From positions 124,001-188,000 of the forward strand of contig NZ_MKQR01000002.1 of NCBI RefSeq assembly GCF_001940455.1: DNA of 64,000 nt, given 5' to 3'. Positions 1 through 64,000 of the stretch are shown in pieces. A program made the translations under genes and the position numbers. The notes below the pieces were generated by a model. That model ran no database searches, was not told the origin of the DNA, and saw only the letters and a list, made by a program, of their open reading frames with translations. Every line of letters starts with the position of its first letter. The stretch's first letter is position 1. The DNA is from Actinokineospora bangkokensis (GTDB lineage Bacteria; Actinomycetota; Actinomycetes; Mycobacteriales; Pseudonocardiaceae).

Positions 1-78
1 GCCGCGCAACGGGTCGAGGACGACAAGCTGCTCGGGGCGGTGGGCCTCGGTGAGGCCGAGCCGCCCGCGGGCACCTGA
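1..78 (+). CDS. C-terminal end of a truncated gene, possibly YbeY
   Basis: The window opens inside a reading frame that stops at TGA 76-78. The 25 visible residues (AAQRVEDDKLLGAVGLGEAE and five more) are too few to identify by sequence. YbeY, the endoribonuclease of 16S rRNA maturation, is suggested only by position: in many actinobacteria ybeY precedes the CorC-type transporter, cytidine-deaminase-like, era, recO and uppS genes, and all of those follow here in order. None of the YbeY metal-binding histidines is in view. The next gene starts 11 nt after the stop, which fits one transcript. Confidence 0.4.
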   Translation, partial: AAQRVEDDKLLGAVGLGEAEPPAGT

Positions 79-89
79 GCGGGGGCCCG

Positions 90-1451
90 GTGCCCACGAA
101 CTCCGTCGGCCTGCTGGTCGTCGCCGTCCTGCTGGTGCTGGCCGCCGGGTGCTTCGCCGCGGCCGACGCCTCGCTGTCCGCGGTGTCGCGGGCGCGGGTG
201 GAGGGGCTGGTCCGCGCGGGCCGCTCCGGCGCCCGGCAGCTGCTCGCGGTGGTCTCCGAGCGGCCCCGGCACATCAACCTGCTCCTGCTGCTGCGGCTGG
301 GCTGCGAGCTGATCGCGACCGTGCTGGTGGCCGCGGTGTGCTTCCGCTCCCTCGACCAGGGCTGGTTGGCCGGGCTCGTCGCGGGCGTGGCGATGATCGT
401 GGTGTCCTACGTGCTCGTCGGCGTGGGCCCGCGCACCATCGGCCGCCAGCACCCCTACGGCATCGGGCTCATCGCCGCCGGGCCGGTGCGGGTGCTGGGC
501 ACCGTGCTGGGCCCGCTGTCGCGGCTGCTGATCCTGGTCGGCAACGCCATCACCCCGGGCAAGGGCTTCCGCGAGGGCCCGTTCTCCTCGGAGGTGGAGC
601 TGCGCGAGCTGGTCGACCTGGCCCAGGAGCGCGGGGTGGTCGACGCGGGCGAGCGCGAGATGATCCACTCGGTGTTCGAGCTGAGCGACACCATCGCCCG
701 CGAGGTCATGGTGCCGCGCACCGAGATGGTGTGGATCGAGCACGGCAAGTCCGTCCGGCAGGCGCTGGCGCTGTCGCTGCGCACCGGCTACACCCGCATC
801 CCGGTCATCGGCGAGTCCGTCGACGACATCGTGGGCCTGGTCAACCTCAAGGACCTGGTGCGCACCGCGCTGGACGCCTCGGCGGGCGGCGCGGCGGCCG
901 ACACCCGCACCCGGCAGGTGTCGGAGGTGATGACCGCGGCGGTGTTCGTCCCGGACACCAAGCGCCTGGACGACCTGCTGCGCGAGATGCAGGTGTCGAA
1001 GTACCACATCGCCATCGCCGTCGACGAGTACGGCGGCACCGCGGGGCTGCTGACCATCGAGGACATCCTGGAGGAGATCGTCGGGGAGATCACCGACGAG
1101 TCCGACGCCGACGAGCGCCCCCCGGTCGAGCACCTCGACGACGGCGCCGTGCGGGTCAGCTCCCGGCTGCCGGTGGAGGACCTGGGCGCGGTGTTCGGCC
1201 TGGAGCTGACCGACCCGGACGTGGAGACCGTGGGCGGCCTGCTCGCCCAGCGGTTGGGACGTGTGCCACTCCCCGGGGCCGAGGCGGAGATCGCCGGGCT
1301 ACGGTTCCGGGCCGAGGGCGGCAAGGACGGCCGCGGCCGGGTGCGCATCACCTCGGTGGTGGTGCGCCCGACCGAACCCGCCGGGACCCGCGACGACGAC
1401 CGCGCGGGCGCCGACGACCAGGAGTGGGAGAGGAGCGGCGAGCGTGGCTGA
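90..1451 (+). CDS. HlyC/CorC-type membrane protein (DUF21, CBS pair, CorC C-terminal domain)
   Basis: A 453-residue membrane protein of the CorC/CNNM family, usually linked to Mg2+ or other divalent-cation efflux. The first ~150 residues hold three hydrophobic segments separated by basic loops (DUF21). The stretch around SSEVELRELVDLAQERG and EREMIHSVFELSDTIAREVMVPR is the typical lead-in to the first CBS domain (about 205-265). The second CBS domain carries the VDEYGGTAGLLTIEDILEEI signature. The last ~90 residues match the transporter-associated CorC_HlyC domain. The length is usual for the family. The GTG start at 90 leaves a short N-terminus directly before the first membrane segment. The 3' end overlaps the next gene by 8 nt, so the two are probably co-translated. 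The transported ion is not shown by the sequence. Confidence 0.9.
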   Translation: MPTNSVGLLVVAVLLVLAAGCFAAADASLSAVSRARVEGLVRAGRSGARQLLAVVSERPRHINLLLLLRLGCELIATVLVAAVCFRSLDQGWLAGLVAGVAMIVVSYVLVGVGPRTIGRQHPYGIGLIAAGPVRVLGTVLGPLSRLLILVGNAITPGKGFREGPFSSEVELRELVDLAQERGVVDAGEREMIHSVFELSDTIAREVMVPRTEMVWIEHGKSVRQALALSLRTGYTRIPVIGESVDDIVGLVNLKDLVRTALDASAGGAAADTRTRQVSEVMTAAVFVPDTKRLDDLLREMQVSKYHIAIAVDEYGGTAGLLTIEDILEEIVGEITDESDADERPPVEHLDDGAVRVSSRLPVEDLGAVFGLELTDPDVETVGGLLAQRLGRVPLPGAEAEIAGLRFRAEGGKDGRGRVRITSVVVRPTEPAGTRDDDRAGADDQEWERSGERG

Positions 1452-1782
1452 GCCGGACGGCGGGGCCCTGGACCCCGAGGACGCCAAGATCGTCACGCTG
1501 GCCCGGTCGAGCCGGGCGCGCACCGGGGCCGCCGAGGGCGCGGCGGTGCGCGACACCACCGGCCGCACCTACGTCGCCACCTCCGTCGAGCTGCCCTCGC
1601 TCAAGCTCACCGCCCTGCAGGCCGCCGTGGCCGCCGCGGTGTCCAGCGGCGCCGACGGCCTGGAGGCCGCCGCGGTGGTCACCGAGGCGGGCACCGTGGA
1701 CGCCACCGCCGCCCGCGACCTCACCGCGGGCGTGCCGGTGCTGCGCGCGGACCCCTCCGGCGCGGTCGTCGAGACCCTGTGA
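1444..1782 (+). CDS. cytidine-deaminase-like protein lacking the catalytic motifs
   Basis: A 112-residue protein resembling the short cytidine-deaminase-fold proteins found just before era in many actinobacteria (RTGAAEGAAVRDTTGRTYVA, LTALQAAVAAAVSSGADGLE). Active cytidine deaminases need a zinc site built from [HC]AE and PCxxC. Here the helix that should carry CAE reads SLKLTALQAAVAAAV, and no PCxxC exists anywhere in the protein, so zinc-dependent deamination is unlikely. It overlaps the CorC-type gene by 8 nt and the following ferredoxin-like gene by 4 nt (GTGA), so it sits firmly in the era operon. A structural or regulatory role is inference; database labels of cytidine deaminase for this family should be read with care. 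Confidence 0.75.
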   Translation: MAEPDGGALDPEDAKIVTLARSSRARTGAAEGAAVRDTTGRTYVATSVELPSLKLTALQAAVAAAVSSGADGLEAAAVVTEAGTVDATAARDLTAGVPVLRADPSGAVVETL

Positions 1783-2129
1783 GCGTGCGGATCACGGTGT
1801 GCCAGGACTGCTGCTGCGGCACCGTCAAGAAGCACCCCACCACCAACCACTTCAGCCACCTGCGCAGGCTGCGGGAAGCGGCGGCCAAGGCGGGCGGCAC
1901 CGTCCGCATCTCGCAGTGCCTGGACACCTGCGAGACCTCCAACGTCGTGGTCGTGCAGGCCAGCGGGCACAAGCCGGTGTGGTTCGGGTGGGTGCTGCAC
2001 GACGACGCCATCGCGGACCTGGAGCGCTGGCTGGCCGCGGGCGGGCCCGGGTCGCCGGTGCCCGACACCCTGGAGCTGCACCGCATCACCCCACCCGGCC
2101 TGCGCGCCGCCACCGACGGGGCAGAATGA
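1779..2129 (+). CDS. small (2Fe-2S) ferredoxin-like protein
   Basis: A 116-residue protein with the cysteine pattern of thioredoxin-fold (2Fe-2S) ferredoxins: an N-terminal CQDCCCG cluster (residues 8-14) and a downstream QCLDTCETSN segment near residue 50. In such proteins four cysteines from these two loops bind a 2Fe-2S centre, so an electron-transfer role in the cytoplasm is reasonable. The partner is unknown. The gene begins at GTG 1779, overlapping the previous stop by 4 nt, and ends 4 nt before era. This tight packing argues for expression with era rather than for a functional link to it. Confidence 0.7.
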   Translation: MSVRITVCQDCCCGTVKKHPTTNHFSHLRRLREAAAKAGGTVRISQCLDTCETSNVVVVQASGHKPVWFGWVLHDDAIADLERWLAAGGPGSPVPDTLELHRITPPGLRAATDGAE

Positions 2130-2133
2130 GGCG

Positions 2134-3039
2134 ATGACCAGCTCCACCGCACACCGGTCCGGGTTCGCCTGCTTCGTGGGCAGGCCGAACGCGGGCAAGT
2201 CCACCCTGACCAACGCCCTGGTGGGCACCAAGGTCGCCATCACCTCGAACAAGCCGCAGACCACCCGCCACGCCATCCGCGGCATCGTCCACCGCGACGA
2301 CGCGCAGCTGGTCATCGTCGACACCCCCGGCCTGCACCGCCCGCGCACCCTGCTCGGGCAGCGGCTCAACGACGTGGTCCGCGAGACCTGGTCGGAGGTC
2401 GACGTCATCGGCCTGTGCGTGCCCGCCGACCAGAAGGTCGGCCCCGGCGACCGGTTCATCGCCGCCGAGCTGGCCAAGGTCGCCCAGCGCACCCCGGTGC
2501 TGGGCGTGGTCACCAAGACCGACCTGGTGCCGCAGGAGCAGGTGGCCGCCCAGCTGCTCGCGCTGCAGGAGGTCATGGACTTCGCCGAGCTGGTGCCGGT
2601 GTCGGCGGTCGACGGGTTCCAGGTGAGCACGCTGGCCGACCTGCTGGTCGCCCGGCTGCCCGAGGGCCCGCAGCTCTACCCGGGCGGGGAGCTGACCGAC
2701 GAGCCGGAGGCCACCCTGGTCGCGGAGCTGATCCGGGAGGCCGCGCTGGAGGGCGTGCGCGACGAGCTGCCGCACTCCATCGCCGTCACCATCGAGGAGA
2801 TGGCCCCCCGCGAGGGCCGCGACGACATGGTCGACGTGCACGCCCTGCTGTACGTGGAGCGCTCCAGCCAGAAGGGCATCGTGCTCGGCCACCGGGGCGA
2901 GCGGTTGAAGCGGGTGGGCACCGAGGCGCGCAAGCAGATCGAGCGCCTGCTGGGCAGCCGGGTGTACCTGGACCTGCACGTCAAGATCGCCAAGGACTGG
3001 CAGCGCGACCCCAAGCAGCTGCGCCGCCTGGGCTTCTGA
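2134..3039 (+). CDS. era: GTPase Era, 16S rRNA/30S assembly
   Basis: A 301-residue Era GTPase that binds the 3' end of 16S rRNA during small-subunit assembly. The G1 loop GRPNAGKS (16-23), switch-region TTRHAIRGIV, G3 DTPG and G4 TKTD are all present in order. The C-terminal KH domain contains the loop around GHRGERLKRVGTEARKQIE, and the protein ends in the typical KDWQRDPKQLRRLGF tail. Length and domain order match the family. The ATG at 2134 is 4 nt after the preceding stop, and the stop overlaps the ATG of the next gene (TGATG). Nothing looks unusual. Confidence 0.97.
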   Translation: MTSSTAHRSGFACFVGRPNAGKSTLTNALVGTKVAITSNKPQTTRHAIRGIVHRDDAQLVIVDTPGLHRPRTLLGQRLNDVVRETWSEVDVIGLCVPADQKVGPGDRFIAAELAKVAQRTPVLGVVTKTDLVPQEQVAAQLLALQEVMDFAELVPVSAVDGFQVSTLADLLVARLPEGPQLYPGGELTDEPEATLVAELIREAALEGVRDELPHSIAVTIEEMAPREGRDDMVDVHALLYVERSSQKGIVLGHRGERLKRVGTEARKQIERLLGSRVYLDLHVKIAKDWQRDPKQLRRLGF

Positions 3040-3473
3040 TGTCCCTGCGCCCCGCGGTGCACGTCCCGCAGCGGCCGCTCGGGCGCGCGCTGGCCGCGCC
3101 GCTCGCGCTGGTGGTCGCGGGCGCCGCGGGGTGCGCCGCGGTGGCGCTGTCGGACCCGTTCAGCGGCGACAGCTGGCTGCCGCCGTGCCCGACGAAGGCG
3201 CTGACCGGGGTGTGCTGCCCGGGGTGCGGCGGCGTGCGGATGGTGCACAGCCTGCTGCACGGCCGCTTCGGCGACGCGCTGCACTACAACGCGGTGTCGC
3301 TGGTCTTCCTGGTGCTGTTCGCCTGGAGCACCGCGGCGTGGGCGCTCAGCCGGGTGCGGGGGCGGCACGTGCGCAGTTGGATCCACTGGGGACCGACGCC
3401 GTGGGTGGCGGGCGCGGTCCTGGTGACCTGGGCCGTCGTGCGCAACATCCCCGCCCTGGGCCTCTACGTCTGA
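3039..3473 (+). CDS. DUF2752 membrane protein
   Basis: A 144-residue membrane protein of the DUF2752 family. The signature CPTKALTGVCCPGCGGVRMVHSLLHGRFGDALHYN matches the family pattern of CP, then CPGCG, then a Leu/Gly-rich helix and an A...N motif. Three hydrophobic segments are visible: about residues 17-36 (LAAPLALVVAGAAGCAAVAL), 80-97 and 118-137. Four closely spaced cysteines between the first and second segments could form disulfides or bind a metal. No function is established for the family. Its ATG overlaps the era stop by one base, so it is translated with era. Confidence 0.8.
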   Translation: MSLRPAVHVPQRPLGRALAAPLALVVAGAAGCAAVALSDPFSGDSWLPPCPTKALTGVCCPGCGGVRMVHSLLHGRFGDALHYNAVSLVFLVLFAWSTAAWALSRVRGRHVRSWIHWGPTPWVAGAVLVTWAVVRNIPALGLYV

Positions 3474-3574
3474 CGGGTCGTCACCCTGGGTGAATGCCGG
3501 GGGATGTCCACCGGACCGTCGGTGGTGGGGGATACCCTCACCGGCGCCACACCGCACCCAGGGGGGAACCTCCG

Positions 3575-4072
3575 TTGACCAATCCCTACGGCCAGCCGCA
3601 GCAGCCGAACCCGTACGGCCAGCAGCAGCCCGCGCCCTACGGCCAGCAGCAGCCGCAGCAGCAGTACGGCCAGCCGCCGCAGCCCTACGGCCAGCAGCAG
3701 CCCTACGGCGCGCAGCCCGGGTACGGTCAGCCCGCCCCCTACGGCCAGCCCAACCCGTACGGGCAGCAGCAGCCCTACGGCCAGCAGCCCTACGGCTACG
3801 GCGGCGCGGACATCAACCAGATCCCCGACCACAAGGGCTGGGCGATCCTGTCGATCTTCTTCGGCGGCATCTTCGGCATCATCGCGCTGATCAAGTCCAA
3901 CGAGGTCGTCAACTACAAGGCCCAGGGCAACTACCAGATGGCCGAGGCCGCGTCGAACACCACGCGCACCCTGTGCATCATCGGCAACATCCTGGGCGGC
4001 ATCGGCTGCGTGGTCGCCATCATCTACATCATCGTGCTCGCCACCGCCACGGCCGCCGTCTCGGTCTACTGA
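3575..4072 (+). CDS. CD225/dispanin-type membrane protein with a PYGQ-repeat N-terminus
   Basis: A 165-residue protein. The first ~85 residues are a low-complexity run of PYGQ, PYGQQQ and QPYG repeats. The rest is a CD225/dispanin-like unit: [20 protein letters not shown], a polar [15 protein letters not shown] loop, and a second membrane helix ending in [11 protein letters not shown]. In bacteria this fold is common in small membrane proteins of unknown role; in animals it includes the IFITM proteins. The TTG at 3575 is chosen because GGGGGG lies 8 nt upstream at 3561-3566 and the reading begins MTNPYGQ. A start at 3494 would add an unlikely Arg/His-rich leader. The Gln/Tyr-rich tail could drive self-association (inference). 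Confidence 0.8.
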
Positions 4073-4139
4073 CCCCGGCGCCCGGCGGGGTCCGCGCTCC
4101 GGTGCCGACCCCGCCCCCGCGCGGTGGGACACTGGTCGG

Positions 4140-4877
4140 GTGAGCCTCTACCGCGACACCGGCGTGGTGCTGCGCGTGCAGAAGCTCGGTGAGGCCGACC
4201 GGATCATCACCCTCGTCACCCGCCAGCACGGCAAGGTCCGCGCGGTGGCCAAGGGCGTGCGCCGCACCACCTCCCGGCTCGGCGCGCGCGTCGAGCCGTT
4301 CGCCCACGTCGACGTGCAGTTCTACACCGGCCGCACGCTCGACGTGATCACCCAGGTGCAGACCCTGGACGCCTTCGGCGCGGGCATCGTCGGCGACTAC
4401 CAGCGCTACACCGCCGCGTGCGCGGTGCTGGAGACCGCGGACCGGATGTCGGCCGAGGAGGGCGAACCCGTCCTGCGGCTCTACCTGCTGGTCACCGGCG
4501 CGCTGCGGGCGCTGGCCGACGGCACCCGCGACCCGTCGCTGGTGCTCGACGCGTTCCTGCTGCGCGCCCTGGCCTTCGCCGGGTGGTCGCCCGCGCTGGC
4601 CGAGTGCGCCCGCTGCGGCACCCCCGGGCCGCACCGGGCGTTCAGCGTGCAGGCGGGCGGGTCGGTGTGCCCGGGGTGCAAGCCGCCCGGGTCGGCCAGC
4701 CCGCCGCTGGAGGTGCTGCGGCTGATGGCCGCGCTCGCCGACGGCAGCTGGGAGGTGGCCGAGCGCACCGACGAGCCCGCCCGCCGCGAGGCCAGCGGGC
4801 TGGTCGCCGCCCTGCTCCAGTGGCACCTGGAGCGCCAACTGCGCTCGCTGCCGCTGGTCGAGCGCCGCAAGCTCTGA
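4140..4877 (+). CDS. recO: DNA repair protein RecO
   Basis: A 245-residue RecO, the mediator that loads RecA on SSB-coated DNA in the RecFOR pathway. The start [22 protein letters not shown] is the typical N-terminal OB-fold strand pattern, and [21 protein letters not shown] is the conserved core. A helical middle domain follows. The zinc module is complete, with CARCG (about residues 157-161) and CPGC (about 177-180). GTG 4140 is the only start that keeps the OB-fold intact. It lies between era and uppS as in most actinobacteria, separated by about 65 nt from the CD225 gene. Confidence 0.95.
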
Positions 4878-4951
4878 CCCATGCCCGGGTGCGCACGTCC
4901 GCACCCCGCCGGGAACCCGGAACCGCCTGCCGACCACGCTCCGCAGGCTCG

Positions 4952-4978
4952 TACTGTGGGCACGCCCCAATAGGGCGT
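4952..4978 (+). promoter_or_regulatory. candidate uppS promoter with a small hairpin
   Basis: In the recO-uppS gap, TACTGT at 4952-4957 fits the actinobacterial -10 pattern TANNNT. Just downstream, ACGCCC (4962-4967) and GGGCGT (4973-4978) form a 6-bp stem around CAATA. No convincing -35 element is seen. The assignment rests on sequence pattern only. Confidence 0.3.
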
Positions 4979-5011
4979 TCCTATGGCGCGAGAGCTTGGA
5001 GGGTTGTGGCG

Positions 5012-5857
5012 GTGCTGCGACGGCGGCGGGTCAGCAGGCACGACGAGGGGCGCCCGGTGCAGCCCCCGGCCCCCCACCCCTCGGGCGCCACGGCCCCGGC
5101 GATCCCGCTGGAGTTCGTGCCCCAGCACGTCGCGATCGTGATGGACGGCAACGGCCGGTGGGCCAACCAGCGCGGCATGACCCGCATCGAGGGCCACAAG
5201 CGCGGCGAGGCCCAGGTGGTCGAGGCCGCCCGGGGCTGCATCGAGGTGGGCGTGCGGTGGCTGTCGCTCTACGCCTTCTCCACCGAGAACTGGCGGCGCA
5301 GCCCGGAGGAGGTCCGCTTCATCATGGGCTTCTCCCGCGACGTCATCCGCAACCGCACCGACGAGCTCGACGACATGGGCGTGCGGGTGCGCTGGGCCGG
5401 GCGCCGCCCGCGGCTGTGGCGCAGCGTCATCTCCGAGCTGGAGGTGGCCGAGGAGCGCACCCGGCACAACGACGTGCTCAACCTGGCCATGTGCATCAAC
5501 TACGGCGGCCGGGCCGAGGTGGGCGACGCGGCCCGCGAGATCGCGAAGCTGGCCGCCGCCGGGAAGATCAACCCGGACAAGGTCGACGAGCGCACCGTCG
5601 CCAAGTACCTCTACCAGCCCGAGATGCCCGACGTGGACCTGTTCATCCGCCCGTCCGGCGAGCAGCGCACGTCCAACTTCATGCTCTGGCAGTCCGCCTA
5701 CGCCGAGCTGGTGTTCCAGGACGTGCTCTGGCCCGACTTCGACCGCACCCACCTGTGGCGGGCCGTGGAGACCTACGCCCGCCGCGACCGCCGCTTCGGC
5801 GGGGCCGCCGACAGCGAGGACGTCGCCCGCAAGCTGCTGGCCGACGGCACCCGTTGA
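5012..5857 (+). CDS. uppS: isoprenyl transferase UppS (cis-prenyl diphosphate synthase)
   Basis: A cis-prenyltransferase that condenses isopentenyl diphosphate units to make the C50/C55 carrier lipid for cell-wall synthesis. The catalytic Asp motif [13 protein letters not shown], the GHKRGE segment, [11 protein letters not shown] and the C-terminal [11 protein letters not shown] and QSAYAEL signatures are all present, so the enzyme should be active. Start choice: GTG 5012 lies 8 nt after GGAGGG (4998-5003); GTG 5006 is in frame but only 2 nt from that sequence. From 5012 the protein has 281 residues, including a poorly conserved Arg/Pro-rich N-terminal ~35 residues. It probably has its own promoter, as the recO-uppS gap is ~130 nt. 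Confidence 0.95.
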
Positions 5858-5921
5858 CCACCACCTCGTTGACCGTCAACTCGTCGACCACCGCCCCGCC
5901 GACCACCACCCGGGAGTCACC

Positions 5922-6332
5922 GTGACCACCGAGGCCGCCACCACGGCCACCCTGCTGACCAAGGCCCGCGAGGCCCTGGAGGCCTTCCACGAGGTCCACG
6001 TCGACGACGACGGCGCGCTGACCTTCCGCCACGGCGAGGTGCCCTGCGCCGTGCAGGCCATGCAGCTCGCCGACGGCCTCACCGTGCTGAGCCTGACCTG
6101 CGTGGTGGCCTGGGACCTGCCCGAGGACCCGCACCTGGCGTCCTCGGCCGCCGAGCGCGCGGGCCAGGGCCTGTTCGGCACGCTGGGCGTGGTGCACTCC
6201 CCGCGCGGCATGGACGTCACCCTGCGCTACGCCTTCCCCGCCGACGGGCTGGAGGTGCCCGCCCTCGGCACCCTGCTCATGCTGGTGGTGTCCACCGCGG
6301 GCCAGCTGCGCACGGACCTGCTGGACACCTGA
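5922..6332 (+). CDS. conserved small protein, YbjN-like fold possible
   Basis: A 136-residue acidic protein starting at GTG 5922, with GGGAG about 6-10 nt upstream. Alternating strands (LTFRHGEVPCAVQAMQLADGLTVLSLTCVVAWDL) between N- and C-terminal helices resemble YbjN/type III secretion chaperone-like folds. This is a judgement on pattern, not a firm match. No catalytic motif or membrane segment is visible. It lies 64 nt after uppS on the same strand, and the gap carries no obvious terminator. The function is unknown. Confidence 0.55.
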   Translation: MTTEAATTATLLTKAREALEAFHEVHVDDDGALTFRHGEVPCAVQAMQLADGLTVLSLTCVVAWDLPEDPHLASSAAERAGQGLFGTLGVVHSPRGMDVTLRYAFPADGLEVPALGTLLMLVVSTAGQLRTDLLDT

Positions 6333-6434
6333 TCGGGTGATCCTGGTCCCCACCGGGCGCCCCGGCCGCTCTGTGCTCGTGTGATGGAACCGGCTCGTGC
6401 GATGACCCCGCCCGCCCCTCCCGGAAGGCCGCCC

Positions 6435-7451
6435 ATGAGCACCGCAGCCCCCGAGACCGCGACCCCGCCCCCCGCGCGGCGCAGGCGGGTGACCTCCATG
6501 GAGGTCCTGTGCGCGGTGCTCGTGGTGGCCATGGTGGGCCAGTCGTGGATCGCGTCCTGGTTGGACGCCCCCGCGCTGCGCACCGGGGCGACGATCTTCG
6601 TGGCGGTCTGCGTTCAGGCCCTGCCGTTCCTGGTGCTGGGGGTGCTGATCAGCGGCGCCATCGCCGCCTTCGTCCCCGCCGGGGTGCTCGACCGGCTGCT
6701 GCCCAAGCGGGAGGCCGTCGCCGTCCCGGTGGCGGGCTTGGCCGGGGTGGCGTTGCCGACCTGCGAGTGCGCCGCGGTGCCGGTGGCCCGGCGGCTGATG
6801 CGCCAGGGCGTGCCCGCCTCGGTGGCGCTGGCGTTCCTGCTCGCCGCGCCCGCGGTGAACCCGGTGGTGCTCATCGCCACGAGCGTCGCCTTCCCCGGCA
6901 ACCCGGCCATGGTGGTGGCCCGCCTGGTCGGCTCGCTGGCCACGGCGCTGGTCATGGGCTGGCTCTGGGCGCGCTTCGGCAAGGCGGGCTGGATCGTCGA
7001 GCGCGCCCTGGCCCGCGCCCCCGAGCCCACCGGCCGCGCCCGCTGGCGCACCTTCGCCGAGACCGCCCGCGCCGACCTGGTCGACGCCGCCGGGTTCCTG
7101 GTGGTCGGCGGCCTGGCCGCGGCCGTGCTCAACGTGGTGATCCCGCGCTCGTGGGTCGACGCGCTGGGCGCGCAGGTCGTGGTCGGCGTGCTGGTGATGG
7201 CGGTCCTCGCCGTCGTGCTCGCCCTGTGCAGCGAGGCGGACGCCTTCGTCGCCGCCTCCATCTCGGGCATGCCGCTGCTGGCCAAGCTGGTGTTCCTCGT
7301 CGTCGGCCCGGCCATCGACGTCAAGCTCTTCGCCCTGCAAGCGGGCACCTTCGGCCGCGCCTTCGCCCTGCGCTTCGCCCCGGCCACCTTCGTCGTCGCG
7401 ACCACCTGCGCCGTCGTGTCCGGCCTGCTGCTGCTCGGAGGCACCCCGTGA
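6435..7451 (+). CDS. YraQ/DUF318-type permease
   Basis: A 338-residue polytopic membrane protein of the YraQ (DUF318) permease family. About eight hydrophobic segments are visible in two halves. The first half carries LAGVALPTCECAAVPVARRLMRQGVPASVALAFLLAAPAVNPVVL, with the PTCEC cysteine pair typical of the family. The second half has CSEADAFVAASISGMP. The substrate is unknown, though the family often sits beside metal regulators. ATG 6435 is preferred because GGAAGG lies about 6 nt upstream. An upstream ATG at 6384 would only add a Pro-rich stretch. The stop overlaps the GTG of the next gene (GTGA), and the two are a known functional pair. Confidence 0.85.
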   Translation: MSTAAPETATPPPARRRRVTSMEVLCAVLVVAMVGQSWIASWLDAPALRTGATIFVAVCVQALPFLVLGVLISGAIAAFVPAGVLDRLLPKREAVAVPVAGLAGVALPTCECAAVPVARRLMRQGVPASVALAFLLAAPAVNPVVLIATSVAFPGNPAMVVARLVGSLATALVMGWLWARFGKAGWIVERALARAPEPTGRARWRTFAETARADLVDAAGFLVVGGLAAAVLNVVIPRSWVDALGAQVVVGVLVMAVLAVVLALCSEADAFVAASISGMPLLAKLVFLVVGPAIDVKLFALQAGTFGRAFALRFAPATFVVATTCAVVSGLLLLGGTP

Positions 7452-8200
7452 GGCGCGAAACCCAGAACGTCCTGCTGGTCCTGGTCGGCGGCGCGCTGCT
7501 CAAGATCTCCCTGACCAGCACCTACCTGCTCTACGTCAAGCCCTCCCACCGCCCCTGGCTGATCGCCGGCGGCGCGGTGATCCTGCTGCTGGCAGCCGTT
7601 TCCATCACCCGCGACATCCTCGCCGCCCGCCACCCCCACGCCGCTGCCGTCACCGCCGAGCACGGCGACGAGCACGAGCACGGGGACCACCAGCACCCCG
7701 CCCGCAGCGCGTGGCTGCTGGTCCTGCCGGTCCTGGCGATCTTCCTCATCGCCCCGCCCGCCCTCGGCTCGGACTCGGTCAAGCGGGCCGACAACGGCGC
7801 CGCCGTCACCCGCACCTCCGGCACCGAGTCCGGCGCCTCGGCCATCTACCCCGACCTGCCCCCCGGCGACGTCCTCCCGATCACCATGGCCGACTTCGCC
7901 TCCCGGGCCGCCTTCGACCGCTCCCGGGCCCTGGAGTCCCGCACGGTCGAGCTGACCGGCTTCACCGTCGACGACGCGGGCGGCACCTACCTCGCCCGCC
8001 TGTCCATCGCCTGCTGCGCCGCGGACGCGTTCCCCGTCCGGGTCCTGCTCGACGGGGTCACCGGCATCGCCAACGACACCTGGCTGCGCGTCACCGGCAC
8101 CCTCGTCCCCGGCACGGCCACCAAGGAGAACGACTACATCCCCACCCTGCGGGTCCGCACCACCACGCCCGTGCCCCAGCCGGAGAACCCGTACGAGTAA
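7448..8200 (+). CDS. TIGR03943-type permease partner with a His-rich loop
   Basis: A 250-residue protein that accompanies YraQ-type permeases in many bacteria. It has two N-terminal membrane helices (LLVLVGGALLKISLTSTYLLYV and WLIAGGAVILLLAAVSIT), a His/Glu-rich loop EHGDEHEHGDHQHP (about residues 76-90), a third helix (SAWLLVLPVLAIFLIAPPAL), and a soluble C-terminal domain beginning near LPITMADFASRAAF. The His/Glu loop resembles those that bind zinc or nickel. Together with the Zur- and ArsR-like regulators directly downstream on the other strand, this points to a metal-related transport role (inference). The soluble domain has an ACCAAD cysteine pair. Confidence 0.8.
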   Translation: MRRETQNVLLVLVGGALLKISLTSTYLLYVKPSHRPWLIAGGAVILLLAAVSITRDILAARHPHAAAVTAEHGDEHEHGDHQHPARSAWLLVLPVLAIFLIAPPALGSDSVKRADNGAAVTRTSGTESGASAIYPDLPPGDVLPITMADFASRAAFDRSRALESRTVELTGFTVDDAGGTYLARLSIACCAADAFPVRVLLDGVTGIANDTWLRVTGTLVPGTATKENDYIPTLRVRTTTPVPQPENPYE

Positions 8201-8238
8201 CCCCGCCGCCCGACCGCGTCAGGTGTCGGGGGAGCGGG

Positions 8239-8655
8239 TCAGCCGCCGCAGCGCGAGCAGGTGCCGAAGATCTCGACGGTGTGGCTGACCTGGGCGAACC
8301 CGTTCTCCGCCGCCACCTTCTCCGCCCAGCGCTCCACCGCAGGGCCCTCCACCTCCACGGTGTGGCCGCAGCTGCGGCACACGAGGTGGTGGTGGTGATG
8401 GCTGGAGCAGCGGCGGTAGATGGCCTCGCCGGTGTCGGTGCGCAGCACGTCGATCTCGCCCGCCTCGGCCAGCGACTGCAACGTCCGGTACACGGTGGTG
8501 AGCCCGATGCCCTCCCCGCGCTTGCGCAGCTCCTCGTGCAGCTCCTGCGCCGAGCGGAAGTCGTCGACCTGGTCGAGCAGCGCGGCCACCGCCGTGCGCT
8601 GCCTGGTCGACCTGCGCCCCGGCACCGACGCCGAGGTGCGCTCGTCGGTCGTCAC
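8239..8655 (-). CDS. Fur-family regulator, Zur-like
   Basis: A 138-residue Fur-family repressor. The winged helix covers RSTRQRTAVAALLDQ through GLTTVYRTLQSLAEAGEID. The hinge and metal-binding segment is CSSHHHHHLVCRSCGHTVEVEG. Two CxxC pairs, CRSC and the C-terminal CSRC, form the structural zinc site. The five-His run followed by VCRSCG is more typical of Zur than of iron-sensing Fur, and its position beside an ArsR zinc-type sensor supports zinc. GTG 8655 overlaps the stop of the ArsR gene by 4 nt, so the two are co-translated from the promoter upstream of ArsR. The target genes are not proven; the divergent permease pair is the obvious candidate. Confidence 0.85.
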   Translation of the reverse strand: MTTDERTSASVPGRRSTRQRTAVAALLDQVDDFRSAQELHEELRKRGEGIGLTTVYRTLQSLAEAGEIDVLRTDTGEAIYRRCSSHHHHHLVCRSCGHTVEVEGPAVERWAEKVAAENGFAQVSHTVEIFGTCSRCGG

Positions 8656-9071
8656 CGGCGCTCCCCCTCCTCCACGTGCGCCACCGCGTCCACCACGATG
8701 TGCGACAGGTGCTCGTCCACCAGCCGGTAGACGACCTCGCGGCCGTGCCGCTCGCCGCGCACCACGCCTGCGGCCTTGAGCACCCGCAGGTGCTGGCTGA
8801 TCAGCGGCTGCGCCACCCCCAGGGCGTCCACCAGCTCGTGCACGCACAGGTCGGCCGCGCGCAGCTCCAGCACGATCGCGATGCGCACGGGCGCGGCCAG
8901 CGCGCGCAGCAGGTCGCCCGCCGCGTTGAGGGTGTCCACCGGCCTGCGCGGCAGCTGCCGCGGGGCGGGCCGGTCGGGGGAGTGGTCATGGGTGGTGGAG
9001 TCGTGGGCCGTGGGGTCGCCGTGCCGCTCGGCGGCAGCGGGCAGCTCCTGCGGCACTGCTTCCGGGCTCAC
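8652..9071 (-). CDS. ArsR/SmtB-family metal sensor with an alpha-5 zinc site
   Basis: A 139-residue ArsR-family winged-helix repressor. The DNA-binding core reads LCVHELVDALGVAQPLISQHLRVLKAAGVV. The C-terminal helix contains D119-E-H121, ten residues, H132, two residues, E135. This is the DxHx10HxxE pattern of the alpha-5 Zn/Co site in SmtB and CzrA. There is no alpha-3 ELCVCDL arsenite motif, so zinc-type sensing is likely. The N-terminal 40 residues are His/Pro-rich and poorly ordered. It starts at GTG 9071 and overlaps the Zur-like gene downstream. ArsR plus Zur in one operon would pair a sensor of excess zinc with a sensor of low zinc. Confidence 0.88.
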   Translation of the reverse strand: MSPEAVPQELPAAAERHGDPTAHDSTTHDHSPDRPAPRQLPRRPVDTLNAAGDLLRALAAPVRIAIVLELRAADLCVHELVDALGVAQPLISQHLRVLKAAGVVRGERHGREVVYRLVDEHLSHIVVDAVAHVEEGERR

Positions 9072-9106
9072 GATGGGTGCGTCCTCTCCGGCCAGCTGAA
9101 CGGTGT

Positions 9107-9128
9107 GATGGTTACCGTTGTCAACATC
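9107..9128. promoter_or_regulatory. imperfect inverted repeat upstream of the ArsR-Zur pair
   Basis: GATGGTTAC (9107-9115) and GTCAACATC (9120-9128) match as an inverted repeat at 7 of 9 positions around a 4-nt centre. It lies 36 nt upstream of the ArsR start, where autoregulation by ArsR or Zur would act. It is not a textbook Zur or SmtB box, so which protein binds is open. Confidence 0.4.
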
Positions 9129-9176
9129 CTAGGCCGTTGCGCGGACAACCCGGGGTTGCGCCAGGTCACAGCACCC

Positions 9177-9551
9177 TCAGCGGGCCGTCGCGGGCCCGGA
9201 CGCCTCGCCGAGCCGCACCGTGGCGGCGTCGGCGGCCAGCAGGCTGGTGTGCGTGCGGACCCCCTCGGCGGAGGCCTCCACCACCACCTCGTAGGCGGCG
9301 GGCTCGGTGGTGTCGGCCTCGGCCAGCAGCGGGATCACCTCGGTGCGCACGTCGAACGGCGACATGGCCCGCCGGTAGGCCGACACCGAGTCGAACTCGA
9401 CGGTCAGCACCCACGAGTCGGACACCTCGGTGGAGCGCACCAGCAGTCCCCGGGTGCAGCCGGGCTGGGCGAGCAGCAGCTCCAGCGCCCGCGCGGCGCG
9501 CGCGGTGAACGGCTCGGGGTCGGAGGTGGTGAACCGGGCGATGAGCAGCAC
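9177..9551 (-). CDS. ABM-fold (antibiotic biosynthesis monooxygenase-like) protein
   Basis: A 124-residue protein with the ferredoxin-like alpha/beta barrel pattern of ABM or stress-responsive dimeric domains. MLLIARFTTSDPEPFTARAARALELLLAQPGCTRG is a strand followed by a helix, and STEVSDSWVLTVEFDSVSAYRRAMSPFDVRTEVIPLL matches the W..v..f....y..al pattern. Some relatives are heme- or quinol-processing oxygenases, but many have no known role. It starts at GTG 9551. It lies alone between the zinc regulators and a divergent small membrane gene. Confidence 0.7.
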   Translation of the reverse strand: MLLIARFTTSDPEPFTARAARALELLLAQPGCTRGLLVRSTEVSDSWVLTVEFDSVSAYRRAMSPFDVRTEVIPLLAEADTTEPAAYEVVVEASAEGVRTHTSLLAADAATVRLGEASGPATAR

Positions 9552-9759
9552 GGCGGCCTTCCACGGGGTCGTCGGTCCGGAGGTGTGACCGTAGGCCGCC
9601 CCGCCGCCCGCCCGCGAGCCGGGTCCTGGTCACCGCGGGTGGTCGAGCCCTGAGCACGCCCACGCCGGTGGGGGAGCGGGGCGTGATGGTCCGACACCGC
9701 TGGTCGAACAAGCCCTAGGCTGGGTTCCGCCCTCGACCAGCGACGCAACGGGAGGCCTC

Positions 9760-10032
9760 GTGCGACCCAGGCGCTCGACGTCCGCGCCCCTGCTGCCCGG
9801 CAGCGGCCCGCTGTCGCGGGTCCACCCGGCGCTGGCGTTCCTGGTGGTGGCCGCGGTGTTCGCCGCGGGTGTGCTGGTCCGCGGACCGGTGGGCGCGGGG
9901 CTGCTGCTGGTGCTCGCGGCGGGTGTGGCGCTGCTGCTGGTCGGCACGTGGCGGGCGCTGCCGCCCGCCCACCGCGCGGGCCGGGTGCTGGTCCTGGCGC
10001 TGCTCGTGGTGGTGGCCGTCTCCGTCCTGTGA
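9760..10032 (+). CDS. small two-helix membrane protein
   Basis: A 90-residue protein from GTG 9760. It has a basic, Pro/Ser-rich N-terminus and two or three closely spaced hydrophobic segments ([48 protein letters not shown]). Short membrane proteins of this kind are often found just upstream of glyS in actinobacteria. A -10-like TAGGCT occurs at 9716-9721. No function can be given. The C-terminus ends inside the last membrane segment. Confidence 0.65.
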
Positions 10033-10138
10033 GCTCCCGGGGCCCCGCCGCGCGGCTGACCCGCTGACCCGCCGCTGCCTGCGCCGACTACCCTGGGTGC
10101 CTCACAGGAGTACGTTGTTTCCCCCGCATGGAGGGTCA

Positions 10139-11524
<1,386 letters not shown>

Positions 11525-11604
11525 CCAGCGCCGCCAACCCGAGCACGCGAAAGCCGACAGGCGCCCGGTAGCCGACAGGCCCACCGAGCAGGCCCGAGGC
11601 AAGC

Positions 11605-11640
11605 GGAAGGCCTCCCCGCCCCCGAGCGGGGAGGCCTTCC
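11605..11640 (+). terminator. hairpin terminator after glyS
   Basis: A perfect 15-bp stem (11605-11619 with 11626-11640) closes a 6-nt loop about 80 nt after the glyS stop. The arms read GGAAGGCCTCCCCGC and its complement. Only a weak T-rich tail follows, as is usual for high-GC actinomycete terminators. Confidence 0.8.
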
Positions 11641-11644
11641 TGTT

Positions 11645-12201
11645 CCCAGGACAACCCCGATCCCGTCCGGGACGTGCCACCCCACCACCTGAACGAACCT
11701 CCCAACCCCCGATCAGCCCACCCCTGCCACCCATCTGGCCACGCCCCACCACTCACCGCCGCCACCCACCACACAGCGCAACGCCCACGGTCCGCCCCCG
11801 GGCGTCCGGCACCCCGGCACGGACACCCCAGCCCCGGCACCCGAGGTGAACGCCCTGACGCGCTAGCCACTGCTCGCCCGCACACACGCCGCTCACCGGT
11901 CCGGGCCATCTGCTGCCCGCAGGCAGGCGAGTCGCGGTCCCACACCGAGCCGCTTGCTGCCCGCTGCCAAGGCAGGCGCGGATGACCTGAGCCGCGCCAG
12001 GTGCCGCCCATCGACAGGTGCCCCGCTCGGCTGGGCTACCTGTTTCCCGTAGGCAAGCGCGCCGCCCACGTGGACCAACCACCCGCAGGCGGGCGCGCCG
12101 CCGTCCCAGGCCAAGCCGACCAAGGCGGCGCGTAGCGCCTCAGGGGCCGAGCCGGTCCGTCGCCCCCCACCGCGTCCCGCTCTCAGTCGCGTCGCCGCCG
12201 A
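11645..12201. other. gene-poor stretch with degenerate GC-rich repeats
   Basis: No convincing gene is seen in these ~560 bases. Both strands have open frames, but they lack actinomycete codon bias and recognisable domains. Related fragments of the form CCCGCAGGCAGGCG recur near 11916, 11958, 12046 and 12080 at irregular spacing. These could be remnants of a decayed repeat or gene. The stretch separates glyS from a convergent gene. Confidence 0.45.
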
Positions 12202-12993
12202 TCACCCCAGGTGCACCACCACCTCAGGCCGTGGCAGCGAAGCCGCCACCCGGTACCCCTCCCGCAGCTCCGCCACCACTCCCGCGCGATCGCCCGCCAA
12301 CCGCTGCGCCGACGTGCACACCGGCACCACCCCCACCGCCCGCAGCCGCGCTCCCCGGGCCGCCATCGCCGCCTCCCCGCGCGGGGACCACGGCTGCCGC
12401 AGGTCCACGTCCCACGCCAACCCCACCTCGTCCCACCACGCGTCCACCACCCCGAGGTGCACGTCCGCGACCGTCGACAGCCGCACCGACCACCTCGGCG
12501 GGGGCAGCCCCGCGTCCTCCACCACCCCCGTCACCACCCGCTCGCTGAGCGACCGCACCCCGCGGTCCACCTCGGACAGCACCCGCCGCAGCACCGACGT
12601 GCCCCGGCCGCCCACGAACGCCAGCTCGGCCCGCACCTCCTGCACCGGCGCCGACGACACCACCTCCCGGACCTCCCGCTCGACCAGGGTTCGGCGGCAG
12701 GCGTCCACCACCGCACGGGGCACGGGCGCGGTCGGGAACCCGTTGCACCACAGGGCGTCCGGCAGCCGGTCTGTCCGCTCCACCGACACGGACCCGTCGG
12801 TGCGTCCACGGCCGGAGGGCGGCACGAGCAGGTGGATCGCGCCCTGCGGCGCCAGGTCCACGCCGTGCAGCCACAGGGCTTCGCGGCCGGTCACCACCGC
12901 GTGCGGTCCCGCCCAGCGCAGGGCGGCCCGGAGGCGGTGGGCGCGGGAGCCATCCGGGGCCTCCGCGAGGTCGAATGCAGTTCGGTTCGTCAT
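12202..12993 (-). CDS. AbiEi/DUF559-type protein of unknown function
   Basis: A 263-residue protein from ATG 12993. The first half resembles the type IV antitoxin AbiEi-like region common in actinobacteria (AVVTGREALWLHGVDLAPQGAIHLLVPPSGRGR, TAPVPRAVVDACR). The C-terminal part (VADVHLGVVDAWWDEVGLAWDVDLRQPWSPRGEAAMAARGARLRAVGVVPV) has the outline of a DUF559/Vsr-like nuclease fold. The usual EhD...H catalytic signature is weak: D appears in WDVDLRQ but the following His is missing. No cognate toxin lies nearby. Such stand-alone genes are abundant in actinomycetes and their role is unknown. Confidence 0.6.
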   Translation of the reverse strand: MTNRTAFDLAEAPDGSRAHRLRAALRWAGPHAVVTGREALWLHGVDLAPQGAIHLLVPPSGRGRTDGSVSVERTDRLPDALWCNGFPTAPVPRAVVDACRRTLVEREVREVVSSAPVQEVRAELAFVGGRGTSVLRRVLSEVDRGVRSLSERVVTGVVEDAGLPPPRWSVRLSTVADVHLGVVDAWWDEVGLAWDVDLRQPWSPRGEAAMAARGARLRAVGVVPVCTSAQRLAGDRAGVVAELREGYRVAASLPRPEVVVHLG

Positions 12994-13043
12994 GGCTCCA
13001 GAGAACCGGAGCCGTGCGGCAGCCACCAGAAGTCGCCCGAGGC

Positions 13044-13071
13044 TGTGGACAACTCGCGGGGCTGTGGACAA
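13044..13071. promoter_or_regulatory. two DnaA-box-like 9-mers
   Basis: TGTGGACAA occurs at 13044-13052 and 13063-13071. Its complement TTGTCCACA is the actinobacterial DnaA-box consensus. The copies are spaced 19 bp start to start, between divergent genes. A third copy is at 16226-16234. They could be DnaA-titrating sites or promoter elements. Confidence 0.4.
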
Positions 13072-13169
13072 CCCGGACCCGGGCAACCCCCCGGTCGGTG
13101 GTCGCGTCCTATCCTGCGCGTAGCGTGTTCGCGCCACCACACCTCCCCAGGCAGCGTGGAAGGACCCCC

Positions 13170-13814
13170 GTGCCCCACCCCCGCCCCGTGCGCCGGTTCC
13201 TGCGCAGGCTGCTCGTCGGCTTCGTGTTGATGGGCATGCTGGTCGTGGGCGGCACCGCGTTCCGGGTGTGGCAGGTCGCCAGGATCGACGACCGGGACCG
13301 GGCCGACGTGGTGGTCGTGCTCGGCGCCGCGCAGTACGCGGGCAAGCCGTCGAAGGTGCTGGAGGCGCGGCTGCGGCAGGCCAAGGAGCTGTTCGACGAG
13401 GGCGTGTCCGACCACGTCGTCACCGGCGGCGGCAGGCGCGAGGGCGACCGGTTCAGCGAGGCCGAGGCGGGCAAGCGCTGGCTGGTCGACCACGGGGTGC
13501 CCGAGGACCGGGTCATCCAGGTCAGCGAGGGCAACGACACCCTCGGCACGCTGCGCGCGGTGGCGGGCGTGGTGCTCCAGCGCGGCTGGGAGACCGCGGT
13601 GATCGTCAGCGACCCGTGGCACTCGCTGCGCGCCCGCACCATGGCCAAGGACGCCGGTCTGGACGCCTGGACCTCCCCGACGCACTCCGGGCCGATCGTG
13701 CAGACCCGCGAGACCCAGGCCCGCTACATCCTGCGCGAGACGGCCGCCCTGCTCTACTACCGCGCCACCAAGGCCTCCGCCGACCGCATCGCCATCGACC
13801 AGGAAGTCGGCTGA
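13170..13814 (+). CDS. YdcF/SanA-like DUF218 membrane-anchored protein
   Basis: A 214-residue DUF218 protein from GTG 13170, with GGAAGGA about 6-12 nt upstream. An N-terminal signal anchor (RRLLVGFVLMGMLVVGGTAF) precedes the DUF218 core: ADVVVVLGAAQYAGKPSKVLEARLRQAKELF, VVTGGGRREGDRFSEAEAGKRWLVDHGVP, SEGNDTLGTLRAV and VIVSDPWHSLRARTMAKDAG. This is the pattern of SanA/YdcF proteins, linked in other bacteria to envelope barrier function. The catalytic role is uncertain. dgt starts 34 nt downstream from its own promoter-like sequence. Confidence 0.85.
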   Translation: MPHPRPVRRFLRRLLVGFVLMGMLVVGGTAFRVWQVARIDDRDRADVVVVLGAAQYAGKPSKVLEARLRQAKELFDEGVSDHVVTGGGRREGDRFSEAEAGKRWLVDHGVPEDRVIQVSEGNDTLGTLRAVAGVVLQRGWETAVIVSDPWHSLRARTMAKDAGLDAWTSPTHSGPIVQTRETQARYILRETAALLYYRATKASADRIAIDQEVG

Positions 13815-13836
13815 GCCCGGTGCCCGCGGGGCGACG

Positions 13837-13842
13837 TACCCT
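13837..13842 (+). promoter_or_regulatory. -10 element for leaderless dgt
   Basis: TACCCT fits TANNNT and ends 6 nt before the GTG of dgt. A transcript starting about 7 nt after a -10 would begin at or next to the start codon, giving a leaderless mRNA. No ribosome-binding site is visible. Confidence 0.5.
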
Positions 13843-13848
13843 CGCCGG

Positions 13849-15129
13849 GTGACACCCGGTTACCGCGCCCACGACGCCGAACGCCTCGTCAGCGAGCCCG
13901 CCAAGGGGTCCGGGCTGCCCGGCACCGGGGAGCCCCGGCGGTCGCCGTTCAGCCGCGACCGCGCGCGGGTGCTGCACTCGGCGGCGCTGCGCAGGCTCGC
14001 GGGCAAGACCCAGGTCGTCGGCCCGCACGAGGGCGTGGACGCGCACGGCATCCCGCGCACCCGGCTCACGCACTCGCTGGAGGTCGCCCAGATCGGCCGG
14101 GGCATCGCGGAGGAGCTGGGGTGCGACCCGGACGTCGTCGACACCGCCGGGCTCGCCCACGACATCGGCCACCCGCCCTTCGGCCACAACGGCGAGCAGG
14201 CGCTCAACGCCGCCGCCCAGGCCTGCGGCGGGTTCGAGGGCAACGCGCAGACGCTGCGCATCCTCACCCGGTTGGAGCCCAAGGTCGACGGGCACGGCCT
14301 CAACCTGACCCGGGCGTCGTTGGACGCGGCGACGAAGTACCCGTGGGCGCGGCGCGCGGGCGTGGTCAAGTTCGGCGTGTACGACGACGACATGGCCGTG
14401 TTCGAGTGGCTGCGCGAGGGCGCGCCGGGGGACCGGCGGTGCGTCGAGGCGCAGCTCATGGACTGGTCGGACGACGTCGCCTACTCGGTGCACGACGTGG
14501 AGGACGGGGTGCGCTCGGGCCGGATCAGCCTCGCCGCGCTCGCCGACCCGACCGAGCGCGCGGTGATCGCCGGGCTCGCGGCCAAGCACTTCTCCGGTGA
14601 GCCGGTGTCGAACCTGGAGGCGGCCGCCGAGGTCCTGAAGTCGCTGCCGCCGGTCGCCGCGCTGGTGCGGCGGGACTACGACGGATCGGTGGAGGCGCAG
14701 GTCGCGCTCAAGCGGCTCACCAGCGAACTCGTCGGCCGGTTCGCCTCGGCGGTCGTCGGTGACACCCGGCGGTTGCACGGCGAAGGGCCGTTGACCCGGC
14801 ACGGCGCGGACCTGGTCATCCCCGCGCAGGCGGCCGCGGAGGTCGCGCTGCTGAAGGCGATGGCCGTTCGCTACGTCATGAGCGACCCCGACCGGCTGGC
14901 GATGCAGGCCGGGCAGCGGCAGTTGCTCACGTCGTTGGTGGCCGCTCTGGTCGACAGCGCGCCGAACGGGTTGGAATCCGCTTTCCGCCCCGCGTGGTTG
15001 GAGGCGGAGGACGACGCCGGGCGCCTGCGGGTGGTGATCGACCAGGTGGCGTCGTTGACCGACGCGCAAGCCGTGACGTGGCACCGGGTGCTCGTGTCCG
15101 ATCAGGGTGGACAAATCGGGACGAGGTGA
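13849..15129 (+). CDS. dgt: dGTP triphosphohydrolase family (HD domain)
   Basis: A 426-residue HD-domain dNTPase that releases triphosphate from dGTP or other dNTPs. The N-terminal RSPFSRDRARVLHSAALRRLAGKTQVV is the classic dGTPase lead. The metal site is given by RTRLTHSLEVAQIGRGIA (first His) and GLAHDIGHPPFGHNGEQAL (HD pair and following His). A downstream MDWSDDVAYSVHDVEDG supplies the last Asp. The length suits the family. Directly after it, with a 13-nt gap, come two serpin genes. dnaG lies ~2.3 kb downstream, and dgt-dnaG clustering is usual in actinobacteria, so the serpins look like an insertion into that pair. Confidence 0.93.
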   Translation: MTPGYRAHDAERLVSEPAKGSGLPGTGEPRRSPFSRDRARVLHSAALRRLAGKTQVVGPHEGVDAHGIPRTRLTHSLEVAQIGRGIAEELGCDPDVVDTAGLAHDIGHPPFGHNGEQALNAAAQACGGFEGNAQTLRILTRLEPKVDGHGLNLTRASLDAATKYPWARRAGVVKFGVYDDDMAVFEWLREGAPGDRRCVEAQLMDWSDDVAYSVHDVEDGVRSGRISLAALADPTERAVIAGLAAKHFSGEPVSNLEAAAEVLKSLPPVAALVRRDYDGSVEAQVALKRLTSELVGRFASAVVGDTRRLHGEGPLTRHGADLVIPAQAAAEVALLKAMAVRYVMSDPDRLAMQAGQRQLLTSLVAALVDSAPNGLESAFRPAWLEAEDDAGRLRVVIDQVASLTDAQAVTWHRVLVSDQGGQIGTR

Positions 15130-15142
15130 CAGACTGCGCGGC

Positions 15143-16216
15143 ATGGGGCACCTCGATTTCGCGTTGTCGGTTCACCGCGCGCTCGCGCCCGACGTGTCCG
15201 AGCAGGCCTGTTGGTCGCCGTACTCGATGGCCGCCGCGCTGAACCTGCTCACGCTCGGGGCCCGCGGACGAACCCGGGATGAACTCGTCGACCTCTTGGG
15301 TGAAGACGTCGAAGCGCTCGCCGCGACCCTCGCGGAAAGCCCCGCCCAAGACGATGACGACAAGGTGGCTTATGCCGTCGCGAACACCCTTTGGGTGGAC
15401 GCGCAAACGCCCGTGGAGCAGGGTTTCGCGGCCGCGCTGAGCGGCGGTGTGCGCAATGCGCCTTTCCGCGCTGAGCCGGAGAAGGCCCGGGACGCCATCA
15501 ACGCCGACGTCGCGGGAACGACGCGCGACCTGATTCCCGAACTCATCCCGCCGGGCCTCATCTCCTCGGACACGATCGCGGCCCTAGTGAACGCGCTCTA
15601 CCTGAAAACCGGGTGGCGCAAGGAGTTCCAGCGCTCCGGCACCCAGGACATGCCGTTCCACACCCCGCACGGCGCTGTCGACGTGCCGACGATGCGGGTG
15701 TCGCACAAGGTGTCCTACCGCGCCCAGGACGGCTGGCAAGCGGTCAGCATCCCCGCGCAGGGCCTCGTCGAGGCCACGGTGCTCCTGCCGGACGCGCCGC
15801 TCGCCGAGGCGGAGCCGCAGTTGACCGGCGACCTCCTGCGGACCCTGCTGTCCCCCGCGCCTGCCAGGCAGGTCGCGCTCTGGCTGCCCAAGTTCTCGCT
15901 GGATGCCTCCTACGAGGCGGAGAAAGCGTTGCAGCTGTTGGGCATCCGGTCGGTGTTCGATGAGATCGGGGCTGATCTGAGCGGGATCAGCGCGGAACGG
16001 CTGCGGGTCGACACCATCCTCCACAAGGCCGTGCTGACGATCGACGAGCAGGGTTTGGAGGGTGCCGCCGCGACGGCCGCCATCATGACGCGCGGCGGTC
16101 CCCCCAGGGTCGAGGAGCCCGTGCAGGTCGTGGTCGACCGCCCTTTCCTGTTCCTGGTGCGCCACCGCGCCGCAGGCCTCACCTACTTCCTGGCGCGGGT
16201 CGTCAACCCGGCCTGA
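15143..16216 (+). CDS. serpin-family protein, first of a tandem pair
   Basis: A 357-residue serpin without a signal peptide, so probably cytoplasmic. Serpins trap serine or cysteine proteases through a cleavable reactive loop. The start QACWSPYSMAAALNLLTLGARG and the NALYLKTGWRKEF, LVEATVLLPD and RPFLFLVRHRAAGLTYFLARVVNPA segments are family signatures. The hinge reads DEQGLEGAAATAA, near the inhibitory consensus (E at P17, G at P15, AAAT before P8). P14 is Leu rather than Ser/Thr, and P12 is Gly. The loop continues IMTRGGPPR, so Arg or an adjacent Gly is the likely P1. The size is slightly below the usual 370-400 residues. It is clearly homologous to the next gene. Confidence 0.92.
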   Translation: MGHLDFALSVHRALAPDVSEQACWSPYSMAAALNLLTLGARGRTRDELVDLLGEDVEALAATLAESPAQDDDDKVAYAVANTLWVDAQTPVEQGFAAALSGGVRNAPFRAEPEKARDAINADVAGTTRDLIPELIPPGLISSDTIAALVNALYLKTGWRKEFQRSGTQDMPFHTPHGAVDVPTMRVSHKVSYRAQDGWQAVSIPAQGLVEATVLLPDAPLAEAEPQLTGDLLRTLLSPAPARQVALWLPKFSLDASYEAEKALQLLGIRSVFDEIGADLSGISAERLRVDTILHKAVLTIDEQGLEGAAATAAIMTRGGPPRVEEPVQVVVDRPFLFLVRHRAAGLTYFLARVVNPA

Positions 16217-16225
16217 CCTGGGGGT

Positions 16226-16234
16226 TGTGGACAA
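16226..16234. promoter_or_regulatory. DnaA-box-like 9-mer between the serpin genes
   Basis: TGTGGACAA lies within GTTGTGGACAAC (16223-16235 region), itself a near-palindrome with GTTGT and ACAAC arms. It sits 40 nt before the second serpin start. The same 9-mer occurs twice at 13044-13071. Confidence 0.35.
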
Positions 16235-16273
16235 CTTCCGACGGGGTCCCGCCCAGCCGGCACACTCGGTGAC

Positions 16274-17383
16274 GTGGGACACCTCGACTACACCCTCGCA
16301 CTGCACGCGGCCCTGGCACCCGACCCGGCCGAGCAGGTCTGCTGGTCGCCGTTCTCGGTGGCCAGCGCCCTCGGCCTGGTCACCGCCGGTGCCGCGGGCC
16401 CGACCAGGGACGAGCTGGTCAGGCTCCTCGGCGACCCCGAGCAGCTGCTGGCCGACCTGGACTCCGCGTCCGACCTGACCGAGCGCGGCTCCGGCGACGA
16501 CCCACCGGTCATCGCCGTGGCCAACACGCTCTGGGTCGACGCTGCGGTGGGGGTCCACGAGGACTTCGCCGCCCGGCTCAGCGGCGGGGTCCGCGGTGCC
16601 CCGTTCAAGGCCGAGCCGGACAAGGCCAGGCAGGACATCAACGCCGACGTCGCGGAGACCACCCGCGGCCTCATCCCGGAGCTGCTCGCACCGGGGGCCA
16701 TCACGGCCAAGACCATGTCGGCGCTGGTCAACGCCCTCTACCTCAAGTGCGCCTGGGAGCACTCGTTCACCGGGGGCACCGACGACCAGCCCTTCCACGC
16801 CCCCGGCGGTGACGTCACCGTCCCGACGATGCACCTCTCGGAGCACCTGGAGTACAAGGCGCTCCGCGGCTGGCGGGTGGTGCACCTCCCCGCCGAGGGC
16901 GGTGTCGAGGCGGTGGTGCTGCTGCCGGACGACGACCTGGCCGACGCCGAGGCCCGCCTCACCCCGGACCTGCTCGACCAGTTGCTCACCGAGCCCAGGC
17001 AGGCCCAGGTCGACCTGTCCCTGCCCAAGCTGTCCCTGCGGACGCAGGCCGAGCTGTCCACGGCGGTGCACTCGCTGGGGGTGGAGACGGTGTTCGGCGA
17101 CGAGGCGGACCTGTCGGGGATCAGCCCGGACCCGCTCGCGGTGGAGGACATCCTGCACGAGGCCGTGCTCCGGGTCGACGAGGACGGCTTCGAGGGCGCC
17201 GCCGCCACCGCGGTGCTGATGCGGCTCACCAGCATCCTCGACGCGAAGAAGGTGCGGGTCGTGGTCGACCGGCCGTTCCTGTTCCTCGTCCGGCACCGGG
17301 AGACGGGCGCGGTGTACTTCCTGGCGAGGGTGACCGACCCGTCCCTGGGCGAGTCCGACGACGGGCGGGGGGTGAGCGGGTGA
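16274..17383 (+). CDS. serpin-family protein, second of a tandem pair
   Basis: A 369-residue cytoplasmic serpin, paralogous to the preceding gene along its whole length (MGHLDYTLALHAALAPDPAEQVCWSPFSVASAL against MGHLDFALSVHRALAPDVSEQACWSPYSMAAAL). The hinge DEDGFEGAAATAV keeps the inhibitory pattern with Phe at P14. The reactive loop then reads LMRLTSILDAKK, quite unlike the first copy, so P1 would fall near Leu, Thr or Ser and the target protease should differ. The breach/shutter segments NALYLKCAWEHSF and RPFLFLVRHRETGAVYFLARVTDP are intact. GTG 16274 is chosen to match the start of the paralogue. Duplication followed by loop divergence is the simplest history. Confidence 0.92.
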   Translation: MGHLDYTLALHAALAPDPAEQVCWSPFSVASALGLVTAGAAGPTRDELVRLLGDPEQLLADLDSASDLTERGSGDDPPVIAVANTLWVDAAVGVHEDFAARLSGGVRGAPFKAEPDKARQDINADVAETTRGLIPELLAPGAITAKTMSALVNALYLKCAWEHSFTGGTDDQPFHAPGGDVTVPTMHLSEHLEYKALRGWRVVHLPAEGGVEAVVLLPDDDLADAEARLTPDLLDQLLTEPRQAQVDLSLPKLSLRTQAELSTAVHSLGVETVFGDEADLSGISPDPLAVEDILHEAVLRVDEDGFEGAAATAVLMRLTSILDAKKVRVVVDRPFLFLVRHRETGAVYFLARVTDPSLGESDDGRGVSG

Positions 17384-17412
17384 CCTGAACGCCGGGTGCC
17401 GGCGGGCGCGCC

Positions 17413-17418
17413 TAAACT
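17413..17418 (+). promoter_or_regulatory. -10 element for leaderless dnaG
   Basis: TAAACT fits TANNNT. Only 8 nt separate it from GTG 17427 of dnaG, and no ribosome-binding site is present, which predicts a leaderless transcript. Confidence 0.5.
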
Positions 17419-17426
17419 CGTCGGTT

Positions 17427-19343
17427 GTGGCAGGACGCATCCGGGAAAGCGACATCGCCGTTGTCCGCGAGCGGAGCCGGATCGACGAGATCGTCGGTGA
17501 GTACGTCCAGCTGCGGCGCGCGGGCGGCGGGGCGCTCAAGGGCCTGTGCCCGTTCCACGACGAGAAGACCCCCTCGTTCAACGTCCGGGTCACCCACGGC
17601 ACCTTCCACTGCTTCGGCTGCGGCGAGGGCGGCGACGTCATCGCGTTCGTGATGAAGATCGACCACCTGTCGTTCGTCGAGGCCGTCGAGCGGCTGGCCG
17701 AGCGGGTGGGCCTGCAGCTGACCTTCGAGGGCGGCGGCACCAGCGTGCAGCGCGACCGGGGCACCCGGACGCGGCTGGTGGACGCCCACCGCGCCGCCCA
17801 GGAGTTCTACGCCGAGCAGCTGCGCTCGCCGGAGGCGGTCAAGGCCAGGGAGTTCCTGGCCGAGCGCGGCTTCGACGAGGCCGCGGCGAACCGGTTCGGC
17901 TGCGGCTTCGCCCCCGCGGGGTGGGACCGGCTCACCAAGCACCTGCTCGGCCGCGGCTTCGAGGTCGAGGAGCTGATCAAGGGCGGGCTGGCCAAGGAGG
18001 GCAGGCAGGGCCCGATCGACTCCTTCCACCGCAGGCTGCTGTGGCCGATCCGGGACATCGGCGGCGACGTGGTGGGCTTCGGCGCGCGGCGGATCTTCGA
18101 CGACGACGGCATCGCGGCCAAGTACCTCAACACCCGCGAGAGCCCGATCTACAAGAAGTCGCAGGTGCTGTTCGGCCTGGACCTGGCCAAGCGGGAGATC
18201 GCCCGCCGCCACCAGGTCGTCGTGGTCGAGGGCTACACCGACGTGATGGCCATGCACGAGTCGGAGGTGCCCACCGCGGTCGCCTCCTGCGGCACCGCCT
18301 TCGGCAGCGACCACATCAAGGTGCTGCGCAGGCTGCTGATGGACGACGACGCCTTCCGCGGCGAGGTGATCTTCACCTTCGACGGCGACGAGGCGGGGCA
18401 GAAGGCCGCCCGCAAGGCCTTCGACGACGAGCAGGAGTTCGCCGCCCAGACGTTCATCGCCGTGGCCCCCGACGGCATGGACCCGTGCGAGCTGCGCCAG
18501 GCCAAGGGCGGGGTGGCGGTGCGCGACCTGGTGGCCAGGCGCACGCCGCTGTTCGCCTTCGCCATCCGCTCCGAGCTGGCCAAGGTCGACCTGGACACCG
18601 CCGAGGGCCGGGTGGACGCGCTCAACCGCACGGTGCCGATGGCCGCGCAGATCAAGGACCACTCGCTGCGCGACGAGTACGCCCGGCAGCTGGCCGGGTG
18701 GGTCGGCTGGGACGACACGGCCATGGTCGTGCGCCGGGTCCGCGAGAGCGCGGGCAGCCAGGGCCAGGGCCGCAAGCAGCAGCGCCCCGGCGCGCCGCAG
18801 CCCGACGCCAACCAGGGCGCGCTCGCGGTCGACACCTCCGGTCCGAGCAGGCCCGACCCGCGCCACCCGAAGCTGCACACCCAGCGCGAGGTGCTGAAGC
18901 TGGCCCTCCAGGAACCCGCCCTGGCCGGGCCGGACTACGACTCGCTGGCGGTCGAGCAGTTCACCCACCCCGCCTACGCCGCCCTGCACCAGGCGGTGCA
19001 GGAGGCGGGCGGGGCCTCCAGCGGCCTCGGCGGGGTGGAGTTCGTCGACGCGGTGGTGCAGCAGTGCCGCGGCGACGTCGTGCGCAGGCTCGTCACCGAG
19101 CTCAGCGTGGAGCCGATGCCGCTGCCGAGCCGGGAGGCCGCCGCCGACCGGTACGCCCGGGCGATCATCGCCGCGCTCCGCCGCGAGGGCGTGGCCAGGG
19201 AGATCGCGGACCTGAAGTCCCGGTTGCAGCGGCTGTCCCCGATCGAGCACGCCGACGAGGTGCGCGGGATGTGGGGCGACCTGGTGGCGATGGAGGAGTG
19301 GTACAAGAGCCTGGGTGAGCAGGCGGCCGGGGGGATGCTGTGA
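17427..19343 (+). CDS. dnaG: DNA primase DnaG
   Basis: A 638-residue primase that makes the RNA primers for replication. The N-terminal CHC2 zinc finger has C41, H44, C62 and C65 (CPFHDEKTPSFNV... HCFGCGEGGD). The catalytic core begins near FYAEQLRSPEAVKAREFLAERG, and the TOPRIM segment VVVEGYTDVMAMHESEVPTAVASCGTAF holds the acidic metal ligands, with FDGDEAGQKAA downstream. A Gln/Pro-rich linker (GSQGQGRKQQRPGAPQPD) separates the core from the C-terminal DnaB-interacting domain. Length is typical. The stop overlaps the next gene by 4 nt. Confidence 0.96.
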   Translation: MAGRIRESDIAVVRERSRIDEIVGEYVQLRRAGGGALKGLCPFHDEKTPSFNVRVTHGTFHCFGCGEGGDVIAFVMKIDHLSFVEAVERLAERVGLQLTFEGGGTSVQRDRGTRTRLVDAHRAAQEFYAEQLRSPEAVKAREFLAERGFDEAAANRFGCGFAPAGWDRLTKHLLGRGFEVEELIKGGLAKEGRQGPIDSFHRRLLWPIRDIGGDVVGFGARRIFDDDGIAAKYLNTRESPIYKKSQVLFGLDLAKREIARRHQVVVVEGYTDVMAMHESEVPTAVASCGTAFGSDHIKVLRRLLMDDDAFRGEVIFTFDGDEAGQKAARKAFDDEQEFAAQTFIAVAPDGMDPCELRQAKGGVAVRDLVARRTPLFAFAIRSELAKVDLDTAEGRVDALNRTVPMAAQIKDHSLRDEYARQLAGWVGWDDTAMVVRRVRESAGSQGQGRKQQRPGAPQPDANQGALAVDTSGPSRPDPRHPKLHTQREVLKLALQEPALAGPDYDSLAVEQFTHPAYAALHQAVQEAGGASSGLGGVEFVDAVVQQCRGDVVRRLVTELSVEPMPLPSREAAADRYARAIIAALRREGVAREIADLKSRLQRLSPIEHADEVRGMWGDLVAMEEWYKSLGEQAAGGML

Positions 19344-19867
19344 GCGGCTTCCTGGACAGGCTGTTCGGCGGGGTCCCGAAGGGGTTCGCCGGGCAGTTGG
19401 AGCGCGCGGAGAACGTGGCCGCGTGGGCGCCCGTGCGCGGCGGCGGGCACCTGGTCGCGACCTCGCTGGGCCTGTGGGTCCCGCACGAGGGCCAGGCCCG
19501 GCGCATCGGCTGGCACCTGGTGTCCAAGGCGACCTGGGCGGGCGACCACCTCCAGGTCGTCGAGGCCGACGAGGTCGACACCGCGGGCGAGGCGGTCGTG
19601 CTCGTCGACCGCGCCCCGGTCCGCTTCGACGTCGACGAGCCCCGCAAGCTCCCCCAGGCCGTGCACCGCCGCGTCACCACGTCCATCCGCTCCCGCCACC
19701 GCGAGGAATTGCCCGGCGGCGGCGCCTGGTTCGTCCAGCGCAAGCTGCCCGGCCGCGACGGCACGGTGCTCCAGGTCCGCCCCGACCCCGGCACCGACCT
19801 GGCGCTGGTCCGCGACATCGCCGCCCACGTCGCCGAGCGCATGGCGGCCGGGGGACAAGCCCAGTAG
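19340..19867 (+). CDS. conserved protein of unknown function downstream of dnaG
   Basis: A 175-residue protein starting at GTG 19340 within the dnaG stop (GTGA). It is mostly beta-strand in pattern: ERAENVAAWAPVRGGGHLVATSLGLWVPHEGQARRIGWHLVSKATWAGDHLQVVEADEV, resembling a PH-like or DUF-type barrel. A C-terminal helix (DLALVRDIAAHVAERMAAG) follows. Genes of this type commonly follow dnaG in actinobacteria. No catalytic residues or membrane segments are visible, so no function is assigned. The overlap implies co-translation with primase. Confidence 0.7.
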   Translation: MSGFLDRLFGGVPKGFAGQLERAENVAAWAPVRGGGHLVATSLGLWVPHEGQARRIGWHLVSKATWAGDHLQVVEADEVDTAGEAVVLVDRAPVRFDVDEPRKLPQAVHRRVTTSIRSRHREELPGGGAWFVQRKLPGRDGTVLQVRPDPGTDLALVRDIAAHVAERMAAGGQAQ

Positions 19868-19891
19868 AGTCAACAGTACGGACGTACTGTT
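19865..19891 (+). promoter_or_regulatory. -10 element and perfect palindromic operator upstream of tam
   Basis: TAGAGT (19865-19870) is a TANNNT -10 element. Immediately after it, AACAGTACG (19872-19880) and CGTACTGTT (19883-19891) form a perfect 9-bp inverted repeat around GA. A repressor bound here would cover the transcription start. The symmetry and size suit a TetR-family dimer. No regulator gene adjoins. Confidence 0.6.
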
Positions 19892-19906
19892 ACTCGGGAG
19901 GGCACC

Positions 19907-20671
19907 GTGTGGGACCCGGCGAAGTACCTGACCTTCGGTGACCACCGCGGCAGGCCCTTCCACGAACTCCTCGCCCGCGTCCCCGCCGAGTCCCCCCGGT
20001 CCGTCGTCGACCTGGGCTGCGGCCCGGGCAACCTCACCGAGACCCTGGCGCAGCGCTGGCCCGGAGCCACCCTCACCGCCCTCGACTCCTCCCCGGAGAT
20101 GGTGGCCGAGGCCCGCGCCCGCGGCATCGACGTCCACGTCGGCGCCGTCCAGGACTGGACCCCCACCCCGGAGACCGACGTCGTGGTCTCCAACGCCGTC
20201 CTGCAATGGGTCCCCGGCCACCCCGACCTGCTGGTCCGCTGGGCCCGCGAGCTGCCGCCGAAGGCCTGGATCGCCGTCCAGGTCCCCGGCAACTTCGCCG
20301 CCGCCTCCCACGCCCTCACCCGCGAGGTCGCCGCCGACCCCCGCTGGCGCACCCGCCTCGACCCCGTCCGCCTCCGCGAGGAGGACGCCGTCCTCGACCC
20401 CGAGTCCTACGCCACCCTCCTGGCCGCCGAAGGCTGCGAGGTCGACGCCTGGGAAACCACCTACACCCAACGCCTGACCGGCCAGGACCCCGTCCTGGAG
20501 TGGATCACCGGCACCGCCCTGCGCCCCATCCGAGCCGCCCTCGACGACACCGACTGGAACGCCTTCCGCGCCGACCTCGCCCCCCGCCTCACCCAGGCCT
20601 ACCCCCGGCGCCCGGACGGCACGACCTGGTACCCGTTCCGTCGCCTCTTCTTCGTCGCCCGAACCCCCTGA
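19907..20671 (+). CDS. tam: trans-aconitate 2-methyltransferase-like SAM enzyme
   Basis: A 254-residue class I SAM-dependent methyltransferase close to trans-aconitate 2-methyltransferase (Tam), which esterifies trans-aconitate and removes an aconitase inhibitor. The start VWDPAKYLTFGDHRGRPFHELLARV is the typical Tam opening. The SAM site is VVDLGCGPGNLTETLAQRWPGA with the acidic strand end LTALDSSPEM. The NAVLQWVPGHPDLL segment and the C-terminal TTWYPFRRLFFVARTP are also Tam-like. GTG 19907 has GGGAGG about 6 nt upstream. Expression is probably controlled by the palindrome at 19872-19891. Confidence 0.88.
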   Translation: MWDPAKYLTFGDHRGRPFHELLARVPAESPRSVVDLGCGPGNLTETLAQRWPGATLTALDSSPEMVAEARARGIDVHVGAVQDWTPTPETDVVVSNAVLQWVPGHPDLLVRWARELPPKAWIAVQVPGNFAAASHALTREVAADPRWRTRLDPVRLREEDAVLDPESYATLLAAEGCEVDAWETTYTQRLTGQDPVLEWITGTALRPIRAALDDTDWNAFRADLAPRLTQAYPRRPDGTTWYPFRRLFFVARTP

Positions 20672-20769
20672 TCACGCGGTCCCGCCACACCGCTGGCCAC
20701 GGGGCCGCACCCGCGCCGGAGCAACCCGCGGTCGGGCCGCCCACCACCGGCGGACGGCCCGACCCCGGC

Positions 20770-20955
20770 TCACCCCTTGGTGTCGGCCTTGCTGCCCAGC
20801 GCCTCCCCGACCTTCGCCCGGGCGACCCCCGCCGCCCCCTGTACCGCCGGGTGGTCGGCCACCTTCCGGTAGACCCGCATGATCTGGTCGTACCGCTGCC
20901 GCCCCGCCTTCGCCCCGAGCACGTACCCCACCCCGGCGCCCACCAGGAAACCCAT
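20770..20955 (-). CDS. small YtxH-like protein
   Basis: A 61-residue protein from ATG 20955. It has one glycine-rich membrane helix (GFLVGAGVGYVLGAKAG) followed by an amphipathic, charged tail (RQRYDQIMRVYRKVADHPAVQGAAGVARAKVGEALGSK). This is the YtxH-like pattern seen in many Gram-positive general-stress proteins. The role is unknown. It is convergent with tam, with a ~100-nt gap. Confidence 0.65.
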   Translation of the reverse strand: MGFLVGAGVGYVLGAKAGRQRYDQIMRVYRKVADHPAVQGAAGVARAKVGEALGSKADTKG

Positions 20956-21101
20956 CACGGCACTAGCCTCCCGTCCTCGACTGATCCCATCCTCGCGAGC
21001 CCCGCGCCCCCGACGCGACTCGGGGAGGGGGTACCCCGGAGAACCCACTCGCAGGCATGCGCTAGAGTTGTCTCTCGTCGGGCCGCGGTCCGGCAGAGCG
21101 A

Positions 21102-21177
21102 TCCTCCATAGCTCAATTGGCAGAGCATTCGACTGTTAATCGAAGGGTTGCTGGTTCGAGTCCAGCTGGAGGAGCCA
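21102..21177 (+). tRNA. tRNA-Asn(GTT)
   Basis: The 7-bp acceptor stem TCCTCCA (21102-21108) pairs with TGGAGGA (21167-21173). The D arm is GCTCAATTGGCAGAGC, the anticodon loop CTGTTAA has GTT at 21135-21137, and the T loop is TTCGAGT. A discriminator G and an encoded CCA end at 21177. It is transcribed away from the preceding minus-strand gene and is followed at once by a terminator. Confidence 0.97.
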
Positions 21178-21204
21178 AAGCCCCAGGTCAACGGCCTGGG
21201 GCTT
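21178..21204 (+). terminator. terminator after tRNA-Asn
   Basis: AAGCCCCAGG (21178-21187) pairs with CCTGGGGCTT (21195-21204) around a 7-nt loop, then CTTCG. It begins directly after the encoded CCA end. Confidence 0.85.
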
Positions 21205-21264
21205 CTTCGTGTCCCGCCGGGGTGCGGGAATGGTGCACTTTCGTGAGTCGGCACTGGCGTGAAG

Positions 21265-21639
21265 TTAAGCGCCCGGGGCCTCTTCGCGTCCTAGGTCGGT
21301 GGCGCGGTCATCGGCGTCGGGATCGTTGTCCAGCTCGTTGTGGTGGGACTGGGCGACGGCGATGAGGGCTAGGCCGATGAGGGCGAAGGCGCCCAGGGCT
21401 GCGGTGATGGCGGCCAGGAGGGCGTTGGAGCCGTGTTCGGTGGTGCAGGCTTCGCGGGCCTCTTGCTGGGAGGTCGTCCACAGGTCGGTGATGGTGATGT
21501 GGGGGATCCAGGCTGAGCCGCACATGGCGCCGGGGACGGAGGTGCCTCGGAGGCCGAGCCAGAGGCCGATGATGAGGATGGCGGCTCCGGCCCAGATCAG
21601 GACGCTGCGCAGGTCGATGTAGTGGGTCCCGAATCGCAT
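21265..21639 (-). CDS. two-helix membrane protein of unknown function
   Basis: A 124-residue protein from ATG 21639. Two membrane helices are visible (SVLIWAGAAILIIGLWLGL and LLAAITAALGAFALIGLALIAVA) with a ~45-residue loop between them that holds two cysteines (AMCGSAW, REACTTEH). If the loop is outside the cell, these could form a disulfide. The C-terminal tail is acidic (DNDPDADDRATDLGREE). It is not recognised. It is divergent from the Y RNA/Ro60 unit, with about 130 nt between its start and the Y RNA 5' end. Confidence 0.65.
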   Translation of the reverse strand: MRFGTHYIDLRSVLIWAGAAILIIGLWLGLRGTSVPGAMCGSAWIPHITITDLWTTSQQEAREACTTEHGSNALLAAITAALGAFALIGLALIAVAQSHHNELDNDPDADDRATDLGREEAPGA

Positions 21640-21770
21640 GATCCACGAGTCGCGTGGGCCTCGGGTTGTGTTACTGGTCGGGGCGGCAATTCAGTTGATC
21701 GTGTTGCTTACCCTGGTGGTGTCCTGGTTCGGGGAGCCGGGGCGGTGACGTCGGGGCTGTGGGCCCGGTG

Positions 21771-21883
21771 CGCGGGTGGGGGTTACTTCACTGTTAATGA
21801 GGCGGTCGCGGGTTCGAGTCCCGTCCGCGGCTTCGGCTGCGGTAGCTCAGTTGGCAGAGCACCTGTACCTCCGCCCACTCCTG
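21771..21883 (+). ncRNA. candidate Y RNA with a circularly permuted tRNA-Asn-like module
   Basis: The tRNA parts occur in rotated order. Anticodon arm: CTTCA (21786-21790), loop CTGTTAA with GTT at 21793-21795, TGAGG (21798-21802). Five-nt variable loop. T arm: GCGGG, loop TTCGAGT, CCCGT (21808-21824). Acceptor 3' strand CCGCGGC (21825-21831), tetraloop TTCG, acceptor 5' strand GCTGCGG (21836-21842), seven pairs with one G-T. Then TA and a D arm GCTC, AGTTGGCA, GAGC (21845-21860), one base from that of the tRNA-Asn above. The free ends pair as an irregular helix (about 21771-21785 with 21865-21883), where a Ro60-binding stem would lie. Bacterial YrlA RNAs are known to carry such a closed tRNA-like module next to Ro60 genes. 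Ends are approximate. Confidence 0.8.
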
Positions 21884-21943
21884 ATCTCGGGCTCGCAGCT
21901 CCGTCGTCACCGCCTCGGTCGGCGTTGTGGAGGGGAGGCGGGC

Positions 21944-23506
21944 GTGAGCAAGTTCAACAGCTGGGTGAAGGGCGCTGTGCGGCGGCGATCGCCCGTCGTG
22001 GGGGAGTTGCGGGCTTCGGGGCGCAACCACGAGGGTGGGGCCGGGTTCGCCCGGGACCTGCGCTCGGAGCTGTTCCTGTTCGCTGTCAGCAACTTCGTGG
22101 GGGAGTCGTCCTTCTACGAGAGCGCGGCGCAGCGGGATGAGCGGTTCGGGGCGTTGGTGCGTGAGGCGGCTGTCAGCGACGCCGAGTGGACCGCGCGGTT
22201 GCTCGGGTGGTTGCGCGGCACCGCCAACATCCGCACGGCCAGCCTGGTCGGTGCGGTCGAGTTCGCGCGGGCTCGGGTGCGGGCCGGGTTGCCGGGGATG
22301 TCGCGGCAGGTCGTCGGGTCGGTGCTCCAGCGGGCGGATGAGCCGGGGGAGATGTTGGCGTACTGCCTCGCGGCGGGGCGGGCTGTGCCCAAGCCGATCA
22401 AGCGGGGCATCGCGGACGCCGTGCGCAGGCTCTACTCCGAGCGGTCCTACCTCAAGTGGGACAGCGCGCTGCGGGCTGTGCGGTTCGCGGACGTGCTGGA
22501 GTTGACGCACCCGAAGGCTGTCGATGAACGGCAGGGTGCGCTGTTCGCGCGCATCCTCGACGACCGGCACGGGAACCGGGTCGGCGGGCACAGCCGTGCT
22601 CTGCCGGTGCTCAGGGCGCGGGCCGAGGTCGACGCGGGGCGGTTGCGGCAGCTCATCGACACCGATCGCGAGCGCGCTTCGGCGGTCATCCGCAGTGCTG
22701 GGCTCACCTGGGAGGCGTTGTCCGGGGTGCTCCCGGGGCGCATGGACGCCGCCGTGTGGGAGGCCGTCGTGCCGCGCCTGGGGTACATGGCGCTGCTGCG
22801 GAACCTGCGCAACTTCGACGAGGCCGGTGTGTCCGACGCCGTTGTCCGCCAGGTCATCGGCAGGCTCACCGATCCCGAGGAAGTCGCGCGCTCACGCCAG
22901 TTGCCGTTGCGGTTCCTGTCCGCGCACCGGGCGACGAGGTCGCTGCGGTGGGCGGCGGCGCTGGAGCGGGCGCTCGACCTCTCGCTGGCGAACGTGCCTG
23001 CGTTGAGCGGGCGCACGCTGGTGCTGGTGGACCGGTCCGGATCGATGTTCCGCCCGTTGGCGCGGCGGTCCACCGTCACCGCCGCCGACGCCGCCGCGGT
23101 GTTCGGCACGGCGCTGGCCGTGCGGGCGGAGCGGGCTGACCTGGTCGAGTTCGGCTGGACGTCCGCCGCCGTGCGGGTGCGGCGGCGCGACTCCGTGCTG
23201 CGGATGGCCACCGAGCGGTTCCACGACCTCGGGGGCACCGACACCCGGGGCGCGCTGGTGCGGCACCTGCGGGCCCACCACGAGCGGGTCGTGCTGATCA
23301 CCGACGAGCAGCACCACGGGGGCGAGAGCCCGCTCGCGGTCGTCCCGGCGCGCGTCCCCGTCTACACCTGGAACCTGGTCGGCTACCGGTTCGGGCACGG
23401 CGGCAGCGGGACGCGCGACCGGCACGTGTTCGGTGGTCTCAGCGATGCCGCTTTCGGGTTGGTGCCGCTGCTGGAAGCCGGCCGCCGCGCCGACTGGCCG
23501 TTCTGA
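21944..23506 (+). CDS. rsr: bacterial Ro60 orthologue (TROVE plus vWA domains)
   Basis: A 520-residue Ro60/Rsr-type protein. Residues ~1-340 are a helical HEAT-like ring (TROVE): FNSWVKGAVRRRSPVVGELRASGRNHEGGAGFARDL, FLFAVSNFVGESSFYES, LKWDSALRAVRFADVLELTHPK, RLGYMALLRNLRNFDEAGV. Residues ~355-520 form a vWA domain with MIDAS residues D363, S365 and S367 (LVLVDRSGSM) and a later GGTDT. Ro60 binds misfolded RNA ends in its ring and Y RNA on its outer face, and in bacteria can work with exoribonucleases in rRNA maturation and stress decay. GTG 21944 follows a strong site, GGAGGGGAGG at 21929-21938. The candidate Y RNA ends ~60 nt upstream, so both may share a transcript. Confidence 0.93.
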   Translation: MSKFNSWVKGAVRRRSPVVGELRASGRNHEGGAGFARDLRSELFLFAVSNFVGESSFYESAAQRDERFGALVREAAVSDAEWTARLLGWLRGTANIRTASLVGAVEFARARVRAGLPGMSRQVVGSVLQRADEPGEMLAYCLAAGRAVPKPIKRGIADAVRRLYSERSYLKWDSALRAVRFADVLELTHPKAVDERQGALFARILDDRHGNRVGGHSRALPVLRARAEVDAGRLRQLIDTDRERASAVIRSAGLTWEALSGVLPGRMDAAVWEAVVPRLGYMALLRNLRNFDEAGVSDAVVRQVIGRLTDPEEVARSRQLPLRFLSAHRATRSLRWAAALERALDLSLANVPALSGRTLVLVDRSGSMFRPLARRSTVTAADAAAVFGTALAVRAERADLVEFGWTSAAVRVRRRDSVLRMATERFHDLGGTDTRGALVRHLRAHHERVVLITDEQHHGGESPLAVVPARVPVYTWNLVGYRFGHGGSGTRDRHVFGGLSDAAFGLVPLLEAGRRADWPF

Positions 23507-23544
23507 CGCCGGCCACCCGTTTCACCTGCTCGGGTGGCCGGCGT
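23506..23544 (+). terminator. terminator after Ro60 gene
   Basis: ACGCCGGCCACCCG (23506-23519) and its exact complement (23531-23544) form a 14-bp stem with an 11-nt loop, starting in the stop codon of the Ro60 gene. TT follows. Confidence 0.8.
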
Positions 23545-23627
23545 TGACCGAATCGCCCCGATGTGGTGAATACTGGTGATGCCCGAGGGTGACCGCCTGG
23601 TCACCGCCCCGTCCCCGCGAGGTGATG

Positions 23628-24629
23628 ATGTTCGGGATCGACATCTACGGTCGCTACCAGTCGGTGTCGGACTGGTCCGCGGTGCGCGGCGCGGGTGTGC
23701 GGTTCGCCTGGATCAAGGCCTCGGACGGCGGCGGGCCCGCGGTGGTGCGGGCGGACGCGTTCGTCGGCGGGGCGAAGTCGGTGGGGATCGCGGTCGGGCT
23801 GTACCACTTCGCGCAGAAGTCACCCACTCCCGAAGCCCAGGCCGACGTGCTCGTCGGCGAGGTGCGGCGGCTCGGCGCCGCGGGCATCCCGCCCGCGCTG
23901 GACCTGGAGGACAACTCCTCGACCGGCCTGCGCTGGGCGCCCGCCGAGGCCCGCGACTTCGGCACCCGGTTCCTGCAGCGGCTGCGCGCCCACGGCTACT
24001 CGCGGGTCGCGCTCTACTCCAGCACCAGCCAGCTCGCCCTGTGGGGCCCGGACAGCTGGGGCGTTCCCGGCTTGGTGGTCTGGGCGGCCCGCTACGGCAC
24101 CAACAACGGCACCAACCAGGGCCTCGGCGGCTACGCGGGCCGGGTCGACGTCCACCAGTACACCTCCGTCGGCCAGATCCCGGGCATCGCGGGCTCCGTC
24201 GACCTCAACAACGCCTTGACCAACCCGACCGAGGAGGGCTTCTTGTCCGCACTGTCCCCCGACGAGCAGCGAATCCTCTTCAACCGCGTCATGGGCTTCA
24301 TGCGCCAGCGCTGGTACGTCACCCGCCCCGCGGACGGCGCCCTGGTGGAGGTCCCCGAGGGCACCGCGGGCGCGACCCCCGCCCACGCCCTCGACACCCT
24401 CGACGGCAACTACCTGGTCGGCCTGCTCGGCATCGTCGAGGCCGATATCCTGCGCGCGCTGCGCGAGCTCAACACCGGCCAGGGCACCGTCGACCAGCTC
24501 GCCGCCGCCCTCGCCCCGGCCCTGCCCGCGAGCACCGACCCGGAAGCCCTGGCAGCGGGCCTGCGCGGCCGCCTCGCCCAGCCCCCGGCCCAACCGCCGG
24601 TGCAGCCGCCCGCGCAGCCCCCGGCGTAG
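23628..24629 (+). CDS. GH25-like lysozyme-fold protein
   Basis: A protein of 333 residues. Residues 1-~200 resemble a GH25/DUF1906 glycoside-hydrolase barrel: MFGIDIYGRYQSVSDWSAVRGAGVRFAWIKASDGG, GLYHFAQ, PPALDLEDNSS, VALYSSTSQLALWG, VDVHQYTSVGQIPGIAGSVDLNNA. The first Asp (GIDIY) and the DLED acids occupy positions used for catalysis in GH25 muramidases. The remaining ~130 residues hold a helical region (VDQLAAALAPALPAS) and a C-terminal tail of PPAQ/PPVQ repeats. No signal peptide is seen, as in many phage endolysins. Start: ATG 23628 is 5 nt after GAGG; ATG 23625 and GTG 23589 are also in frame. It is probably a prophage-derived or released wall hydrolase (inference). Confidence 0.75.
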   Translation: MFGIDIYGRYQSVSDWSAVRGAGVRFAWIKASDGGGPAVVRADAFVGGAKSVGIAVGLYHFAQKSPTPEAQADVLVGEVRRLGAAGIPPALDLEDNSSTGLRWAPAEARDFGTRFLQRLRAHGYSRVALYSSTSQLALWGPDSWGVPGLVVWAARYGTNNGTNQGLGGYAGRVDVHQYTSVGQIPGIAGSVDLNNALTNPTEEGFLSALSPDEQRILFNRVMGFMRQRWYVTRPADGALVEVPEGTAGATPAHALDTLDGNYLVGLLGIVEADILRALRELNTGQGTVDQLAAALAPALPASTDPEALAAGLRGRLAQPPAQPPVQPPAQPPA

Positions 24630-24706
24630 CCGCCCGCGCAGGAAGGCGACCAAGCCTGACCTACCGCCCCGGCTCGTGCGCCGTACTGGATAAGATCGGC
24701 GCTCCC

Positions 24707-24783
24707 GGGGCGGTAGCTCAGTTGGTCAGAGCAGCGGACTCATAATCCGTTGGCCGTCGGTTCGAGCCCGACCCGCCCCACCA
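24707..24783 (+). tRNA. tRNA with CAT anticodon (elongator Met or Ile2)
   Basis: GGGGCGG (24707-24713) pairs with CCGCCCC (24773-24779), followed by A and an encoded CCA. The anticodon loop has CAT at 24741-24743 and the T loop is TTCGAGC. It lacks the C1-A72-type mismatch of initiator tRNA. CAT can mean elongator Met, or Ile2 if C34 is converted to lysidine by TilS; the sequence alone does not settle this. Confidence 0.92.
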
Positions 24784-24888
24784 CCCTCACCTGCTCCCCG
24801 CGGGTGAGCCCTGCGTCGCCGGCGCTGTCGTGCGCGGGTGATCGAGTCCTGTGTGGATGGTTGTGGACCGGGCCGGGCCCGCACGTCG

Positions 24889-25398
24889 TCACACGGGGAA
24901 GGGGAGCTGTCCCGCGGCGCCGACCCGGGCGCGTTCCAGGGCGAGCAGGTGCTCCTTGCGCTCCAGGCCGCCGCCGTAGCCGGTGAGGGCGCCGCCCGCG
25001 CCGATGACGCGGTGGCAGGGGACGACGATGCTGACCGGGTTGCGGCCGTTGGCCAGGCCCACGGCCCGGGAGGCGGCGGGGGTGCGGCCGATGCGGCGGG
25101 CGAGTTCGCCGTAGCTGATGGTGACCCCGTACGGGATGGTGGTCAGGCCCTGCCAGACCTCGCGCTGGAAGTCGGTGCCGTCGAGGTGGACCGGGAGGTC
25201 GAACTCGGTGCGCTCGCCGTCGAAGTACTCGGTGAGCTGGGCGGTGGCCGCGTCGAAGCCGTGGGGGGTGCGTTCGCCGAAGGTCGACAGCGGGGGCTGG
25301 TGGCGGTGCTCGGTCATGTAGAGGCCGGACAGGGTGCCGTCGGTGGCGACCAGCAGGATCGTTCCCACCGGACTGTCCATGAAGGTGTGTGTGCGCAT
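24889..25398 (-). CDS. ogt: methylated-DNA--protein-cysteine methyltransferase
   Basis: A 169-residue O6-alkylguanine-DNA alkyltransferase that transfers the alkyl group to its own cysteine. The active-site motif is [29 protein letters not shown]. The DNA-binding helix [29 protein letters not shown] precedes it. The N-terminal domain ([28 protein letters not shown]) is also typical. It starts at ATG 25398, 9 nt after the stop of the Ada/AlkA fusion, so the two form an alkylation-repair operon. As Ogt-type enzymes are not self-inducing, regulation probably comes from the upstream Ada-like domain. Confidence 0.95.
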
Positions 25399-25407
25399 GG
25401 TCCTTCC

Positions 25408-26874
25408 TCAGGATGGCATGGTGTTGACGGCGTGGTCGCCGGTGGCCCACAGGTGCTGCACGACGTAGGAGCGCCAGGGCCGCCACGGTTCGGAGCGGGC
25501 GGTCAGGGCGGCGGGGGCGGTGGGCAGACCCAGGTTCTCGGCGGCGACCTTGATGCCGAGGTCGGTGGGCAGGAACGCGTCCGGGTCGCCCAGGGCGCGC
25601 ATCGCCACGGTCTCCACCGTCCACGGGCCGATGCCGGGCAGGGCCAGCAGCCGCTCGCGGGTGCGCGCCCAGTCCGCGCCGGGGCCCAGGTCGACCTCGC
25701 CGTCGGCCAGGGCCCGGACCAGGGTGGTCAGGGTGCGCTTGCGGGTCGCGGGCATGGCCAGCTTCTCCTGGTCGAGGCCGGTCAGCGACTCCGGTGTGGG
25801 GAACAGGTGGGTCAGTCCGCCCGCGGGGTCCGACACCGGGTCGCCGTGCGCGGCCACCAGGCGGGCGGCGTGGGTGCGGGCGGCGGCGGTGGAGACCTGC
25901 TGGCCGAGCACGGCCCGCACGGCGAACTCCTCCGGGTCGACCGTGCGCGGCACTCGCCTGCCCGGGCCCTTGGCGATCAGGGGGGCGAGCACCGGGTCCT
26001 CCGCCAGCGCCTCGTCGACGGCCTCGGGGTCGGCGTCGAGGTCGAGCAGCCTGCGGCAGCGGCTGATGGCGGTGGACAGGTCGCGCAGGTCGGTGAGGGT
26101 GAGCTGCGCGGCGACGTAGTCCGGGGTCGGGCGCAGCGCCACCACCGCGGGCCCGTGCGGCAGGCGCAGCGTCCGCCGGTAGGCGCCGTCGCGCCACTCC
26201 TCGACGCCGGGGATGCCGGTGGCGACGAGGTGGCCGAACAGGTTGTCCGGCAGCAGCGGGGCGCGGAAGGGCAGCCGCACCGACAGCGCGGTCGTCGGGG
26301 TGGCGGAGCTGGGCTTGGCCTTCGCGCGCAGCTCGGTGGGGGTGAGGGCGAAGACCGACCGCACGGTGTCGTTGAACGAGCGGATGCTGGCGAACCCCGA
26401 CGCCTGCGCCACGTCGGTCATCGGCAGGGTGCTCGTCTCGATGAGCAGCCGCGCCGTCTGCGCCCGCTGCGCCCGGGCGATGGCCAGCGGACCCGCGCCC
26501 AGCTCCGCGAGCAGTTGCCGCTCGACCTGGCGGACGCTGTAGCCGAGGCGGGCGGCGAGGCCGGGGACGCCCTCGGTGTCGACCACGCCGTCCGCGATCA
26601 GCCGCATGGCCCTGGCCACCAGGTCGGCGCGCTCGTTCCACTGCGGCGACCCCGGGCTGGCGTCGGGCCTGCACCGCTTGCACGCCCGGAAACCGGCCTG
26701 CTGCGCGGCGGCGGCGCTGGGGTAGAACCGCATGTTCTCGACCTTCGGCGGCACCACCGGACAGCTGGGCCGGCAGTAGATGCCCGTGCTGAGGACGGCG
26801 GTGTAGAACCACCCGTCGAACCGGGCGTCCTTGGACTGCACGGCCCGCACGCAGCGCTCTGTCTCGGTGAACAC
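25408..26874 (-). CDS. Ada-AlkA fusion: methyl-sensing activator and 3-methyladenine glycosylase
   Basis: A 488-residue protein from GTG 26874. Residues ~5-75 are the Ada zinc domain that accepts methyl groups from phosphotriesters, with four cysteines (GIYCRPSCP, ACKRC). Residues ~80-175 are an AraC-type double HTH (ARLGYSVRQVERQLLAELGAGPLAIARAQRAQTARLL, MTDVAQASGFASIRSFNDTVRSVF). Residues ~190-480 are AlkA: an N-terminal domain (VRLPFRAPLLPDNLFGHL), then a HhH-GPD fold with LLALPGIGPWTVETVAMRALGDPDAFLPTDLGI, whose final Asp is catalytic. Such fusions lack the Ada C-terminal methyltransferase; here the separate ogt gene directly downstream supplies that activity. Confidence 0.94.
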   Translation of the reverse strand: MFTETERCVRAVQSKDARFDGWFYTAVLSTGIYCRPSCPVVPPKVENMRFYPSAAAAQQAGFRACKRCRPDASPGSPQWNERADLVARAMRLIADGVVDTEGVPGLAARLGYSVRQVERQLLAELGAGPLAIARAQRAQTARLLIETSTLPMTDVAQASGFASIRSFNDTVRSVFALTPTELRAKAKPSSATPTTALSVRLPFRAPLLPDNLFGHLVATGIPGVEEWRDGAYRRTLRLPHGPAVVALRPTPDYVAAQLTLTDLRDLSTAISRCRRLLDLDADPEAVDEALAEDPVLAPLIAKGPGRRVPRTVDPEEFAVRAVLGQQVSTAAARTHAARLVAAHGDPVSDPAGGLTHLFPTPESLTGLDQEKLAMPATRKRTLTTLVRALADGEVDLGPGADWARTRERLLALPGIGPWTVETVAMRALGDPDAFLPTDLGIKVAAENLGLPTAPAALTARSEPWRPWRSYVVQHLWATGDHAVNTMPS

Positions 26875-26909
26875 GCCTCCAGTCTCACCCCTGCGGGCGG
26901 TCCCGGCTG

Positions 26910-26959
26910 GCAGGATCGCGACGCCACCCTGGTGGGTGATCGTGGCGTCGCAATCCTGC
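26910..26959. terminator. long hairpin between the GrpB-like and AlkA genes
   Basis: An 18-bp stem (26910-26927 with 26942-26959) with one G-T pair and a 14-nt loop begins at the stop of the GrpB-like gene. It should end the TetR-SDR-GrpB transcript before the Ada-AlkA promoter. Confidence 0.7.
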
Positions 26960-27516
26960 TACCGGGCCCGCGCCAGGATCTCCCGCACGACCTCGGACTT
27001 GGCGTCGGCGTAGTGCTGCACGTGCCGCCACACCCGCGCGCTCAGCTCCCGCTTGGCCGCGGCGTAGCGGTCGCGGTCGGCGGGGTGGGCGCGCAGGTGG
27101 TCGCGGAAGCGCAGCATCCGCTCGACCTCCTCGCAGCCCGCGGTGAACACGTGCAGGTTGATGTTGGTGTCGGGGCCCTTGAACAGCCGGTGCTCGAACC
27201 AGTCCGCCTCGCGGATGCGCAGGGTGTAGCCGTGGGCCTCCAGCGGGGCGACGTAGGCGTCCTCGTCGGCGGAGTCGGGGACCTCCAGGACGATGTCGAT
27301 GATCGGCTTGGCGGGCAGTCCGGGCACCGACGTGGAGCCCGCGTGCTCGATCCGGCGCACCACGCCGCCGAGGACACCGGTGATGCGGGCGGCCTCGCGC
27401 TCGTAGAGGCGCGGCCACTCGTCGGTGTACTCGTCGAGGCGGATGGTGCTGTTGTGCGGCACGAGTTCGGTGACGGTGACCTTCTGCAGGTCCTCGTCCG
27501 AGATCGGCTCCGGCAT
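26959..27516 (-). CDS. GrpB/UPF0157 family protein
   Basis: A 185-residue protein of the GrpB (UPF0157) family, which has a nucleotidyltransferase-like fold. Signatures include WPRLYEREAARITGVLGG, RIEHAGSTSVPGLPAKPIIDIVLEV (the HvGSTSVPGLaaKPiiDi core) and HLRAHPADRDRYAAAKREL. An N-terminal extension (MPEPISDEDLQKVTVTELVPHN) is present. The biochemical role of the family is not established; Asp residues in the PIIDI strand would be the likely metal ligands. It lies 40 nt downstream of the SDR gene, probably in one transcript. Confidence 0.9.
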   Translation of the reverse strand: MPEPISDEDLQKVTVTELVPHNSTIRLDEYTDEWPRLYEREAARITGVLGGVVRRIEHAGSTSVPGLPAKPIIDIVLEVPDSADEDAYVAPLEAHGYTLRIREADWFEHRLFKGPDTNINLHVFTAGCEEVERMLRFRDHLRAHPADRDRYAAAKRELSARVWRHVQHYADAKSEVVREILARAR

Positions 27517-27556
27517 GGTGCGCTCCCCTGTGTCCGGCGACCGAGCACGCTAGCAG

Positions 27557-28321
27557 TCACACGGTCTTGATCGCCCCGCCGTCGGCGAGGTGGTTGGTGC
27601 CGGTGAGGTTGGCCGCCCTGGGGGAGGCGAGGAAGGTGATCAGGGCGGCGGTCTCCTCGGGCTCGGTGAGGCGGCCGGTGGTGATGCGCATGTTCGCGGG
27701 GACGTCGGCGAGGAAGTCCGCGAGGGGGATGCCCGCCTTCTGCGCCAGGTAGGCGGCGTAGCCGGAGGGGTCCGACCAGTTCTGGGTGCGCGTCGGACCG
27801 GGGCTGACGGTGAGCGCGCGCAGGCCGCGCGGGGCGAACTCCTCGGAGAGGGCCTTGGTGAGGTTGTTCAGGGCGGCCTTGGCGGTGCCGTAGTCGACCG
27901 GCGGGTAGGCGGCGAGGGCGCCGATGGAGGAGACGTTGATGATGGTGCCGCGGCGGTCGAGCAGGGTGGGGAGCAGCGCGCGGGTGAGGCGGACGGTGGC
28001 GAACAGGTTCAGCTCGTAGGTCTGCTGCCAGGTGTCGTCGTCGAGGTCGAGGAAGCCCGCTGCCCGCATGCTGGCGGGGATGACGCCGCCGAGGTTGTTG
28101 ACCAGGATGTCGACCTCGCCCGCTGCCTCGGCGACGGCCTTCGTGCCGTCCTGGCTGGTCAGGTCGGCGGCGACGGGGGTGATGCCGTCGCCGGTGGGTG
28201 GGGTGCGGGCGACGGCGAGGACGTGGGCGCCCTCCGCGACGAGGGCGTGCGTGGTGGCCAGGCCGATGCCCTGGCTGGCGCCGGTGACGACGGCGGTCTT
28301 GCCCGCGAGGCCGAGATCCAT
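27557..28321 (-). CDS. short-chain dehydrogenase/reductase
   Basis: A 254-residue classical SDR. The cofactor loop is TAVVTGASQGIGLATTHALVAEGAHVLAVAR, with Arg after the second strand favouring NADP(H). NNLGG matches the NNAG structural motif. The active site is INVSSIGALAAYPPVDYGTAKAAL, with Ser and YxxxK in place. The C-terminal PRAANLTGTNHLADGGAIKTV is standard. The substrate is unknown. It lies 53 nt downstream of a TetR-type gene on the same strand, which probably controls it. The gap contains AATTGGA repeats that are AT-rich for this genome. Confidence 0.92.
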   Translation of the reverse strand: MDLGLAGKTAVVTGASQGIGLATTHALVAEGAHVLAVARTPPTGDGITPVAADLTSQDGTKAVAEAAGEVDILVNNLGGVIPASMRAAGFLDLDDDTWQQTYELNLFATVRLTRALLPTLLDRRGTIINVSSIGALAAYPPVDYGTAKAALNNLTKALSEEFAPRGLRALTVSPGPTRTQNWSDPSGYAAYLAQKAGIPLADFLADVPANMRITTGRLTEPEETAALITFLASPRAANLTGTNHLADGGAIKTV

Positions 28322-28374
28322 TCTGTAACTCCAATTCCAATTTGAGGGCAGCGCTTGCCGGGTGGGGAGGGGTG

Positions 28375-28941
28375 TCAGAGTGCACGCAGGGCCGTCTCGA
28401 CCAGGGCGGACAGCCGCTCGGGGCCGTGGTTGGCCTTCGCGAGCACCTGGATGCCGTTGGTCGTGGCGAGGAAGAACGCGGCCAGGGCGCCCGCGTCGTG
28501 CTCGCGGGGGATCTCGCCCGAGCGCTGGCCCTCTTCGACGGTGGCCCGGAAGGCCTGCTCCTGGCGGTCGAGGACGCGCCGGATGGTGGCGACCACGGGG
28601 TCGCCGGGGTCGGTGAACTCGACGGCGGTGTTGGTGATCAGGCAGCCGCGATCGTGGGCCTGACCTGCGACGAGTTCGAGGGCTGCCCGCAGTCGTGAGC
28701 GGACGGTGCCCGTGCCTTCCAGCGTCTCGATCAGGGTGGTGGTGTGGGTGTCGTAGTAGTGCTGGAGGGCGCGCTCGAACAGTTCGTGCTTGCTGCCGAA
28801 GGCGTTGTAGAGGCTGCCACGCCCGATCCCCAGGGCGTCGACGAGTTGCTGCGGGGTGGTGGCGGCGTAGCCGTTGGCCCAGAACAGGTCCATGGCCGCC
28901 GCGACCGCCGCGTCCGGGTCGAACTCCTTCTGGCGGGGCAC
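28375..28941 (-). CDS. TetR-family transcriptional regulator
   Basis: A 188-residue TetR-type regulator from GTG 28941. The HTH covers FDPDAAVAAAMDLFWANGYAATTPQQLVDALGIGRGSLYNAFGSKHELFERAL (residues ~7-58). The C-terminal domain (GCLITNTAVEFTDPGDPV, FRATVEEGQRSGEIPREHDAGALAAFFLATTNGIQVLAKA) resembles the TetR_C family often linked to oxidoreductase genes. It precedes the SDR gene on the same strand, so autoregulation plus control of the SDR is the simplest model. The ligand is not predictable. Confidence 0.9.
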   Translation of the reverse strand: MPRQKEFDPDAAVAAAMDLFWANGYAATTPQQLVDALGIGRGSLYNAFGSKHELFERALQHYYDTHTTTLIETLEGTGTVRSRLRAALELVAGQAHDRGCLITNTAVEFTDPGDPVVATIRRVLDRQEQAFRATVEEGQRSGEIPREHDAGALAAFFLATTNGIQVLAKANHGPERLSALVETALRAL

Positions 28942-28974
28942 GACGGCGACCCTACGACGTTCTGGAACCCCGGG

Positions 28975-29859
28975 TCAAATATCGCGCCGGGGGAACCGCG
29001 CCACACCCCAGACGGCGAGCACCCCCGCCAGGGCCAGCAGGGCGAACCCCAGGACGGCGACGACGTCCGCGAGCACCGGGGCGGCCGACGGCGGGATCCC
29101 CACCGCCGACTCCACCCCCACGACGACGGTGGGCACCGCGTACCCGACCAGCGCCAACTGCACGACCCGCAGCCGGGCGATCTCCGGCCACCGCGCGAAC
29201 CCCAACACCCACGCCAGCACCGGCAGCACCAGGACCGCGTGCATCGCCATCGCGTGCGCGGGCTTCAACCCCCCGGCGGTCGTGTACGCCAACTGCGGGT
29301 CACCACCCCGCACGGCGATCGACCCCCGCGCGATCATCGCCGCCCCCACGGCCAGCGCGCAGAAGAACAGCACCAACCCCGCCCGCACCGCCACCCGCAT
29401 GCCCGCCGCCTCCACGGCCCCCCGCCGGAAAGCCGCCACGAGCAGCACCACCGCCGAGACCACGATCATCGCCCCACCCGCCGCCAACGCCATCGAGATG
29501 GTCGAGTCCACCCCGCTCTCGAAGTTGAAGTGCGACGGCACCCCCCGCCACGCCTGCACGGAGATCAACCCCACCTCCACCACGCTCGCCACCACCAACA
29601 ACCCCAGCGCCACCACCCGCACCCGCTCACCCATCCGAACCCGCGACACCACCCACGCCACCGTCGCCACCGTGACCCCGAACGACACCCCGAACGTCAC
29701 CGGCTTGCGCCACGACACCGGCCCCTCCCACGGGCCGCCGTCCACCAGGAAGACCCCGAAGTGCACCACCCCGGCGGCGAACAGCACGGCACCGACCAGG
29801 TAGGCGACCCGCTCCACCCGCCGCCCACCCGACCAGGCCGAGGCCAGGTCCCGCTCCAT
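28975..29859 (-). CDS. polytopic membrane protein of unknown function
   Basis: A protein of about 294 residues with seven to eight hydrophobic helices (for example VAYLVGAVLFAAGVVHFGVFL, VTFGVSFGVTVATVAWVVSRV, MALAAGGAMIVVSAVVLLVAAF, LVLFFCALAVGAAMIARGSIAV, VLADVVAVLGFALLALAGVLAVW). HAMAMHAVLVLPVLAW contains two histidines inside a membrane helix, a feature sometimes seen in heme- or metal-handling proteins. The start may be ATG 29859 (MERDLASAW) or an upstream GTG at 29922; the former leaves a normal cytoplasmic N-terminus. It lies ~75 nt after the P-loop gene. No family name is assigned. Confidence 0.65.
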   Translation of the reverse strand: MERDLASAWSGGRRVERVAYLVGAVLFAAGVVHFGVFLVDGGPWEGPVSWRKPVTFGVSFGVTVATVAWVVSRVRMGERVRVVALGLLVVASVVEVGLISVQAWRGVPSHFNFESGVDSTISMALAAGGAMIVVSAVVLLVAAFRRGAVEAAGMRVAVRAGLVLFFCALAVGAAMIARGSIAVRGGDPQLAYTTAGGLKPAHAMAMHAVLVLPVLAWVLGFARWPEIARLRVVQLALVGYAVPTVVVGVESAVGIPPSAAPVLADVVAVLGFALLALAGVLAVWGVARFPRRDI

Positions 29860-29935
29860 CGCCCGCAACGTCCCCACCCGCCCAGGGTCCTCCCCCACCC
29901 CTGAGAACGCTGACAGGAGCACCCGCCGGTGGCGT

Positions 29936-31888
29936 TCAACTGCGAGTGGCTGTTTCGGCGTCCAGCCGTCGCTGGTGCTTGTAAGCCAGCCGCAGCACGT
30001 CCTGGAGCGGTCGCCTCAGGTGCGGGTTGGGCCGAGTCAGTCGCAGGGCGAGGGCCCGCCGGTTGCGCCAGCGCAGGTCGTCGGTGAGCTGCTTCACTGC
30101 CTCCACGAGTTCCACGCCCGCGCCCTTCTTGTGCTTGCGCACCTCCCCCGCGATCTCGAACAAGACGGTCAGGATGTCGAGGTTGAGGTCCCGGTCGAGC
30201 AGCGCCCGGCGAAGGAGGGTGCGCACCTCCGCAGGGTGCTCGTCCATGACCTCTCCCGTCTTCGCCCAGCGCGCCTCGGCAAAACCAGACAGGTAGAGAC
30301 CCACGGTGTAGGAGACCCGCCTCGTGCCGCTGCGTGATCCCCCGGTGATCGACCATCGCAACATCGTGCGGAGAGCCCTCTCCCTGGTGTCGGCTCCGCG
30401 CAGCAGCCGCAGCACGCTGATCAGCACCGCCGAGTGGACACTGATCCTGGTCGTCTCGTCGGCCAGGTCCGCCAGCGCGTTCAAGGCGGTCTCCGGGTCA
30501 CGCTTCCCGACCGGGGTCGACCAGAACAGGGCTGCGGCAGAGCGTTCGGGTGCGTTGCCGTCCGACCACTCCTGCACGGTCGCGTCCACCAAGGGCCCGA
30601 GCTTGTGGTCGTCCGCCAGGTGCGCGAGCGTGGACGCCGCCAAGTCGAGCGCGCGGACCCCGCCGCGCCTGGTGAGGCTGCGCAGCGGTCGGAGCGGGTC
30701 GTGGGCGGGGACTTGGGCGATCATCACAGCCAGACAACGCCGCACGGGGTCGGTGAACGGGTCCATCCCGCTCTGGTGCAACCACTTCTCAACCAGTTCG
30801 TGCGCGGTGGGGTACTCCCGCCACACGTGGCGCAGCACCGCCTGTGCCCAGTCCTGGCGCTCGAAGCGGATGGTGCGCTCGGTCAGGCCCTCGTGCTGCG
30901 GGTGGTCGCGCAGCACGGTGACCGCCCGGATGCCGGTCAACAGCTCCTCGGTCGTCCTGCCGAAGACCTTCTCCGGGGCCGCGGTGCCGTCGAGAGGCGC
31001 TTCCGCCTCCTTGACCGAGAGGGCGAACAGACGGGCGAGGTCCAGCACCTCGTCGACGGACTCGTTCTCCAGCACGGCGACGGCGAGGGCGGCGGCGTGC
31101 TCGATCGGGGTCCGGTCGCAGAACCAGCGCGCCACTGCCACGTCCGGCAGGTCCCGCAGGTCGGCCAGCGCCTCAGCCTTGGTCAGCACCCCCGCCTGCA
31201 CCTGCAGGGCGAGCATCGCCGCCAGCGCCGCACGTGACGGCGAAGGCGCCTCGGCCAAGGGTGCCGCGAGGGTGGTCTTCAGCAGCTCCAACGCTCCCTC
31301 GACGCTGGAACTGCCCGATGCCTCCAACGCGGCAACCGCCACGTCGAGCGGGGCCGGGGCGCTCAGCCGCACGGTGTGGGCGGCCCCGCAGGACTGGCTC
31401 GGGTGGTCGACGATGACGACCAGGTGGCACCTCACCGTGGCGAAGACCGCCTCGCACTGGGCGAAGGCGCTGTCGGTGAGCGGGGTGCCGCCCAGATCCC
31501 GCAGGTCCCAGACGTAGCCGACGCCGGGGTCCAGTTCTTCGGTGCGCACGCTGCCCGGGGTCCGCTCGGGGTTCAGGTCTGCGACCCGCCTGACGCCGCG
31601 ATCGACCAGCAGCCTGCGTGCGGCGTGCGTGCGCCCACTGCCCCGACCGCAGACCACCACCGCGCCTGCTACCAGCGCCCGTGCCGCGACGTCGAACCCC
31701 TCCGGCGCGGCGAAGCAGTGGCGGACGTGGTCGAGTTCGGCGGGTGTCGAATAGCGCACCACCAGGTCCTCACGGCCGATACCGCTGCCCACGATGTTGA
31801 TGTCGCCGTTGACGACGTGTGCTTGCACGCCCGAGTTGTCGTTGGTCTTGTTGCCCTGCGTCAGCTCGCTCTTGGTCTCGGTGCTCAT
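29936..31888 (-). CDS. P-loop protein with an N-terminal amyloid-like motif
   Basis: A 650-residue protein. Residues 13-33 contain NKTNDNSGVQAHVVNGDINI, a short Gly/Asn-rich motif. The next gene upstream ends with a near-identical one. A nucleotide-binding segment follows: AVVVCGRGSGRTHAARRLL (77-95) is a P-loop with Arg where Lys is usual, and CHLVVIVDHP (154-163) resembles a Walker B strand. The remaining ~470 residues are mostly helical and could be a sensor or repeat region. This layout resembles actinobacterial conflict-system (STAND/NLR-like) proteins with an N-terminal signalling motif. The ATG overlaps the stop of the cyclase-like gene by 4 nt (ATGA), so the two should be made together. 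No known effector domain is visible here. Confidence 0.7.
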   Translation of the reverse strand: MSTETKSELTQGNKTNDNSGVQAHVVNGDINIVGSGIGREDLVVRYSTPAELDHVRHCFAAPEGFDVAARALVAGAVVVCGRGSGRTHAARRLLVDRGVRRVADLNPERTPGSVRTEELDPGVGYVWDLRDLGGTPLTDSAFAQCEAVFATVRCHLVVIVDHPSQSCGAAHTVRLSAPAPLDVAVAALEASGSSSVEGALELLKTTLAAPLAEAPSPSRAALAAMLALQVQAGVLTKAEALADLRDLPDVAVARWFCDRTPIEHAAALAVAVLENESVDEVLDLARLFALSVKEAEAPLDGTAAPEKVFGRTTEELLTGIRAVTVLRDHPQHEGLTERTIRFERQDWAQAVLRHVWREYPTAHELVEKWLHQSGMDPFTDPVRRCLAVMIAQVPAHDPLRPLRSLTRRGGVRALDLAASTLAHLADDHKLGPLVDATVQEWSDGNAPERSAAALFWSTPVGKRDPETALNALADLADETTRISVHSAVLISVLRLLRGADTRERALRTMLRWSITGGSRSGTRRVSYTVGLYLSGFAEARWAKTGEVMDEHPAEVRTLLRRALLDRDLNLDILTVLFEIAGEVRKHKKGAGVELVEAVKQLTDDLRWRNRRALALRLTRPNPHLRRPLQDVLRLAYKHQRRLDAETATRS

Positions 31889-32601
31889 CGCCTGCCACCG
31901 AGGTTGACGCCACCGTTGATGGTGTGGGCCTGCACACCGTGCATCGCGCCGTAGACCGTGTTCGCCACCGGTGGTGCGCTCGCGGCCTCCTGAGGCGGTT
32001 CGACCAGGCGCGCCAGCGTGCTCGCGTCGACCCCGGGCACCCTGACCCACGCCTTGTCGGCGAACTCCTTGTGGACCACCCGCAGGGGTGTGAACTCCGA
32101 GCGCCGGACCCGGGTGGTGTGGTCACCGGAGAACACCGCGTTGATGACCTTGTCGGAGATGACCAGCGCGCTGGCGGTGGCCCCGCTGGTCTGCTCGACG
32201 CAGCGGGCGAACAGGTCCTTGACCGCTTGGGCGTCGAGCAGCCGATTGGTGTCGACCCGCCCGCGGTGCAGGCCCGCCCCCTCCCCGACCGGGCCGATCT
32301 CGACCGCCATCCGCAGCCGCACGTCCGGCTTGTGCCAGGTGTTGTGCTCGACCAGCACGCTGTCCACGGCGACCGCCGCGTCCACCACGTCTGCGACCCT
32401 GGTGGTGGGCAGGGTGATCAGCGCCCCGTCACCGGTATCGGCCCAATCGAGCACGTCCGTCTCAAGCTCGCCGTCGCGCAGCGCTCCGCTCACTGCGGCC
32501 AGGGCCACCGACCGCGCTGCGGCCACGTGGTGACCGGGCAGCGAGCCCGAGCCGACCAGGTCCACCCCTAGTACCGCCCGTAGATCCGGAACCAGCCCCA
32601 T
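31885..32601 (-). CDS. class III cyclase-like protein with a C-terminal amyloid-like motif
   Basis: A 238-residue protein. Residues ~8-190 resemble a class III nucleotidyl cyclase domain: RAVLGVDLVGSGSLPG places D14 at the first metal Asp, and WADTGDGALITLP places D58 at the second. VRLRMAVEIGPV and GRVDTNRLLDAQAVKDL match the later strand and the purine/transition-state region, with N119 and R120 at the usual sites. Residues 214-236 (NTVYGAMHGVQAHTINGGVN) form a low-complexity tail sharing GVQAHxxNGxxN with the N-terminus of the next protein. ATG 32601 has GGGGAAG upstream. A Crp-type protein able to bind a cyclic nucleotide is encoded just before it. The product nucleotide is unknown. Confidence 0.75.
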   Translation of the reverse strand: MGLVPDLRAVLGVDLVGSGSLPGHHVAAARSVALAAVSGALRDGELETDVLDWADTGDGALITLPTTRVADVVDAAVAVDSVLVEHNTWHKPDVRLRMAVEIGPVGEGAGLHRGRVDTNRLLDAQAVKDLFARCVEQTSGATASALVISDKVINAVFSGDHTTRVRRSEFTPLRVVHKEFADKAWVRVPGVDASTLARLVEPPQEAASAPPVANTVYGAMHGVQAHTINGGVNLGGRR

Positions 32602-32670
32602 CCGCTTCCCCTTCCCCGCTCATCCGAGGGGGACATCGTCGGCAGGCGCGAGACGGCCCTCCCCCGGAAA

Positions 32671-33285
32671 TCAGGGGTTCGGGCGAAGTCGGTACCAGAG
32701 CCTGCCGGTCTCGACGACGCCGCGGTCGCGGAGGCGGGCCAGGGCGGTTTCGACGTGCTTCTCGGAGGCGGCCACGGCGGTGGACATGTCGCGCTGGCTG
32801 ATGCCGCGGACGAGCAGGCCCTGCTCCGAGGGAGTGCCGAAGGAGGTGGCCCACTCGCGCAGGTAGCTGTGCAGGCGGGTGGTGACGTCGCGGGTCGCGG
32901 TGAGGCGGGCGTGGTCGGCGCGGCGGCGCTGGGCGCCCCAGGTGGCGTCGACGAGGGCGTGGACATCGGGGTCGGTGGCGCGCAGGTGGCGGAAAGCAGG
33001 GGCCGGGACGAGGTGGGCCACGACCCGGTCGAGGACTTGGATTGTGGCGCTGCGGGGGGCGTTGTTGAGCACGCCTGCCTCGCCGATCAGCTCACCGGGG
33101 CCGACAAGGCCGAGGAAGGCGGTGTCGCCGTCGGGGGTGAGCAGGAAGACCTTGGCCAGGCCCACGGCCAGCAGCAGGACGTGGGTGCTGGGGTCACCGG
33201 TGTGCAGCAGGTATGCACCCCGGTTGAAGGGGACCGGCTGTCCGGCGGCGCGCAGGCGGGCGCGGCCCGCGTCGGCGGTGGGCAT
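32671..33285 (-). CDS. Crp/Fnr-family regulator with cyclic-nucleotide-binding domain
   Basis: A 204-residue Crp/Fnr-type regulator. The N-terminal beta-barrel reads FNRGAYLLHTGDPSTHVLLLAVGLAKVFLLTPDGDTAFLGLVGPGELIGEAGVL. The phosphate-binding cassette GELIGEAGVLNNAPRSATIQ keeps the Glu and the Arg-Ser pair that contact cyclic nucleotides in CRP, so ligand binding is plausible. A dimerisation helix precedes the winged HTH (GISQRDMSTAVAASEKHVETALARLRDRGVVETG). No Fnr-type cysteines are present. It lies 69 nt upstream of the cyclase-like gene on the same strand, so a sensor and a possible producer of the signal are in one unit. Confidence 0.9.
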   Translation of the reverse strand: MPTADAGRARLRAAGQPVPFNRGAYLLHTGDPSTHVLLLAVGLAKVFLLTPDGDTAFLGLVGPGELIGEAGVLNNAPRSATIQVLDRVVAHLVPAPAFRHLRATDPDVHALVDATWGAQRRRADHARLTATRDVTTRLHSYLREWATSFGTPSEQGLLVRGISQRDMSTAVAASEKHVETALARLRDRGVVETGRLWYRLRPNP

Positions 33286-33342
33286 GTGTTGATCGTGCCC
33301 AGTCCGGGGCTGCCTCGTCCTGCACCCCCGGAACTGGACTGG

Positions 33343-34119
33343 TCAGGCGGGGGTGGGGGTGAGGGTGGCGACGGCCTTGGGGACGTTGTTGACGCAGAGG
33401 GCGTCGACGCCCGCGGCGAGGAGGGTTCGGGCGAACTTGAGGGTGGGGCACCAGGCCAGGAACTCGCGGCCGCTGGCGTGGACGGTGTCGACGACGTAGT
33501 CGAGGGGGCGCAGGAGGGCTGCCTCGTCCTCCTCCTTGGCGTGCAGGGAGCCCCAGTGGGGGGCCAGGACCTGCACGTCGAGGTGGGCGGCGGCGGCGAC
33601 GGCCTGGTCGATGGGGAACTCCAGCCAGGTGAGCAGGCCGCGGGGGACGTCGGGGGCCAGCTCCTTGGCGATGTCGAGGGCGCCCGCGTCGAAGGAGCTG
33701 ATGAGGGTGGGGCGGGTCTTGGCGGTGCGGCGGGCGGTGGCGGCGAGGCGGCCCATGGTGGAGAGGGGGCGGGTGCGGGTGGCGTCCTCCATGGAGGTCT
33801 TGACGTCGAAGTCGACGCCGACCGCGGTGGGGAGGGCCTCCAGGAGGTGGTCGAGGCGCAGGGTGCCGCGGGCCTCGGCCTCGGCGCCGGTGAGGTCGGC
33901 GTAGAAGGCGCCGTCGGGGGCCGCCGGGTTGTGGGCGACCACCAGGGTGTCGTCGGCCGTGCGGCGGACGTCGACCTCGACCCAGTCGACGCCCGCGGCC
34001 GCGGCGGCGAGGAAGGAGGCCAGGGAGTTCTCCTCGTGGCCCGCGACCACGCCGCGGCCGCAGCCGCGGTGCCCCAGGAGAACCGGCCTGGGCCCGAACA
34101 CCGATCCGTTGCCGTCCAT
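33343..34119 (-). CDS. glycerophosphodiester phosphodiesterase family protein
   Basis: A 258-residue GDPD-type TIM barrel. The start VLLGHRGCGRGVVAGHEENSLASFLAAAAAGVDWVEVDVRRTADDTLVVAHNP contains the HRG...E..ENS...F and E.D....D......H pattern that makes up the metal and catalytic site. The C-terminal LAWCPTLKFARTLLAAGVDALCVNNVPKAV is the typical end of the barrel. There is no signal peptide, so it probably acts inside the cell on glycerol- or polyol-phosphodiesters. It follows the nucleotidyltransferase gene by 37 nt; that gap contains a GC-rich hairpin (34120-34150). Confidence 0.88.
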   Translation of the reverse strand: MDGNGSVFGPRPVLLGHRGCGRGVVAGHEENSLASFLAAAAAGVDWVEVDVRRTADDTLVVAHNPAAPDGAFYADLTGAEAEARGTLRLDHLLEALPTAVGVDFDVKTSMEDATRTRPLSTMGRLAATARRTAKTRPTLISSFDAGALDIAKELAPDVPRGLLTWLEFPIDQAVAAAAHLDVQVLAPHWGSLHAKEEDEAALLRPLDYVVDTVHASGREFLAWCPTLKFARTLLAAGVDALCVNNVPKAVATLTPTPA

Positions 34120-34156
34120 AGCGCGCCGCCACCCACCGGCGCGGCGCGCTGCGGCG

Positions 34157-34882
34157 CTACGCGGCGGACGTGACGGTCTTGCCCACCTCCACGTTCGCAC
34201 GTTCGAGGTCGCCTGCGAAGTCCACCTCCACCACGAAGTGCGCGGAGATGTCCAGCGCCTCCACCAGCAGCCCACCAGCCCCGATCGCGGACTCGATGCC
34301 GCGCTCGAAGTAGTCGGTGTCGGTGCACGCCTCCAGGTGCTCGACGAGCACCCCCAGGTCCGGGGGAGCGATGTAGTTGATGCCGACGGCCTCACCGAGA
34401 CCGCCGACCACCGATTTTGACAGCTCGGCGATGAACCCGTCCGGTGAAGCGGTGTACTTCACCTCCTCCTCGCCCACGGCGGCGGTGTTGACGCAGACGA
34501 ACGAGCGGCCGCGGGCGATGGCGGCGCGCACCGGGTCGAGCAGCGCGGGGTCGAACACGACGTCGCCGTTGAGCCACAGCACGCCGCCGTCGCCGGGCTT
34601 GCGGACGGCCTTGAGCAGGCTCTTCGCGGTGTTGGTGTGCTGGTAGCGCTCGTTGTAGGCGAACCGGGCGTCCGGGGCGGCGGCCATCACCTGCGCGGCC
34701 TCGAAGCCGACGACGATGGTCGGGTCGAACCCGTCGGGGCCGAAGGCGGCGGTGAGGTTGTCCAGCTGCTGCTGCAGGATCGAGCGCCCGTCGACCAGGG
34801 GGGTCAGCGGCTTGGGCTTGGGCATGCCCAGGCGGGTGCCCATGCCCGCGGCCAGGATCACGACTCGCTGTCGGTGGTTCAC
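34157..34882 (-). CDS. nucleotidyltransferase, MobA/IspD/GT-A-like
   Basis: A 241-residue NTP-transferase. The nucleotide loop RVVILAAGMGTRLGMPKPKPLTPLVDGRSILQQQLDNL and the later WLNGDVVFDP (metal-binding Asp) are typical of enzymes that activate sugars, polyols or choline phosphate as NDP/CDP derivatives. VCVNTAAVGEEEVKYTASPDGFIAELSK resembles the LicC/CTP:phosphocholine or CTP:polyol-phosphate branch. The exact substrate cannot be read off. GTG 34882 overlaps the stop of the CDP-glycerol transferase-like gene by 4 nt, which suggests it makes the donor for that enzyme. Confidence 0.85.
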   Translation of the reverse strand: MNHRQRVVILAAGMGTRLGMPKPKPLTPLVDGRSILQQQLDNLTAAFGPDGFDPTIVVGFEAAQVMAAAPDARFAYNERYQHTNTAKSLLKAVRKPGDGGVLWLNGDVVFDPALLDPVRAAIARGRSFVCVNTAAVGEEEVKYTASPDGFIAELSKSVVGGLGEAVGINYIAPPDLGVLVEHLEACTDTDYFERGIESAIGAGGLLVEALDISAHFVVEVDFAGDLERANVEVGKTVTSAA

Positions 34883-36135
34883 GCCGACCTCCCCGGTGCG
34901 CTCGCGCGGCCGTCCGCCAGCGCCGCCAGGCAGGCGTCGCGCAGGGCCGCTGTCTCGGTGATGGCGGCCAGGAACCGGGTGGTGGACTCACCCGGGCCCA
35001 GGTCGCCGAAGTAGCCGCGCCTGGCGGCGTGCCGGTCGCCGCGACGGGTGTCGTCGGCCAGCCGGGCGGTCAGGGTCGCCGTCAGGTCGGCGATGGTGGA
35101 GCTGTCGACGACGTCCGCGGCGGCGGCCACGGGGGCCTCGCGCAGCAGCCGGTCGCGGTCGTCGTACCGGTCCGCGATGAACATCGGCTGGTCGACGCGC
35201 AGGTAGAGGAAGTCCAGGCCGACCGAGGACACGTCGGTGACGATGAGGTCGCAGCCGGGGAACACCGCGAGGATGTCGCCGGTGGCGTGCACCTGGTGGC
35301 CCGCGTCCGGGTCGAGGCGGGCGGCGGCCTCCACCAGGCGCACCACCTCGCGGTGCGCCTCGGCCACCGAGGGCAGCGGGCTCACCGGCACGCGCGGGTG
35401 CGGCTTGTAGACCACCCGGGTGCCCGGCACCGCCAGCGCCGCGGCCACGACGCGGGGGCCGAGCACGTCGACGGAGGTGTAGTTGTTCGAGGCGTTCTCG
35501 CCCTCCCAGGTGGGGGCGTAGAGGATCGTGCGCCGCCCGCTCGGCGCCAGCAGCGGCTGCGGGCGCAGGTCCAGCTGCGGGCGGCCGACGGGCACGAGCT
35601 TGGCCTCGTCGAAGCCGATCAGCGCGGCGCGGTGGCGGGCGACGGCGTTGGGACCGGCGACGAACACCCGGTCGTAGGCCTTCACCTGGTTGGAGACCAT
35701 GCACACCTTGTCGGACTCGCCGTGGTTGACGTGCACGTGCAGCACCCGCCGCTGCATCAGCGAGTGGAAGTTGTGCACCGAGTTGTTGACGTAAACGGCG
35801 ACCTTGAAGTCGCTGGTCTCGTACAGCTCCACCAGGTCGGGGAACGACGGCGCCAGCACCACCCGCAGCGCGGTGAGCCCGGCCAGCTCCGCGGCGGTGC
35901 GCTCGTTGCGGGTGATGACCACGGTGGGGTGGTGGGCGTCGAGCAGCTCGAACACCGGCAGCCACTGTTTGAGCTGGTAGAGCTTGCGCGGGTCGTCGGC
36001 GAAGTACACGGCGACCTCGCCGGGCACCGGTTCGCCTGGGGTGTAGCCGGACGGCACCGGCCCCCCGGGGGAGTCCAGGAGCCGGTGCGGGTCCGCACTG
36101 GTCCTGGTTGTCCTGCGACGACCGAACAAGCGCAT
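34879..36135 (-). CDS. CDP-glycerol glycerophosphotransferase (TagF-like) family protein
   Basis: A 418-residue glycerophosphotransferase-type enzyme of the family that builds teichoic-acid-like polyol-phosphate chains from CDP-activated donors. The core reads RVLHVHVNHGESDKVCMVSNQVKAYDRVFVAGPNAVARHRAAL, then RRTILYAPTWEGENASNNYTSV (the APTW signature) and VYKPHPRVPVSPLP, then GCDLIVTDVSSVGLDFLYLRVDQPMFI (the DVSS segment with its catalytic acid). The first ~40 residues are basic and Pro-rich with no membrane helix. With the nucleotidyltransferase and GDPD genes downstream it suggests synthesis and trimming of a polyol-phosphate glycopolymer or phosphoglycolipid (inference). Confidence 0.88.
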   Translation of the reverse strand: MRLFGRRRTTRTSADPHRLLDSPGGPVPSGYTPGEPVPGEVAVYFADDPRKLYQLKQWLPVFELLDAHHPTVVITRNERTAAELAGLTALRVVLAPSFPDLVELYETSDFKVAVYVNNSVHNFHSLMQRRVLHVHVNHGESDKVCMVSNQVKAYDRVFVAGPNAVARHRAALIGFDEAKLVPVGRPQLDLRPQPLLAPSGRRTILYAPTWEGENASNNYTSVDVLGPRVVAAALAVPGTRVVYKPHPRVPVSPLPSVAEAHREVVRLVEAAARLDPDAGHQVHATGDILAVFPGCDLIVTDVSSVGLDFLYLRVDQPMFIADRYDDRDRLLREAPVAAAADVVDSSTIADLTATLTARLADDTRRGDRHAARRGYFGDLGPGESTTRFLAAITETAALRDACLAALADGRASAPGRSA

Positions 36136-36486
36136 GCGGCAGCCCCTCCTCCGGGGTCGTGCGGGTACGCGCCAGCGCAGCAGGGACCGGCTGGTCGCGA
36201 AAGGGTGGGGTGAACGGTCGTCCGGCTGTCAGGCGCGGGGCCGTGCCCGGACATTGTCACCCCCGGCACACCTGTTGGCCAAGTGGGGTACGGGCGAGAG
36301 AAACCAACTATTTACCGTTCCCCACCCGTTCCGGGGACCGGTTCGCGCGCACTACCGGACCCGGGGCGGTCGCGGGAAGCCCGGTGAGCGCATCGATACG
36401 ACCCGGCAACAAGGGCCCGGGTTCGGAAACCGCCCGCTGTTCCGGGGGAAACGCGCTGGTCATCGGCGGCGCCTGTACTTGGTGCC
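36136..36486. other. divergent intergenic region between the TagF-like and Nit1C-type genes
   Basis: About 350 nt without a gene, separating two divergent operons. It contains the only AT-rich patch nearby (AACTATTTACCG at about 36306-36317), a likely place for promoters. Short open frames here lack codon bias and ribosome-binding sites. No clear inverted repeat larger than 8 bp was noticed. Confidence 0.5.
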
Positions 36487-36777
36487 ATGCCGGAGATGTT
36501 CTTCACCGTGCGGTGGCCGGACGGCTCGGCGCAGCGGTGCTACTCGCCCTCGCTGGTGGTCGAGGACTACCTCGCGCCGGGCAGCAGCTACCCCGTCGCC
36601 GACTTCGTCGAGCGTAGCTGCGCGGCGCTGCGCGCGGGCTCCGAGCGGGTCCGCGCCAAGTACGGGTTCGGGTGCGCCAACGCCCTGGCCCAGGTCGAGG
36701 ACATCCTGGCGCGGGCAGCGGCGCTCGCGGACACCCACCGTGCGGGACACGTGACGATCGAGGGGTTCGAGCGATGA
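36487..36777 (+). CDS. MSMEG_0570-type nitrogen-starvation response protein
   Basis: A 96-residue protein matching the MSMEG_0570 family of the Nit1C cluster: MPEMFFTVRWPDGSAQRCYSPSLVVEDYLAPGSSYPVADFVERSCAALRAGSERVRAKYGFGCANALAQ. The short beta hairpin opening and the YSPS...V.dy...g..Y....F...s..al..AseRV..k.Gf.C..A pattern are characteristic. The family has no known activity. It is the first gene of the cluster and overlaps the flavoprotein gene by 4 nt (ATGA), a pairing usual in these clusters. Confidence 0.85.
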   Translation: MPEMFFTVRWPDGSAQRCYSPSLVVEDYLAPGSSYPVADFVERSCAALRAGSERVRAKYGFGCANALAQVEDILARAAALADTHRAGHVTIEGFER

Positions 36778-38135
36778 GCAGGCTGGTGCCGGTGCCGGGT
36801 GGGGACCTCGACGGTCTGCACCGCTCGGTCGTGGTGGTGGGCGGCGGGCAGGCGGGGCTCTCGATGAGCCACTGCCTCACCCAGCGGGGGGTGGACCACC
36901 TCGTGCTGGAGAAGGGGGAGCTGGCGAACGAGTGGCGCGACCGGCGCTGGGACTCGTTCTGCCTGGTGACCCCGAACTGGCAGTGCGCCCTGCCCGGCTT
37001 CCCCTACGACGGGGTCGACCCGGGCGGGTTCATGCTGCGCGACGAGATCGTCGACTACCTGCGCCGCTACGCCGAGTCGTTCCGGCCGCCGCTGGTGGAG
37101 GGCGTCGAGGTGACCCGGCTGCGCGTGGACGGCGAGGGCCGGTTCACCGTGCGGACGCCCGCGGGCACCCTCACCGCCGATCAGGTGGTGGTGGCGACCG
37201 GTCCCTACCAGGTGCCGCTCACCCCGCGCGTCGCGGAGCGCTTCCCCGACGGCGTGGCGCAGGTGCACTCGTCGGCCTACAAGAACCCCGACCAGCTGCC
37301 CGGGGGTGCCGTGCTCGTGGTCGGCACCGGCCAGTCCGGCTGCCAGATCGCCGAAGACCTCCACCTGGCCGGGCGGCGGGTGCACCTGGCCACCGGGTCG
37401 GCGCCGCGCGTGGCCCGCCGCTACCGCGGCCGCGACGTCGTCGACTGGCTGGAGGACATGGGCTACTACCGGCGCTCGATCGACGAGTTCGACGACGCCG
37501 ACGCGGTGCGGATGCGCGCCAACCACTACGTCACCGGCCGCGACGGCGGGCGCGACATCGACCTGCGCGCGTTCGCCGCGCAGGGCATGGTGCTGCACGG
37601 CAGGCTGGCCGGGGTGCGCGACGGCGTCGTCGAGTTCGGCGCCGACCTGCGCCGCAACCTCGACGCGGCGGACGCGGTGTCGGAGTCCATCAAGGACAGC
37701 TGCGACTCCTGGATCGCGAAGAACGGCATCGACGCGCCGGAGGAGGCCCGCTACGTCCCGGTGTGGGAGCCCGAGCACGACGGTCCGACCACTGTGGACC
37801 TGGCGGCGGAGGGAATCACGTCCGTGGTGTGGTGCACCGGTTTTGGCCGCGACAACCGGTGGATCGACCTGCCGGTGTTCGACGGCCGCGGCTACCCGGC
37901 CCACCACCGCGGCGAGACCAGCTTCCCCGGCCTGTACTTCCTGGGCCTGCCCTGGCAGTGGACGTGGGGGTCCGGGCGCTTCTGCGGGGTCGCCCAGGAC
38001 GCCGAACACCTCGCTGAGCAGATCACCCGCAAGCGCCTGCGCGGCAACGACTTCGAGGTGCCGTGGCTGTCCGGCACGCCGGTGACCACCTACCCCGGCG
38101 CGGACGAGTGGATCGCCCCGCGCACGGTCGCGTAA
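36774..38135 (+). CDS. MSMEG_0569-type flavin-dependent oxidoreductase
   Basis: A 453-residue FAD enzyme of the flavin monooxygenase-like type. The FAD site is SVVVVGGGQAGLSMSHCLTQRGVDHLVLEKGELANEWRDRRWDSF. The NADPH site is GAVLVVGTGQSGCQIAEDLHLAGRRVHLATG. GLYFLGLPWQWTWGSGRFCGVAQDAEHLAEQI is the C-terminal flavin segment. These enzymes are a fixed part of Nit1C-type clusters and probably oxidise a nitrogen-containing intermediate; the substrate is unknown. A 130-nt gap with a palindrome follows before the next gene. Confidence 0.9.
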   Translation: MSRLVPVPGGDLDGLHRSVVVVGGGQAGLSMSHCLTQRGVDHLVLEKGELANEWRDRRWDSFCLVTPNWQCALPGFPYDGVDPGGFMLRDEIVDYLRRYAESFRPPLVEGVEVTRLRVDGEGRFTVRTPAGTLTADQVVVATGPYQVPLTPRVAERFPDGVAQVHSSAYKNPDQLPGGAVLVVGTGQSGCQIAEDLHLAGRRVHLATGSAPRVARRYRGRDVVDWLEDMGYYRRSIDEFDDADAVRMRANHYVTGRDGGRDIDLRAFAAQGMVLHGRLAGVRDGVVEFGADLRRNLDAADAVSESIKDSCDSWIAKNGIDAPEEARYVPVWEPEHDGPTTVDLAAEGITSVVWCTGFGRDNRWIDLPVFDGRGYPAHHRGETSFPGLYFLGLPWQWTWGSGRFCGVAQDAEHLAEQITRKRLRGNDFEVPWLSGTPVTTYPGADEWIAPRTVA

Positions 38136-38211
38136 AGCTGTTCACGTTGTGCCGCAATGCTTTTGGCGGTTCTCGCCACGCCCCACCCATGTCATCCACC
38201 GGCAACAAAAG

Positions 38212-38222
38212 ACACGTCGTGT
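38212..38222. promoter_or_regulatory. short palindrome upstream of the amidohydrolase gene
   Basis: ACACG (38212-38216) and CGTGT (38218-38222) form a 5-bp inverted repeat around T in the 130-nt gap within the cluster. The gap is less GC-rich than its surroundings. It could mark an internal promoter and operator. Confidence 0.3.
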
Positions 38223-38265
38223 TGTTCCGCCGGGAATCGTTCGGACACCGCCGGGAGGTGGACTC

Positions 38266-39099
38266 ATGGCCATGACCAGCCGCTGGGTAGCCGACGCGCA
38301 CCGCCACCTCGGGGTGCTGCCCGCCTACCCGTTCTACGGCGGACCGCCCATCAACGCCGACCTCGGGGCGCGGGCCACGGTCGACGAGCTGATCGCGGAC
38401 CTCGACGCCGAGGGCGTCGAGCGGGCGCTGGTGATCCCCAACTACGGGGTGCCGGACCCGGATGTCGCCTTCGGGTTCAACGAGCTGGTCGTCGAGGCCG
38501 CGGGCCGCGACGAGCGCGTCCGCGCCGCGCTGTGGACCTCGCCCAAGCCGGGCGACCACGACCGCAACACCGCCGCGCTCGCCCTGGCGGGCGAGACCGG
38601 GGTGCGGGCGCTCAAGACCAGCTTCCTGCTCGGTGGTCGGCCCACCGACCCCGAGTGCAAGCCCGAGATCGACCGGATCTTCCACACCGCCAAGGAGCAC
38701 GGCTTAGTCGTGCACGTGCACACCTCGCCGGGGTCGGCCTCCGACATCGACGAGGTGGGCACCCTGGTGCAGACCTACGGCGACGAGGTCGACATCCACC
38801 TGGTGCACTTCGGCGGCGGGATGTCCGGGCACATGAAGCTCGTCGGCGGTCGCTTCTTCGACTGGATCGCCGCGGGCAAGCGCGTGTACACCGACCTGTC
38901 CTGGGCCATCGGCTTCGCCCCGCGCTGGCTGGCCGAGGAGATCTCCCGGCGCGGCATCGGCCACGACCGGGTGCTCTTCGCCAGCGACCAGCCCTGGGGC
39001 GACTTCGCCGGGGAGTACCACAAGCTCGCCGCCGCGACCGGGGACGGCGAACTGGCCGACCTGGTCTTCCGCGACACCTTCGCGCGCCTCTACGCGTGA
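38266..39099 (+). CDS. amidohydrolase-family TIM-barrel protein in the Nit1C-type cluster
   Basis: A 277-residue protein of the amidohydrolase_2 (ACMSD-like) type. Metal-ligand candidates are the N-terminal VADAHRHLG (D-x-H-x-H replaced by DAHRH), the central VHVHTSPGSASDIDEVG and VDIHLVHFGGGM histidines, and DRVLFASDQPWGDF near the end (final Asp). It probably hydrolyses a C-N bond or decarboxylates. ATG 38266 is chosen because GGGAGG lies about 7 nt upstream; the frame extends upstream to 38149 without coding character. Its neighbours suggest action on a product or precursor of the pathway. Confidence 0.85.
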   Translation: MAMTSRWVADAHRHLGVLPAYPFYGGPPINADLGARATVDELIADLDAEGVERALVIPNYGVPDPDVAFGFNELVVEAAGRDERVRAALWTSPKPGDHDRNTAALALAGETGVRALKTSFLLGGRPTDPECKPEIDRIFHTAKEHGLVVHVHTSPGSASDIDEVGTLVQTYGDEVDIHLVHFGGGMSGHMKLVGGRFFDWIAAGKRVYTDLSWAIGFAPRWLAEEISRRGIGHDRVLFASDQPWGDFAGEYHKLAAATGDGELADLVFRDTFARLYA

Positions 39100-39193
39100 A
39101 GCGGCACCACCCCGCACCACCCGCCACACCCCTCACCACCCAGCTCACCCTCACCACCGCAACGCACACCGCAACGGCAAGGAGAACGCTGCC

Positions 39194-39706
39194 ATGGCTG
39201 ACCTGACCGAGCTCGAGCAGCAGAGCCTCGACGAGATCCCGCACCCCTCGCTGCCCGACGGCTCGAACATCTACGGCGGCACGAAGGTCTTCCCCGATTA
39301 CCAGGCCGAGCCGGGCCAGTCCTACTTCACCCTGGTGCACGGCATCGCGCACGAGTCCTCGGTGAGCTTCGTGGCGATCCTGCAGGCGACCAGGGCGCTG
39401 CGCAAGGGCTTCGAGTCCGCCATCTACTTCTACGGCCCCGGCGCGATGAACGCCATGGCCACCCGCGGCTTCCCCACCACCGGCAACTCCGCCTTCCCGG
39501 GCGAGCACAACATCAACGACTCGCTGAAGACCTTCATCAAGGAGGGCGGCAAGGTCTACGCCTGCCGCTTCGGCCTGTCGCTGCACGGCCTGCGCGAGGA
39601 GGACCTCATCGAGGGCGTCATCCCCACGCACCCGCTGGACGTGCAGGACGCGCTCATCCACTACGCCCGCAAGGGCGCGATCATCAACTCCACCTACATG
39701 TGGTGA
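39194..39706 (+). CDS. MSMEG_0572/Sll0783-type nitrogen-starvation response protein
   Basis: A 170-residue protein matching the MSMEG_0572/Sll0783 family: HPSLPDGSNIYGGTKVFPDYQAEPGQSYFTLVHGIAHESSVSFVAILQATRALRKGFESAIYFYGPGAMN, then GFPTTGNSAFPGEHNINDSLKTFIKEGGKVYACRFGLSLHGL. The fold is probably DsrE-like. In cyanobacteria members are strongly induced by nitrogen starvation. The catalytic role is not known; a conserved Cys (YACRFG) is present. An AAGGAG ribosome-binding site precedes ATG 39194. Confidence 0.92.
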   Translation: MADLTELEQQSLDEIPHPSLPDGSNIYGGTKVFPDYQAEPGQSYFTLVHGIAHESSVSFVAILQATRALRKGFESAIYFYGPGAMNAMATRGFPTTGNSAFPGEHNINDSLKTFIKEGGKVYACRFGLSLHGLREEDLIEGVIPTHPLDVQDALIHYARKGAIINSTYMW

Positions 39707-39782
39707 CCGGGTGGCGGTGGGCGCGGGCGACCGCGCCCACCGCCGGGACCGGGGTCGACCCCCGGGGAACAAGGAGCCGCAC

Positions 39783-40868
39783 GTGAGCATCGAGACCACC
39801 CAGGACGCCGCCACCACCCCGTTCGCCACCCGCGTCGACCTCGCCCTGCTCGGCGCCCGCGTCGACGCGCCGGTGTCGCGCAGCAAGGGCGCGGGCCCCA
39901 GCGACGACGGCCACGTCGTGCTGGACGGCGCGAACGCCACCCTCCCGACCAACCCGGACTCGCCCTACTCGGTGCGCGGCGGCCGGGTCTTCCGCGGCAC
40001 CCTCGACCTCGGGCTCAGCGTGGAACCCGTGCGCAGGCCGAAGTTCTACGACCTGAGCACCGCCGACGGCACCCGCTACGACAAGATCGCCCTGCTGCAC
40101 GGCCGCGACGTGCTCGCCACGACCGTCGTGCAGACCTGCATCCGCTACGCCGAGGACCTGCGCTGCAAGTTCTGCGCCATCGAGGAATCGCTGCGCAACG
40201 GCGACACCATCGCCGCCAAGACCCCCGCGCAGCTGGCCGAGGTCGCGGAGGCCGCCGTGCGGCTCGACGGCGTCAAGCAGATGGTGATGACCACCGGCAC
40301 CACCGCCGGGGCCGACCGCGGCGCCCGGCCGCTGGTGCGCTGCGTGAAGGCCGTGCTCGACGCCGTGCCGGGACTGCCGGTGCAGGTGCAGATCGAGCCC
40401 CCGCGCGACCTGTCGGTCATCCAGGAGCTCAAGGACGCGGGCGCCACCTCCATCGGCATCCACGTCGAGTCGCTGGACGACCGCGTCCGCGCCGAGTGGA
40501 TGCCCTCCAAGGGCCTGATCCCGATGGCCGAGTACGAGGCGGCCTGGGACGAGGCCGTGCGCGCGTTCGGCCGCAACAAGGTCTCCACCTACCTGCTCAT
40601 CGGCCTCGGCGACGACCCGGACGAGCTGGTCGCGGGCGCCGGGCGGCTCATCGACCGCGGCGTCTACCCGTTCGTCGTGCCGTTCCGGCCGATGCTGGGC
40701 ACCCTCGCCCGCCGCGACGGCGCCACCGCGCCCAGCCCCGAGCTGGTGCGCGAGGTGACCCTGCGGGTGGCCGCGCTGCTGCGCGCCGCCGCGATGACCG
40801 GCGCCGACCAGGGCGCCGGGTGCGCGGCCTGCGGGGCGTGCAGCGTGCTCTCGGCGGCGGGGGGCTGA
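39783..40868 (+). CDS. MSMEG_0568-type radical SAM protein
   Basis: A 361-residue radical SAM enzyme. The cluster-binding cysteines are C119, C128 and C131 (QTCIRYAEDLRCKFCAIEE), spaced Cx8Cx2C rather than the usual Cx3Cx2C; this spacing is known for other divergent families. The barrel continues through VQIEPPRDLSVIQELKDAGATSIGIHVESLDDRV. A C-terminal CAACGAC (C347, C350, C353) adds a Cx2Cx2C motif that may hold an extra Fe-S cluster or metal. The GTG at 39783 follows AAGGAG by about 7 nt. In Nit1C-type clusters it is the central catalyst for an unidentified product. Confidence 0.9.
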   Translation: MSIETTQDAATTPFATRVDLALLGARVDAPVSRSKGAGPSDDGHVVLDGANATLPTNPDSPYSVRGGRVFRGTLDLGLSVEPVRRPKFYDLSTADGTRYDKIALLHGRDVLATTVVQTCIRYAEDLRCKFCAIEESLRNGDTIAAKTPAQLAEVAEAAVRLDGVKQMVMTTGTTAGADRGARPLVRCVKAVLDAVPGLPVQVQIEPPRDLSVIQELKDAGATSIGIHVESLDDRVRAEWMPSKGLIPMAEYEAAWDEAVRAFGRNKVSTYLLIGLGDDPDELVAGAGRLIDRGVYPFVVPFRPMLGTLARRDGATAPSPELVREVTLRVAALLRAAAMTGADQGAGCAACGACSVLSAAGG

Positions 40869-40872
40869 GCCG

Positions 40873-42276
40873 GTGCTGGGAGAGGGCAGCGTGCTCGGCG
40901 AGGTGCTGATCGGCGCACCGGCGCGGGCGCACCAGCTGGTCGAGCGGGCCGACGACGCCGCGGTGGCGGCCTACCGGGCGCTGCGCCGGGAGGTCTTCGT
41001 CGAGCAGCAGGGCCTGTTCGACGACGACCTGGACTGGCGCGACGAGGACCCGCGCACGGTCGTGCTCGTCGCCCGCGACGCCGCCGGGCAGGTCATCGGC
41101 GGCGTCCGGCTCGGACCCGCCCGGCCCGGCCCGGACGTGGGCTGGTGGGTCGGCGGCAGGCTCGTGGTGCGCCGCGGCGCCGGGCCGGTCGGCACCGGCA
41201 GCGCCCTGGTGCGCGCCGCCTGCGCGCACGCCGAGGGCGCGGGCGCGCTGCGCTTCGACGCCACCGTCCAACCTGCCAACGAGCGGCTCTTCCACCGCAT
41301 CGGCTGGCGCACCGTGCGCCCGGTCCAGGTCGCGGGCGCCGACCACGTGCTCATGCGCTGGCCCATCGGGCGGGTCGCCGCGCTGGCCGAGGCCACCAAG
41401 CGCCAGCTCGGCGCGCTGCTGGACGGGCTGGCGCCCGGTGGGCCCGGGTTCGTCGGCGACGACGGCGCCCCCGTCCCCGGCAGCGACCTGGTCGCCGCCT
41501 GCGACGCGGTGGTGCCCGCCATGGTCGAGCGCGACCCGGAGTGGGCGGGCTGGTGCGCGGTCCTGGTCAACCTCAACGACCTGGCCGCCATGGGCGCCAC
41601 CCCCGTCGGCATCCTCGACGCCGTGGGCGCCCGCGACGCCGCCTGCGTGCGGCGCGTGCTCACGGGCCTGCGCAAGGCGGCCGCCGCCTACGGCGTGCCG
41701 GTGCTCGGCGGGCACACCCAGTTCGGCGTCCCGGCCGCGCTGTCGGTCACCGCGCTGGGCCGCACCGACCACCCGGTGCCCGGCGGCGGCGGGCGACCGG
41801 GCCACCACGTCACCCTCACCGCGGACCTGGGCGGCTCCTGGCGCCCCGGCTACGCGGGCAGGCAGTGGGACTCCAGCACCTCCCGGACCCCGGCCGAGCT
41901 GGCGACCATGCTGGCCTCGGTCGGCCGGGCCCGGCCCGCGGCGGCCAAGGACGTCTCGATGGCGGGCGTCGTGGGCACCCTCGGCATGCTCGCCGAGGCC
42001 AGCGGGTGCGGCGCGGTGCTCGACGTGGCGGCCGCGCCGCGCCCGGCGGGCGCCACCGCGGGGGACTGGTTGACCTGCTTCCCCGGCTTCGCCGTGCTCA
42101 CCGCCGACCGGCCCGGCGCCGACCCGCTGCCCGCGGGCCCGGCCACCGGCGCGGTGTGCGGCGAGCTCGTGGCGGGCGCGGGGGTCGGGCTGCGCTGGCC
42201 CGACGGCGAGACCACCGAGGCGATCACCGCGACGGTCACCGGAATGGGACCCGCGACAGGGATGGGGACGGCATGA
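40873..42276 (+). CDS. GNAT acyltransferase fused to an AIR synthase-like (PurM-fold) domain
   Basis: A 467-residue fusion. Residues ~15-165 are a GNAT acyltransferase (VAAYRALRREVFVEQQGLF, VIGGVRLGPARPGPDVGWWVGGRLVVRRGAGPVGTGSALVRAACAHAEGAGALRFDATVQPANERLFHRIGW). Residues ~180-460 have the PurM/AIR-synthase fold (VNLNDLAAMGATPVGILDAVG, LGGHTQFGVPAALSVTALG, DVSMAGVVGTLGMLAEASGCGAVLDV). Cyanobacterial relatives Sll0786 and Sll0787 carry these as separate proteins. GTG 40873 lies 4 nt after the radical SAM stop; GTG 40891 is a possible alternative. The fusion suggests acylation and ATP-dependent amidation or cyclisation of the same intermediate (inference). Confidence 0.88.
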   Translation: MLGEGSVLGEVLIGAPARAHQLVERADDAAVAAYRALRREVFVEQQGLFDDDLDWRDEDPRTVVLVARDAAGQVIGGVRLGPARPGPDVGWWVGGRLVVRRGAGPVGTGSALVRAACAHAEGAGALRFDATVQPANERLFHRIGWRTVRPVQVAGADHVLMRWPIGRVAALAEATKRQLGALLDGLAPGGPGFVGDDGAPVPGSDLVAACDAVVPAMVERDPEWAGWCAVLVNLNDLAAMGATPVGILDAVGARDAACVRRVLTGLRKAAAAYGVPVLGGHTQFGVPAALSVTALGRTDHPVPGGGGRPGHHVTLTADLGGSWRPGYAGRQWDSSTSRTPAELATMLASVGRARPAAAKDVSMAGVVGTLGMLAEASGCGAVLDVAAAPRPAGATAGDWLTCFPGFAVLTADRPGADPLPAGPATGAVCGELVAGAGVGLRWPDGETTEAITATVTGMGPATGMGTA

Positions 42277-43118
42277 GCGGCTTGCGGATGGCGGCCGTCG
42301 CGGACAACTTCGACCGCGACCTGGAAGCGGACTTCGCCAAGGTGGCGGCGCACATCGCCGCGGCGCGGGCGCGGGGGGTGCGGCTGCTCGCCCTGCCCGA
42401 GGCGACCCTGGGCGGCTACCTGCTCTCCCTCGACGGCACCGCGGGCAACCCGCCCGCGCTCGCCGTCGACGGGCCCGAGGTCAAGCGGCTCGCCGCGCTC
42501 GCGGGCGACATGGTGGTCACCGCCGGGTACTGCGAGGACGCGGGCGAGGTCACCTACAACAGCGTCGTGTGCGTCACCGGCGACGGCGTGCTGGGCAACC
42601 ACCGCAAGGTGCACCAGCCGCTCAACGAGGACGCCAACTACCGGGCGGGCACCGGCTTCGCCGCCTTCGACACGCCGGTGGGCAGGCTCGGCATGATGAT
42701 CTGCTACGACAAAGCCTTCCCCGAGTCGGCCAGGGCGCTGGCCCTCGACGGCGCCGAGGTCATCGTGTGCGTCTCGGCCTGGCCGGGGGCGGCCACCAAC
42801 CCCGACCCCGACCTGGCCAAGGACCGGTGGAAGCGCCGGTTCGACCTGTTCGACCGCGCCCGCGCCCTGGAGAACCAGGTGGTGTGGCTCTCGGCCAACC
42901 AGAGCGGCACCTTCGGCAGCATGCGCTTCGTGGCCAGCGCCAAGGTCGTCGACCCCGGCGGCGAGGTCGTCGCCGACACCGGCGTCGGCCCGGGCATGGC
43001 CGTCGCCGAGATCGACGTGCGGGAGGCGCTGGTCGTGGCGCGCCGGGCCATGGGCCACCTGCGCGACCGGCGGCCGGAGGCCTACCCTGCCCTCGGCGGA
43101 CACCTGGTGGAGGCGTAG
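42273..43118 (+). CDS. Nit6803-type nitrilase with intact catalytic triad
   Basis: A 281-residue nitrilase of the Nit1C type. The triad is complete: E43 in LPEATLGGY, K112 in NHRKVHQP and C144 in MMICYDKAFPESARAL. Family segments such as YNSVVCVTGDGVLGNHRKVH and ANQSGTFGSMRFVASAKVVDPGG support the assignment. Nitrilases hydrolyse nitriles to acids and ammonia; Nit1C members have also been linked to growth on cyanide in some bacteria. ATG 42273 overlaps the fusion gene by 4 nt. A close paralogue without the triad follows 8 nt downstream. Confidence 0.93.
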   Translation: MSGLRMAAVADNFDRDLEADFAKVAAHIAAARARGVRLLALPEATLGGYLLSLDGTAGNPPALAVDGPEVKRLAALAGDMVVTAGYCEDAGEVTYNSVVCVTGDGVLGNHRKVHQPLNEDANYRAGTGFAAFDTPVGRLGMMICYDKAFPESARALALDGAEVIVCVSAWPGAATNPDPDLAKDRWKRRFDLFDRARALENQVVWLSANQSGTFGSMRFVASAKVVDPGGEVVADTGVGPGMAVAEIDVREALVVARRAMGHLRDRRPEAYPALGGHLVEA

Positions 43119-43126
43119 GAGCTCGG

Positions 43127-43960
43127 ATGCTCAAGATCGGCGCGGTGGCCGCGGCGTTCGGCCGCGACCTGGACTCCGACCTGCGGCGGGTGGCGACGCT
43201 CATCGAGCACGCCCGCCGGGACGGGGTCGCCCTGCTGGTCCTGCCCGACGCCGCGCTCGGCGGCTACCTCGCCGACCTGCGCGACCCGGACCCGGAGTCG
43301 CTGCCGCCCGCGCTGGCCCCCGACGACGACCACGTGCGCCGGGTGTGCGCGCTGGCCGCGGAGATGGTCGTCTGCTTCGGCTTCTGCGAGGCCGACGGCG
43401 ACCGCCGCTACAACTCCGCGCTGTGCGTCACCGGCGACGGCGTGCTCGGCAGCCACCGCAAGGTCCACCAACCGGCCGGGGAGTCGCTGGCCTACGCCGC
43501 GGGTGACCGGTTCGCCGCCTTCGACACCCCGGTCGGCCGGGTCGGCATGCTCATCGACTACGACAAGACCTTCCCCGAGTCCGCCCGCGCCCTGGCCCTC
43601 GACGGCGCCGAGGTCATCGCGGCCCTGTCGGCGTGGCCCACCAGCATCACCAACCGGGCGCCGCGGATGGCCCAGGACCGCCAGTCCCGCCTGTTCGACC
43701 TCTACGACCAGGCCCGCGCCGCGGAGAACCAGGTCGTGCTGGCCTCGTCGAACCAGACCGGGTCGCTGGGCGGGATGCGCTTCCTCGGCCAGGCCAAGGT
43801 CGTCGGCCCCGGCGGCGACGTGCTCGCCCGCACCTGGTCCAAGGCCGGCATCGCCATCGCCGAACTCGACGTCGCCGCCGAGATCGCCACCGCCCGCCGC
43901 GTCCTCGACCACCTCACCGAGCGCAAGCCCGAGGCCTACCGGACGGAGGAGCCCGCGTGA
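43127..43960 (+). CDS. nitrilase paralogue with lost catalytic residues (pseudoenzyme)
   Basis: A 277-residue protein paralogous to the preceding nitrilase along its full length (VTGDGVLGSHRKVHQP, FAAFDTPVGRVGM, FPESARALALDGAEVI). Two of three catalytic residues are replaced. Glu becomes D41 (LPDAALGGY), and the nucleophile Cys becomes D144 (MLIDYDKTFPE); K112 is kept. The codons are GAC in both cases and the frame is open, so this is not a simple frameshift. Without the Cys, normal nitrilase chemistry is impossible. It may be a regulatory or structural partner of the active copy, or have a new activity (inference). ATG 43127 follows GGAG by 5 nt. The stop overlaps the glycosyltransferase start (GTGA). 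Confidence 0.9.
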   Translation: MLKIGAVAAAFGRDLDSDLRRVATLIEHARRDGVALLVLPDAALGGYLADLRDPDPESLPPALAPDDDHVRRVCALAAEMVVCFGFCEADGDRRYNSALCVTGDGVLGSHRKVHQPAGESLAYAAGDRFAAFDTPVGRVGMLIDYDKTFPESARALALDGAEVIAALSAWPTSITNRAPRMAQDRQSRLFDLYDQARAAENQVVLASSNQTGSLGGMRFLGQAKVVGPGGDVLARTWSKAGIAIAELDVAAEIATARRVLDHLTERKPEAYRTEEPA

Positions 43961-45027
43961 GGATCGCCCTGCTGACCTACTCCTCCAAACCCCGCGGCGG
44001 GGTCGTCCACACCCTCTGCCTGGCCGAGGCCCTGGCCGCCGCGGGCGCCGACGTGACCGTCTGGACCCTGGGCCGCGGCGGCGACTCCGGCTTCTTCCGG
44101 CCGGTCGACCCCGCGGTGTCGCTGCGCGTGGTGCCCTTCCCGGACGTGCCGGGGGAAGGGGTCGGCGCCCGGATCCTGCGGTCCATCGCCGTGCTGCGCG
44201 AGGCCTTCGACCCGAACGCCTACGACATCGTGCACGCCCAGGACTGCATCAGCGCCAACGCCGTGGGCCGGTGCGTGCGCACCGTGCACCACATCGACCA
44301 CTTCACCACCCCGGAGTTGGCCGAGTGCCACGAGCGCGCGATCGTGCGGCCCTACGCGCACGTGTGCGTCTCCGAGGCCGTGGCGGCGGAGTTGCGCGCG
44401 GGGTGGGGGCTATCGCCCGCGGTGATCCCGAACGGCGTCGCCGCTGAGCGGTTCGCGGCGGCCGTCGGATCGGCTTCGGCGTCGGCGTGGCGGGAGAAGC
44501 TGGGGCGGTACGTGCTCTCGGTCGGGGGGATCGAGCCGCGCAAGGGGTCACTGGAGCTGCTGGAGGCGTTCGCGCGGGTGGGGTTGGCGGACGTGCGGCT
44601 GGTGATCGCTGGGGGTGAGACGCTGTTCGACTACCGCGAGTACCGGACGCGGTGGGAGCAGCGGGCGGAGGAACTGGGCGTGGTGCCGGAGGTCCTGGGG
44701 CCGGTGGACGACGCGGACCTGCCGGGGCTGGTGGCGGGGGCAAGCGCTTTCGCCTTCCCGTCCACGAAGGAGGGCTTCGGGCTCGCCGCGATGGAGGCCC
44801 TGGCGGCGTCGGTGCCGCTGGTGGTGAGCGACCTGCCGGTGCTGCGGGAGGTGTTCACCGGCGCCGCGTTCTTCGGCGCCACCCCGTCCGACTTGGCGAC
44901 GGGCTTGCGGGAGGCCCTGGAGAACCCGAACCCCCGACGCCGCGACGTGGGCCGCGCACTGGCCGCCCGCTACACCTGGGACGCGGCCGCGGCCAAGCAC
45001 CTGGAGTTCTACGCGTCCCTGGCGTGA
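43957..45027 (+). CDS. MSMEG_0565-type glycosyltransferase (GT4)
   Basis: A 356-residue GT-B glycosyltransferase. The N-terminal MRIALLTYSSKPRGGVVHTLCLAEALAAAGADVTVWTLGRGG is the acceptor-side Rossmann domain. The donor side has VLSVGGIEPRKGSLELLEAFARVG and SAFAFPSTKEGFGLAAMEALAASVPLVVSDLPVLREV, the EGFGLAAMEA motif being the nucleotide-sugar EX7E element of GT4. It is the last gene of the cluster in this order in mycobacteria too. Sugar and acceptor are unknown, but glycosylation of the pathway product is likely. Confidence 0.9.
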   Translation: MRIALLTYSSKPRGGVVHTLCLAEALAAAGADVTVWTLGRGGDSGFFRPVDPAVSLRVVPFPDVPGEGVGARILRSIAVLREAFDPNAYDIVHAQDCISANAVGRCVRTVHHIDHFTTPELAECHERAIVRPYAHVCVSEAVAAELRAGWGLSPAVIPNGVAAERFAAAVGSASASAWREKLGRYVLSVGGIEPRKGSLELLEAFARVGLADVRLVIAGGETLFDYREYRTRWEQRAEELGVVPEVLGPVDDADLPGLVAGASAFAFPSTKEGFGLAAMEALAASVPLVVSDLPVLREVFTGAAFFGATPSDLATGLREALENPNPRRRDVGRALAARYTWDAAAAKHLEFYASLA

Positions 45028-45150
45028 CCGGGAACGGCCTCATGGGTGGTCTCCGCAGGATGCGCGTCCTGGACCCCGGGTGTTCGACATGATCGGGGGA
45101 TGTCAGAGGTTGTCCCCGTGCCTTGCGTCTCGCCGCCGCATGTGCGCGCT

Positions 45151-45579
45151 ATGGCCACGAAGTGGTTGCGGCTCGTGGTCGTGCTGATCCTGCCGCTGCT
45201 GCTTGCTGCGAAGTGCCCTGGCGGGGCGGTGGTGGGTCAGGCTTGCGGTGTCAGCTATCAGGGACCATCGGTGTCGTCGGGTCAGGTGGTCGTTGTCGTG
45301 CACCCTGCCTGTGACCCCAAGCCCGCCTCGCACACCCTCTACGCCGGTCTCCAGCTCGCGGTGGGTGGGGAATGGGTGGGGCAGGGGAACGAGACCGTGG
45401 TGGCCCGGGTTCCGGACGCGGCCGGGTTCGATGTCCGGCTCGCCGCGCCGTGTCGGGAGGGCACCTACCGGGCGAAGGTGCGTGCGGCCGGGCTGGGGCC
45501 GGACGGGGTGAGCGAGTTCGGGTTCGACGAGTTCGGCCCCGAGCGGGCTTTCACCCTGGTCGAGTGCGCCGGAGGGTGA
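45151..45579 (+). CDS. secreted protein of unknown function
   Basis: About 142 residues from ATG 45151, or 159 from ATG 45100. From 45151 the N-terminus MATKWLRLVVVLILPLLLAAKC is a signal peptide. The Lys before Cys makes a lipobox unlikely, so Cys may rather pair with later cysteines (ACGV, PACDP, APCREG, VECAGG). The mature part is strand-rich and resembles a small Ig-like or beta-sandwich domain (YRAKVRAAGLGPDGVSEFGFDEFGPERAFTLVE). It is not recognised. The upstream 17 codons from 45100 look less coding, so 45151 is preferred. Confidence 0.6.
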   Translation: MATKWLRLVVVLILPLLLAAKCPGGAVVGQACGVSYQGPSVSSGQVVVVVHPACDPKPASHTLYAGLQLAVGGEWVGQGNETVVARVPDAAGFDVRLAAPCREGTYRAKVRAAGLGPDGVSEFGFDEFGPERAFTLVECAGG

Positions 45580-45618
45580 GGCGTAGCGCGCGGCCGGGCG
45601 GTGGGTCACCATGAGCGG

Positions 45619-46014
45619 GTGAACGAACTGCCGCACGCGACCGAGTACACGGGCCGCCGCGTCCGCTGGTGCGGGGACCGGGTGGAGGGCCTGACCGCGG
45701 CTTATGTCGACGAGATCGCTCACGGCGGGACACGACCCCCCGGCCCCGCGGACCGGTGCACGCTGGAGCCGGGCGCGCTGGGCACGGTGGGCGACCTGGT
45801 CGACGTAGGCGACATCGGCCACGTCTACACCTTGCACTTCGACAGCGGGTACCGCTTGGACACGCCTCTGCCTGGCGACTTGGCGGCGTTCGTGGACGGC
45901 AACACTCCGGCAGGCCCGACCGTCGCCGGAGGTGGGTACGGGCTTCCCCGGCCGCCCCGCCGCGGCGTTCGCTCCGCGTTGGCCCGCCTGCGGCGCCGCT
46001 TCCTGCCCACCTAG
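45619..46014 (+). CDS. small hypothetical protein running into the CRISPR array
   Basis: A 131-residue protein from GTG 45619. It has a beta-rich middle (RRVRWCGDRVEGLTAAYVDEIAHGG, GALGTVGDLVDVGDIGHVYTLHFDSGYRLDTPLPGDLAAF) and a basic, Pro/Arg-rich C-terminus. The strand pattern suggests a small SH3- or DUF-like barrel, but no family is recognised. The stop codon (46012-46014) lies inside the first, degenerate CRISPR repeat (46010-46038). Codon bias is normal for the genome, so the gene is likely real. Confidence 0.55.
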   Translation: MNELPHATEYTGRRVRWCGDRVEGLTAAYVDEIAHGGTRPPGPADRCTLEPGALGTVGDLVDVGDIGHVYTLHFDSGYRLDTPLPGDLAAFVDGNTPAGPTVAGGGYGLPRPPRRGVRSALARLRRRFLPT

Positions 46015-46649
46015 CCACCCCGCTTGCGCGGGGAGGACGAGTACGCGGCGTTGGCCGGGGCCATCTGGTATGGAACAGCCCCGCTCGCGCGGGGAGGACC
46101 AGAGCACCAGGCGCCGGGGCGGCGACGTGGTTGGGAATAGCCCCGCTCGCGCGGGGAGGACGGCAAACCCCTGCGCTACGACGCCCTCGAACCGGGAACA
46201 GCCCCGCTCGCGCGGGGAGGACTACTTGACCTGGAACATGGCGGCCCCGTTCTGGGGAACAGCCCCGCTCGCGCGGGGAAGACCGCACCTACGACGGCGC
46301 CGTCTGGCCCGGCCTGGGAACAGCCCCGCTCGCGCGGGGAAGACTACAAGACCGCCCGGGCCGCGGACGTCGCCGAGGGAACAGCCCCGCTCGCGCGGGG
46401 AAGACCGCCAGCTCGAACAGGCGGCGCAGCCGCACCACGGAACAGCCCCGCTCGCGCGGGGAAGACCCCTTGTCCCGCACGTCACCCCGGAACCACACGG
46501 GAACAGCCCCGCTCGCGCGGGGAAGCCTGGGTGGCTGCGCTGGGGGACGAGCCGATGACGGGAACAGCCCCGCTCGCGCGGGGAAGACGAGTTGGAGGGC
46601 GCCGCCCGGGATCTGGCGGTGGGAACAGCCCCGCTCGCGCGGGAAAGAC
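46010..46649 (-). CRISPR. CRISPR array, 11 repeats and 10 spacers, type I-E-like repeat, no cas genes nearby
   Basis: Eleven 29-nt repeats occur at 46010, 46071, 46133, 46194, 46255, 46316, 46377, 46438, 46499, 46560 and 46621 (start positions). Spacers are 32 nt, except one of 33 at 46100-46132. The core CCCCGCTCGCGCGGGG folds into a 6-bp stem with a 4-nt loop. On the minus strand the stem is preceded by 5 nt and followed by 8 nt, which matches I-E crRNA architecture, so transcription is probably leftward. The leftmost repeat is the most degenerate and the next three have GGAGGAC instead of GGAAGAC, as expected for the old end. The repeat at 46621 has one mismatch, and the one at 46499 ends in GCC. 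No cas gene lies in this window. Confidence 0.97.
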
Positions 46650-47106
46650 ACTTGCCGAACTGGGACGATACACCGTGTTGGGGTGCTCTGGCATCACTTT
46701 CTAGCTAGGTACGTCGGCCGCTCGGGGCAGCCAAACCTCGCCGCGGTTGGTCGGTCGTCAGCCTCGACCGGCGAAAGCTTCAGGGCTTCAGCCGCAACGG
46801 AGTAGCAAAGTCTGTTGATCACGGAACCGCGCGCCGAATGCGTCGTCAGAGCACGACTTGCGGGATTCGCCAAGCTTGATCAGCAGTCCAGGATGGCGCG
46901 GACGTCGGCGGTGCGCCGGATCGACCCGCGCACCGTGGCTTCACCGAGATGGGTCGAGCCCCGCGCACGGCCCGTGCCCCGTTACTCGCCGGCTTGCACT
47001 CGCACCTCCGCGTGCCACCACCCCGACCGCCGGATGCGCTTCAACACCCCGAGCTCATAGCCGAAAGCCGCGATCCCAGCAGCATCTCCGGACACAGCTC
47101 GCCCCC
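46650..47106. other. probable CRISPR leader side, no gene seen
   Basis: About 450 nt with no convincing gene. The part next to the array (46650-46780) is less GC-rich than average (for example ATCACTTTCTAGCTAGGTAC) and is where a leader and promoter for the leftward array would lie. Open frames on the plus strand further right lack codon bias and domains. Confidence 0.45.
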
Positions 47107-47856
47107 TCACTCGTCGCCGTCGCGTCGGATGGGCTTGGCCACCAAGCGGACGTCCGGTCCCGAGCGGCTGACGTCGATCAGCTCCAGCCGCAGCACGTCG
47201 TCGATCGTCGTGATCCCCGCGTCCTCCAAACCGCTCTTGCCCGACCCCAGCAGGGCGGGCGCGATGTAGTTGACCACCCGGTCGACCAGGCCCGCGGCGA
47301 TGAAGCTGCCCGCCAGTGTGGGTCCGCCTTCGAGGAACAGGCCCTCGACCCCACGCCGCCGGTACAACCCCGTCAACGCGGCCGCGAGGTCGAGCCCCCG
47401 AGCCGACCGCGGCACCCGAAGCAGGTCGACAACCCCCTCCAAGTGCGCGGCGTCGGCGTCCTCGGCGATGACGAGCAGCGTGGGCGCAGAGTCGTTGCAG
47501 ACGTTGGCATCTGCGGGCGTGCGGGCATCGCTGTCGAACACCACCCGCAGCGGCTGCTTGGCGGGGTCCTCCACGATCGACAAGTTCAAGCGGGGGTCGT
47601 CGTTGCCCCGGACGGCCAGGTTGGGGTTGTCCGCGCGCTGGGTCCCGGACCCCACCACCGTGGCCTGGCACCCGGCCCGCAGCAGGTGCACCTCGGCCCG
47701 GCTCGCCCCACTCGTGACCCACTGGCTCGTCCCGTCCCGCGCGGCGATCCGCCCATCCAGGGTCGCGGCGAATTTGTACACCACGAACGGCCTGCCGAAC
47801 CGCTCGTTGACCGCCGCCCACTCCGAACGCCCCACCAACTGCTCAGCGCTGTCCAC
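47107..47856 (-). CDS. RibD C-terminal-like reductase (dihydrofolate reductase fold)
   Basis: A 249-residue pyrimidine-reductase-type protein. RPFVVYKFAATLDGRIAARDGTSQWVTSGASRAEVHLLRAGCQATVVGSGTQRADNPNLAVRG is the RibD C-terminal signature (substrate and NADPH region). GVEGLFLEGGPTLAGSFIAAGLVDRVVNYIAPALLGSG is the GGP loop and following helix. There is no N-terminal deaminase domain. Riboflavin synthesis is one option, but stand-alone copies are often used in secondary metabolism or as generic reductases. It follows an unknown gene and the XRE/peptide genes on the same strand after a ~100-nt gap. Confidence 0.88.
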   Translation of the reverse strand: MDSAEQLVGRSEWAAVNERFGRPFVVYKFAATLDGRIAARDGTSQWVTSGASRAEVHLLRAGCQATVVGSGTQRADNPNLAVRGNDDPRLNLSIVEDPAKQPLRVVFDSDARTPADANVCNDSAPTLLVIAEDADAAHLEGVVDLLRVPRSARGLDLAAALTGLYRRRGVEGLFLEGGPTLAGSFIAAGLVDRVVNYIAPALLGSGKSGLEDAGITTIDDVLRLELIDVSRSGPDVRLVAKPIRRDGDE

Positions 47857-47957
47857 GTCGATGTTCTCCCTTGTTCAGCCGAGTCGGGGTACGCCGCTTG
47901 GGCGTCCCGACGCACTCCTGCGGGTTTCAGCGAGTGAAACAGCAGGGCGGGTAAGGC

Positions 47958-48599
47958 TCAGCGGCCCAGGACCGGGACGAGCTGCGTGAGCATGTAAGAC
48001 GCGCACCAGCGGGATTCGGAGTCCCTGGGGTTTACCGCCTCCTTCGTCAGCCTAGCCGCCAACTTGCGGGGCTCCGGAAAGGCCGACACGTCCTCAGCGA
48101 AGCGCAACGCGTCAGTCCAGGGAGTCCGGGTCAACCGGGAGATGTCAGATGCCAGGCACAGCCTGCGCACGGGGGTGTCGCTGTCGAGCGCGCGCGCCAC
48201 CAAGCGGGCGTTTTCCTCACCTGGCAACTTGGCCACGACGCTGAGCGAGTTCGTCCGCGAGGTCGACGTGCGGCCGGTGACCATCCACTGGTGGAACTGC
48301 CGGATGCCCTCGGGGCTGAGCCGCGAGCCCACCGCGATGTCGAGGGCCCGCGACGTCGGGCCCTTGGCGAAGACCGCCGGGTCGCCGGCTTCCACCACGG
48401 TCACCAAGTGCGTTATCCGTGCGGCTCCTCGCACGTGGATGAGGCGCTGATGGGTGATTTCCCTGCGGAACACGTTCTCTCCAAAGGTTCGTCCATACGC
48501 CGGGGCGACTTCAGCGGTAATGGGGCGACTCCGCCGTCGACCTGCTTCAGGTAGGGCTCGGGTAGTGGCGAGCACAGCAAGGCCGTACCTCGCCACCAT
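47958..48599 (-). CDS. hypothetical protein downstream of the XRE/peptide pair
   Basis: An open frame of up to 213 residues. From about LVTVVEAGDPAVFAKGPTSRALDIAVGSRLSPEGIRQFHQW onward, third codon positions are strongly GC-biased, so the last ~150 residues are coding. The first ~65 codons (MVARYGLAVLATTRALPEAG) lack this bias, and the true start may lie at a TTG/GTG near 48405 or the N-terminus may be decayed. The visible part is helical and basic (LVARALDSDTPVRRLCLASDISRLTRTPWTDALRFAEDV), perhaps a helical-repeat domain. It is not recognised. ATG 48599 lies 2 nt after the stop of the 15-codon ORF. Confidence 0.5.
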   Translation of the reverse strand: MVARYGLAVLATTRALPEAGRRRSRPITAEVAPAYGRTFGENVFRREITHQRLIHVRGAARITHLVTVVEAGDPAVFAKGPTSRALDIAVGSRLSPEGIRQFHQWMVTGRTSTSRTNSLSVVAKLPGEENARLVARALDSDTPVRRLCLASDISRLTRTPWTDALRFAEDVSAFPEPRKLAARLTKEAVNPRDSESRWCASYMLTQLVPVLGR

Positions 48600-48601
48600 G
48601 C

Positions 48602-48649
48602 CTAGAGCAGAACGAAACCGAAGTCGTCCTGATTGGTGAACTCATCCAC
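48602..48649 (-). CDS. 15-residue ORF behind an XRE-TPR regulator, candidate signalling peptide
   Basis: A short frame from GTG 48649 to TAG 48602 encodes MDEFTNQDDFGFVLL. Six nt upstream lies AGGAGG (48656-48661), close to the ideal Shine-Dalgarno sequence and stronger than most in this window. It begins 35 nt after the stop of the TPR-containing XRE regulator. The peptide is acidic with a hydrophobic end (FGFVLL). Small ORFs next to TPR-type XRE regulators can encode pheromones in Firmicutes (RRNPP systems). In this case that is only an inference; it could also be a leader that couples translation of the next gene. Confidence 0.5.
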   Translation of the reverse strand: MDEFTNQDDFGFVLL

Positions 48650-48684
48650 GTCCCACCTCCTGCCGGATCGTCCAAGTCGGTCGA

Positions 48685-49869
48685 CTAGATCTTCATCCCC
48701 ATCCAGGTGGCGAAGTTGGCCAGCGAGTTCGAGCGCCTGCGCTCCGCTTCTGCGATCGCTCGCAGTGTCTCCTGGGCGTTCGGGTGCAGTTTTGTCTGCT
48801 GGGGCGCGACGGCCTTGGCGTTCTGCAGTGCCTTCAAGGCGTTGTCGGGCTTGCCTTCGAGAGACCACGCACGCGCGATGTCCATCCAGTGACGTCCGAC
48901 GCGAGTGGCTTGGACGTCCGGGGGGAGGACCACCTTCGACCCGTCACGGGCGGCGCGACCCGGGTCTCCCGACTCCAACGACACGGCGATGTCGTGGATC
49001 ATCACGTTTCCCGGGCCCATGCTGGTGTCGTACGCGTACGTGGTCCTCCCCAGCTGTTCCCCGATCACGCGGGCGCTGTCGATGTGGTCGCGCGCCGTGT
49101 CGGGACGCCAGTTGCGCGCGTTGACGATGGCTGCTCGCAGGTGGGCGGCACCTCGCAACGAGAGGGTGCCCTCGTCCACCTCTTCGCTCTCCAGCATCAC
49201 GAGCGCGCGATTCACCATGTCGTCGGCAAGCCCGTAGGAAGCTGATGCCATGAGCATGTGGCCCCGGTGGATGAGGGAGTAGATCGGCAAGCGGGAATCA
49301 TCAGACCTCGCCGCGTGGTCTTCCATGCGGTCCACGGAATGGATCGCCATGCTCGTGTACCCGAACCTGTACGTGGTCAGGGTCGCTGTCGCGTATGCGT
49401 GGGCCAGGAGTCCGTGAGCCCTCGCGGCGGTCGTCGAATCACCGATCGAGATCGCGCCGTGCAGTTCGCGGATCACATCGGGCAAGCGCATCAGGGCCTG
49501 TCGCGCCTTGTCCTCGCGTCGCAGGATCCTGATCTGACCTACATCGTCACTCAGCAGGGTGAGAGGTCGCGGCTCGATGGGGACGACGTAGCGGCCCTCG
49601 GCGAAGATCGCGCGCAGCTCTGCCAGGCCAGGCAGCCCGCCGTCTTCCTCCAGGAGGTTCCGGTACGGCTGTCCTGTCAATTCCTCCAGCGGGACCCCCA
49701 GCGCAGAGGCGGTAGCCGCCGCGAACGCCATGGACGTCGGTTCACGGCCCTGTTCGACCGCCCGAACGGTCGATACCGAGTAGTGGTTCCGCTGAGCTAG
49801 CTGCTCTTGTGTCAAGCCCGCCAGCTTGCGCGCAACCTTGATCCGCTTGCCGATTCCTTGGTCGAGCAT
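48685..49869 (-). CDS. XRE-family regulator with a C-terminal TPR-like domain
   Basis: A 394-residue regulator. Residues 6-68 are an XRE HTH (IGKRIKVARKLAGLTQEQLAQRNHYSVSTVRAVEQGREPTSMAFAAATASALGVPLEEL). Residues ~110-390 are helical pairs with TPR character (AAARAHGLLAHAYATATLTTYRFGYTSMAIHSVDRMEDHAARSDD, GTLSLRGAAHLRAAIVNARNW, RHWMDIARAWSLEGKPDNALKALQNAKAVAPQQTKLHPNAQETLRAIAEAERRR). Such regulators usually sense a ligand or peptide with the TPR part. It is divergent from a second XRE gene, with about 135 nt between starts. A tiny ORF lies directly downstream. Confidence 0.9.
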   Translation of the reverse strand: MLDQGIGKRIKVARKLAGLTQEQLAQRNHYSVSTVRAVEQGREPTSMAFAAATASALGVPLEELTGQPYRNLLEEDGGLPGLAELRAIFAEGRYVVPIEPRPLTLLSDDVGQIRILRREDKARQALMRLPDVIRELHGAISIGDSTTAARAHGLLAHAYATATLTTYRFGYTSMAIHSVDRMEDHAARSDDSRLPIYSLIHRGHMLMASASYGLADDMVNRALVMLESEEVDEGTLSLRGAAHLRAAIVNARNWRPDTARDHIDSARVIGEQLGRTTYAYDTSMGPGNVMIHDIAVSLESGDPGRAARDGSKVVLPPDVQATRVGRHWMDIARAWSLEGKPDNALKALQNAKAVAPQQTKLHPNAQETLRAIAEAERRRSNSLANFATWMGMKI

Positions 49870-50004
49870 CGCACCCCCCACCGGCCGATGGTCCCAAATT
49901 CCGAGCGTACTCGCCGTACCCGAACGGACTGTCAGTTCGCTGTCAGTTGCCCCGAAGGTTCGGCCAGTAGCGTCCTCATCCTGCTCCGTGGAAAGGCAGT
50001 GGAC

Positions 50005-50757
50005 ATGGGTGGTTTCGAGGGTGATGAGCCGCAGGTCAACGCGCGGGCCAGGACGGTTCGGGGGTTGGTGCTGGCGGCTGCGCTGGACCGGTACCGGCGG
50101 GAGGCGGAGGTGACGACGGCGCAGTTGGCGGGGGCGATGCGGATGACGGCCGCCATGACGAACCGGATCATGACGGGGCGGCGGGTGCCGAGCGGGGTGG
50201 AGATCGGGGGGTTGTGCGCGTTGTTGGAGGTGCCTGCCGCGGAGCGGCCCTTCCTGTACGAGTTGGCGCGCACGGTGGACGACAGGGCTTGGGAGTTGAG
50301 CGGCACGTGGGGGCGGGTGGTGCTTGAACGGGTGTTCGGGGTCGCTGCTCGGGGCTTCTTCTACGACCCGCACCTCATCCCGCGCCCGTTGCGCACGGAC
50401 GAGTACGCGCGCGCTTTCGGGGCGAAGATCGCGAGCGGAGTCCCGCGCGTGCACGAGAGCTTGATCCCCGAACACACCCTCACCCGAGCCGCACCTGTGG
50501 TGCGGTCGCAGTTGATGCACCTGCTCGACAACCCGGGGCAGTGGCGGGTCATCCCGGCCGACGAGCCGACTGTGCCGGGGTTCGCGCTCCTGGAGATGCC
50601 GCACTTCCAGCCTGTGCTGCACCTCGAACTCCTGGGAGCTGAACTGCTCCTCGAAGACCCCCGGCTGTCTGCCCGCTATCAGGAACGGCTTCAAGCCCTC
50701 ACCCAGGCAGCGCTGAGCCCCGAGGACAGCGTCGACTTGGTGCGGGGCATCGGCTAG
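50005..50757 (+). CDS. XRE-family regulator with a DUF5753-type domain
   Basis: A 250-residue regulator. The HTH lies near residues 15-75 (VRGLVLAAALDRYRREAEVTTAQLAGAMRMTAAMTNRIMTGRRVPSGVEIGGLCALLEV). The C-terminal part (FYDPHLIPRPLRTDEYARAFGAKIASGV, VVRSQLMHLLDNPGQWRVIPADEPTVPGFALLEMPHFQPVLHLELLGAELLLEDP) follows the DUF5753 pattern. DUF5753 regulators often pair with short DUF397 proteins in actinomycetes; none is seen here. ATG 50005 is 8 nt after GAAAGG; GTG 49999 is in frame but too close. Its TAG overlaps the opposite stop of the MFS gene in a CTAG tetranucleotide (50754-50757). Confidence 0.85.
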   Translation: MGGFEGDEPQVNARARTVRGLVLAAALDRYRREAEVTTAQLAGAMRMTAAMTNRIMTGRRVPSGVEIGGLCALLEVPAAERPFLYELARTVDDRAWELSGTWGRVVLERVFGVAARGFFYDPHLIPRPLRTDEYARAFGAKIASGVPRVHESLIPEHTLTRAAPVVRSQLMHLLDNPGQWRVIPADEPTVPGFALLEMPHFQPVLHLELLGAELLLEDPRLSARYQERLQALTQAALSPEDSVDLVRGIG

Positions 50758-52031
50758 TCCAGCTCTTTGCCCTTGGTCTCGGGCAGGGTGAGGATCACCA
50801 GGAAGGCCAGGACCGCTGCCACCGTGACGTACAGGAAGAAGACGTTCGGCATTCCAGCGCCGGACAACGCGCTGATCAGCAGCGGTGCGGTGCCGCCGAA
50901 CAGGGCGACCGTGAGGTTGTACCAAGCGCCGATGCCCAAGGCCCGCAGCCGGGTGGGGAACAGCTCGCTCATGAGGGCGGGGGCGATTGAGGTCATGGCC
51001 GTGTAGAGGGCCAGGCCCACGGTGAAGACCACGATGAGGTTGCCCAGCGAGGGCGTCACCAGCAGGGACAGCGGGAAGATGAGCACGGCTGTCGCGCCTG
51101 ACCACACCAGCAGTTGCGGTTTGCGGCCGTACCTGTCCGCGAGCCACCCCATCGGGTACTGCAACGCGACGAAGATGACTGTGGCGATGGTCAGGGCCAG
51201 GAAGACGTCGGTGGGGTCGGCCTTTCGGGTGGTGACGGCGAAGGGGGTCAGGGCGCTGAAGAAGGTGTAGTAGCAGAGGGTCGACAGCATGGAGAAGCCG
51301 ACGAGTTGGCCCACGGCGCGGGGGTGTTCGCGGAGGGTCTTGGCCAGGGGGTTGCGGACGCGCTGGGCGGTCGAGCGGTTCTGGTGGAACAGGGCGGTCT
51401 CGGGCATGGAGCGGCGGAGCCAGAGGCCGATCAGGCCGATGGCGCCGCCGATGAGGAAGGGGATGCGCCAGCCCCACGCGACCAGGTCTTCTCGGGTGAG
51501 CAGGCGGGAGAGGGTGAAGCCGAGCGCGGTGGCGAGCAGCACCGCTGAGCCGGTGGAGATGTAGAAGAAGGCCGAGTAGCGGCCGCGGCGGTCGGCGGGG
51601 CCGATCTCGGCCAGGTAGACCGAGGTGCTGGAGGCCTCGCCGCCCAGGGACAGGCCCTGGCCGATGCGGGCGAGCAGGAGCAGGGCGGGGGAGAGCCAGC
51701 CGACCTGCTCGAAGGTGGGCAGCACGCCGATGAGCACCGAGCCCGCCGCCATCAGCACGATCGTGAGCAGCATGGCGGGCTTGCGGCCGCGGACGTCGGC
51801 GAAGCGGCCCAGGAGCAGGCCGCCGAGGGGGCGGAAGAAGAAGGCCAGGGCGTAGGTGGCGAAGGTGTTGACCAGGGCCGCGGTCTCGTTGCCCTTGGGG
51901 AAGAACTCCGTGGCGAAGTACACGCTGAACGTGGCGTAGACGGTCCAGTCGAACCACTCCAGCGCGTTGCCCGAGCTCGCGGCGGCGAGTTGGCGGGCGG
52001 GCAGCCGGTGGCGGGTGGGGGCCGTGGTCAA
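50754..52031 (-). CDS. MFS transporter, metabolite:H+ symporter (MHS) type
   Basis: A 425-residue, 12-helix MFS transporter of the MHS family (ProP/KgtP-like). SGNALEWFDWTVYATFSVYFATEFFP in helix 1 and RPLGGLLLGRFADVRGRKPAMLLTIVLMAAGS (loop 2-3 motif) are typical, as are GQGLSLGGEASSTSVYLAEIGPADRRGRYSAFF and the later WLADRYGRKPQLLVWSG. MHS members import organic acids or osmolytes with protons. The start is TTG 52031, 6 nt after GGAGG. It lies 44 nt downstream of the CobW gene on the same strand. Confidence 0.9.
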   Translation of the reverse strand: MTTAPTRHRLPARQLAAASSGNALEWFDWTVYATFSVYFATEFFPKGNETAALVNTFATYALAFFFRPLGGLLLGRFADVRGRKPAMLLTIVLMAAGSVLIGVLPTFEQVGWLSPALLLLARIGQGLSLGGEASSTSVYLAEIGPADRRGRYSAFFYISTGSAVLLATALGFTLSRLLTREDLVAWGWRIPFLIGGAIGLIGLWLRRSMPETALFHQNRSTAQRVRNPLAKTLREHPRAVGQLVGFSMLSTLCYYTFFSALTPFAVTTRKADPTDVFLALTIATVIFVALQYPMGWLADRYGRKPQLLVWSGATAVLIFPLSLLVTPSLGNLIVVFTVGLALYTAMTSIAPALMSELFPTRLRALGIGAWYNLTVALFGGTAPLLISALSGAGMPNVFFLYVTVAAVLAFLVILTLPETKGKELD

Positions 52032-52075
52032 ACCGCACCTCCGTGGGGGTGAGCGCGTGGGGGAGTGACGCGGTG

Positions 52076-53104
52076 TCACCCCATCCGGAGATATCTTGTC
52101 ACCGATGCCATCTCCAGCGGGTCGACCTGCTCGGGGTCGGGTTCGACGGCGGCCTCCAGGGCCTGCCGGATGGCGGCGGTGTCCAGGCCCGCGCCGATCA
52201 TGACCAGGGTCGTCGACGGCTCCTGGTCCCAGGGCCACTCGTCGACCTCGACGCGCAGGTGGGCGCCGACCGTGTGCAGGGTGTAGCGCTGCTCGAAGCC
52301 GGGGACTCCGAAGTGCACGAACCCCTTGACCCGGTACAGGCCCGCCGGGCGGTCGGACAGGAACGCCATGAAGCGCAACGGGTTCATCGCCCGGGACTCG
52401 GTGAACTCGACGCTCTCGTAGCCCGCGTGGATGTGCTCCTCGTGGGGGGTCTCGGCGGCGACCAGGTCCTCGAACGACAGCTGCTTGAACCGCGGCTCCG
52501 GCCGGTGCACCGGGTCGAACAGCAGGTCGGGGTCGACGCGACCCTGCTCGGTGGGCACCACCGGGACGCCGTCCGCCAGGTCGCGGACCAGCGCGAGCAG
52601 CCGGTCGCGCTCGGGGGCGTCCACCCGGTCGACCTTGTTGAGCAGCACCAGGTCGGCGTAGCGCAGGTGCTTGTCCAGCTGCGGGTGGCGCTCGCGGGTG
52701 GCGTCGAACTCGGCGGCGTCGACGACCTCGACCAGGCCGCCGTACTCCACCCGCGGGTTCTCGCTGGCGGCCACCAGGCGGGCCATCGCGGGCGGCTCGG
52801 CCAGGCCGCTGGCCTCGATGACCACCACGTCCACCGGCGCCTCGCCGGTCTCCTCGTCGGCCGCGGTCAGCTTGTCGAGCAGCGCGTCGAGGTCGGAGAC
52901 GTCGACCAGGCAGCACAGGCAACCGTTGCCCATCGACACCATCGAGTCGACCTGCGCGGCCACGCTCAGCGCGTCCACGTTGACCTTGCCGAAGTCGTTG
53001 ACGACCACCCCGACCCTGGTCGAGCCGGTGCGCAGCAGGTGGTTGAGCAGGGTGGTCTTGCCCGCGCCGAGGAAGCCGGCGACCACGAGGACAGGGATCG
53101 TCAC
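52076..53104 (-). CDS. CobW/ZNG1-type GTPase, metal chaperone
   Basis: A 342-residue COG0523 GTPase. P-loop GFLGAGKTT (10-18), the CLCC motif in SMGNGCLCCLVDVSDLDALLDKL, switch/Walker B VDVVVIEASGLAEPPAMARLV and G4-like LLNKVDRVD are present. The C-terminal CobW domain follows (FMAFLSDRPAGLYRVKGFVHFGVPG, WDQEPSTTLVMIGAGLDTAAI). Members deliver zinc or cobalt to client proteins, often under metal limitation. It lacks the His-rich loop that many zinc-linked members have. GTG 53104 gives the usual short N-terminus. No Zur box was recognised upstream. Confidence 0.9.
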   Translation of the reverse strand: MTIPVLVVAGFLGAGKTTLLNHLLRTGSTRVGVVVNDFGKVNVDALSVAAQVDSMVSMGNGCLCCLVDVSDLDALLDKLTAADEETGEAPVDVVVIEASGLAEPPAMARLVAASENPRVEYGGLVEVVDAAEFDATRERHPQLDKHLRYADLVLLNKVDRVDAPERDRLLALVRDLADGVPVVPTEQGRVDPDLLFDPVHRPEPRFKQLSFEDLVAAETPHEEHIHAGYESVEFTESRAMNPLRFMAFLSDRPAGLYRVKGFVHFGVPGFEQRYTLHTVGAHLRVEVDEWPWDQEPSTTLVMIGAGLDTAAIRQALEAAVEPDPEQVDPLEMASVTRYLRMG

Positions 53105-53148
53105 AACGGGCAAGGCTAGCCCGTCCGGGTGAGCCCCGCCGCGCGTCC

Positions 53149-53658
53149 TCAGTGGACGCGGCGGGCGAAGTGCGCGGCCGCCGCGGCGGTGTGCAGGGAG
53201 AACGCCAGCTCCGCCGGGCCGCGCAGCAGCTCCCACCCGGTCGTCTCGGCGGTCGGCACGGGGGCGGGCAGGGCGGCCTCGGCGGTGCGCGGGCCCAGCC
53301 CGAACACCAGCAGCGTGCCGTCCGGGGCGCTCTCGACCTGGAACGGCGCCACGTCGGCGGCCTTGACCACGACCCCGGTCTCCTCGCGCAGCTCCCGCGC
53401 GGCCGCGTCCCGCCACGCCTCGCCGAAGTCGATGAACCCGCCCGGGAGCGCGAGCAGGCCGCGCCCGGGGTCGATGTCGCGGCGGACGACCAGCAGCGCG
53501 TCCCCGCCGTCGGCGGTGTCGACCGGCAGCAGCAGCACCGCCACCGGCAGCGGGTTGCGGTAGGCGGTGTCCCCGCAGGTCGGGCAGCGCTTCGGCCAGC
53601 CGGTGCCCGGCGGGTAGGGGCTGCCGCAGGTGGCGCAGTGCGAGTGCTTTCCCGTCAC
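53149..53658 (-). CDS. NUDIX hydrolase with an N-terminal zinc ribbon
   Basis: A 169-residue NUDIX protein. The zinc ribbon CATCG...CPTCG (residues ~8-31) precedes the NUDIX box GGFIDFGEAWRDAAARELREETGVV, which fits Gx5Ex7REUxEExGU with the metal-binding Glu residues in place. This layout resembles the NudC/ADP-ribose-type and uncharacterised zinc-ribbon NUDIX enzymes. The substrate is not clear. GTG 53658 is used because it leaves the zinc ribbon at the very start. It precedes CobW by 44 nt. Confidence 0.88.
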   Translation of the reverse strand: MTGKHSHCATCGSPYPPGTGWPKRCPTCGDTAYRNPLPVAVLLLPVDTADGGDALLVVRRDIDPGRGLLALPGGFIDFGEAWRDAAARELREETGVVVKAADVAPFQVESAPDGTLLVFGLGPRTAEAALPAPVPTAETTGWELLRGPAELAFSLHTAAAAAHFARRVH

Positions 53659-53794
53659 GGTGGTGATCCTATGGCCGGTAGCCGCGGGCAACCCCGGCTG
53701 TCCCGGGCTCGTTGGGCTGGTTGGTTCCCGCCGGTTTCGTCGGGGGTGCGGGGTACGATTCCCGACAGCCGGGGGGCCGTTCGGGGACGGCGTT

Positions 53795-53876
53795 CCAGCA
53801 CGGATCTCCAGCGCGGGTTTCCGGCACGGAACTTTGAGCACGGAAGTCGAGCAGGGAACTTCGAGCACCGGATCAG
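53795..53876. repeat. six imperfect 13-15-nt tandem repeats in the leader of the FN3 gene
   Basis: Units begin at 53795, 53808, 53821, 53836, 53849 and 53863 and share the core GCACGGA (unit 2 GCGCGGG, unit 5 GCAGGGA, unit 6 GCACCGG). They lie 36 nt upstream of ATG 53912. Regular spacing suggests a protein-binding or RNA-structured element. Confidence 0.55.
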
Positions 53877-53911
53877 GACCAGGGCACCAGCACACGGACG
53901 CGGGGCGGGCG

Positions 53912-56170
53912 ATGGGCGTGCGCAGCGGGGTCGGGGGAGTGACCCGCAGGATCTTCAGCAGGCAGGGGCGGGCGCGCGAGTCCGCCAGCTTCGGCGCGGC
54001 CGCGCTCGGCGCGCTGCTGCTCGCCGGTGCCGTGCTGGGCACTGGGATCGCCCGCACCGAGGTGCAGGTCTCCGACGGCCTGACCTGGGTGGGCGACGAC
54101 CAGCGCGGCGAGGTCGTGCAGGTCAACCCGGCCAGCGGCAGGCCGGAGACCCGGTTGCAGGTCGCGGGCGGCGACGCCGTCCTGGACATCACCCAGCGCG
54201 ACGGGCGGCTGGTGGTGCTGGACCGGCGCACCGGGCAGATCACCGTGGTCGACCTGGCCACCCTGCTCGCCAGCGGCCGCCGCCAGGCCGCCCCGGGCGC
54301 GGGCAGCAAGGTGCTGGCCGCCGCGGGCCTGCTCTACGTCGTCGACCGCGACGAGGGCGTGGTCGTCGACGTCGACCCGGTGACCCTGGTCGACGTCGGC
54401 GCGCCGTGGCGGGCGGGCAGGCCGCTGGCCGACGCGGTGGCCGACGACGACGGCGTGCTGTGGGCGGTCGACCACGGCGGCACCCTGCGCGCCCTGGGCT
54501 GGGACGGCGCCGCGGCGCGGTTCGTCGAGCGCTCCGCCGAGCAGGTCGCGGGCGCTGGCCCGGCCACCGTGCTCGTCCCGCACCGCCGGGGCGTGACGCT
54601 GCTCGGCCTGGAGGGCGGGGTCGTGCTCCAGGCGGGCACCGGCGAGGACCGGCGCGGCCGCACCGACCAGCGCACCGGCACCGTGCTCGCCGCCCAGGCC
54701 AGCCCGTCGGGCCTGGTGCCCGCCGCCGTCCCGGACGCGGGCGTGGTCGTGCTGCTCAGCGGCCCCGACGTGCTCCAGGTGGACGTGCGCGGGCGCGGCT
54801 GCCCGCACCCGGACCGCCCGGCCGTGCTCAAGGACAAGGTGTACGTGCCCTGCCGCGGCGACGGCAAGGTGATCGTGCTGGACCCCCGCGGCGGCCGGGG
54901 CGGGGCGGACCTGGAGACCCCCGGCTCGCCCAACCCGCAGCTCGTCCTGGACGACGACCGGATCGTGGTGAACGCGCCCGGCGCGGAGAAGGGCCTGGTC
55001 ATCGACCCGGACGGCTCGGCGAAGCCGGTGACGATCCGCAACCCAGACCTGCCGGTGAAGAAGCCGGAGAAGCCGCCGGTGCCGCCCACCCCGCCGTCCC
55101 CGCCGCCACCGGACCCCGACGAGCCGACCCGCACCCGCCCCCACCAGCCCACCGCCCCGCCGGTCGTGCCCGTCGACGGCCAACCCGGCGGCGGGGTGCC
55201 CGCTGGTCCGCCGAGCGGGCCGGGCGTGCCCAGCAGCGGCCCGGGCGGGTCGACGGCGCCCAGCGCGGGCGCGCGGGTGCCCGGGGCGCCCGCCGGGGTG
55301 ACGGCCACCGAGGTCTCCTGGTCCACCCGCACGACGGTGTCGGTGAGCACCACCTGGACCGCGCCCGCGTCGAACGGGTCCCCGATCACCGGGTACCGGG
55401 TCAAGGCGCAGTGCGAGGGCGGTGCCTACTCCTTGCAGGACACCGTGGGCACGAGCCTGGTGCTGGCCGTGGAGTGCTCCGAGGGCGGCCGGGTGACGGT
55501 CACGGTCGTCGCGTCCAACGCGGTGGGCTCGGGTCCGGCGGGCAGCGCGTCGGTGGCGCTCAGCGGTGGCGGTGGCAACCCGCCGGTCACCACCCAGCCG
55601 CCGCCCCCGCCGCCGGTCACCACGACCGAGCCCCCGCCGCCCCCGCCGCCCACCACGACGACGGAGCCACCGCTGCCCGCCATGCCCACCCCGGGCGCCA
55701 CGGTCATCACGGGGTCGGTCCGGGGCGCCGACGTCACCGAGCGCCTCCTGAAGCTGGAGCCGCCCGCTGACTGGGCGTCGTTCCCGGGCACGTGCGTGGT
55801 GCGCAACTCCAGCGCGGGCTACGACACCCCGATCGGGTGCGCTGACACCTCGGCGACCATCTACGGCGAGTACGGCGCGAACGTGGTCACCGTCGTGGCC
55901 ACCGCCGCCGACGGGCGGACGTCGGTGTCCAAGGCGCACACCTTCACCGTCCGCGAGCCCGTCGGCTGCTCGCCCTCGCCGTGCCAGATCCCGGCGTCGT
56001 ACGAGGAACCGGTGTCCTCGTCGCCCACCACCTCCGAGGCCACGCGGACGACGATGGCCGCGGCGGGGGTCGGGCTGCTGCTGACCGCCGTCGTCGTGCG
56101 GGCCACCGGGCGCAGGCGCGAGGACACCGCTGATGGTCGGGGACAGGACGAGGAGAACGACACCCCGTGA
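53912..56170 (+). CDS. large membrane-anchored protein: beta-propeller-like, Pro-rich linker, FN3 domain
   Basis: A 752-residue surface protein. An N-terminal membrane anchor (SFGAAALGALLLAGAVLGTGIA) is followed by ~350 residues of repeated strand motifs (LTWVGDDQRGEVVQVNPASG, RLVVLDRRTGQITVVDLATL, KVIVLDPRGGRGG) typical of a beta-propeller. A Pro-rich linker follows, then an FN3 domain (about 450-545: APAGVTATEVSWSTRTTVSVSTTWTAPASNGSPITGYRVKA), a second Pro/Thr linker, a further strand-rich domain, and a C-terminal membrane helix (TMAAAGVGLLLTAVVVRATGRRR) with a charged tail. It overlaps the MoxR gene by 4 nt. FN3-MoxR-DUF58-TgpA order is common in actinobacteria. Confidence 0.85.
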   Translation: MGVRSGVGGVTRRIFSRQGRARESASFGAAALGALLLAGAVLGTGIARTEVQVSDGLTWVGDDQRGEVVQVNPASGRPETRLQVAGGDAVLDITQRDGRLVVLDRRTGQITVVDLATLLASGRRQAAPGAGSKVLAAAGLLYVVDRDEGVVVDVDPVTLVDVGAPWRAGRPLADAVADDDGVLWAVDHGGTLRALGWDGAAARFVERSAEQVAGAGPATVLVPHRRGVTLLGLEGGVVLQAGTGEDRRGRTDQRTGTVLAAQASPSGLVPAAVPDAGVVVLLSGPDVLQVDVRGRGCPHPDRPAVLKDKVYVPCRGDGKVIVLDPRGGRGGADLETPGSPNPQLVLDDDRIVVNAPGAEKGLVIDPDGSAKPVTIRNPDLPVKKPEKPPVPPTPPSPPPPDPDEPTRTRPHQPTAPPVVPVDGQPGGGVPAGPPSGPGVPSSGPGGSTAPSAGARVPGAPAGVTATEVSWSTRTTVSVSTTWTAPASNGSPITGYRVKAQCEGGAYSLQDTVGTSLVLAVECSEGGRVTVTVVASNAVGSGPAGSASVALSGGGGNPPVTTQPPPPPPVTTTEPPPPPPPTTTTEPPLPAMPTPGATVITGSVRGADVTERLLKLEPPADWASFPGTCVVRNSSAGYDTPIGCADTSATIYGEYGANVVTVVATAADGRTSVSKAHTFTVREPVGCSPSPCQIPASYEEPVSSSPTTSEATRTTMAAAGVGLLLTAVVVRATGRRREDTADGRGQDEENDTP

Positions 56171-57150
56171 CAACCGCTGCCACCCCCGCGGTGGGCGAGC
56201 AGGACATCGCCGCCTTCCGCACCCTGCACGCGCGGGTCGGTGACGCCGTCGAGACCGCCCTGCGCGGCAAGCGACCCGTCATCGACCTGGTGCTGACGGC
56301 GTTGTTCGCGGGCGGGCACGTGCTGCTCGAAGACGTCCCCGGCACGGGGAAGACCACCCTGGCCAGGGCGGTTGCCACCGCCCTGGGCGGGGTGTCGCGG
56401 CGCGTGCAGTTCACCCCCGACCTGCTGCCCTCGGACGTCACCGGCACCTCGGTGTACGACCCGCAGTCCGGGGCCGTGCGGTTCCGGCCGGGGCCGGTGT
56501 TCGCCAACGTCGTGCTGGCCGACGAGATCAACCGGGCGGCGGCCAAGACCCAGTCGGCGCTGCTGGAGGTCATGGAGGAGCGCACCGTCACCGTCGACGG
56601 CGTCGGGCACCCGGTGCCGGACCCGTTCCTGGTGGTGGCCACGCAGAACCCCATCGACCTCGACGGCACCTACCGGCTGCCCGAGGCGCAGCTGGACCGG
56701 TTCGCCCTGCGCACCGCCATCGGCTACCCCGAGCGCGACCACGAGCTCGACGTGCTGCGCCCGGGCAGCGGGGCGGGCGTGGTGGCCGGGGTGCCCACCG
56801 CCACCGACCCGCGGCGCGTCGCGGAGCTGACGCGGCGGCTGACGGCGGTGCACGTGGCCGACCCGATCCTGAGCTACATCACCGACCTCGGCGCCGCGAC
56901 CCGCGCCGACCCCCGGCTGCGGCTGGGCGCCAGCACCCGGGGACTGCGCTCGCTGGTGCGCTGCGCCCAGGTGCGCGCGGCCGCGGCGGGCAGGCACTTC
57001 GTCGTGCCCAGCGACGTGCAGGCGCTGGCGGTGCCGGTGCTCGCGCACCGGCTGGTGCCGACCAGGGAGGCGCTGCTGGCGGGCACGACCACCGAGGACG
57101 TGCTGTCCGAGGTGGTCGAGTCCGTCGAGGTGCCCCGGCCGACGCCGTGA
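56167..57150 (+). CDS. MoxR-family AAA+ ATPase
   Basis: A 327-residue MoxR AAA+ ATPase, a chaperone that helps assemble or activate partner complexes. Walker A is HVLLEDVPGTGKTTLARAVA, Walker B VVLADEINRAAAKTQSALLEVMEE, and sensor 1 VVATQNPIDLDGTYRLPEAQLDRF. The lid helix bundle lies in the last 100 residues (LGASTRGLRSLVRCAQVRAAAAGRHFVVPSDVQALA). It is intact and of normal length. It overlaps both neighbours by 4 nt, so stoichiometric synthesis with the DUF58 and TgpA-like proteins is likely. Confidence 0.95.
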   Translation: MTTAATPAVGEQDIAAFRTLHARVGDAVETALRGKRPVIDLVLTALFAGGHVLLEDVPGTGKTTLARAVATALGGVSRRVQFTPDLLPSDVTGTSVYDPQSGAVRFRPGPVFANVVLADEINRAAAKTQSALLEVMEERTVTVDGVGHPVPDPFLVVATQNPIDLDGTYRLPEAQLDRFALRTAIGYPERDHELDVLRPGSGAGVVAGVPTATDPRRVAELTRRLTAVHVADPILSYITDLGAATRADPRLRLGASTRGLRSLVRCAQVRAAAAGRHFVVPSDVQALAVPVLAHRLVPTREALLAGTTTEDVLSEVVESVEVPRPTP

Positions 57151-58271
57151 GGCGCCGCCCCACCCGGCGCGGCGCCACCGCGCTCGCCCTGGGGGTGCTG
57201 CTGGTCGCGGCGGGGCTGTGGTGGCGCTACCCGGGCCCGGCCGCGCTCGGGGTCGCGCTGGTGCTGCTGGCGGCCGCGGGGCTGGCGGCCGTGCTGGTCG
57301 CGGCCCCGGTGCGCCCGGACCGCGCGGTGCGGCCGCTGACGGTGGCGCGGTTGGGCCGGTGCACCGGGACGCTGGTGATCACGAGCGTGAGCAAGCGCTT
57401 GCGGGTGGCGGTGGAGGCGACCGAGCGGGTGGCGGGGGAGCCGCTGCCGGTGCGGGTGCCGCTGCTGGAGCCGGGCAGCGCGACGAGCGTGGAGTACCCC
57501 ATCCCCACCGAGCGCCGGGGCGTGCTGGAGATCGGGCCGCTGACCCTGCTGCGCCTGGGGCCCGCGGGCCTGGCGGTCGCGCGGACCGAGGTGGGCGGGG
57601 TGGTCGAGGTGCGGGTGGTGCCGCGCGTGCTGCCGGTGCGCGGCCTGCCGTCCGGGGTGCGGCGCGGGGTGGTCGGCGCGGACGAGCGGGTGGAGCGCGG
57701 CGGCACCGACCTGGTCGGGCTGCGCGAGTACGTCCCCGGCGACGACCTGCGCCGCCTGCACTGGGCCACCAGCGCCCGCACCGGCACCCTCATGGTCCGC
57801 GAGGACGCCGACCCGGCCCGCCCGCACCTGGTCGTGCTGCTCGACGACGCCGCGGCCGCCTACCCCGACCCGGTGGCCTTCGAGCACGCCGTGGAGTGCG
57901 CCGCGTCGCTGCTGACCGCCGCCGCCCGCGACGGCAACCCGGGCAGGCTGCTCACCACCTCCGGCGGCGTGGACGCCGCGCTCGACGACGCGGGCACCGG
58001 CCCGGTGCTGGCCGCGCTGGCCGAGGTGGGCACGACCGCCGGGCCGGAGCAGGCCCGCGTGCCGCTGCGCGACCTGGACGTCGTGGTCGCGGTGACCGGA
58101 CCCGCGGGCGCCGAGGACCCGCTGCTGCTGGAGGCGGGCCGCGCCGCGGTCGGCGTCCTGCTGGTGGTCGACGAGCCCGCGCCCGCCGCCGCGGCGGGCT
58201 CGGTGCTCGTGCTGCGCGGCCCCACGGCCGAAGCGCTCCTGCACGCCTGGGACGTGGCGGTGGCGCGGTGA
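57147..58271 (+). CDS. DUF58 domain membrane protein
   Basis: A 374-residue DUF58 protein, the usual partner of MoxR. Two N-terminal membrane helices (GATALALGVLLVAAGLWWRY and LGVALVLLAAAGLAAVLVAA) are followed by a beta-sandwich-like region. The DUF58 core is RGGTDLVGLREYVPGDDLRRLHWATSARTGTLMVREDADPARPHLVVLLDD, containing the YxPGDxxRxIxW signature. A vWA-like C-terminal part (DVVVAVTGPAGAEDPLLLEAGRAAVGVLLVVD) lacks a full MIDAS. Function is not settled, but the MoxR-DUF58 pair is linked to envelope processes. Confidence 0.92.
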   Translation: MRRRPTRRGATALALGVLLVAAGLWWRYPGPAALGVALVLLAAAGLAAVLVAAPVRPDRAVRPLTVARLGRCTGTLVITSVSKRLRVAVEATERVAGEPLPVRVPLLEPGSATSVEYPIPTERRGVLEIGPLTLLRLGPAGLAVARTEVGGVVEVRVVPRVLPVRGLPSGVRRGVVGADERVERGGTDLVGLREYVPGDDLRRLHWATSARTGTLMVREDADPARPHLVVLLDDAAAAYPDPVAFEHAVECAASLLTAAARDGNPGRLLTTSGGVDAALDDAGTGPVLAALAEVGTTAGPEQARVPLRDLDVVVAVTGPAGAEDPLLLEAGRAAVGVLLVVDEPAPAAAAGSVLVLRGPTAEALLHAWDVAVAR

Positions 58272-60319
58272 CCCCGCTGCGGACCCTGTGGGTGGTCGTC
58301 CTGCTCGGGGTGGCCGTCGTGCCGCTGTCGACGGGCTGGTCGGGGAGCCTGGCGTGGGGGGTGTTCGCGGGCGCGATCGCCCTCGCCGCGCTGGTGGTGC
58401 TGCTGGCCCGCCGGGTGGGGGTCGGCGGGGAGGCGGTCCTGGCCGTGGGCGTCGTCGGCGCGTTGCTGGGCGGGTACTTCGTCGCGCGCGGGGCGATCGG
58501 GGGCGGACCGCTGGAGGTCCTGCGCGACTCGGTCCCCCGGTTGCTGACAGCGGCCCGACCAGCCCCGCCCACCGCCGACCTGCTGATGCCCGGGGCTGTG
58601 CTGGTCTTCTGCGTGGCGCTGGTGGTCGGCGTGTCCCTGGCGGGCAAGAGCAGGACCCTCGTGGGGCCGCCCATCGGCGCGGTGGTGCTCTACCTGGCGG
58701 GCGCGCTGCTGACCGCCGGGGCTGCCGACCCCTTCGGACTGGTTGCCGTCGCCGTCGTGGTGGTGGCCGCCGCGGGGTGGGTGGTGCTCGACCGCGTGGA
58801 GGGCGAGGGTGTCGCGCGGGCACCGGTCGGGCCCTCGGCGGCGGTGCTGTCCGCGTTGGCCGCCGTGGCGCTGGTGGCCGGGCTGCTGCCCGCGCGCGAC
58901 CCGTTCGAGCCCCGGGAACTGGTGCGCCCGCCCGTGGTGGAGCTGACCGTGTCCAACCCGCTGCCGCGGCTGTCGGCGTGGGCGGCCCAGGGCGGCACCG
59001 AACTGCTGCGCGTCACCGGGCCGCAGCTGCCCATCCGGATCGTGGCGCTGTCGGACTTCACCGGCTCGACGTGGCGGGCGTCGTCGCTCTACAGCCCGTT
59101 GGGCACCGTGGCCGAGCCCGACCTGCCCGTTGGCAAGCGCACTGCCACGGTCGAGGTCCGCGTCAGCGTGGGGGCGTTGCAGGGGACGTGGCTGCCCGCG
59201 GTGGGGCGGCCGCTGTCCACCAGCATCGGCGACGCCCTGGTGGACACCGACTCCGGCTCGCTGGCGCTGGCCCGGGGCATCAGCCCCGGCCTCACCTACG
59301 CGATGACGGGCGTGGTGGACCGGCCGGAGGACGCCGCGCTGGAGGACGCCACCGTCCCCAGTGGACCCGAGGCGCAGCGCTACACCGCCCTGCCCGGGTT
59401 GCCGGTGCAGCTCGCCCAGTACGCGCGCGCCGCCGTGCGCAACGCCCGCTCGCCCTACGAGCAGGCCGTGGCCCTGGAGCAGGTGGTGCGCCTCAACCGC
59501 ACGCCCGACGCGCAAGCCCCCGCCGGGTCGTCCTACGCGCGCGTCGAGCAGTTCCTGTTCGGCCCGCCGGGCGAGGTCGGCGCGGGCAAGGGCACGGCGG
59601 AGCAGTTCGCCACCTCCTACGCCGTCCTGGCGCGCGCGGTCGGCCTGCCCACCCGGGTCGTGGTCGGCTTCCACCCCGTGCCGGAGGAGGCCGACGGCAC
59701 CCGGGTCCTGCGCGGGGTCGACGCGACGGCGTGGCCCGAGGTGTACTTCGACGACCTGGGCTGGGTCCCGTTCGACCCGGTCTCGGGCACCGACAGCGGC
59801 CCCTCGGCGGCGGCCAAGCGGGAGGTGCTGAACCGGCTGGCCTCGACGACAGCCGCGCCGAGCACCCCGGCGCAGGCCGGGCCGCCGATCATCCTGCCGC
59901 CGCCTGCACCCCCCGCCGCGGCCGCGCCGGAGCAGCCCTCCCGGGCGTGGATTGCGTTCGCCATCGGTGCCCCCGTGCTGCTCTTGTTGCTGCTGCTGGG
60001 TTTGCGTGCCGCTCGCCGTGCGCGGTGGCGGCGGTCGGGGGCCGCGGGGGCGTGGGCGGAGGTGCTGGACTCGCTCGTCCTGGCCGGGCGCAGCCCCGCG
60101 CGCTCGACGACCGCGCCCGCGCTCGCGGAGTCCCTGCCCGGCCCCGCGCGGCGGCTCGCGGCGATGGCCGACTGGGAGGCGTTCGCCCCCGGGACCGCCC
60201 GCGCGCCCGACGAGGCGTGGGGCTTGGCCAGGCAGGTGCGCGCCGCCCTGGGCCGAGGCGTGCCCTGGTACCGGCGCGTGCTGTGGTCGGTGGACCCGCG
60301 CCCGCTGTGGCGGAAGTAG
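58268..60319 (+). CDS. TgpA-like transglutaminase-fold membrane protein lacking catalytic Cys and His
   Basis: A 683-residue protein. About six N-terminal membrane helices (DUF3488-like) precede an extracellular transglutaminase-fold domain near residues 390-530, then a final helix (WIAFAIGAPVLLLLLLLGLRAA) and a cytoplasmic DUF4129-like end. The transglutaminase core reads GTAEQFATSYAVLARAVGLPTRVVVGF. In active relatives the position of this Ala is Cys (CEQFA). The second motif is DATAWPEVYFDDLGWVPFDPV, where Thr stands in place of the catalytic His; the Asp of FDP remains. The domain is therefore probably non-catalytic, perhaps a binding module. It is translationally coupled to DUF58. Confidence 0.85.
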   Translation: MTPLRTLWVVVLLGVAVVPLSTGWSGSLAWGVFAGAIALAALVVLLARRVGVGGEAVLAVGVVGALLGGYFVARGAIGGGPLEVLRDSVPRLLTAARPAPPTADLLMPGAVLVFCVALVVGVSLAGKSRTLVGPPIGAVVLYLAGALLTAGAADPFGLVAVAVVVVAAAGWVVLDRVEGEGVARAPVGPSAAVLSALAAVALVAGLLPARDPFEPRELVRPPVVELTVSNPLPRLSAWAAQGGTELLRVTGPQLPIRIVALSDFTGSTWRASSLYSPLGTVAEPDLPVGKRTATVEVRVSVGALQGTWLPAVGRPLSTSIGDALVDTDSGSLALARGISPGLTYAMTGVVDRPEDAALEDATVPSGPEAQRYTALPGLPVQLAQYARAAVRNARSPYEQAVALEQVVRLNRTPDAQAPAGSSYARVEQFLFGPPGEVGAGKGTAEQFATSYAVLARAVGLPTRVVVGFHPVPEEADGTRVLRGVDATAWPEVYFDDLGWVPFDPVSGTDSGPSAAAKREVLNRLASTTAAPSTPAQAGPPIILPPPAPPAAAAPEQPSRAWIAFAIGAPVLLLLLLLGLRAARRARWRRSGAAGAWAEVLDSLVLAGRSPARSTTAPALAESLPGPARRLAAMADWEAFAPGTARAPDEAWGLARQVRAALGRGVPWYRRVLWSVDPRPLWRK

Positions 60320-60326
60320 CCCCCGC

Positions 60327-62120
60327 TCAGTTCCGCTCGACGCACACCCGCGCGGAGGCGCCCCGCTCGGTCTCCGGGTTCGCCAGGCCGATGGCGATGA
60401 CCTGGTAGCAGTAGCGCGGCTGCGCCGGGTCGAGCCCGGTCACGGTGTAGGTGGTGGCGCCCGCGGCGACGGTGGCCACCGCCCGCGGCGCCCCCTCGGT
60501 GGTGAGGTCGACGACGACGAACTGGGCCTGGCCGCCGGTCGGGTCGACCCACGTGAGGTCGACGGTGCTGCCGGAATCCGCCACCCGCCGCAGGTCCGGC
60601 GCGAAGCGCGGGTCCCCGCCGACCTGCTGGCTCGGCGCGGTCGGCTGCTCGGTGGTCGGCTGGTTCGTCGGCCGGTTCGTCGGCTGGGTGGCCGTGGTGC
60701 TCGTCGGTGGGGCGGCGGTCGACGACGCCGCCGGTGGGGGTGCGGGGGCGCCGCGGGTGGCGAGGAAGCCCACCACCAGGCCCGCCATCACCGCGATGAC
60801 CGCCGCCGCCGTGAAGATCCCGGCCCGGGAGCGCCGCCGCTGCTCGCCCCCGATGGCCTGGGTGCGCTCGTCGGTGTCCTCGGGCCACTCCGGCGCGGGG
60901 GTGATGACCGGCTCCGCCCGCCCCTGCCACGGCGGCGCGGGCAGCACGGGCGCCACCGGCGGTTGGGGTGCGAACGCCGCGTCCGGGCCGAAGTCCGGCG
61001 CCGCAGGCGGGGCGTGGCGGACGGTCAGCTCCGCGAGGTTGCCGGTCATCGTGCCCCGGTCCTCCTCCACGGGGGCTCCCGATGGCGTGACGGCGGTGGC
61101 GTCCGCGTCGTCGTCGGCGGCAGGCGCGGGCCGGGGACCGAAGTCACCGACCGGGGCGGGGTCCAGCGACGGCAGCCGCGTGCCCGGCGCCAACCGCGTC
61201 GCCTCCGGGTCGACCGCCGACACGTCCCACCCGCGGGTCTCCGTGCGGATCGCCATCAGCGCGTCGCGCAGCGCCCCGGTGGTCGGGAACCGGTCGTCGC
61301 GCTCCGGGCTCAGGCACCGCTCGACCACCGCCTTCAGCTCGGCGGGCACGTCCGCGCGGGTCCACGGGCGCCTGCCCCCGGCCTTGACCCGCGCGATGTA
61401 GGGCAGCACCGCGTCCTCGTCCGGTTTCCCGGTGGCGAAGGGCGCTTCCCCCTCCAGCAGGGTGAACAGCGTCGACCCGAGTGACCACTGGTCGTCGGCC
61501 GCGGCCGGGGTGGCGCCGTCGAGCATCTGCGGGGCGGCGTGCCGGTAGCTCATCAGCTGCAACGACGCGGTGTGCCCGGCGTCGGCGCCGCGGGCGATGC
61601 CGAAGTCGGTGAGCACGTACGAGGTCGGCAGCACCAGGACGTTCTGCGGCTTGACGTCGCGGTGCAGGTAGCCCTGGGTGTGGGCGAAGGCCAGCGCGTC
61701 CGCCACCGCCGTGCCCGCCGCCACCACCTCGGCCACTGGCAGCGGCCCGTGCTCGCGCAACCGGTCGTGCACCGAGCCGAGGTCGTGGAACTCCATCACC
61801 AGGCACGGCTGCCCGGTGGTGGTCGTGCCGGTGGCCAGCACCGTGACGATGTGCGGGTGCTGGCGGCCCAGCCGCACGGTGATCTCCAGCTCACGCCGGA
61901 ACCGGGCCAGGGTGCCCTGGTCCGCCGCGCGCAGCACCTTCACCGCGACGTCGCGGTCGAGGTCGTCCTGCCGCGCCCGGTACACCGCGCCCTCGCCACC
62001 CTGCGCCACCAGCCGGAAGTCGCTGTAGCCGGGCAGCCCGAGGTCGGGCACCGGTGCCCCGGGCGGCGCGCCCGCGGCCGGTCTCGGCGCCCAGGCCCGC
62101 GCTTCGTCGTCGGCGTCCAC
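60327..62120 (-). CDS. membrane Ser/Thr protein kinase with extracellular FN3-like domain
   Basis: A 597-residue PknB-type kinase. The kinase domain (residues ~25-300) has the Gly loop AQGGEGAVYRA, the Lys in DVAVKVL, HRDVKPQNVL and DFGIA, all intact. The usual APE motif reads APQ (RHAAPQML). An acidic/Pro-rich juxtamembrane stretch precedes one membrane helix (AGIFTAAAVIAVMAGLVVGFLA). Outside are a Thr/Pro linker and an FN3-like domain (DLTWVDPTGGQAQFVVVDLTT, YTVTGLDPAQPRYCYQVIAIGL) instead of PASTA repeats. It converges on the MoxR/TgpA operon with only 7 nt between stops. GTG 62120 is the most likely start. Confidence 0.92.
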   Translation of the reverse strand: MDADDEARAWAPRPAAGAPPGAPVPDLGLPGYSDFRLVAQGGEGAVYRARQDDLDRDVAVKVLRAADQGTLARFRRELEITVRLGRQHPHIVTVLATGTTTTGQPCLVMEFHDLGSVHDRLREHGPLPVAEVVAAGTAVADALAFAHTQGYLHRDVKPQNVLVLPTSYVLTDFGIARGADAGHTASLQLMSYRHAAPQMLDGATPAAADDQWSLGSTLFTLLEGEAPFATGKPDEDAVLPYIARVKAGGRRPWTRADVPAELKAVVERCLSPERDDRFPTTGALRDALMAIRTETRGWDVSAVDPEATRLAPGTRLPSLDPAPVGDFGPRPAPAADDDADATAVTPSGAPVEEDRGTMTGNLAELTVRHAPPAAPDFGPDAAFAPQPPVAPVLPAPPWQGRAEPVITPAPEWPEDTDERTQAIGGEQRRRSRAGIFTAAAVIAVMAGLVVGFLATRGAPAPPPAASSTAAPPTSTTATQPTNRPTNQPTTEQPTAPSQQVGGDPRFAPDLRRVADSGSTVDLTWVDPTGGQAQFVVVDLTTEGAPRAVATVAAGATTYTVTGLDPAQPRYCYQVIAIGLANPETERGASARVCVERN

Positions 62121-62180
62121 GTGCCCCCGTCCTCCCGCCCCCCGCGGCGAAATCGTAGCCGCGGCGGGCGGTGGGGGGCC

Positions 62181-62186
62181 TAGGAT
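62181..62186 (+). promoter_or_regulatory. -10 element for a leaderless PLP-enzyme transcript
   Basis: TAGGAT fits TANNNT and ends 6 nt before ATG 62193; no ribosome-binding site is present. Confidence 0.5.
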
Positions 62187-62192
62187 CGTCCG

Positions 62193-63026
62193 ATGCTGCC
62201 CGAACCGACCACCGCACCGCTGGTGGAGGTGGTCGACGAGCGCCTGCGCGGGGTGCGCCTGCTGCTCAAGCGCGACGACCTCGTGCACCCGGACATCCCC
62301 GGCAACAAGTGGCGCAAGCTCAAGCACAACCTCGCGCCCGCGCGCGCCGCCGGGCGGGTGCTGACCTTCGGCGGCGCCCACTCCAACCACATCCGCGCGG
62401 TGGCCGCGGCGGGGGTGGAGCACGGGTTCGAGACCATCGGGGTGATCCGCGGCGAGGAGCACCTGCCGCTCAACGACGTGCTGGCCTTCGCCACCGCGTG
62501 CGGCATGGAGCTGACCTACCTCGACCGGGCGACCTACCGGCGCAAGGGCGACCCGGACGTGCTGGCCACCCTCGACCGCCGCTTCGGCCCCTACCACCTG
62601 CTCCCCGAGGGCGGCAGCAACGAGCTGGGCGTGCGCGGCTGCCGCGAGATCATCGCGGAGCTGCCCGACTTCGACGTGGTGTGCTGCCCGTGCGGCACCG
62701 GCGCCACCCTGGCCGGGCTCGCGCTGGGGCTGGGGCCCCGGCAGTCCGCGGTGGGCTTCGCCGTGCTGCGCGGGGGTTTCCTGCCCGAGGCGGTGCGCGG
62801 GTTCACCGGCGGGCACGGCGGCTGGGAGGTCGACGAGCGCTACCACTTCGGCGGCTACGCCAAGGTGCCGCCGGAGCTGGACGAGTTCGCCGAGGAGTTC
62901 ACCCGCCGCCACGCCGTGCCCGTGGAGCGGCTGTACGTGGCGAAGATGCTCTACGGCGTCTACGCCCGCGCCGCCGCCGGGGAGTTCAAGCCCGGCACCA
63001 CGGTGGTCGCGGTGATCACCGGATAG
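62193..63026 (+). CDS. PLP-dependent D-cysteine desulfhydrase / ACC deaminase family
   Basis: A 277-residue fold-type II PLP enzyme. VRLLLKRDDLVHPDIPGNKWRKLKHNLAPARAAG carries the Schiff-base Lys in GNKWRK. LTFGGAHSNHIRAVAAAG binds the substrate carboxylate, and CCPCGTGATLAGLALGLGP is the phosphate loop. It ends with KMLYGVYARAAAGEFKPGTTVVAVITG. It is shorter than typical ACC deaminases (about 340 residues), and the family distinction between ACC deamination and D-Cys desulfhydration cannot be made with certainty. A D-amino-acid or ACC substrate releasing ammonia is likely. Confidence 0.88.
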   Translation: MLPEPTTAPLVEVVDERLRGVRLLLKRDDLVHPDIPGNKWRKLKHNLAPARAAGRVLTFGGAHSNHIRAVAAAGVEHGFETIGVIRGEEHLPLNDVLAFATACGMELTYLDRATYRRKGDPDVLATLDRRFGPYHLLPEGGSNELGVRGCREIIAELPDFDVVCCPCGTGATLAGLALGLGPRQSAVGFAVLRGGFLPEAVRGFTGGHGGWEVDERYHFGGYAKVPPELDEFAEEFTRRHAVPVERLYVAKMLYGVYARAAAGEFKPGTTVVAVITG

Positions 63027-63417
63027 CCATGTCCACCCGGGTGGAAGCCTTCAACGTCCTGGTGACGGTGCAGACCATGCCCACGGCCCGCTCCACCACC
63101 GCGACCAGCTCGGCGCGCGCGGCGTCGTCGAGGCCGTCGAGGTCGAGGTCCACGGCCAGGTCCACCGCGTCGAGCTGGTGCGCGCCGACCGGGCGCACGT
63201 CCTCGGCGGTGACCCCGATCCGCGCCCCGGGCGAGGTCCGGCGCACCACCAGGTCCTCCGCGGTGATCCCGACGCACCCCGCCGCCGCGGCCAGCAGCAG
63301 CTCCACCGGGGTGAACGCGCCCGGTTCACCGACCCGGCCCACCCGCACCCGCGCGCCCCGGTCGTTCGCCGCGGTGAACGCGTGGGTCCCGATCCGCTCG
63401 ACCCGCACCCCGGACAT
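63016..63417 (-). CDS. OsmC-family protein
   Basis: A 133-residue OsmC/Ohr-family protein. The two catalytic-type cysteines are present: LLLAAAAGCVGITAEDL and GMVCTVTRTLKAS. The N-terminal strands (VRVERIGTHAFTAANDRGARVRVG) and the FTPVELLLAA helix are typical. Members reduce organic hydroperoxides with thiols. GGAGG lies 6 nt upstream of ATG 63417. Its 3' end overlaps the end of the convergent PLP gene by 11 bp. Confidence 0.88.
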   Translation of the reverse strand: MSGVRVERIGTHAFTAANDRGARVRVGRVGEPGAFTPVELLLAAAAGCVGITAEDLVVRRTSPGARIGVTAEDVRPVGAHQLDAVDLAVDLDLDGLDDAARAELVAVVERAVGMVCTVTRTLKASTRVDMAIR

Positions 63418-63521
63418 CCCGTGCCTCCTCGTCGTCGAAGACGGTGATCGTACGACCGCCCCCCGCGCCACCGCCGGGTGTCCCGCTCGGAGCCCGCGCC
63501 GGGGTCACTAGCCTGCCCGCC

Positions 63522-64000
63522 ATGCAGAACCCGAAGCTCGTGGCCACCGCCACCGATTCCCTGCTCATCGTGCTCGACCGGGTGACCCCCGCCGACCTCG
63601 ACCGCCCCACCCCGTGCGAGGGGTGGTCCGTGCGCGACCTGCTCAACCACCTCACCCACTGGAACGCGGTCGTCTCCCCCCGCAGCGCCCGCAAGCTGCC
63701 CCGCCCGGACACCGAGGTCGAGCAGGAGTACCTGACCCGCCCGGACTGGCAGGACCACCTGCGGTCGGGCCTGCGCGACGCCGCCGAGGCCTGGTCGGAA
63801 CCGCAGGCGTGGCAGGGCGAGACGACCATGACCCGGGGCCCGATCCCGGCCGCGCAGGTCGGCTCCATGGCCTTCGGTGAACTCGTCGCCCACGGCTGGG
63901 ACCTGGCCCGCGCCATCGACGCGCCCTTCCCGGTGACCCCCGAGGTGGTCGACGCCTTCACCGCCTACGTGGCGGGGATGGCCCCCATGGCCCGCGAGCA
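63522..64000 (+). CDS. TIGR03086-like DinB/maleylpyruvate isomerase-fold protein, truncated by the window
   Basis: The visible 159 residues match the metal-binding DinB-type family found in many copies in actinobacteria: LDRVTPADLDRPTPCEGWSVRDLLNHLTHWNAVV, then MAFGELVAHGWDLARAIDAPFPVTPEVVDAFTAYVAGMAP. The conserved T.C..W.v..l..H...W and hGWDLA.A segments supply the His metal ligands. The gene runs past the window end. A -10-like TAGCCT lies at 63509-63514, 7 nt before ATG 63522, so it may be leaderless. The function of the family is mostly unknown; some members are thiol-dependent isomerases. Confidence 0.85.
   Translation, partial: MQNPKLVATATDSLLIVLDRVTPADLDRPTPCEGWSVRDLLNHLTHWNAVVSPRSARKLPRPDTEVEQEYLTRPDWQDHLRSGLRDAAEAWSEPQAWQGETTMTRGPIPAAQVGSMAFGELVAHGWDLARAIDAPFPVTPEVVDAFTAYVAGMAPMARE

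Follow-up and report, generated by a model that had tools for sequence, protein, structure and literature searches.

A probable YrlA-type Y RNA beside an actinobacterial Ro60 gene is built around a permuted tRNA and includes its full anticodon arm

Upstream of the Ro60 gene in the window (the whole 64,000-nucleotide stretch of DNA analysed here), we found an RNA element that folds as a long end-pairing helix bearing a tRNA in circularly permuted order, its acceptor end closed by a loop. From 5' to 3' the module runs from the anticodon arm and variable loop through the T arm to the acceptor 3' strand, UUCG and the acceptor 5' strand, and finishes with the D arm. The element is best read as a YrlA-type Y RNA, a kind already known, and its complete anticodon arm is what sets it apart; many other actinobacteria have such an RNA next to Ro60. 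Because this RNA lies beside Ro60 and has all the parts of a tRNA, anticodon arm included, it is probably a tRNA look-alike held by Ro60. We consider it quite likely that it serves the adjoining Ro60 as a Y RNA of the YrlA kind, with the outer helix held by the protein and the far module forming a whole permuted tRNA L-shape.

Architecture and covariation of the element

The element, its parts and its neighbours are located as follows (A1 is the alignment described below).

21102-21177, + strand: genuine tRNA-Asn(gtt) upstream, from tRNA calls, for comparison
21753-21902, + strand: whole RNA element, about 150 nt, its extent as bounded by the terminal helix
21753-21767, + strand: terminal helix, 5' strand, pairing with 21888-21902 over 15 uninterrupted bp
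21768-21773, + strand: internal loop of the outer stem, 5' side (GTGCGC), strands conserved in A1
21774-21783, + strand: upper outer helix, 5' strand, 10 bp with 21867-21876
21788-21790, + strand: lower anticodon stem, 5' strand, tRNA positions 29-31 (TCA), from covariation and structure
21791-21797, + strand: anticodon loop CUGUUAA, 7 nt, positions 32-38, triplet GUU, from un-permuting and loop counts
21798-21802, + strand: positions 39-43 (TGAGG); 39-41 pair with 31-29, and 42-43 with 28-27 (21863, 21862)
21803-21807, + strand: variable loop, positions 44-48; C48 pairs with G15 (Levitt pair)
21808-21824, + strand: T arm, 5 bp, loop TTCGAGT, from covariation and structure
21825-21831, + strand: acceptor stem, 3' strand, 7 bp with 21836-21842
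21832-21835, + strand: UUCG tetraloop capping the acceptor end, with no free CCA end, from sequence
21836-21842, + strand: acceptor stem, 5' strand, from covariation and structure
21843-21844, + strand: U8 and A9, directly before the D arm
21845-21860, + strand: D arm, positions 10-25, from structure
21861-21863, + strand: positions 26-28; 27 and 28 pair with 43 and 42
21867-21876, + strand: upper outer helix, 3' strand, pairing with 21774-21783
21877-21887, + strand: internal loop of the outer stem, opposite side, facing 21768-21773
21888-21902, + strand: terminal helix, 3' strand, pairing with 21753-21767
21944-23506, + strand: Ro60/TROVE gene, GTG start, 520 aa, beginning 41 nt past the terminal helix

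The Ro60 protein matches PF05731 at E 1e-18, with the match limited to residues 268-333, and a glycosyl hydrolase family 25 (lysozyme-like) gene lies directly downstream of it (23589-24629). Between 21500 and 22000, neither a sigma-70-like promoter nor a terminator was found.

An earlier sequence-only reading of this DNA had recognized every tRNA arm in rotated order and had all four tRNA stems pairing. Both claims held: the sequence agrees and 30 homologues preserve the arrangement through compensatory changes, and all pairs of the proposed window structure are Watson-Crick or G-U. The same reading had placed the strand break between tRNA positions 26 and 27, which proved wrong; because the letters after the D arm (positions 26-28) supply the pairs 27-43 and 28-42, the break falls between 28 and 29, inside the anticodon stem. 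Its proposal that the free ends form a further helix was right as to the pairing of the ends, but the extent that it gave (21771-21883) was too short, the outer stem consisting of a 10-bp and a 15-bp helix within 21753-21902.

We evaluated the pairing in alignment A1, which comprises 30 Ro60-linked homologues with an anticodon-type arm picked by motif and eye, a selection that favours the arm, so that A1 tests pairing and not arm frequency. The full structure, including the tertiary pair 15-48, was paired in 98.3% of 1043 cells with double-sided changes at 24 of 35 pairs, none of 500 shuffles matched any of five pairing measures, and slid versions of the structure paired in only 34.9-46.8%. 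Among the individual helices, the lower anticodon stem was 96.5% paired with double changes at two of three pairs, the upper anticodon stem (27-43, 28-42) was 98.3% paired with double-sided changes at both, and the acceptor stem changed on both sides at all seven pairs. The homologues of the terminal helix (columns 3-9/143-149) and of the upper outer helix (columns 16-23/124-131) covary as well, and the 15-48 pair was present in 30 of 30 rows (20 G-C, 10 A-U). The D stem stands without a covariation test because its four pairs never vary in A1. The permuted tRNA fold is therefore backed by covariation in all stems except the invariant D stem, and in 15-48; the covariation of stems in relatives that the sequence-only reading had named as its check is present.

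Folding predictions differed between the alignment and the single sequence. Given A1 and no supplied structure, RNAalifold recovered the outer stems, the anticodon hairpin and the T, acceptor and D stems. The minimum-energy fold of the window sequence by itself has another inner pairing (-79.1 versus -68.1 kcal/mol for the proposed structure), and the folding energy in the window is unexceptional (z -0.51). This single-sequence inner helix, which would unfold the anticodon and D arms, was rejected because it has almost no covariation support, being 76.1% paired against a shuffled mean of 74.9%, a level that 63 of 500 shuffles reach.

Homologues, anticodon loops and linkage to Ro60

A DNA search of 100 relatives returned many short tRNA-arm matches besides long ones, and matches of at least 97 of the 127 query bases were found in G014, G022, G042, G090, G009, G006 and G055. 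Searching the genome collection with the Ro60 protein gave 64 loci, among them loci of Streptomyces, Nocardia, Amycolatopsis, Actinosynnema and Dactylosporangium, and at many of the 64 between one and several of these RNAs lie upstream. A covariance model built from A1 (R1) matched the window at 21760-21894 with 118.7 bits, the window RNA being one of its 30 building sequences. Across sources, R1 gave 108 matches in 75 (E up to 1) and 123 in 66 (E up to 0.001), for a total of 231, a few of which are plain tRNAs. The T loop and a preceding TAC-like motif allowed 157 of the 231 to be anchored, leaving 74, many of them short hairpins (about 70-78 nt). Of the anchored matches, 118 were parsed, 37 were parser failures, one belonged to an excluded tandem-tRNA locus and one was lost without a score.

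The short hairpins (L069:2227-2302, L096:1420-1490, L223:211-281 and others) lie beside Ro60 genes or tRNA-like RNAs and match R1 across its outer stem, and it is possible that they are Y RNAs without any tRNA-like module. Near Ro60 we also observed GATC-type inserts, an RNA class without an anticodon hairpin; like the minimal hairpins, these were left aside in the analysis of the arm.

For the anticodon arm we required a complete 5-bp stem and a variable loop of 4-6 nt and set no rule on the anticodon loop. The complete stem was present in 76 of the 118 parsed RNAs (73 unique); dealing the post-D letters among the RNAs in 500 trials yielded 33.3 on average and never more than 44. Within the 73 unique RNAs, which are related sequences so that the counts are not independent events, position 33 is T in 72 and A in 1, position 38 is A in 71 and T in 2, position 32 is a pyrimidine in 70 (C 64, T 6, A 3) and position 37 is a purine in 67 (A 52, G 15, C 6). 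Positions 34-36 vary, giving 28 triplets of which GTT (15), CTT (10) and CAT (6) are commonest; position 36 is T in 42, G in 13, C in 12 and A in 6, with T36-A37 in 39 of the 73 and G36 followed by G37, the m1G37 context, in 12 of 13. These loops obey the rules of tRNA anticodon loops and the triplet is not fixed. The window RNA has the 5-bp stem, the 7-nt loop and Y32 U33 NNN R37 A38 at each position. Judging from these loops, selection acts on the shape of the arm and not on Asn identity.

Linkage to Ro60 was seen both within this set and across genomes. A same-strand Ro60 was found in the fetched locus for 68 of the 73 unique RNAs, in 63 of which its start, extrapolated from the tblastn match, lies 25-520 nt downstream; the other five had no Ro60 in the fetched stretch. 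Among these, L022:1428-1578 and L155:2468-2603 are possibly extra or orphan copies, the L155 genome having its Ro60 on another contig. Ro60 occurred in 53 of 394 genomes of the class. With R1 at E 1e-8, matches were found in 74 of the 394, a figure that may miss weak copies because only eight candidates were scored per genome. Full-length matches were found in 56 genomes, 50 of them among the 53 with Ro60, and for 78 of the 92 full-length matches, spread over 49 genomes, a TROVE match lay no more than 4 kb away. Six genomes had a full-length match without Ro60, and in five of these it overlaps neighbouring tRNA calls. By hand count, at least 34 of the 53 Ro60 genomes carry an RNA with a complete anticodon stem; in the other 19, a figure that takes in parser failures, no RNA with a complete 5-bp stem was found, and the arm may therefore be dispensable.

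Some phages carry the pair too. Ro60 homologues were found in 81 phage records, and in four of eight inspected phages (GiJojo, Alone3, Atuin and BRock; L213, L214, L216 and L220) the Ro-like gene sits inside a tRNA array. Gordonia phage VanLee has a complete example upstream of its Ro-like gene (112.6 bits), and the stretch labelled tRNA-Arg(tct) in its record (65454-65525; L215:2665-2736) makes up the 5' portion of this permuted RNA. Most phage copies appear to lack the 5-bp anticodon stem, since of 22 phage matches of at least 100 nt, 13 were parsed and only 2 have one. A further 24 viral contigs, several of which look like duplicates, were picked by a DNA pattern in which part of the loop is fixed and position 43 is left open, and were not used for R1; their 33 matches of at least 100 nt yielded 26 parsed RNAs, with 27-43 paired in all 26 by four pair types and 15-48 also paired in all 26.

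Relation to tRNAs and to known Y RNAs

Un-permuted in silico, the window RNA is called tRNA-Asn(gtt) by ARAGORN. Over the 85 RNAs with a lower stem of at least 3 bp, ARAGORN calls a tRNA in 75 once they are un-permuted and given a CCA tail, with odd isotypes (Stop, Pyl, undetermined) in a few, and in none of the same 85 when they are left permuted; the two sets are identical modules, except that only those put back into tRNA order carry the added tail. As encoded, the element is no contiguous cloverleaf with a free CCA end, the UUCG joining its acceptor strands, and in genomic order it scores 26.1 bits with the Rfam tRNA model against a gathering score of 29. ARAGORN also calls a plain tRNA-Asn at 21761-21834, an ordinary cloverleaf that misorders pieces of the Y RNA, which we rejected because the homologues conserve the permuted pairing. 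Other Ro60-side RNAs attract similar tRNA calls.

As the sequence-only reading had it, the anticodon loop of the window RNA (CUGUUAA, triplet GUU) is identical to that of tRNA-Asn. With the loop masked, the body of the window RNA is closest to tRNA-Thr(cgt), and tRNA-Asn falls outside the five best. Across the set, the triplet and the nearest real tRNA agree in isotype for 11 of the 73 RNAs, where permutation gives a mean of 4.0 and reaches that count in 3 of 5000 runs. The comparison set here is 125 real actinobacterial tRNAs, cleared of three false tRNA calls made on Y RNAs (one in L001 and two in L111); leaving those calls in gives 12 of 73 for a set of 127. The match of body to triplet is above chance, yet small and influenced by relatedness.

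The proposed descent from tRNA-Asn finds partial agreement: the loop is shared and tandem tRNA-Asn pairs hold the permuted module, but the masked body is nearer to tRNA-Thr(cgt), and we regard such descent as possible. In these pairs (L140:2479-2630, L141, L147, L163), two tRNAs a few bases apart present across their spacer the same part order as the element, and they match R1. Differences from tRNA-Asn are the capped acceptor, which as drawn cannot be aminoacylated, the Ro60-type flanking helix and a triplet that changes among homologues. A tandem tRNA pair that lost its outer halves would fit as the origin and give a good account of it, because letters for positions 27-29 are present on both strands and Streptomyces-like tandem tRNA-Asn pairs exist. 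Among the homologues, no transitional form between a tandem tRNA pair and a permuted RNA was found.

Other Ro60-side RNAs resemble other tRNAs. Four (L088:2241-2379, L116:1350-1486, L146:2503-2651 and L107:1217-1356) have a D arm of tRNA-Glu type (TCGTC.. or TCGAC..) and the triplet CTC, and the nearest real tRNA of each is tRNA-Glu. Another four (L103:1248-1399, L108:1245-1397, L113:1289-1439 and L135:2498-2644) have a tRNA-Leu-like D arm (TGGCGGAA..AGACGCG) and a long variable arm, and apparently represent permuted class II tRNA mimics without an anticodon hairpin.

Of the Rfam families, YrlA matches the element best (38.4 bits, E 3.6e-07) and tRNA second best (E 0.002), and the YrlA score lies below the RF02553 gathering score of 69 bits. 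That score was likewise unreached in all 24 other loci tested, where the YrlA model gave 32.6-44.5 bits in 10 loci and at most 53.9 in 14 more; at E 0.01, three of the 24 (L137, L135 and L146) had no YrlA match. In arrangement, the element agrees with bacterial Y RNAs in its position beside Ro60, its paired ends with a conserved internal loop, and its closed, permuted tRNA-like module. It shares with YrlA (RF02553; tRNA-like module of Salmonella YrlA, PDB 6CU1) the location beside Ro60, the ends in a long stem, the circularly permuted D, T and acceptor arms with a loop-closed acceptor end, and the pairing, at the site of the upper anticodon stem, of the strands that follow the D arm and precede the variable loop. 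The Rfam YrlA consensus has no lower anticodon hairpin, its stem continuing into the Ro60 stem, whereas the element has a 3-bp lower stem and a 7-nt anticodon loop, with the junction between positions 28 and 29. By eye, the AUGC/ACUUG strand pair of that consensus resembles the strands of the element's internal loop (21768-21773/21877-21887), which is likely the region of Ro60 contact.

In Deinococcus and animal Y RNAs, too, the ends pair into a helix, which there serves as the Ro60 handle; to our knowledge, the loop of animal Y RNAs has no tRNA fold. A 2018 paper on the YrlA structure reportedly mentions actinobacterial Y RNAs that are still closer to tRNAs; if so, their anticodon arm may already be in print. 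Passages of one source describe YrlA as mimicking the D, T and acceptor arms, as a substrate of DusA and TruB and as a tether for PNPase (PMC8394870), and passages of another describe a YrlA fold that superposes on tRNA by circular permutation (PMC11472068). Among the literature matches listed, we recognized no description of a Y RNA with an anticodon arm. The sequence-only claim of a genuine anticodon arm in a Y RNA-like RNA next to Ro60 is upheld, now with covariation in relatives.

Proposed function and alternative readings

We propose that Ro60 would hold the outer end-pairing helix and that the permuted tRNA body would face outward. By analogy with YrlA, which tethers PNPase and is modified by TruB and DusA, this body would present a tRNA-like surface to some protein that handles tRNAs. 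The T arm, the UUCG-capped acceptor, the D arm and the full 5-bp anticodon stem with its 7-nt loop of U-turn type would together build the tRNA L-shape, with the chain coming in and going out by way of the anticodon stem, at the 28/29 junction. The anticodon arm would add a contact that reads the shape of the arm or its U-turn and not the triplet. As the capped acceptor should rule out charging, the RNA could engage tRNA enzymes and still stay out of translation. More tentatively, and short of what we would call probable, these RNAs may be permuted, uncharged tRNA replicas bound by Ro60 in Actinobacteria and some phages, with an arm selected independently of the triplet, that recruit or decoy an enzyme of tRNA damage, repair or modification, some copies being modelled on different tRNAs (those with Glu-like D arms and CTC; those with Leu-like D arms and long variable arms).

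A more specific role as a decoy or sensor in RNA damage and repair, in which the arm would bait anticodon-loop nucleases or tRNA-mending ligases and Ro60 would present or recycle the RNA, is possible but doubtful. The arm retains U-turn features and not the triplet, as such bait might, although the decoy of a nuclease that reads the triplet should have retained its triplet. Of the 53 Ro60 genomes, 48 have RtcB, compared with 128 of the 341 others in the same sample, a comparison uncorrected for relatedness, but in the window genome RtcB lies on a different contig from the Ro60 element. Passages of PMC7790460 suggest a nuclease-inhibitor role for the tRNA-like domain of Salmonella YrlA, and in the same passages YrlA fragments went undetected in Salmonella. 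The Ro60 genes inside tRNA arrays of four of the eight phages would also suit a decoy, phage tRNAs having been proposed to counter host tRNases (PMC10264068). We think it unlikely that the RNA is instead a substrate mimic for enzymes that modify the anticodon loop (such as those that make t6A at A37 or pseudouridine at 38-40) and makes its contact through the loop once modified. The couplings of U36 with A37 and of G36 with G37 point that way, and passages of PMC4132733 have tRNAs for ANN codons (U36) bearing t6A at 37. However, position 36 is unfixed, position 37 is C in 6 of 73, and the couplings come from related sequences and are not independent; inheritance from tRNAs would give the same look, because the comparison tRNAs show the same couplings (G36-G37 in 19 of 28, T36-A37 in 22 of 25).

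Competition for asparaginyl-tRNA synthetase or other tRNA-Asn enzymes, which the sequence-only reading had raised, is very improbable as the function of a tRNA-Asn-specific mimic. GTT occurs here and in 15 of the 73 unique RNAs in a loop that is that of tRNA-Asn; the other 58 carry other triplets, so that we rejected Asn mimicry as a property of the family, and with the loop masked the triplet's isotype was seldom the best match and the window RNA lacked tRNA-Asn among its top five. Still less credible, indeed hardly tenable, is a non-functional remnant of a tandem tRNA duplication whose outer halves decayed. The tandem tRNA-Asn pairs do contain exactly this module, and five of the six genomes with a full-length match and no Ro60 have it overlapping tRNA calls, but covariation across genera, the conserved outer helix and the linkage to Ro60 argue against decay, and a remnant would lose the 27-43, 28-42 and 15-48 pairing.

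The reading we prefer, a YrlA-type Y RNA that presents a permuted tRNA body from Ro60, would make this a natural RNA that is tRNA-like in three dimensions and not in chain order, and in which an anticodon arm need not decode. With the triplet free, the features of the anticodon arm that tRNA enzymes need become testable. The finding also accounts for some of the spurious tRNA calls that turn up near Ro60 in genomes of bacteria and phages, suggests the tandem tRNA pair as a possible route to tRNA-like Y RNAs, and points to a tRNA-handling partner for Ro60.
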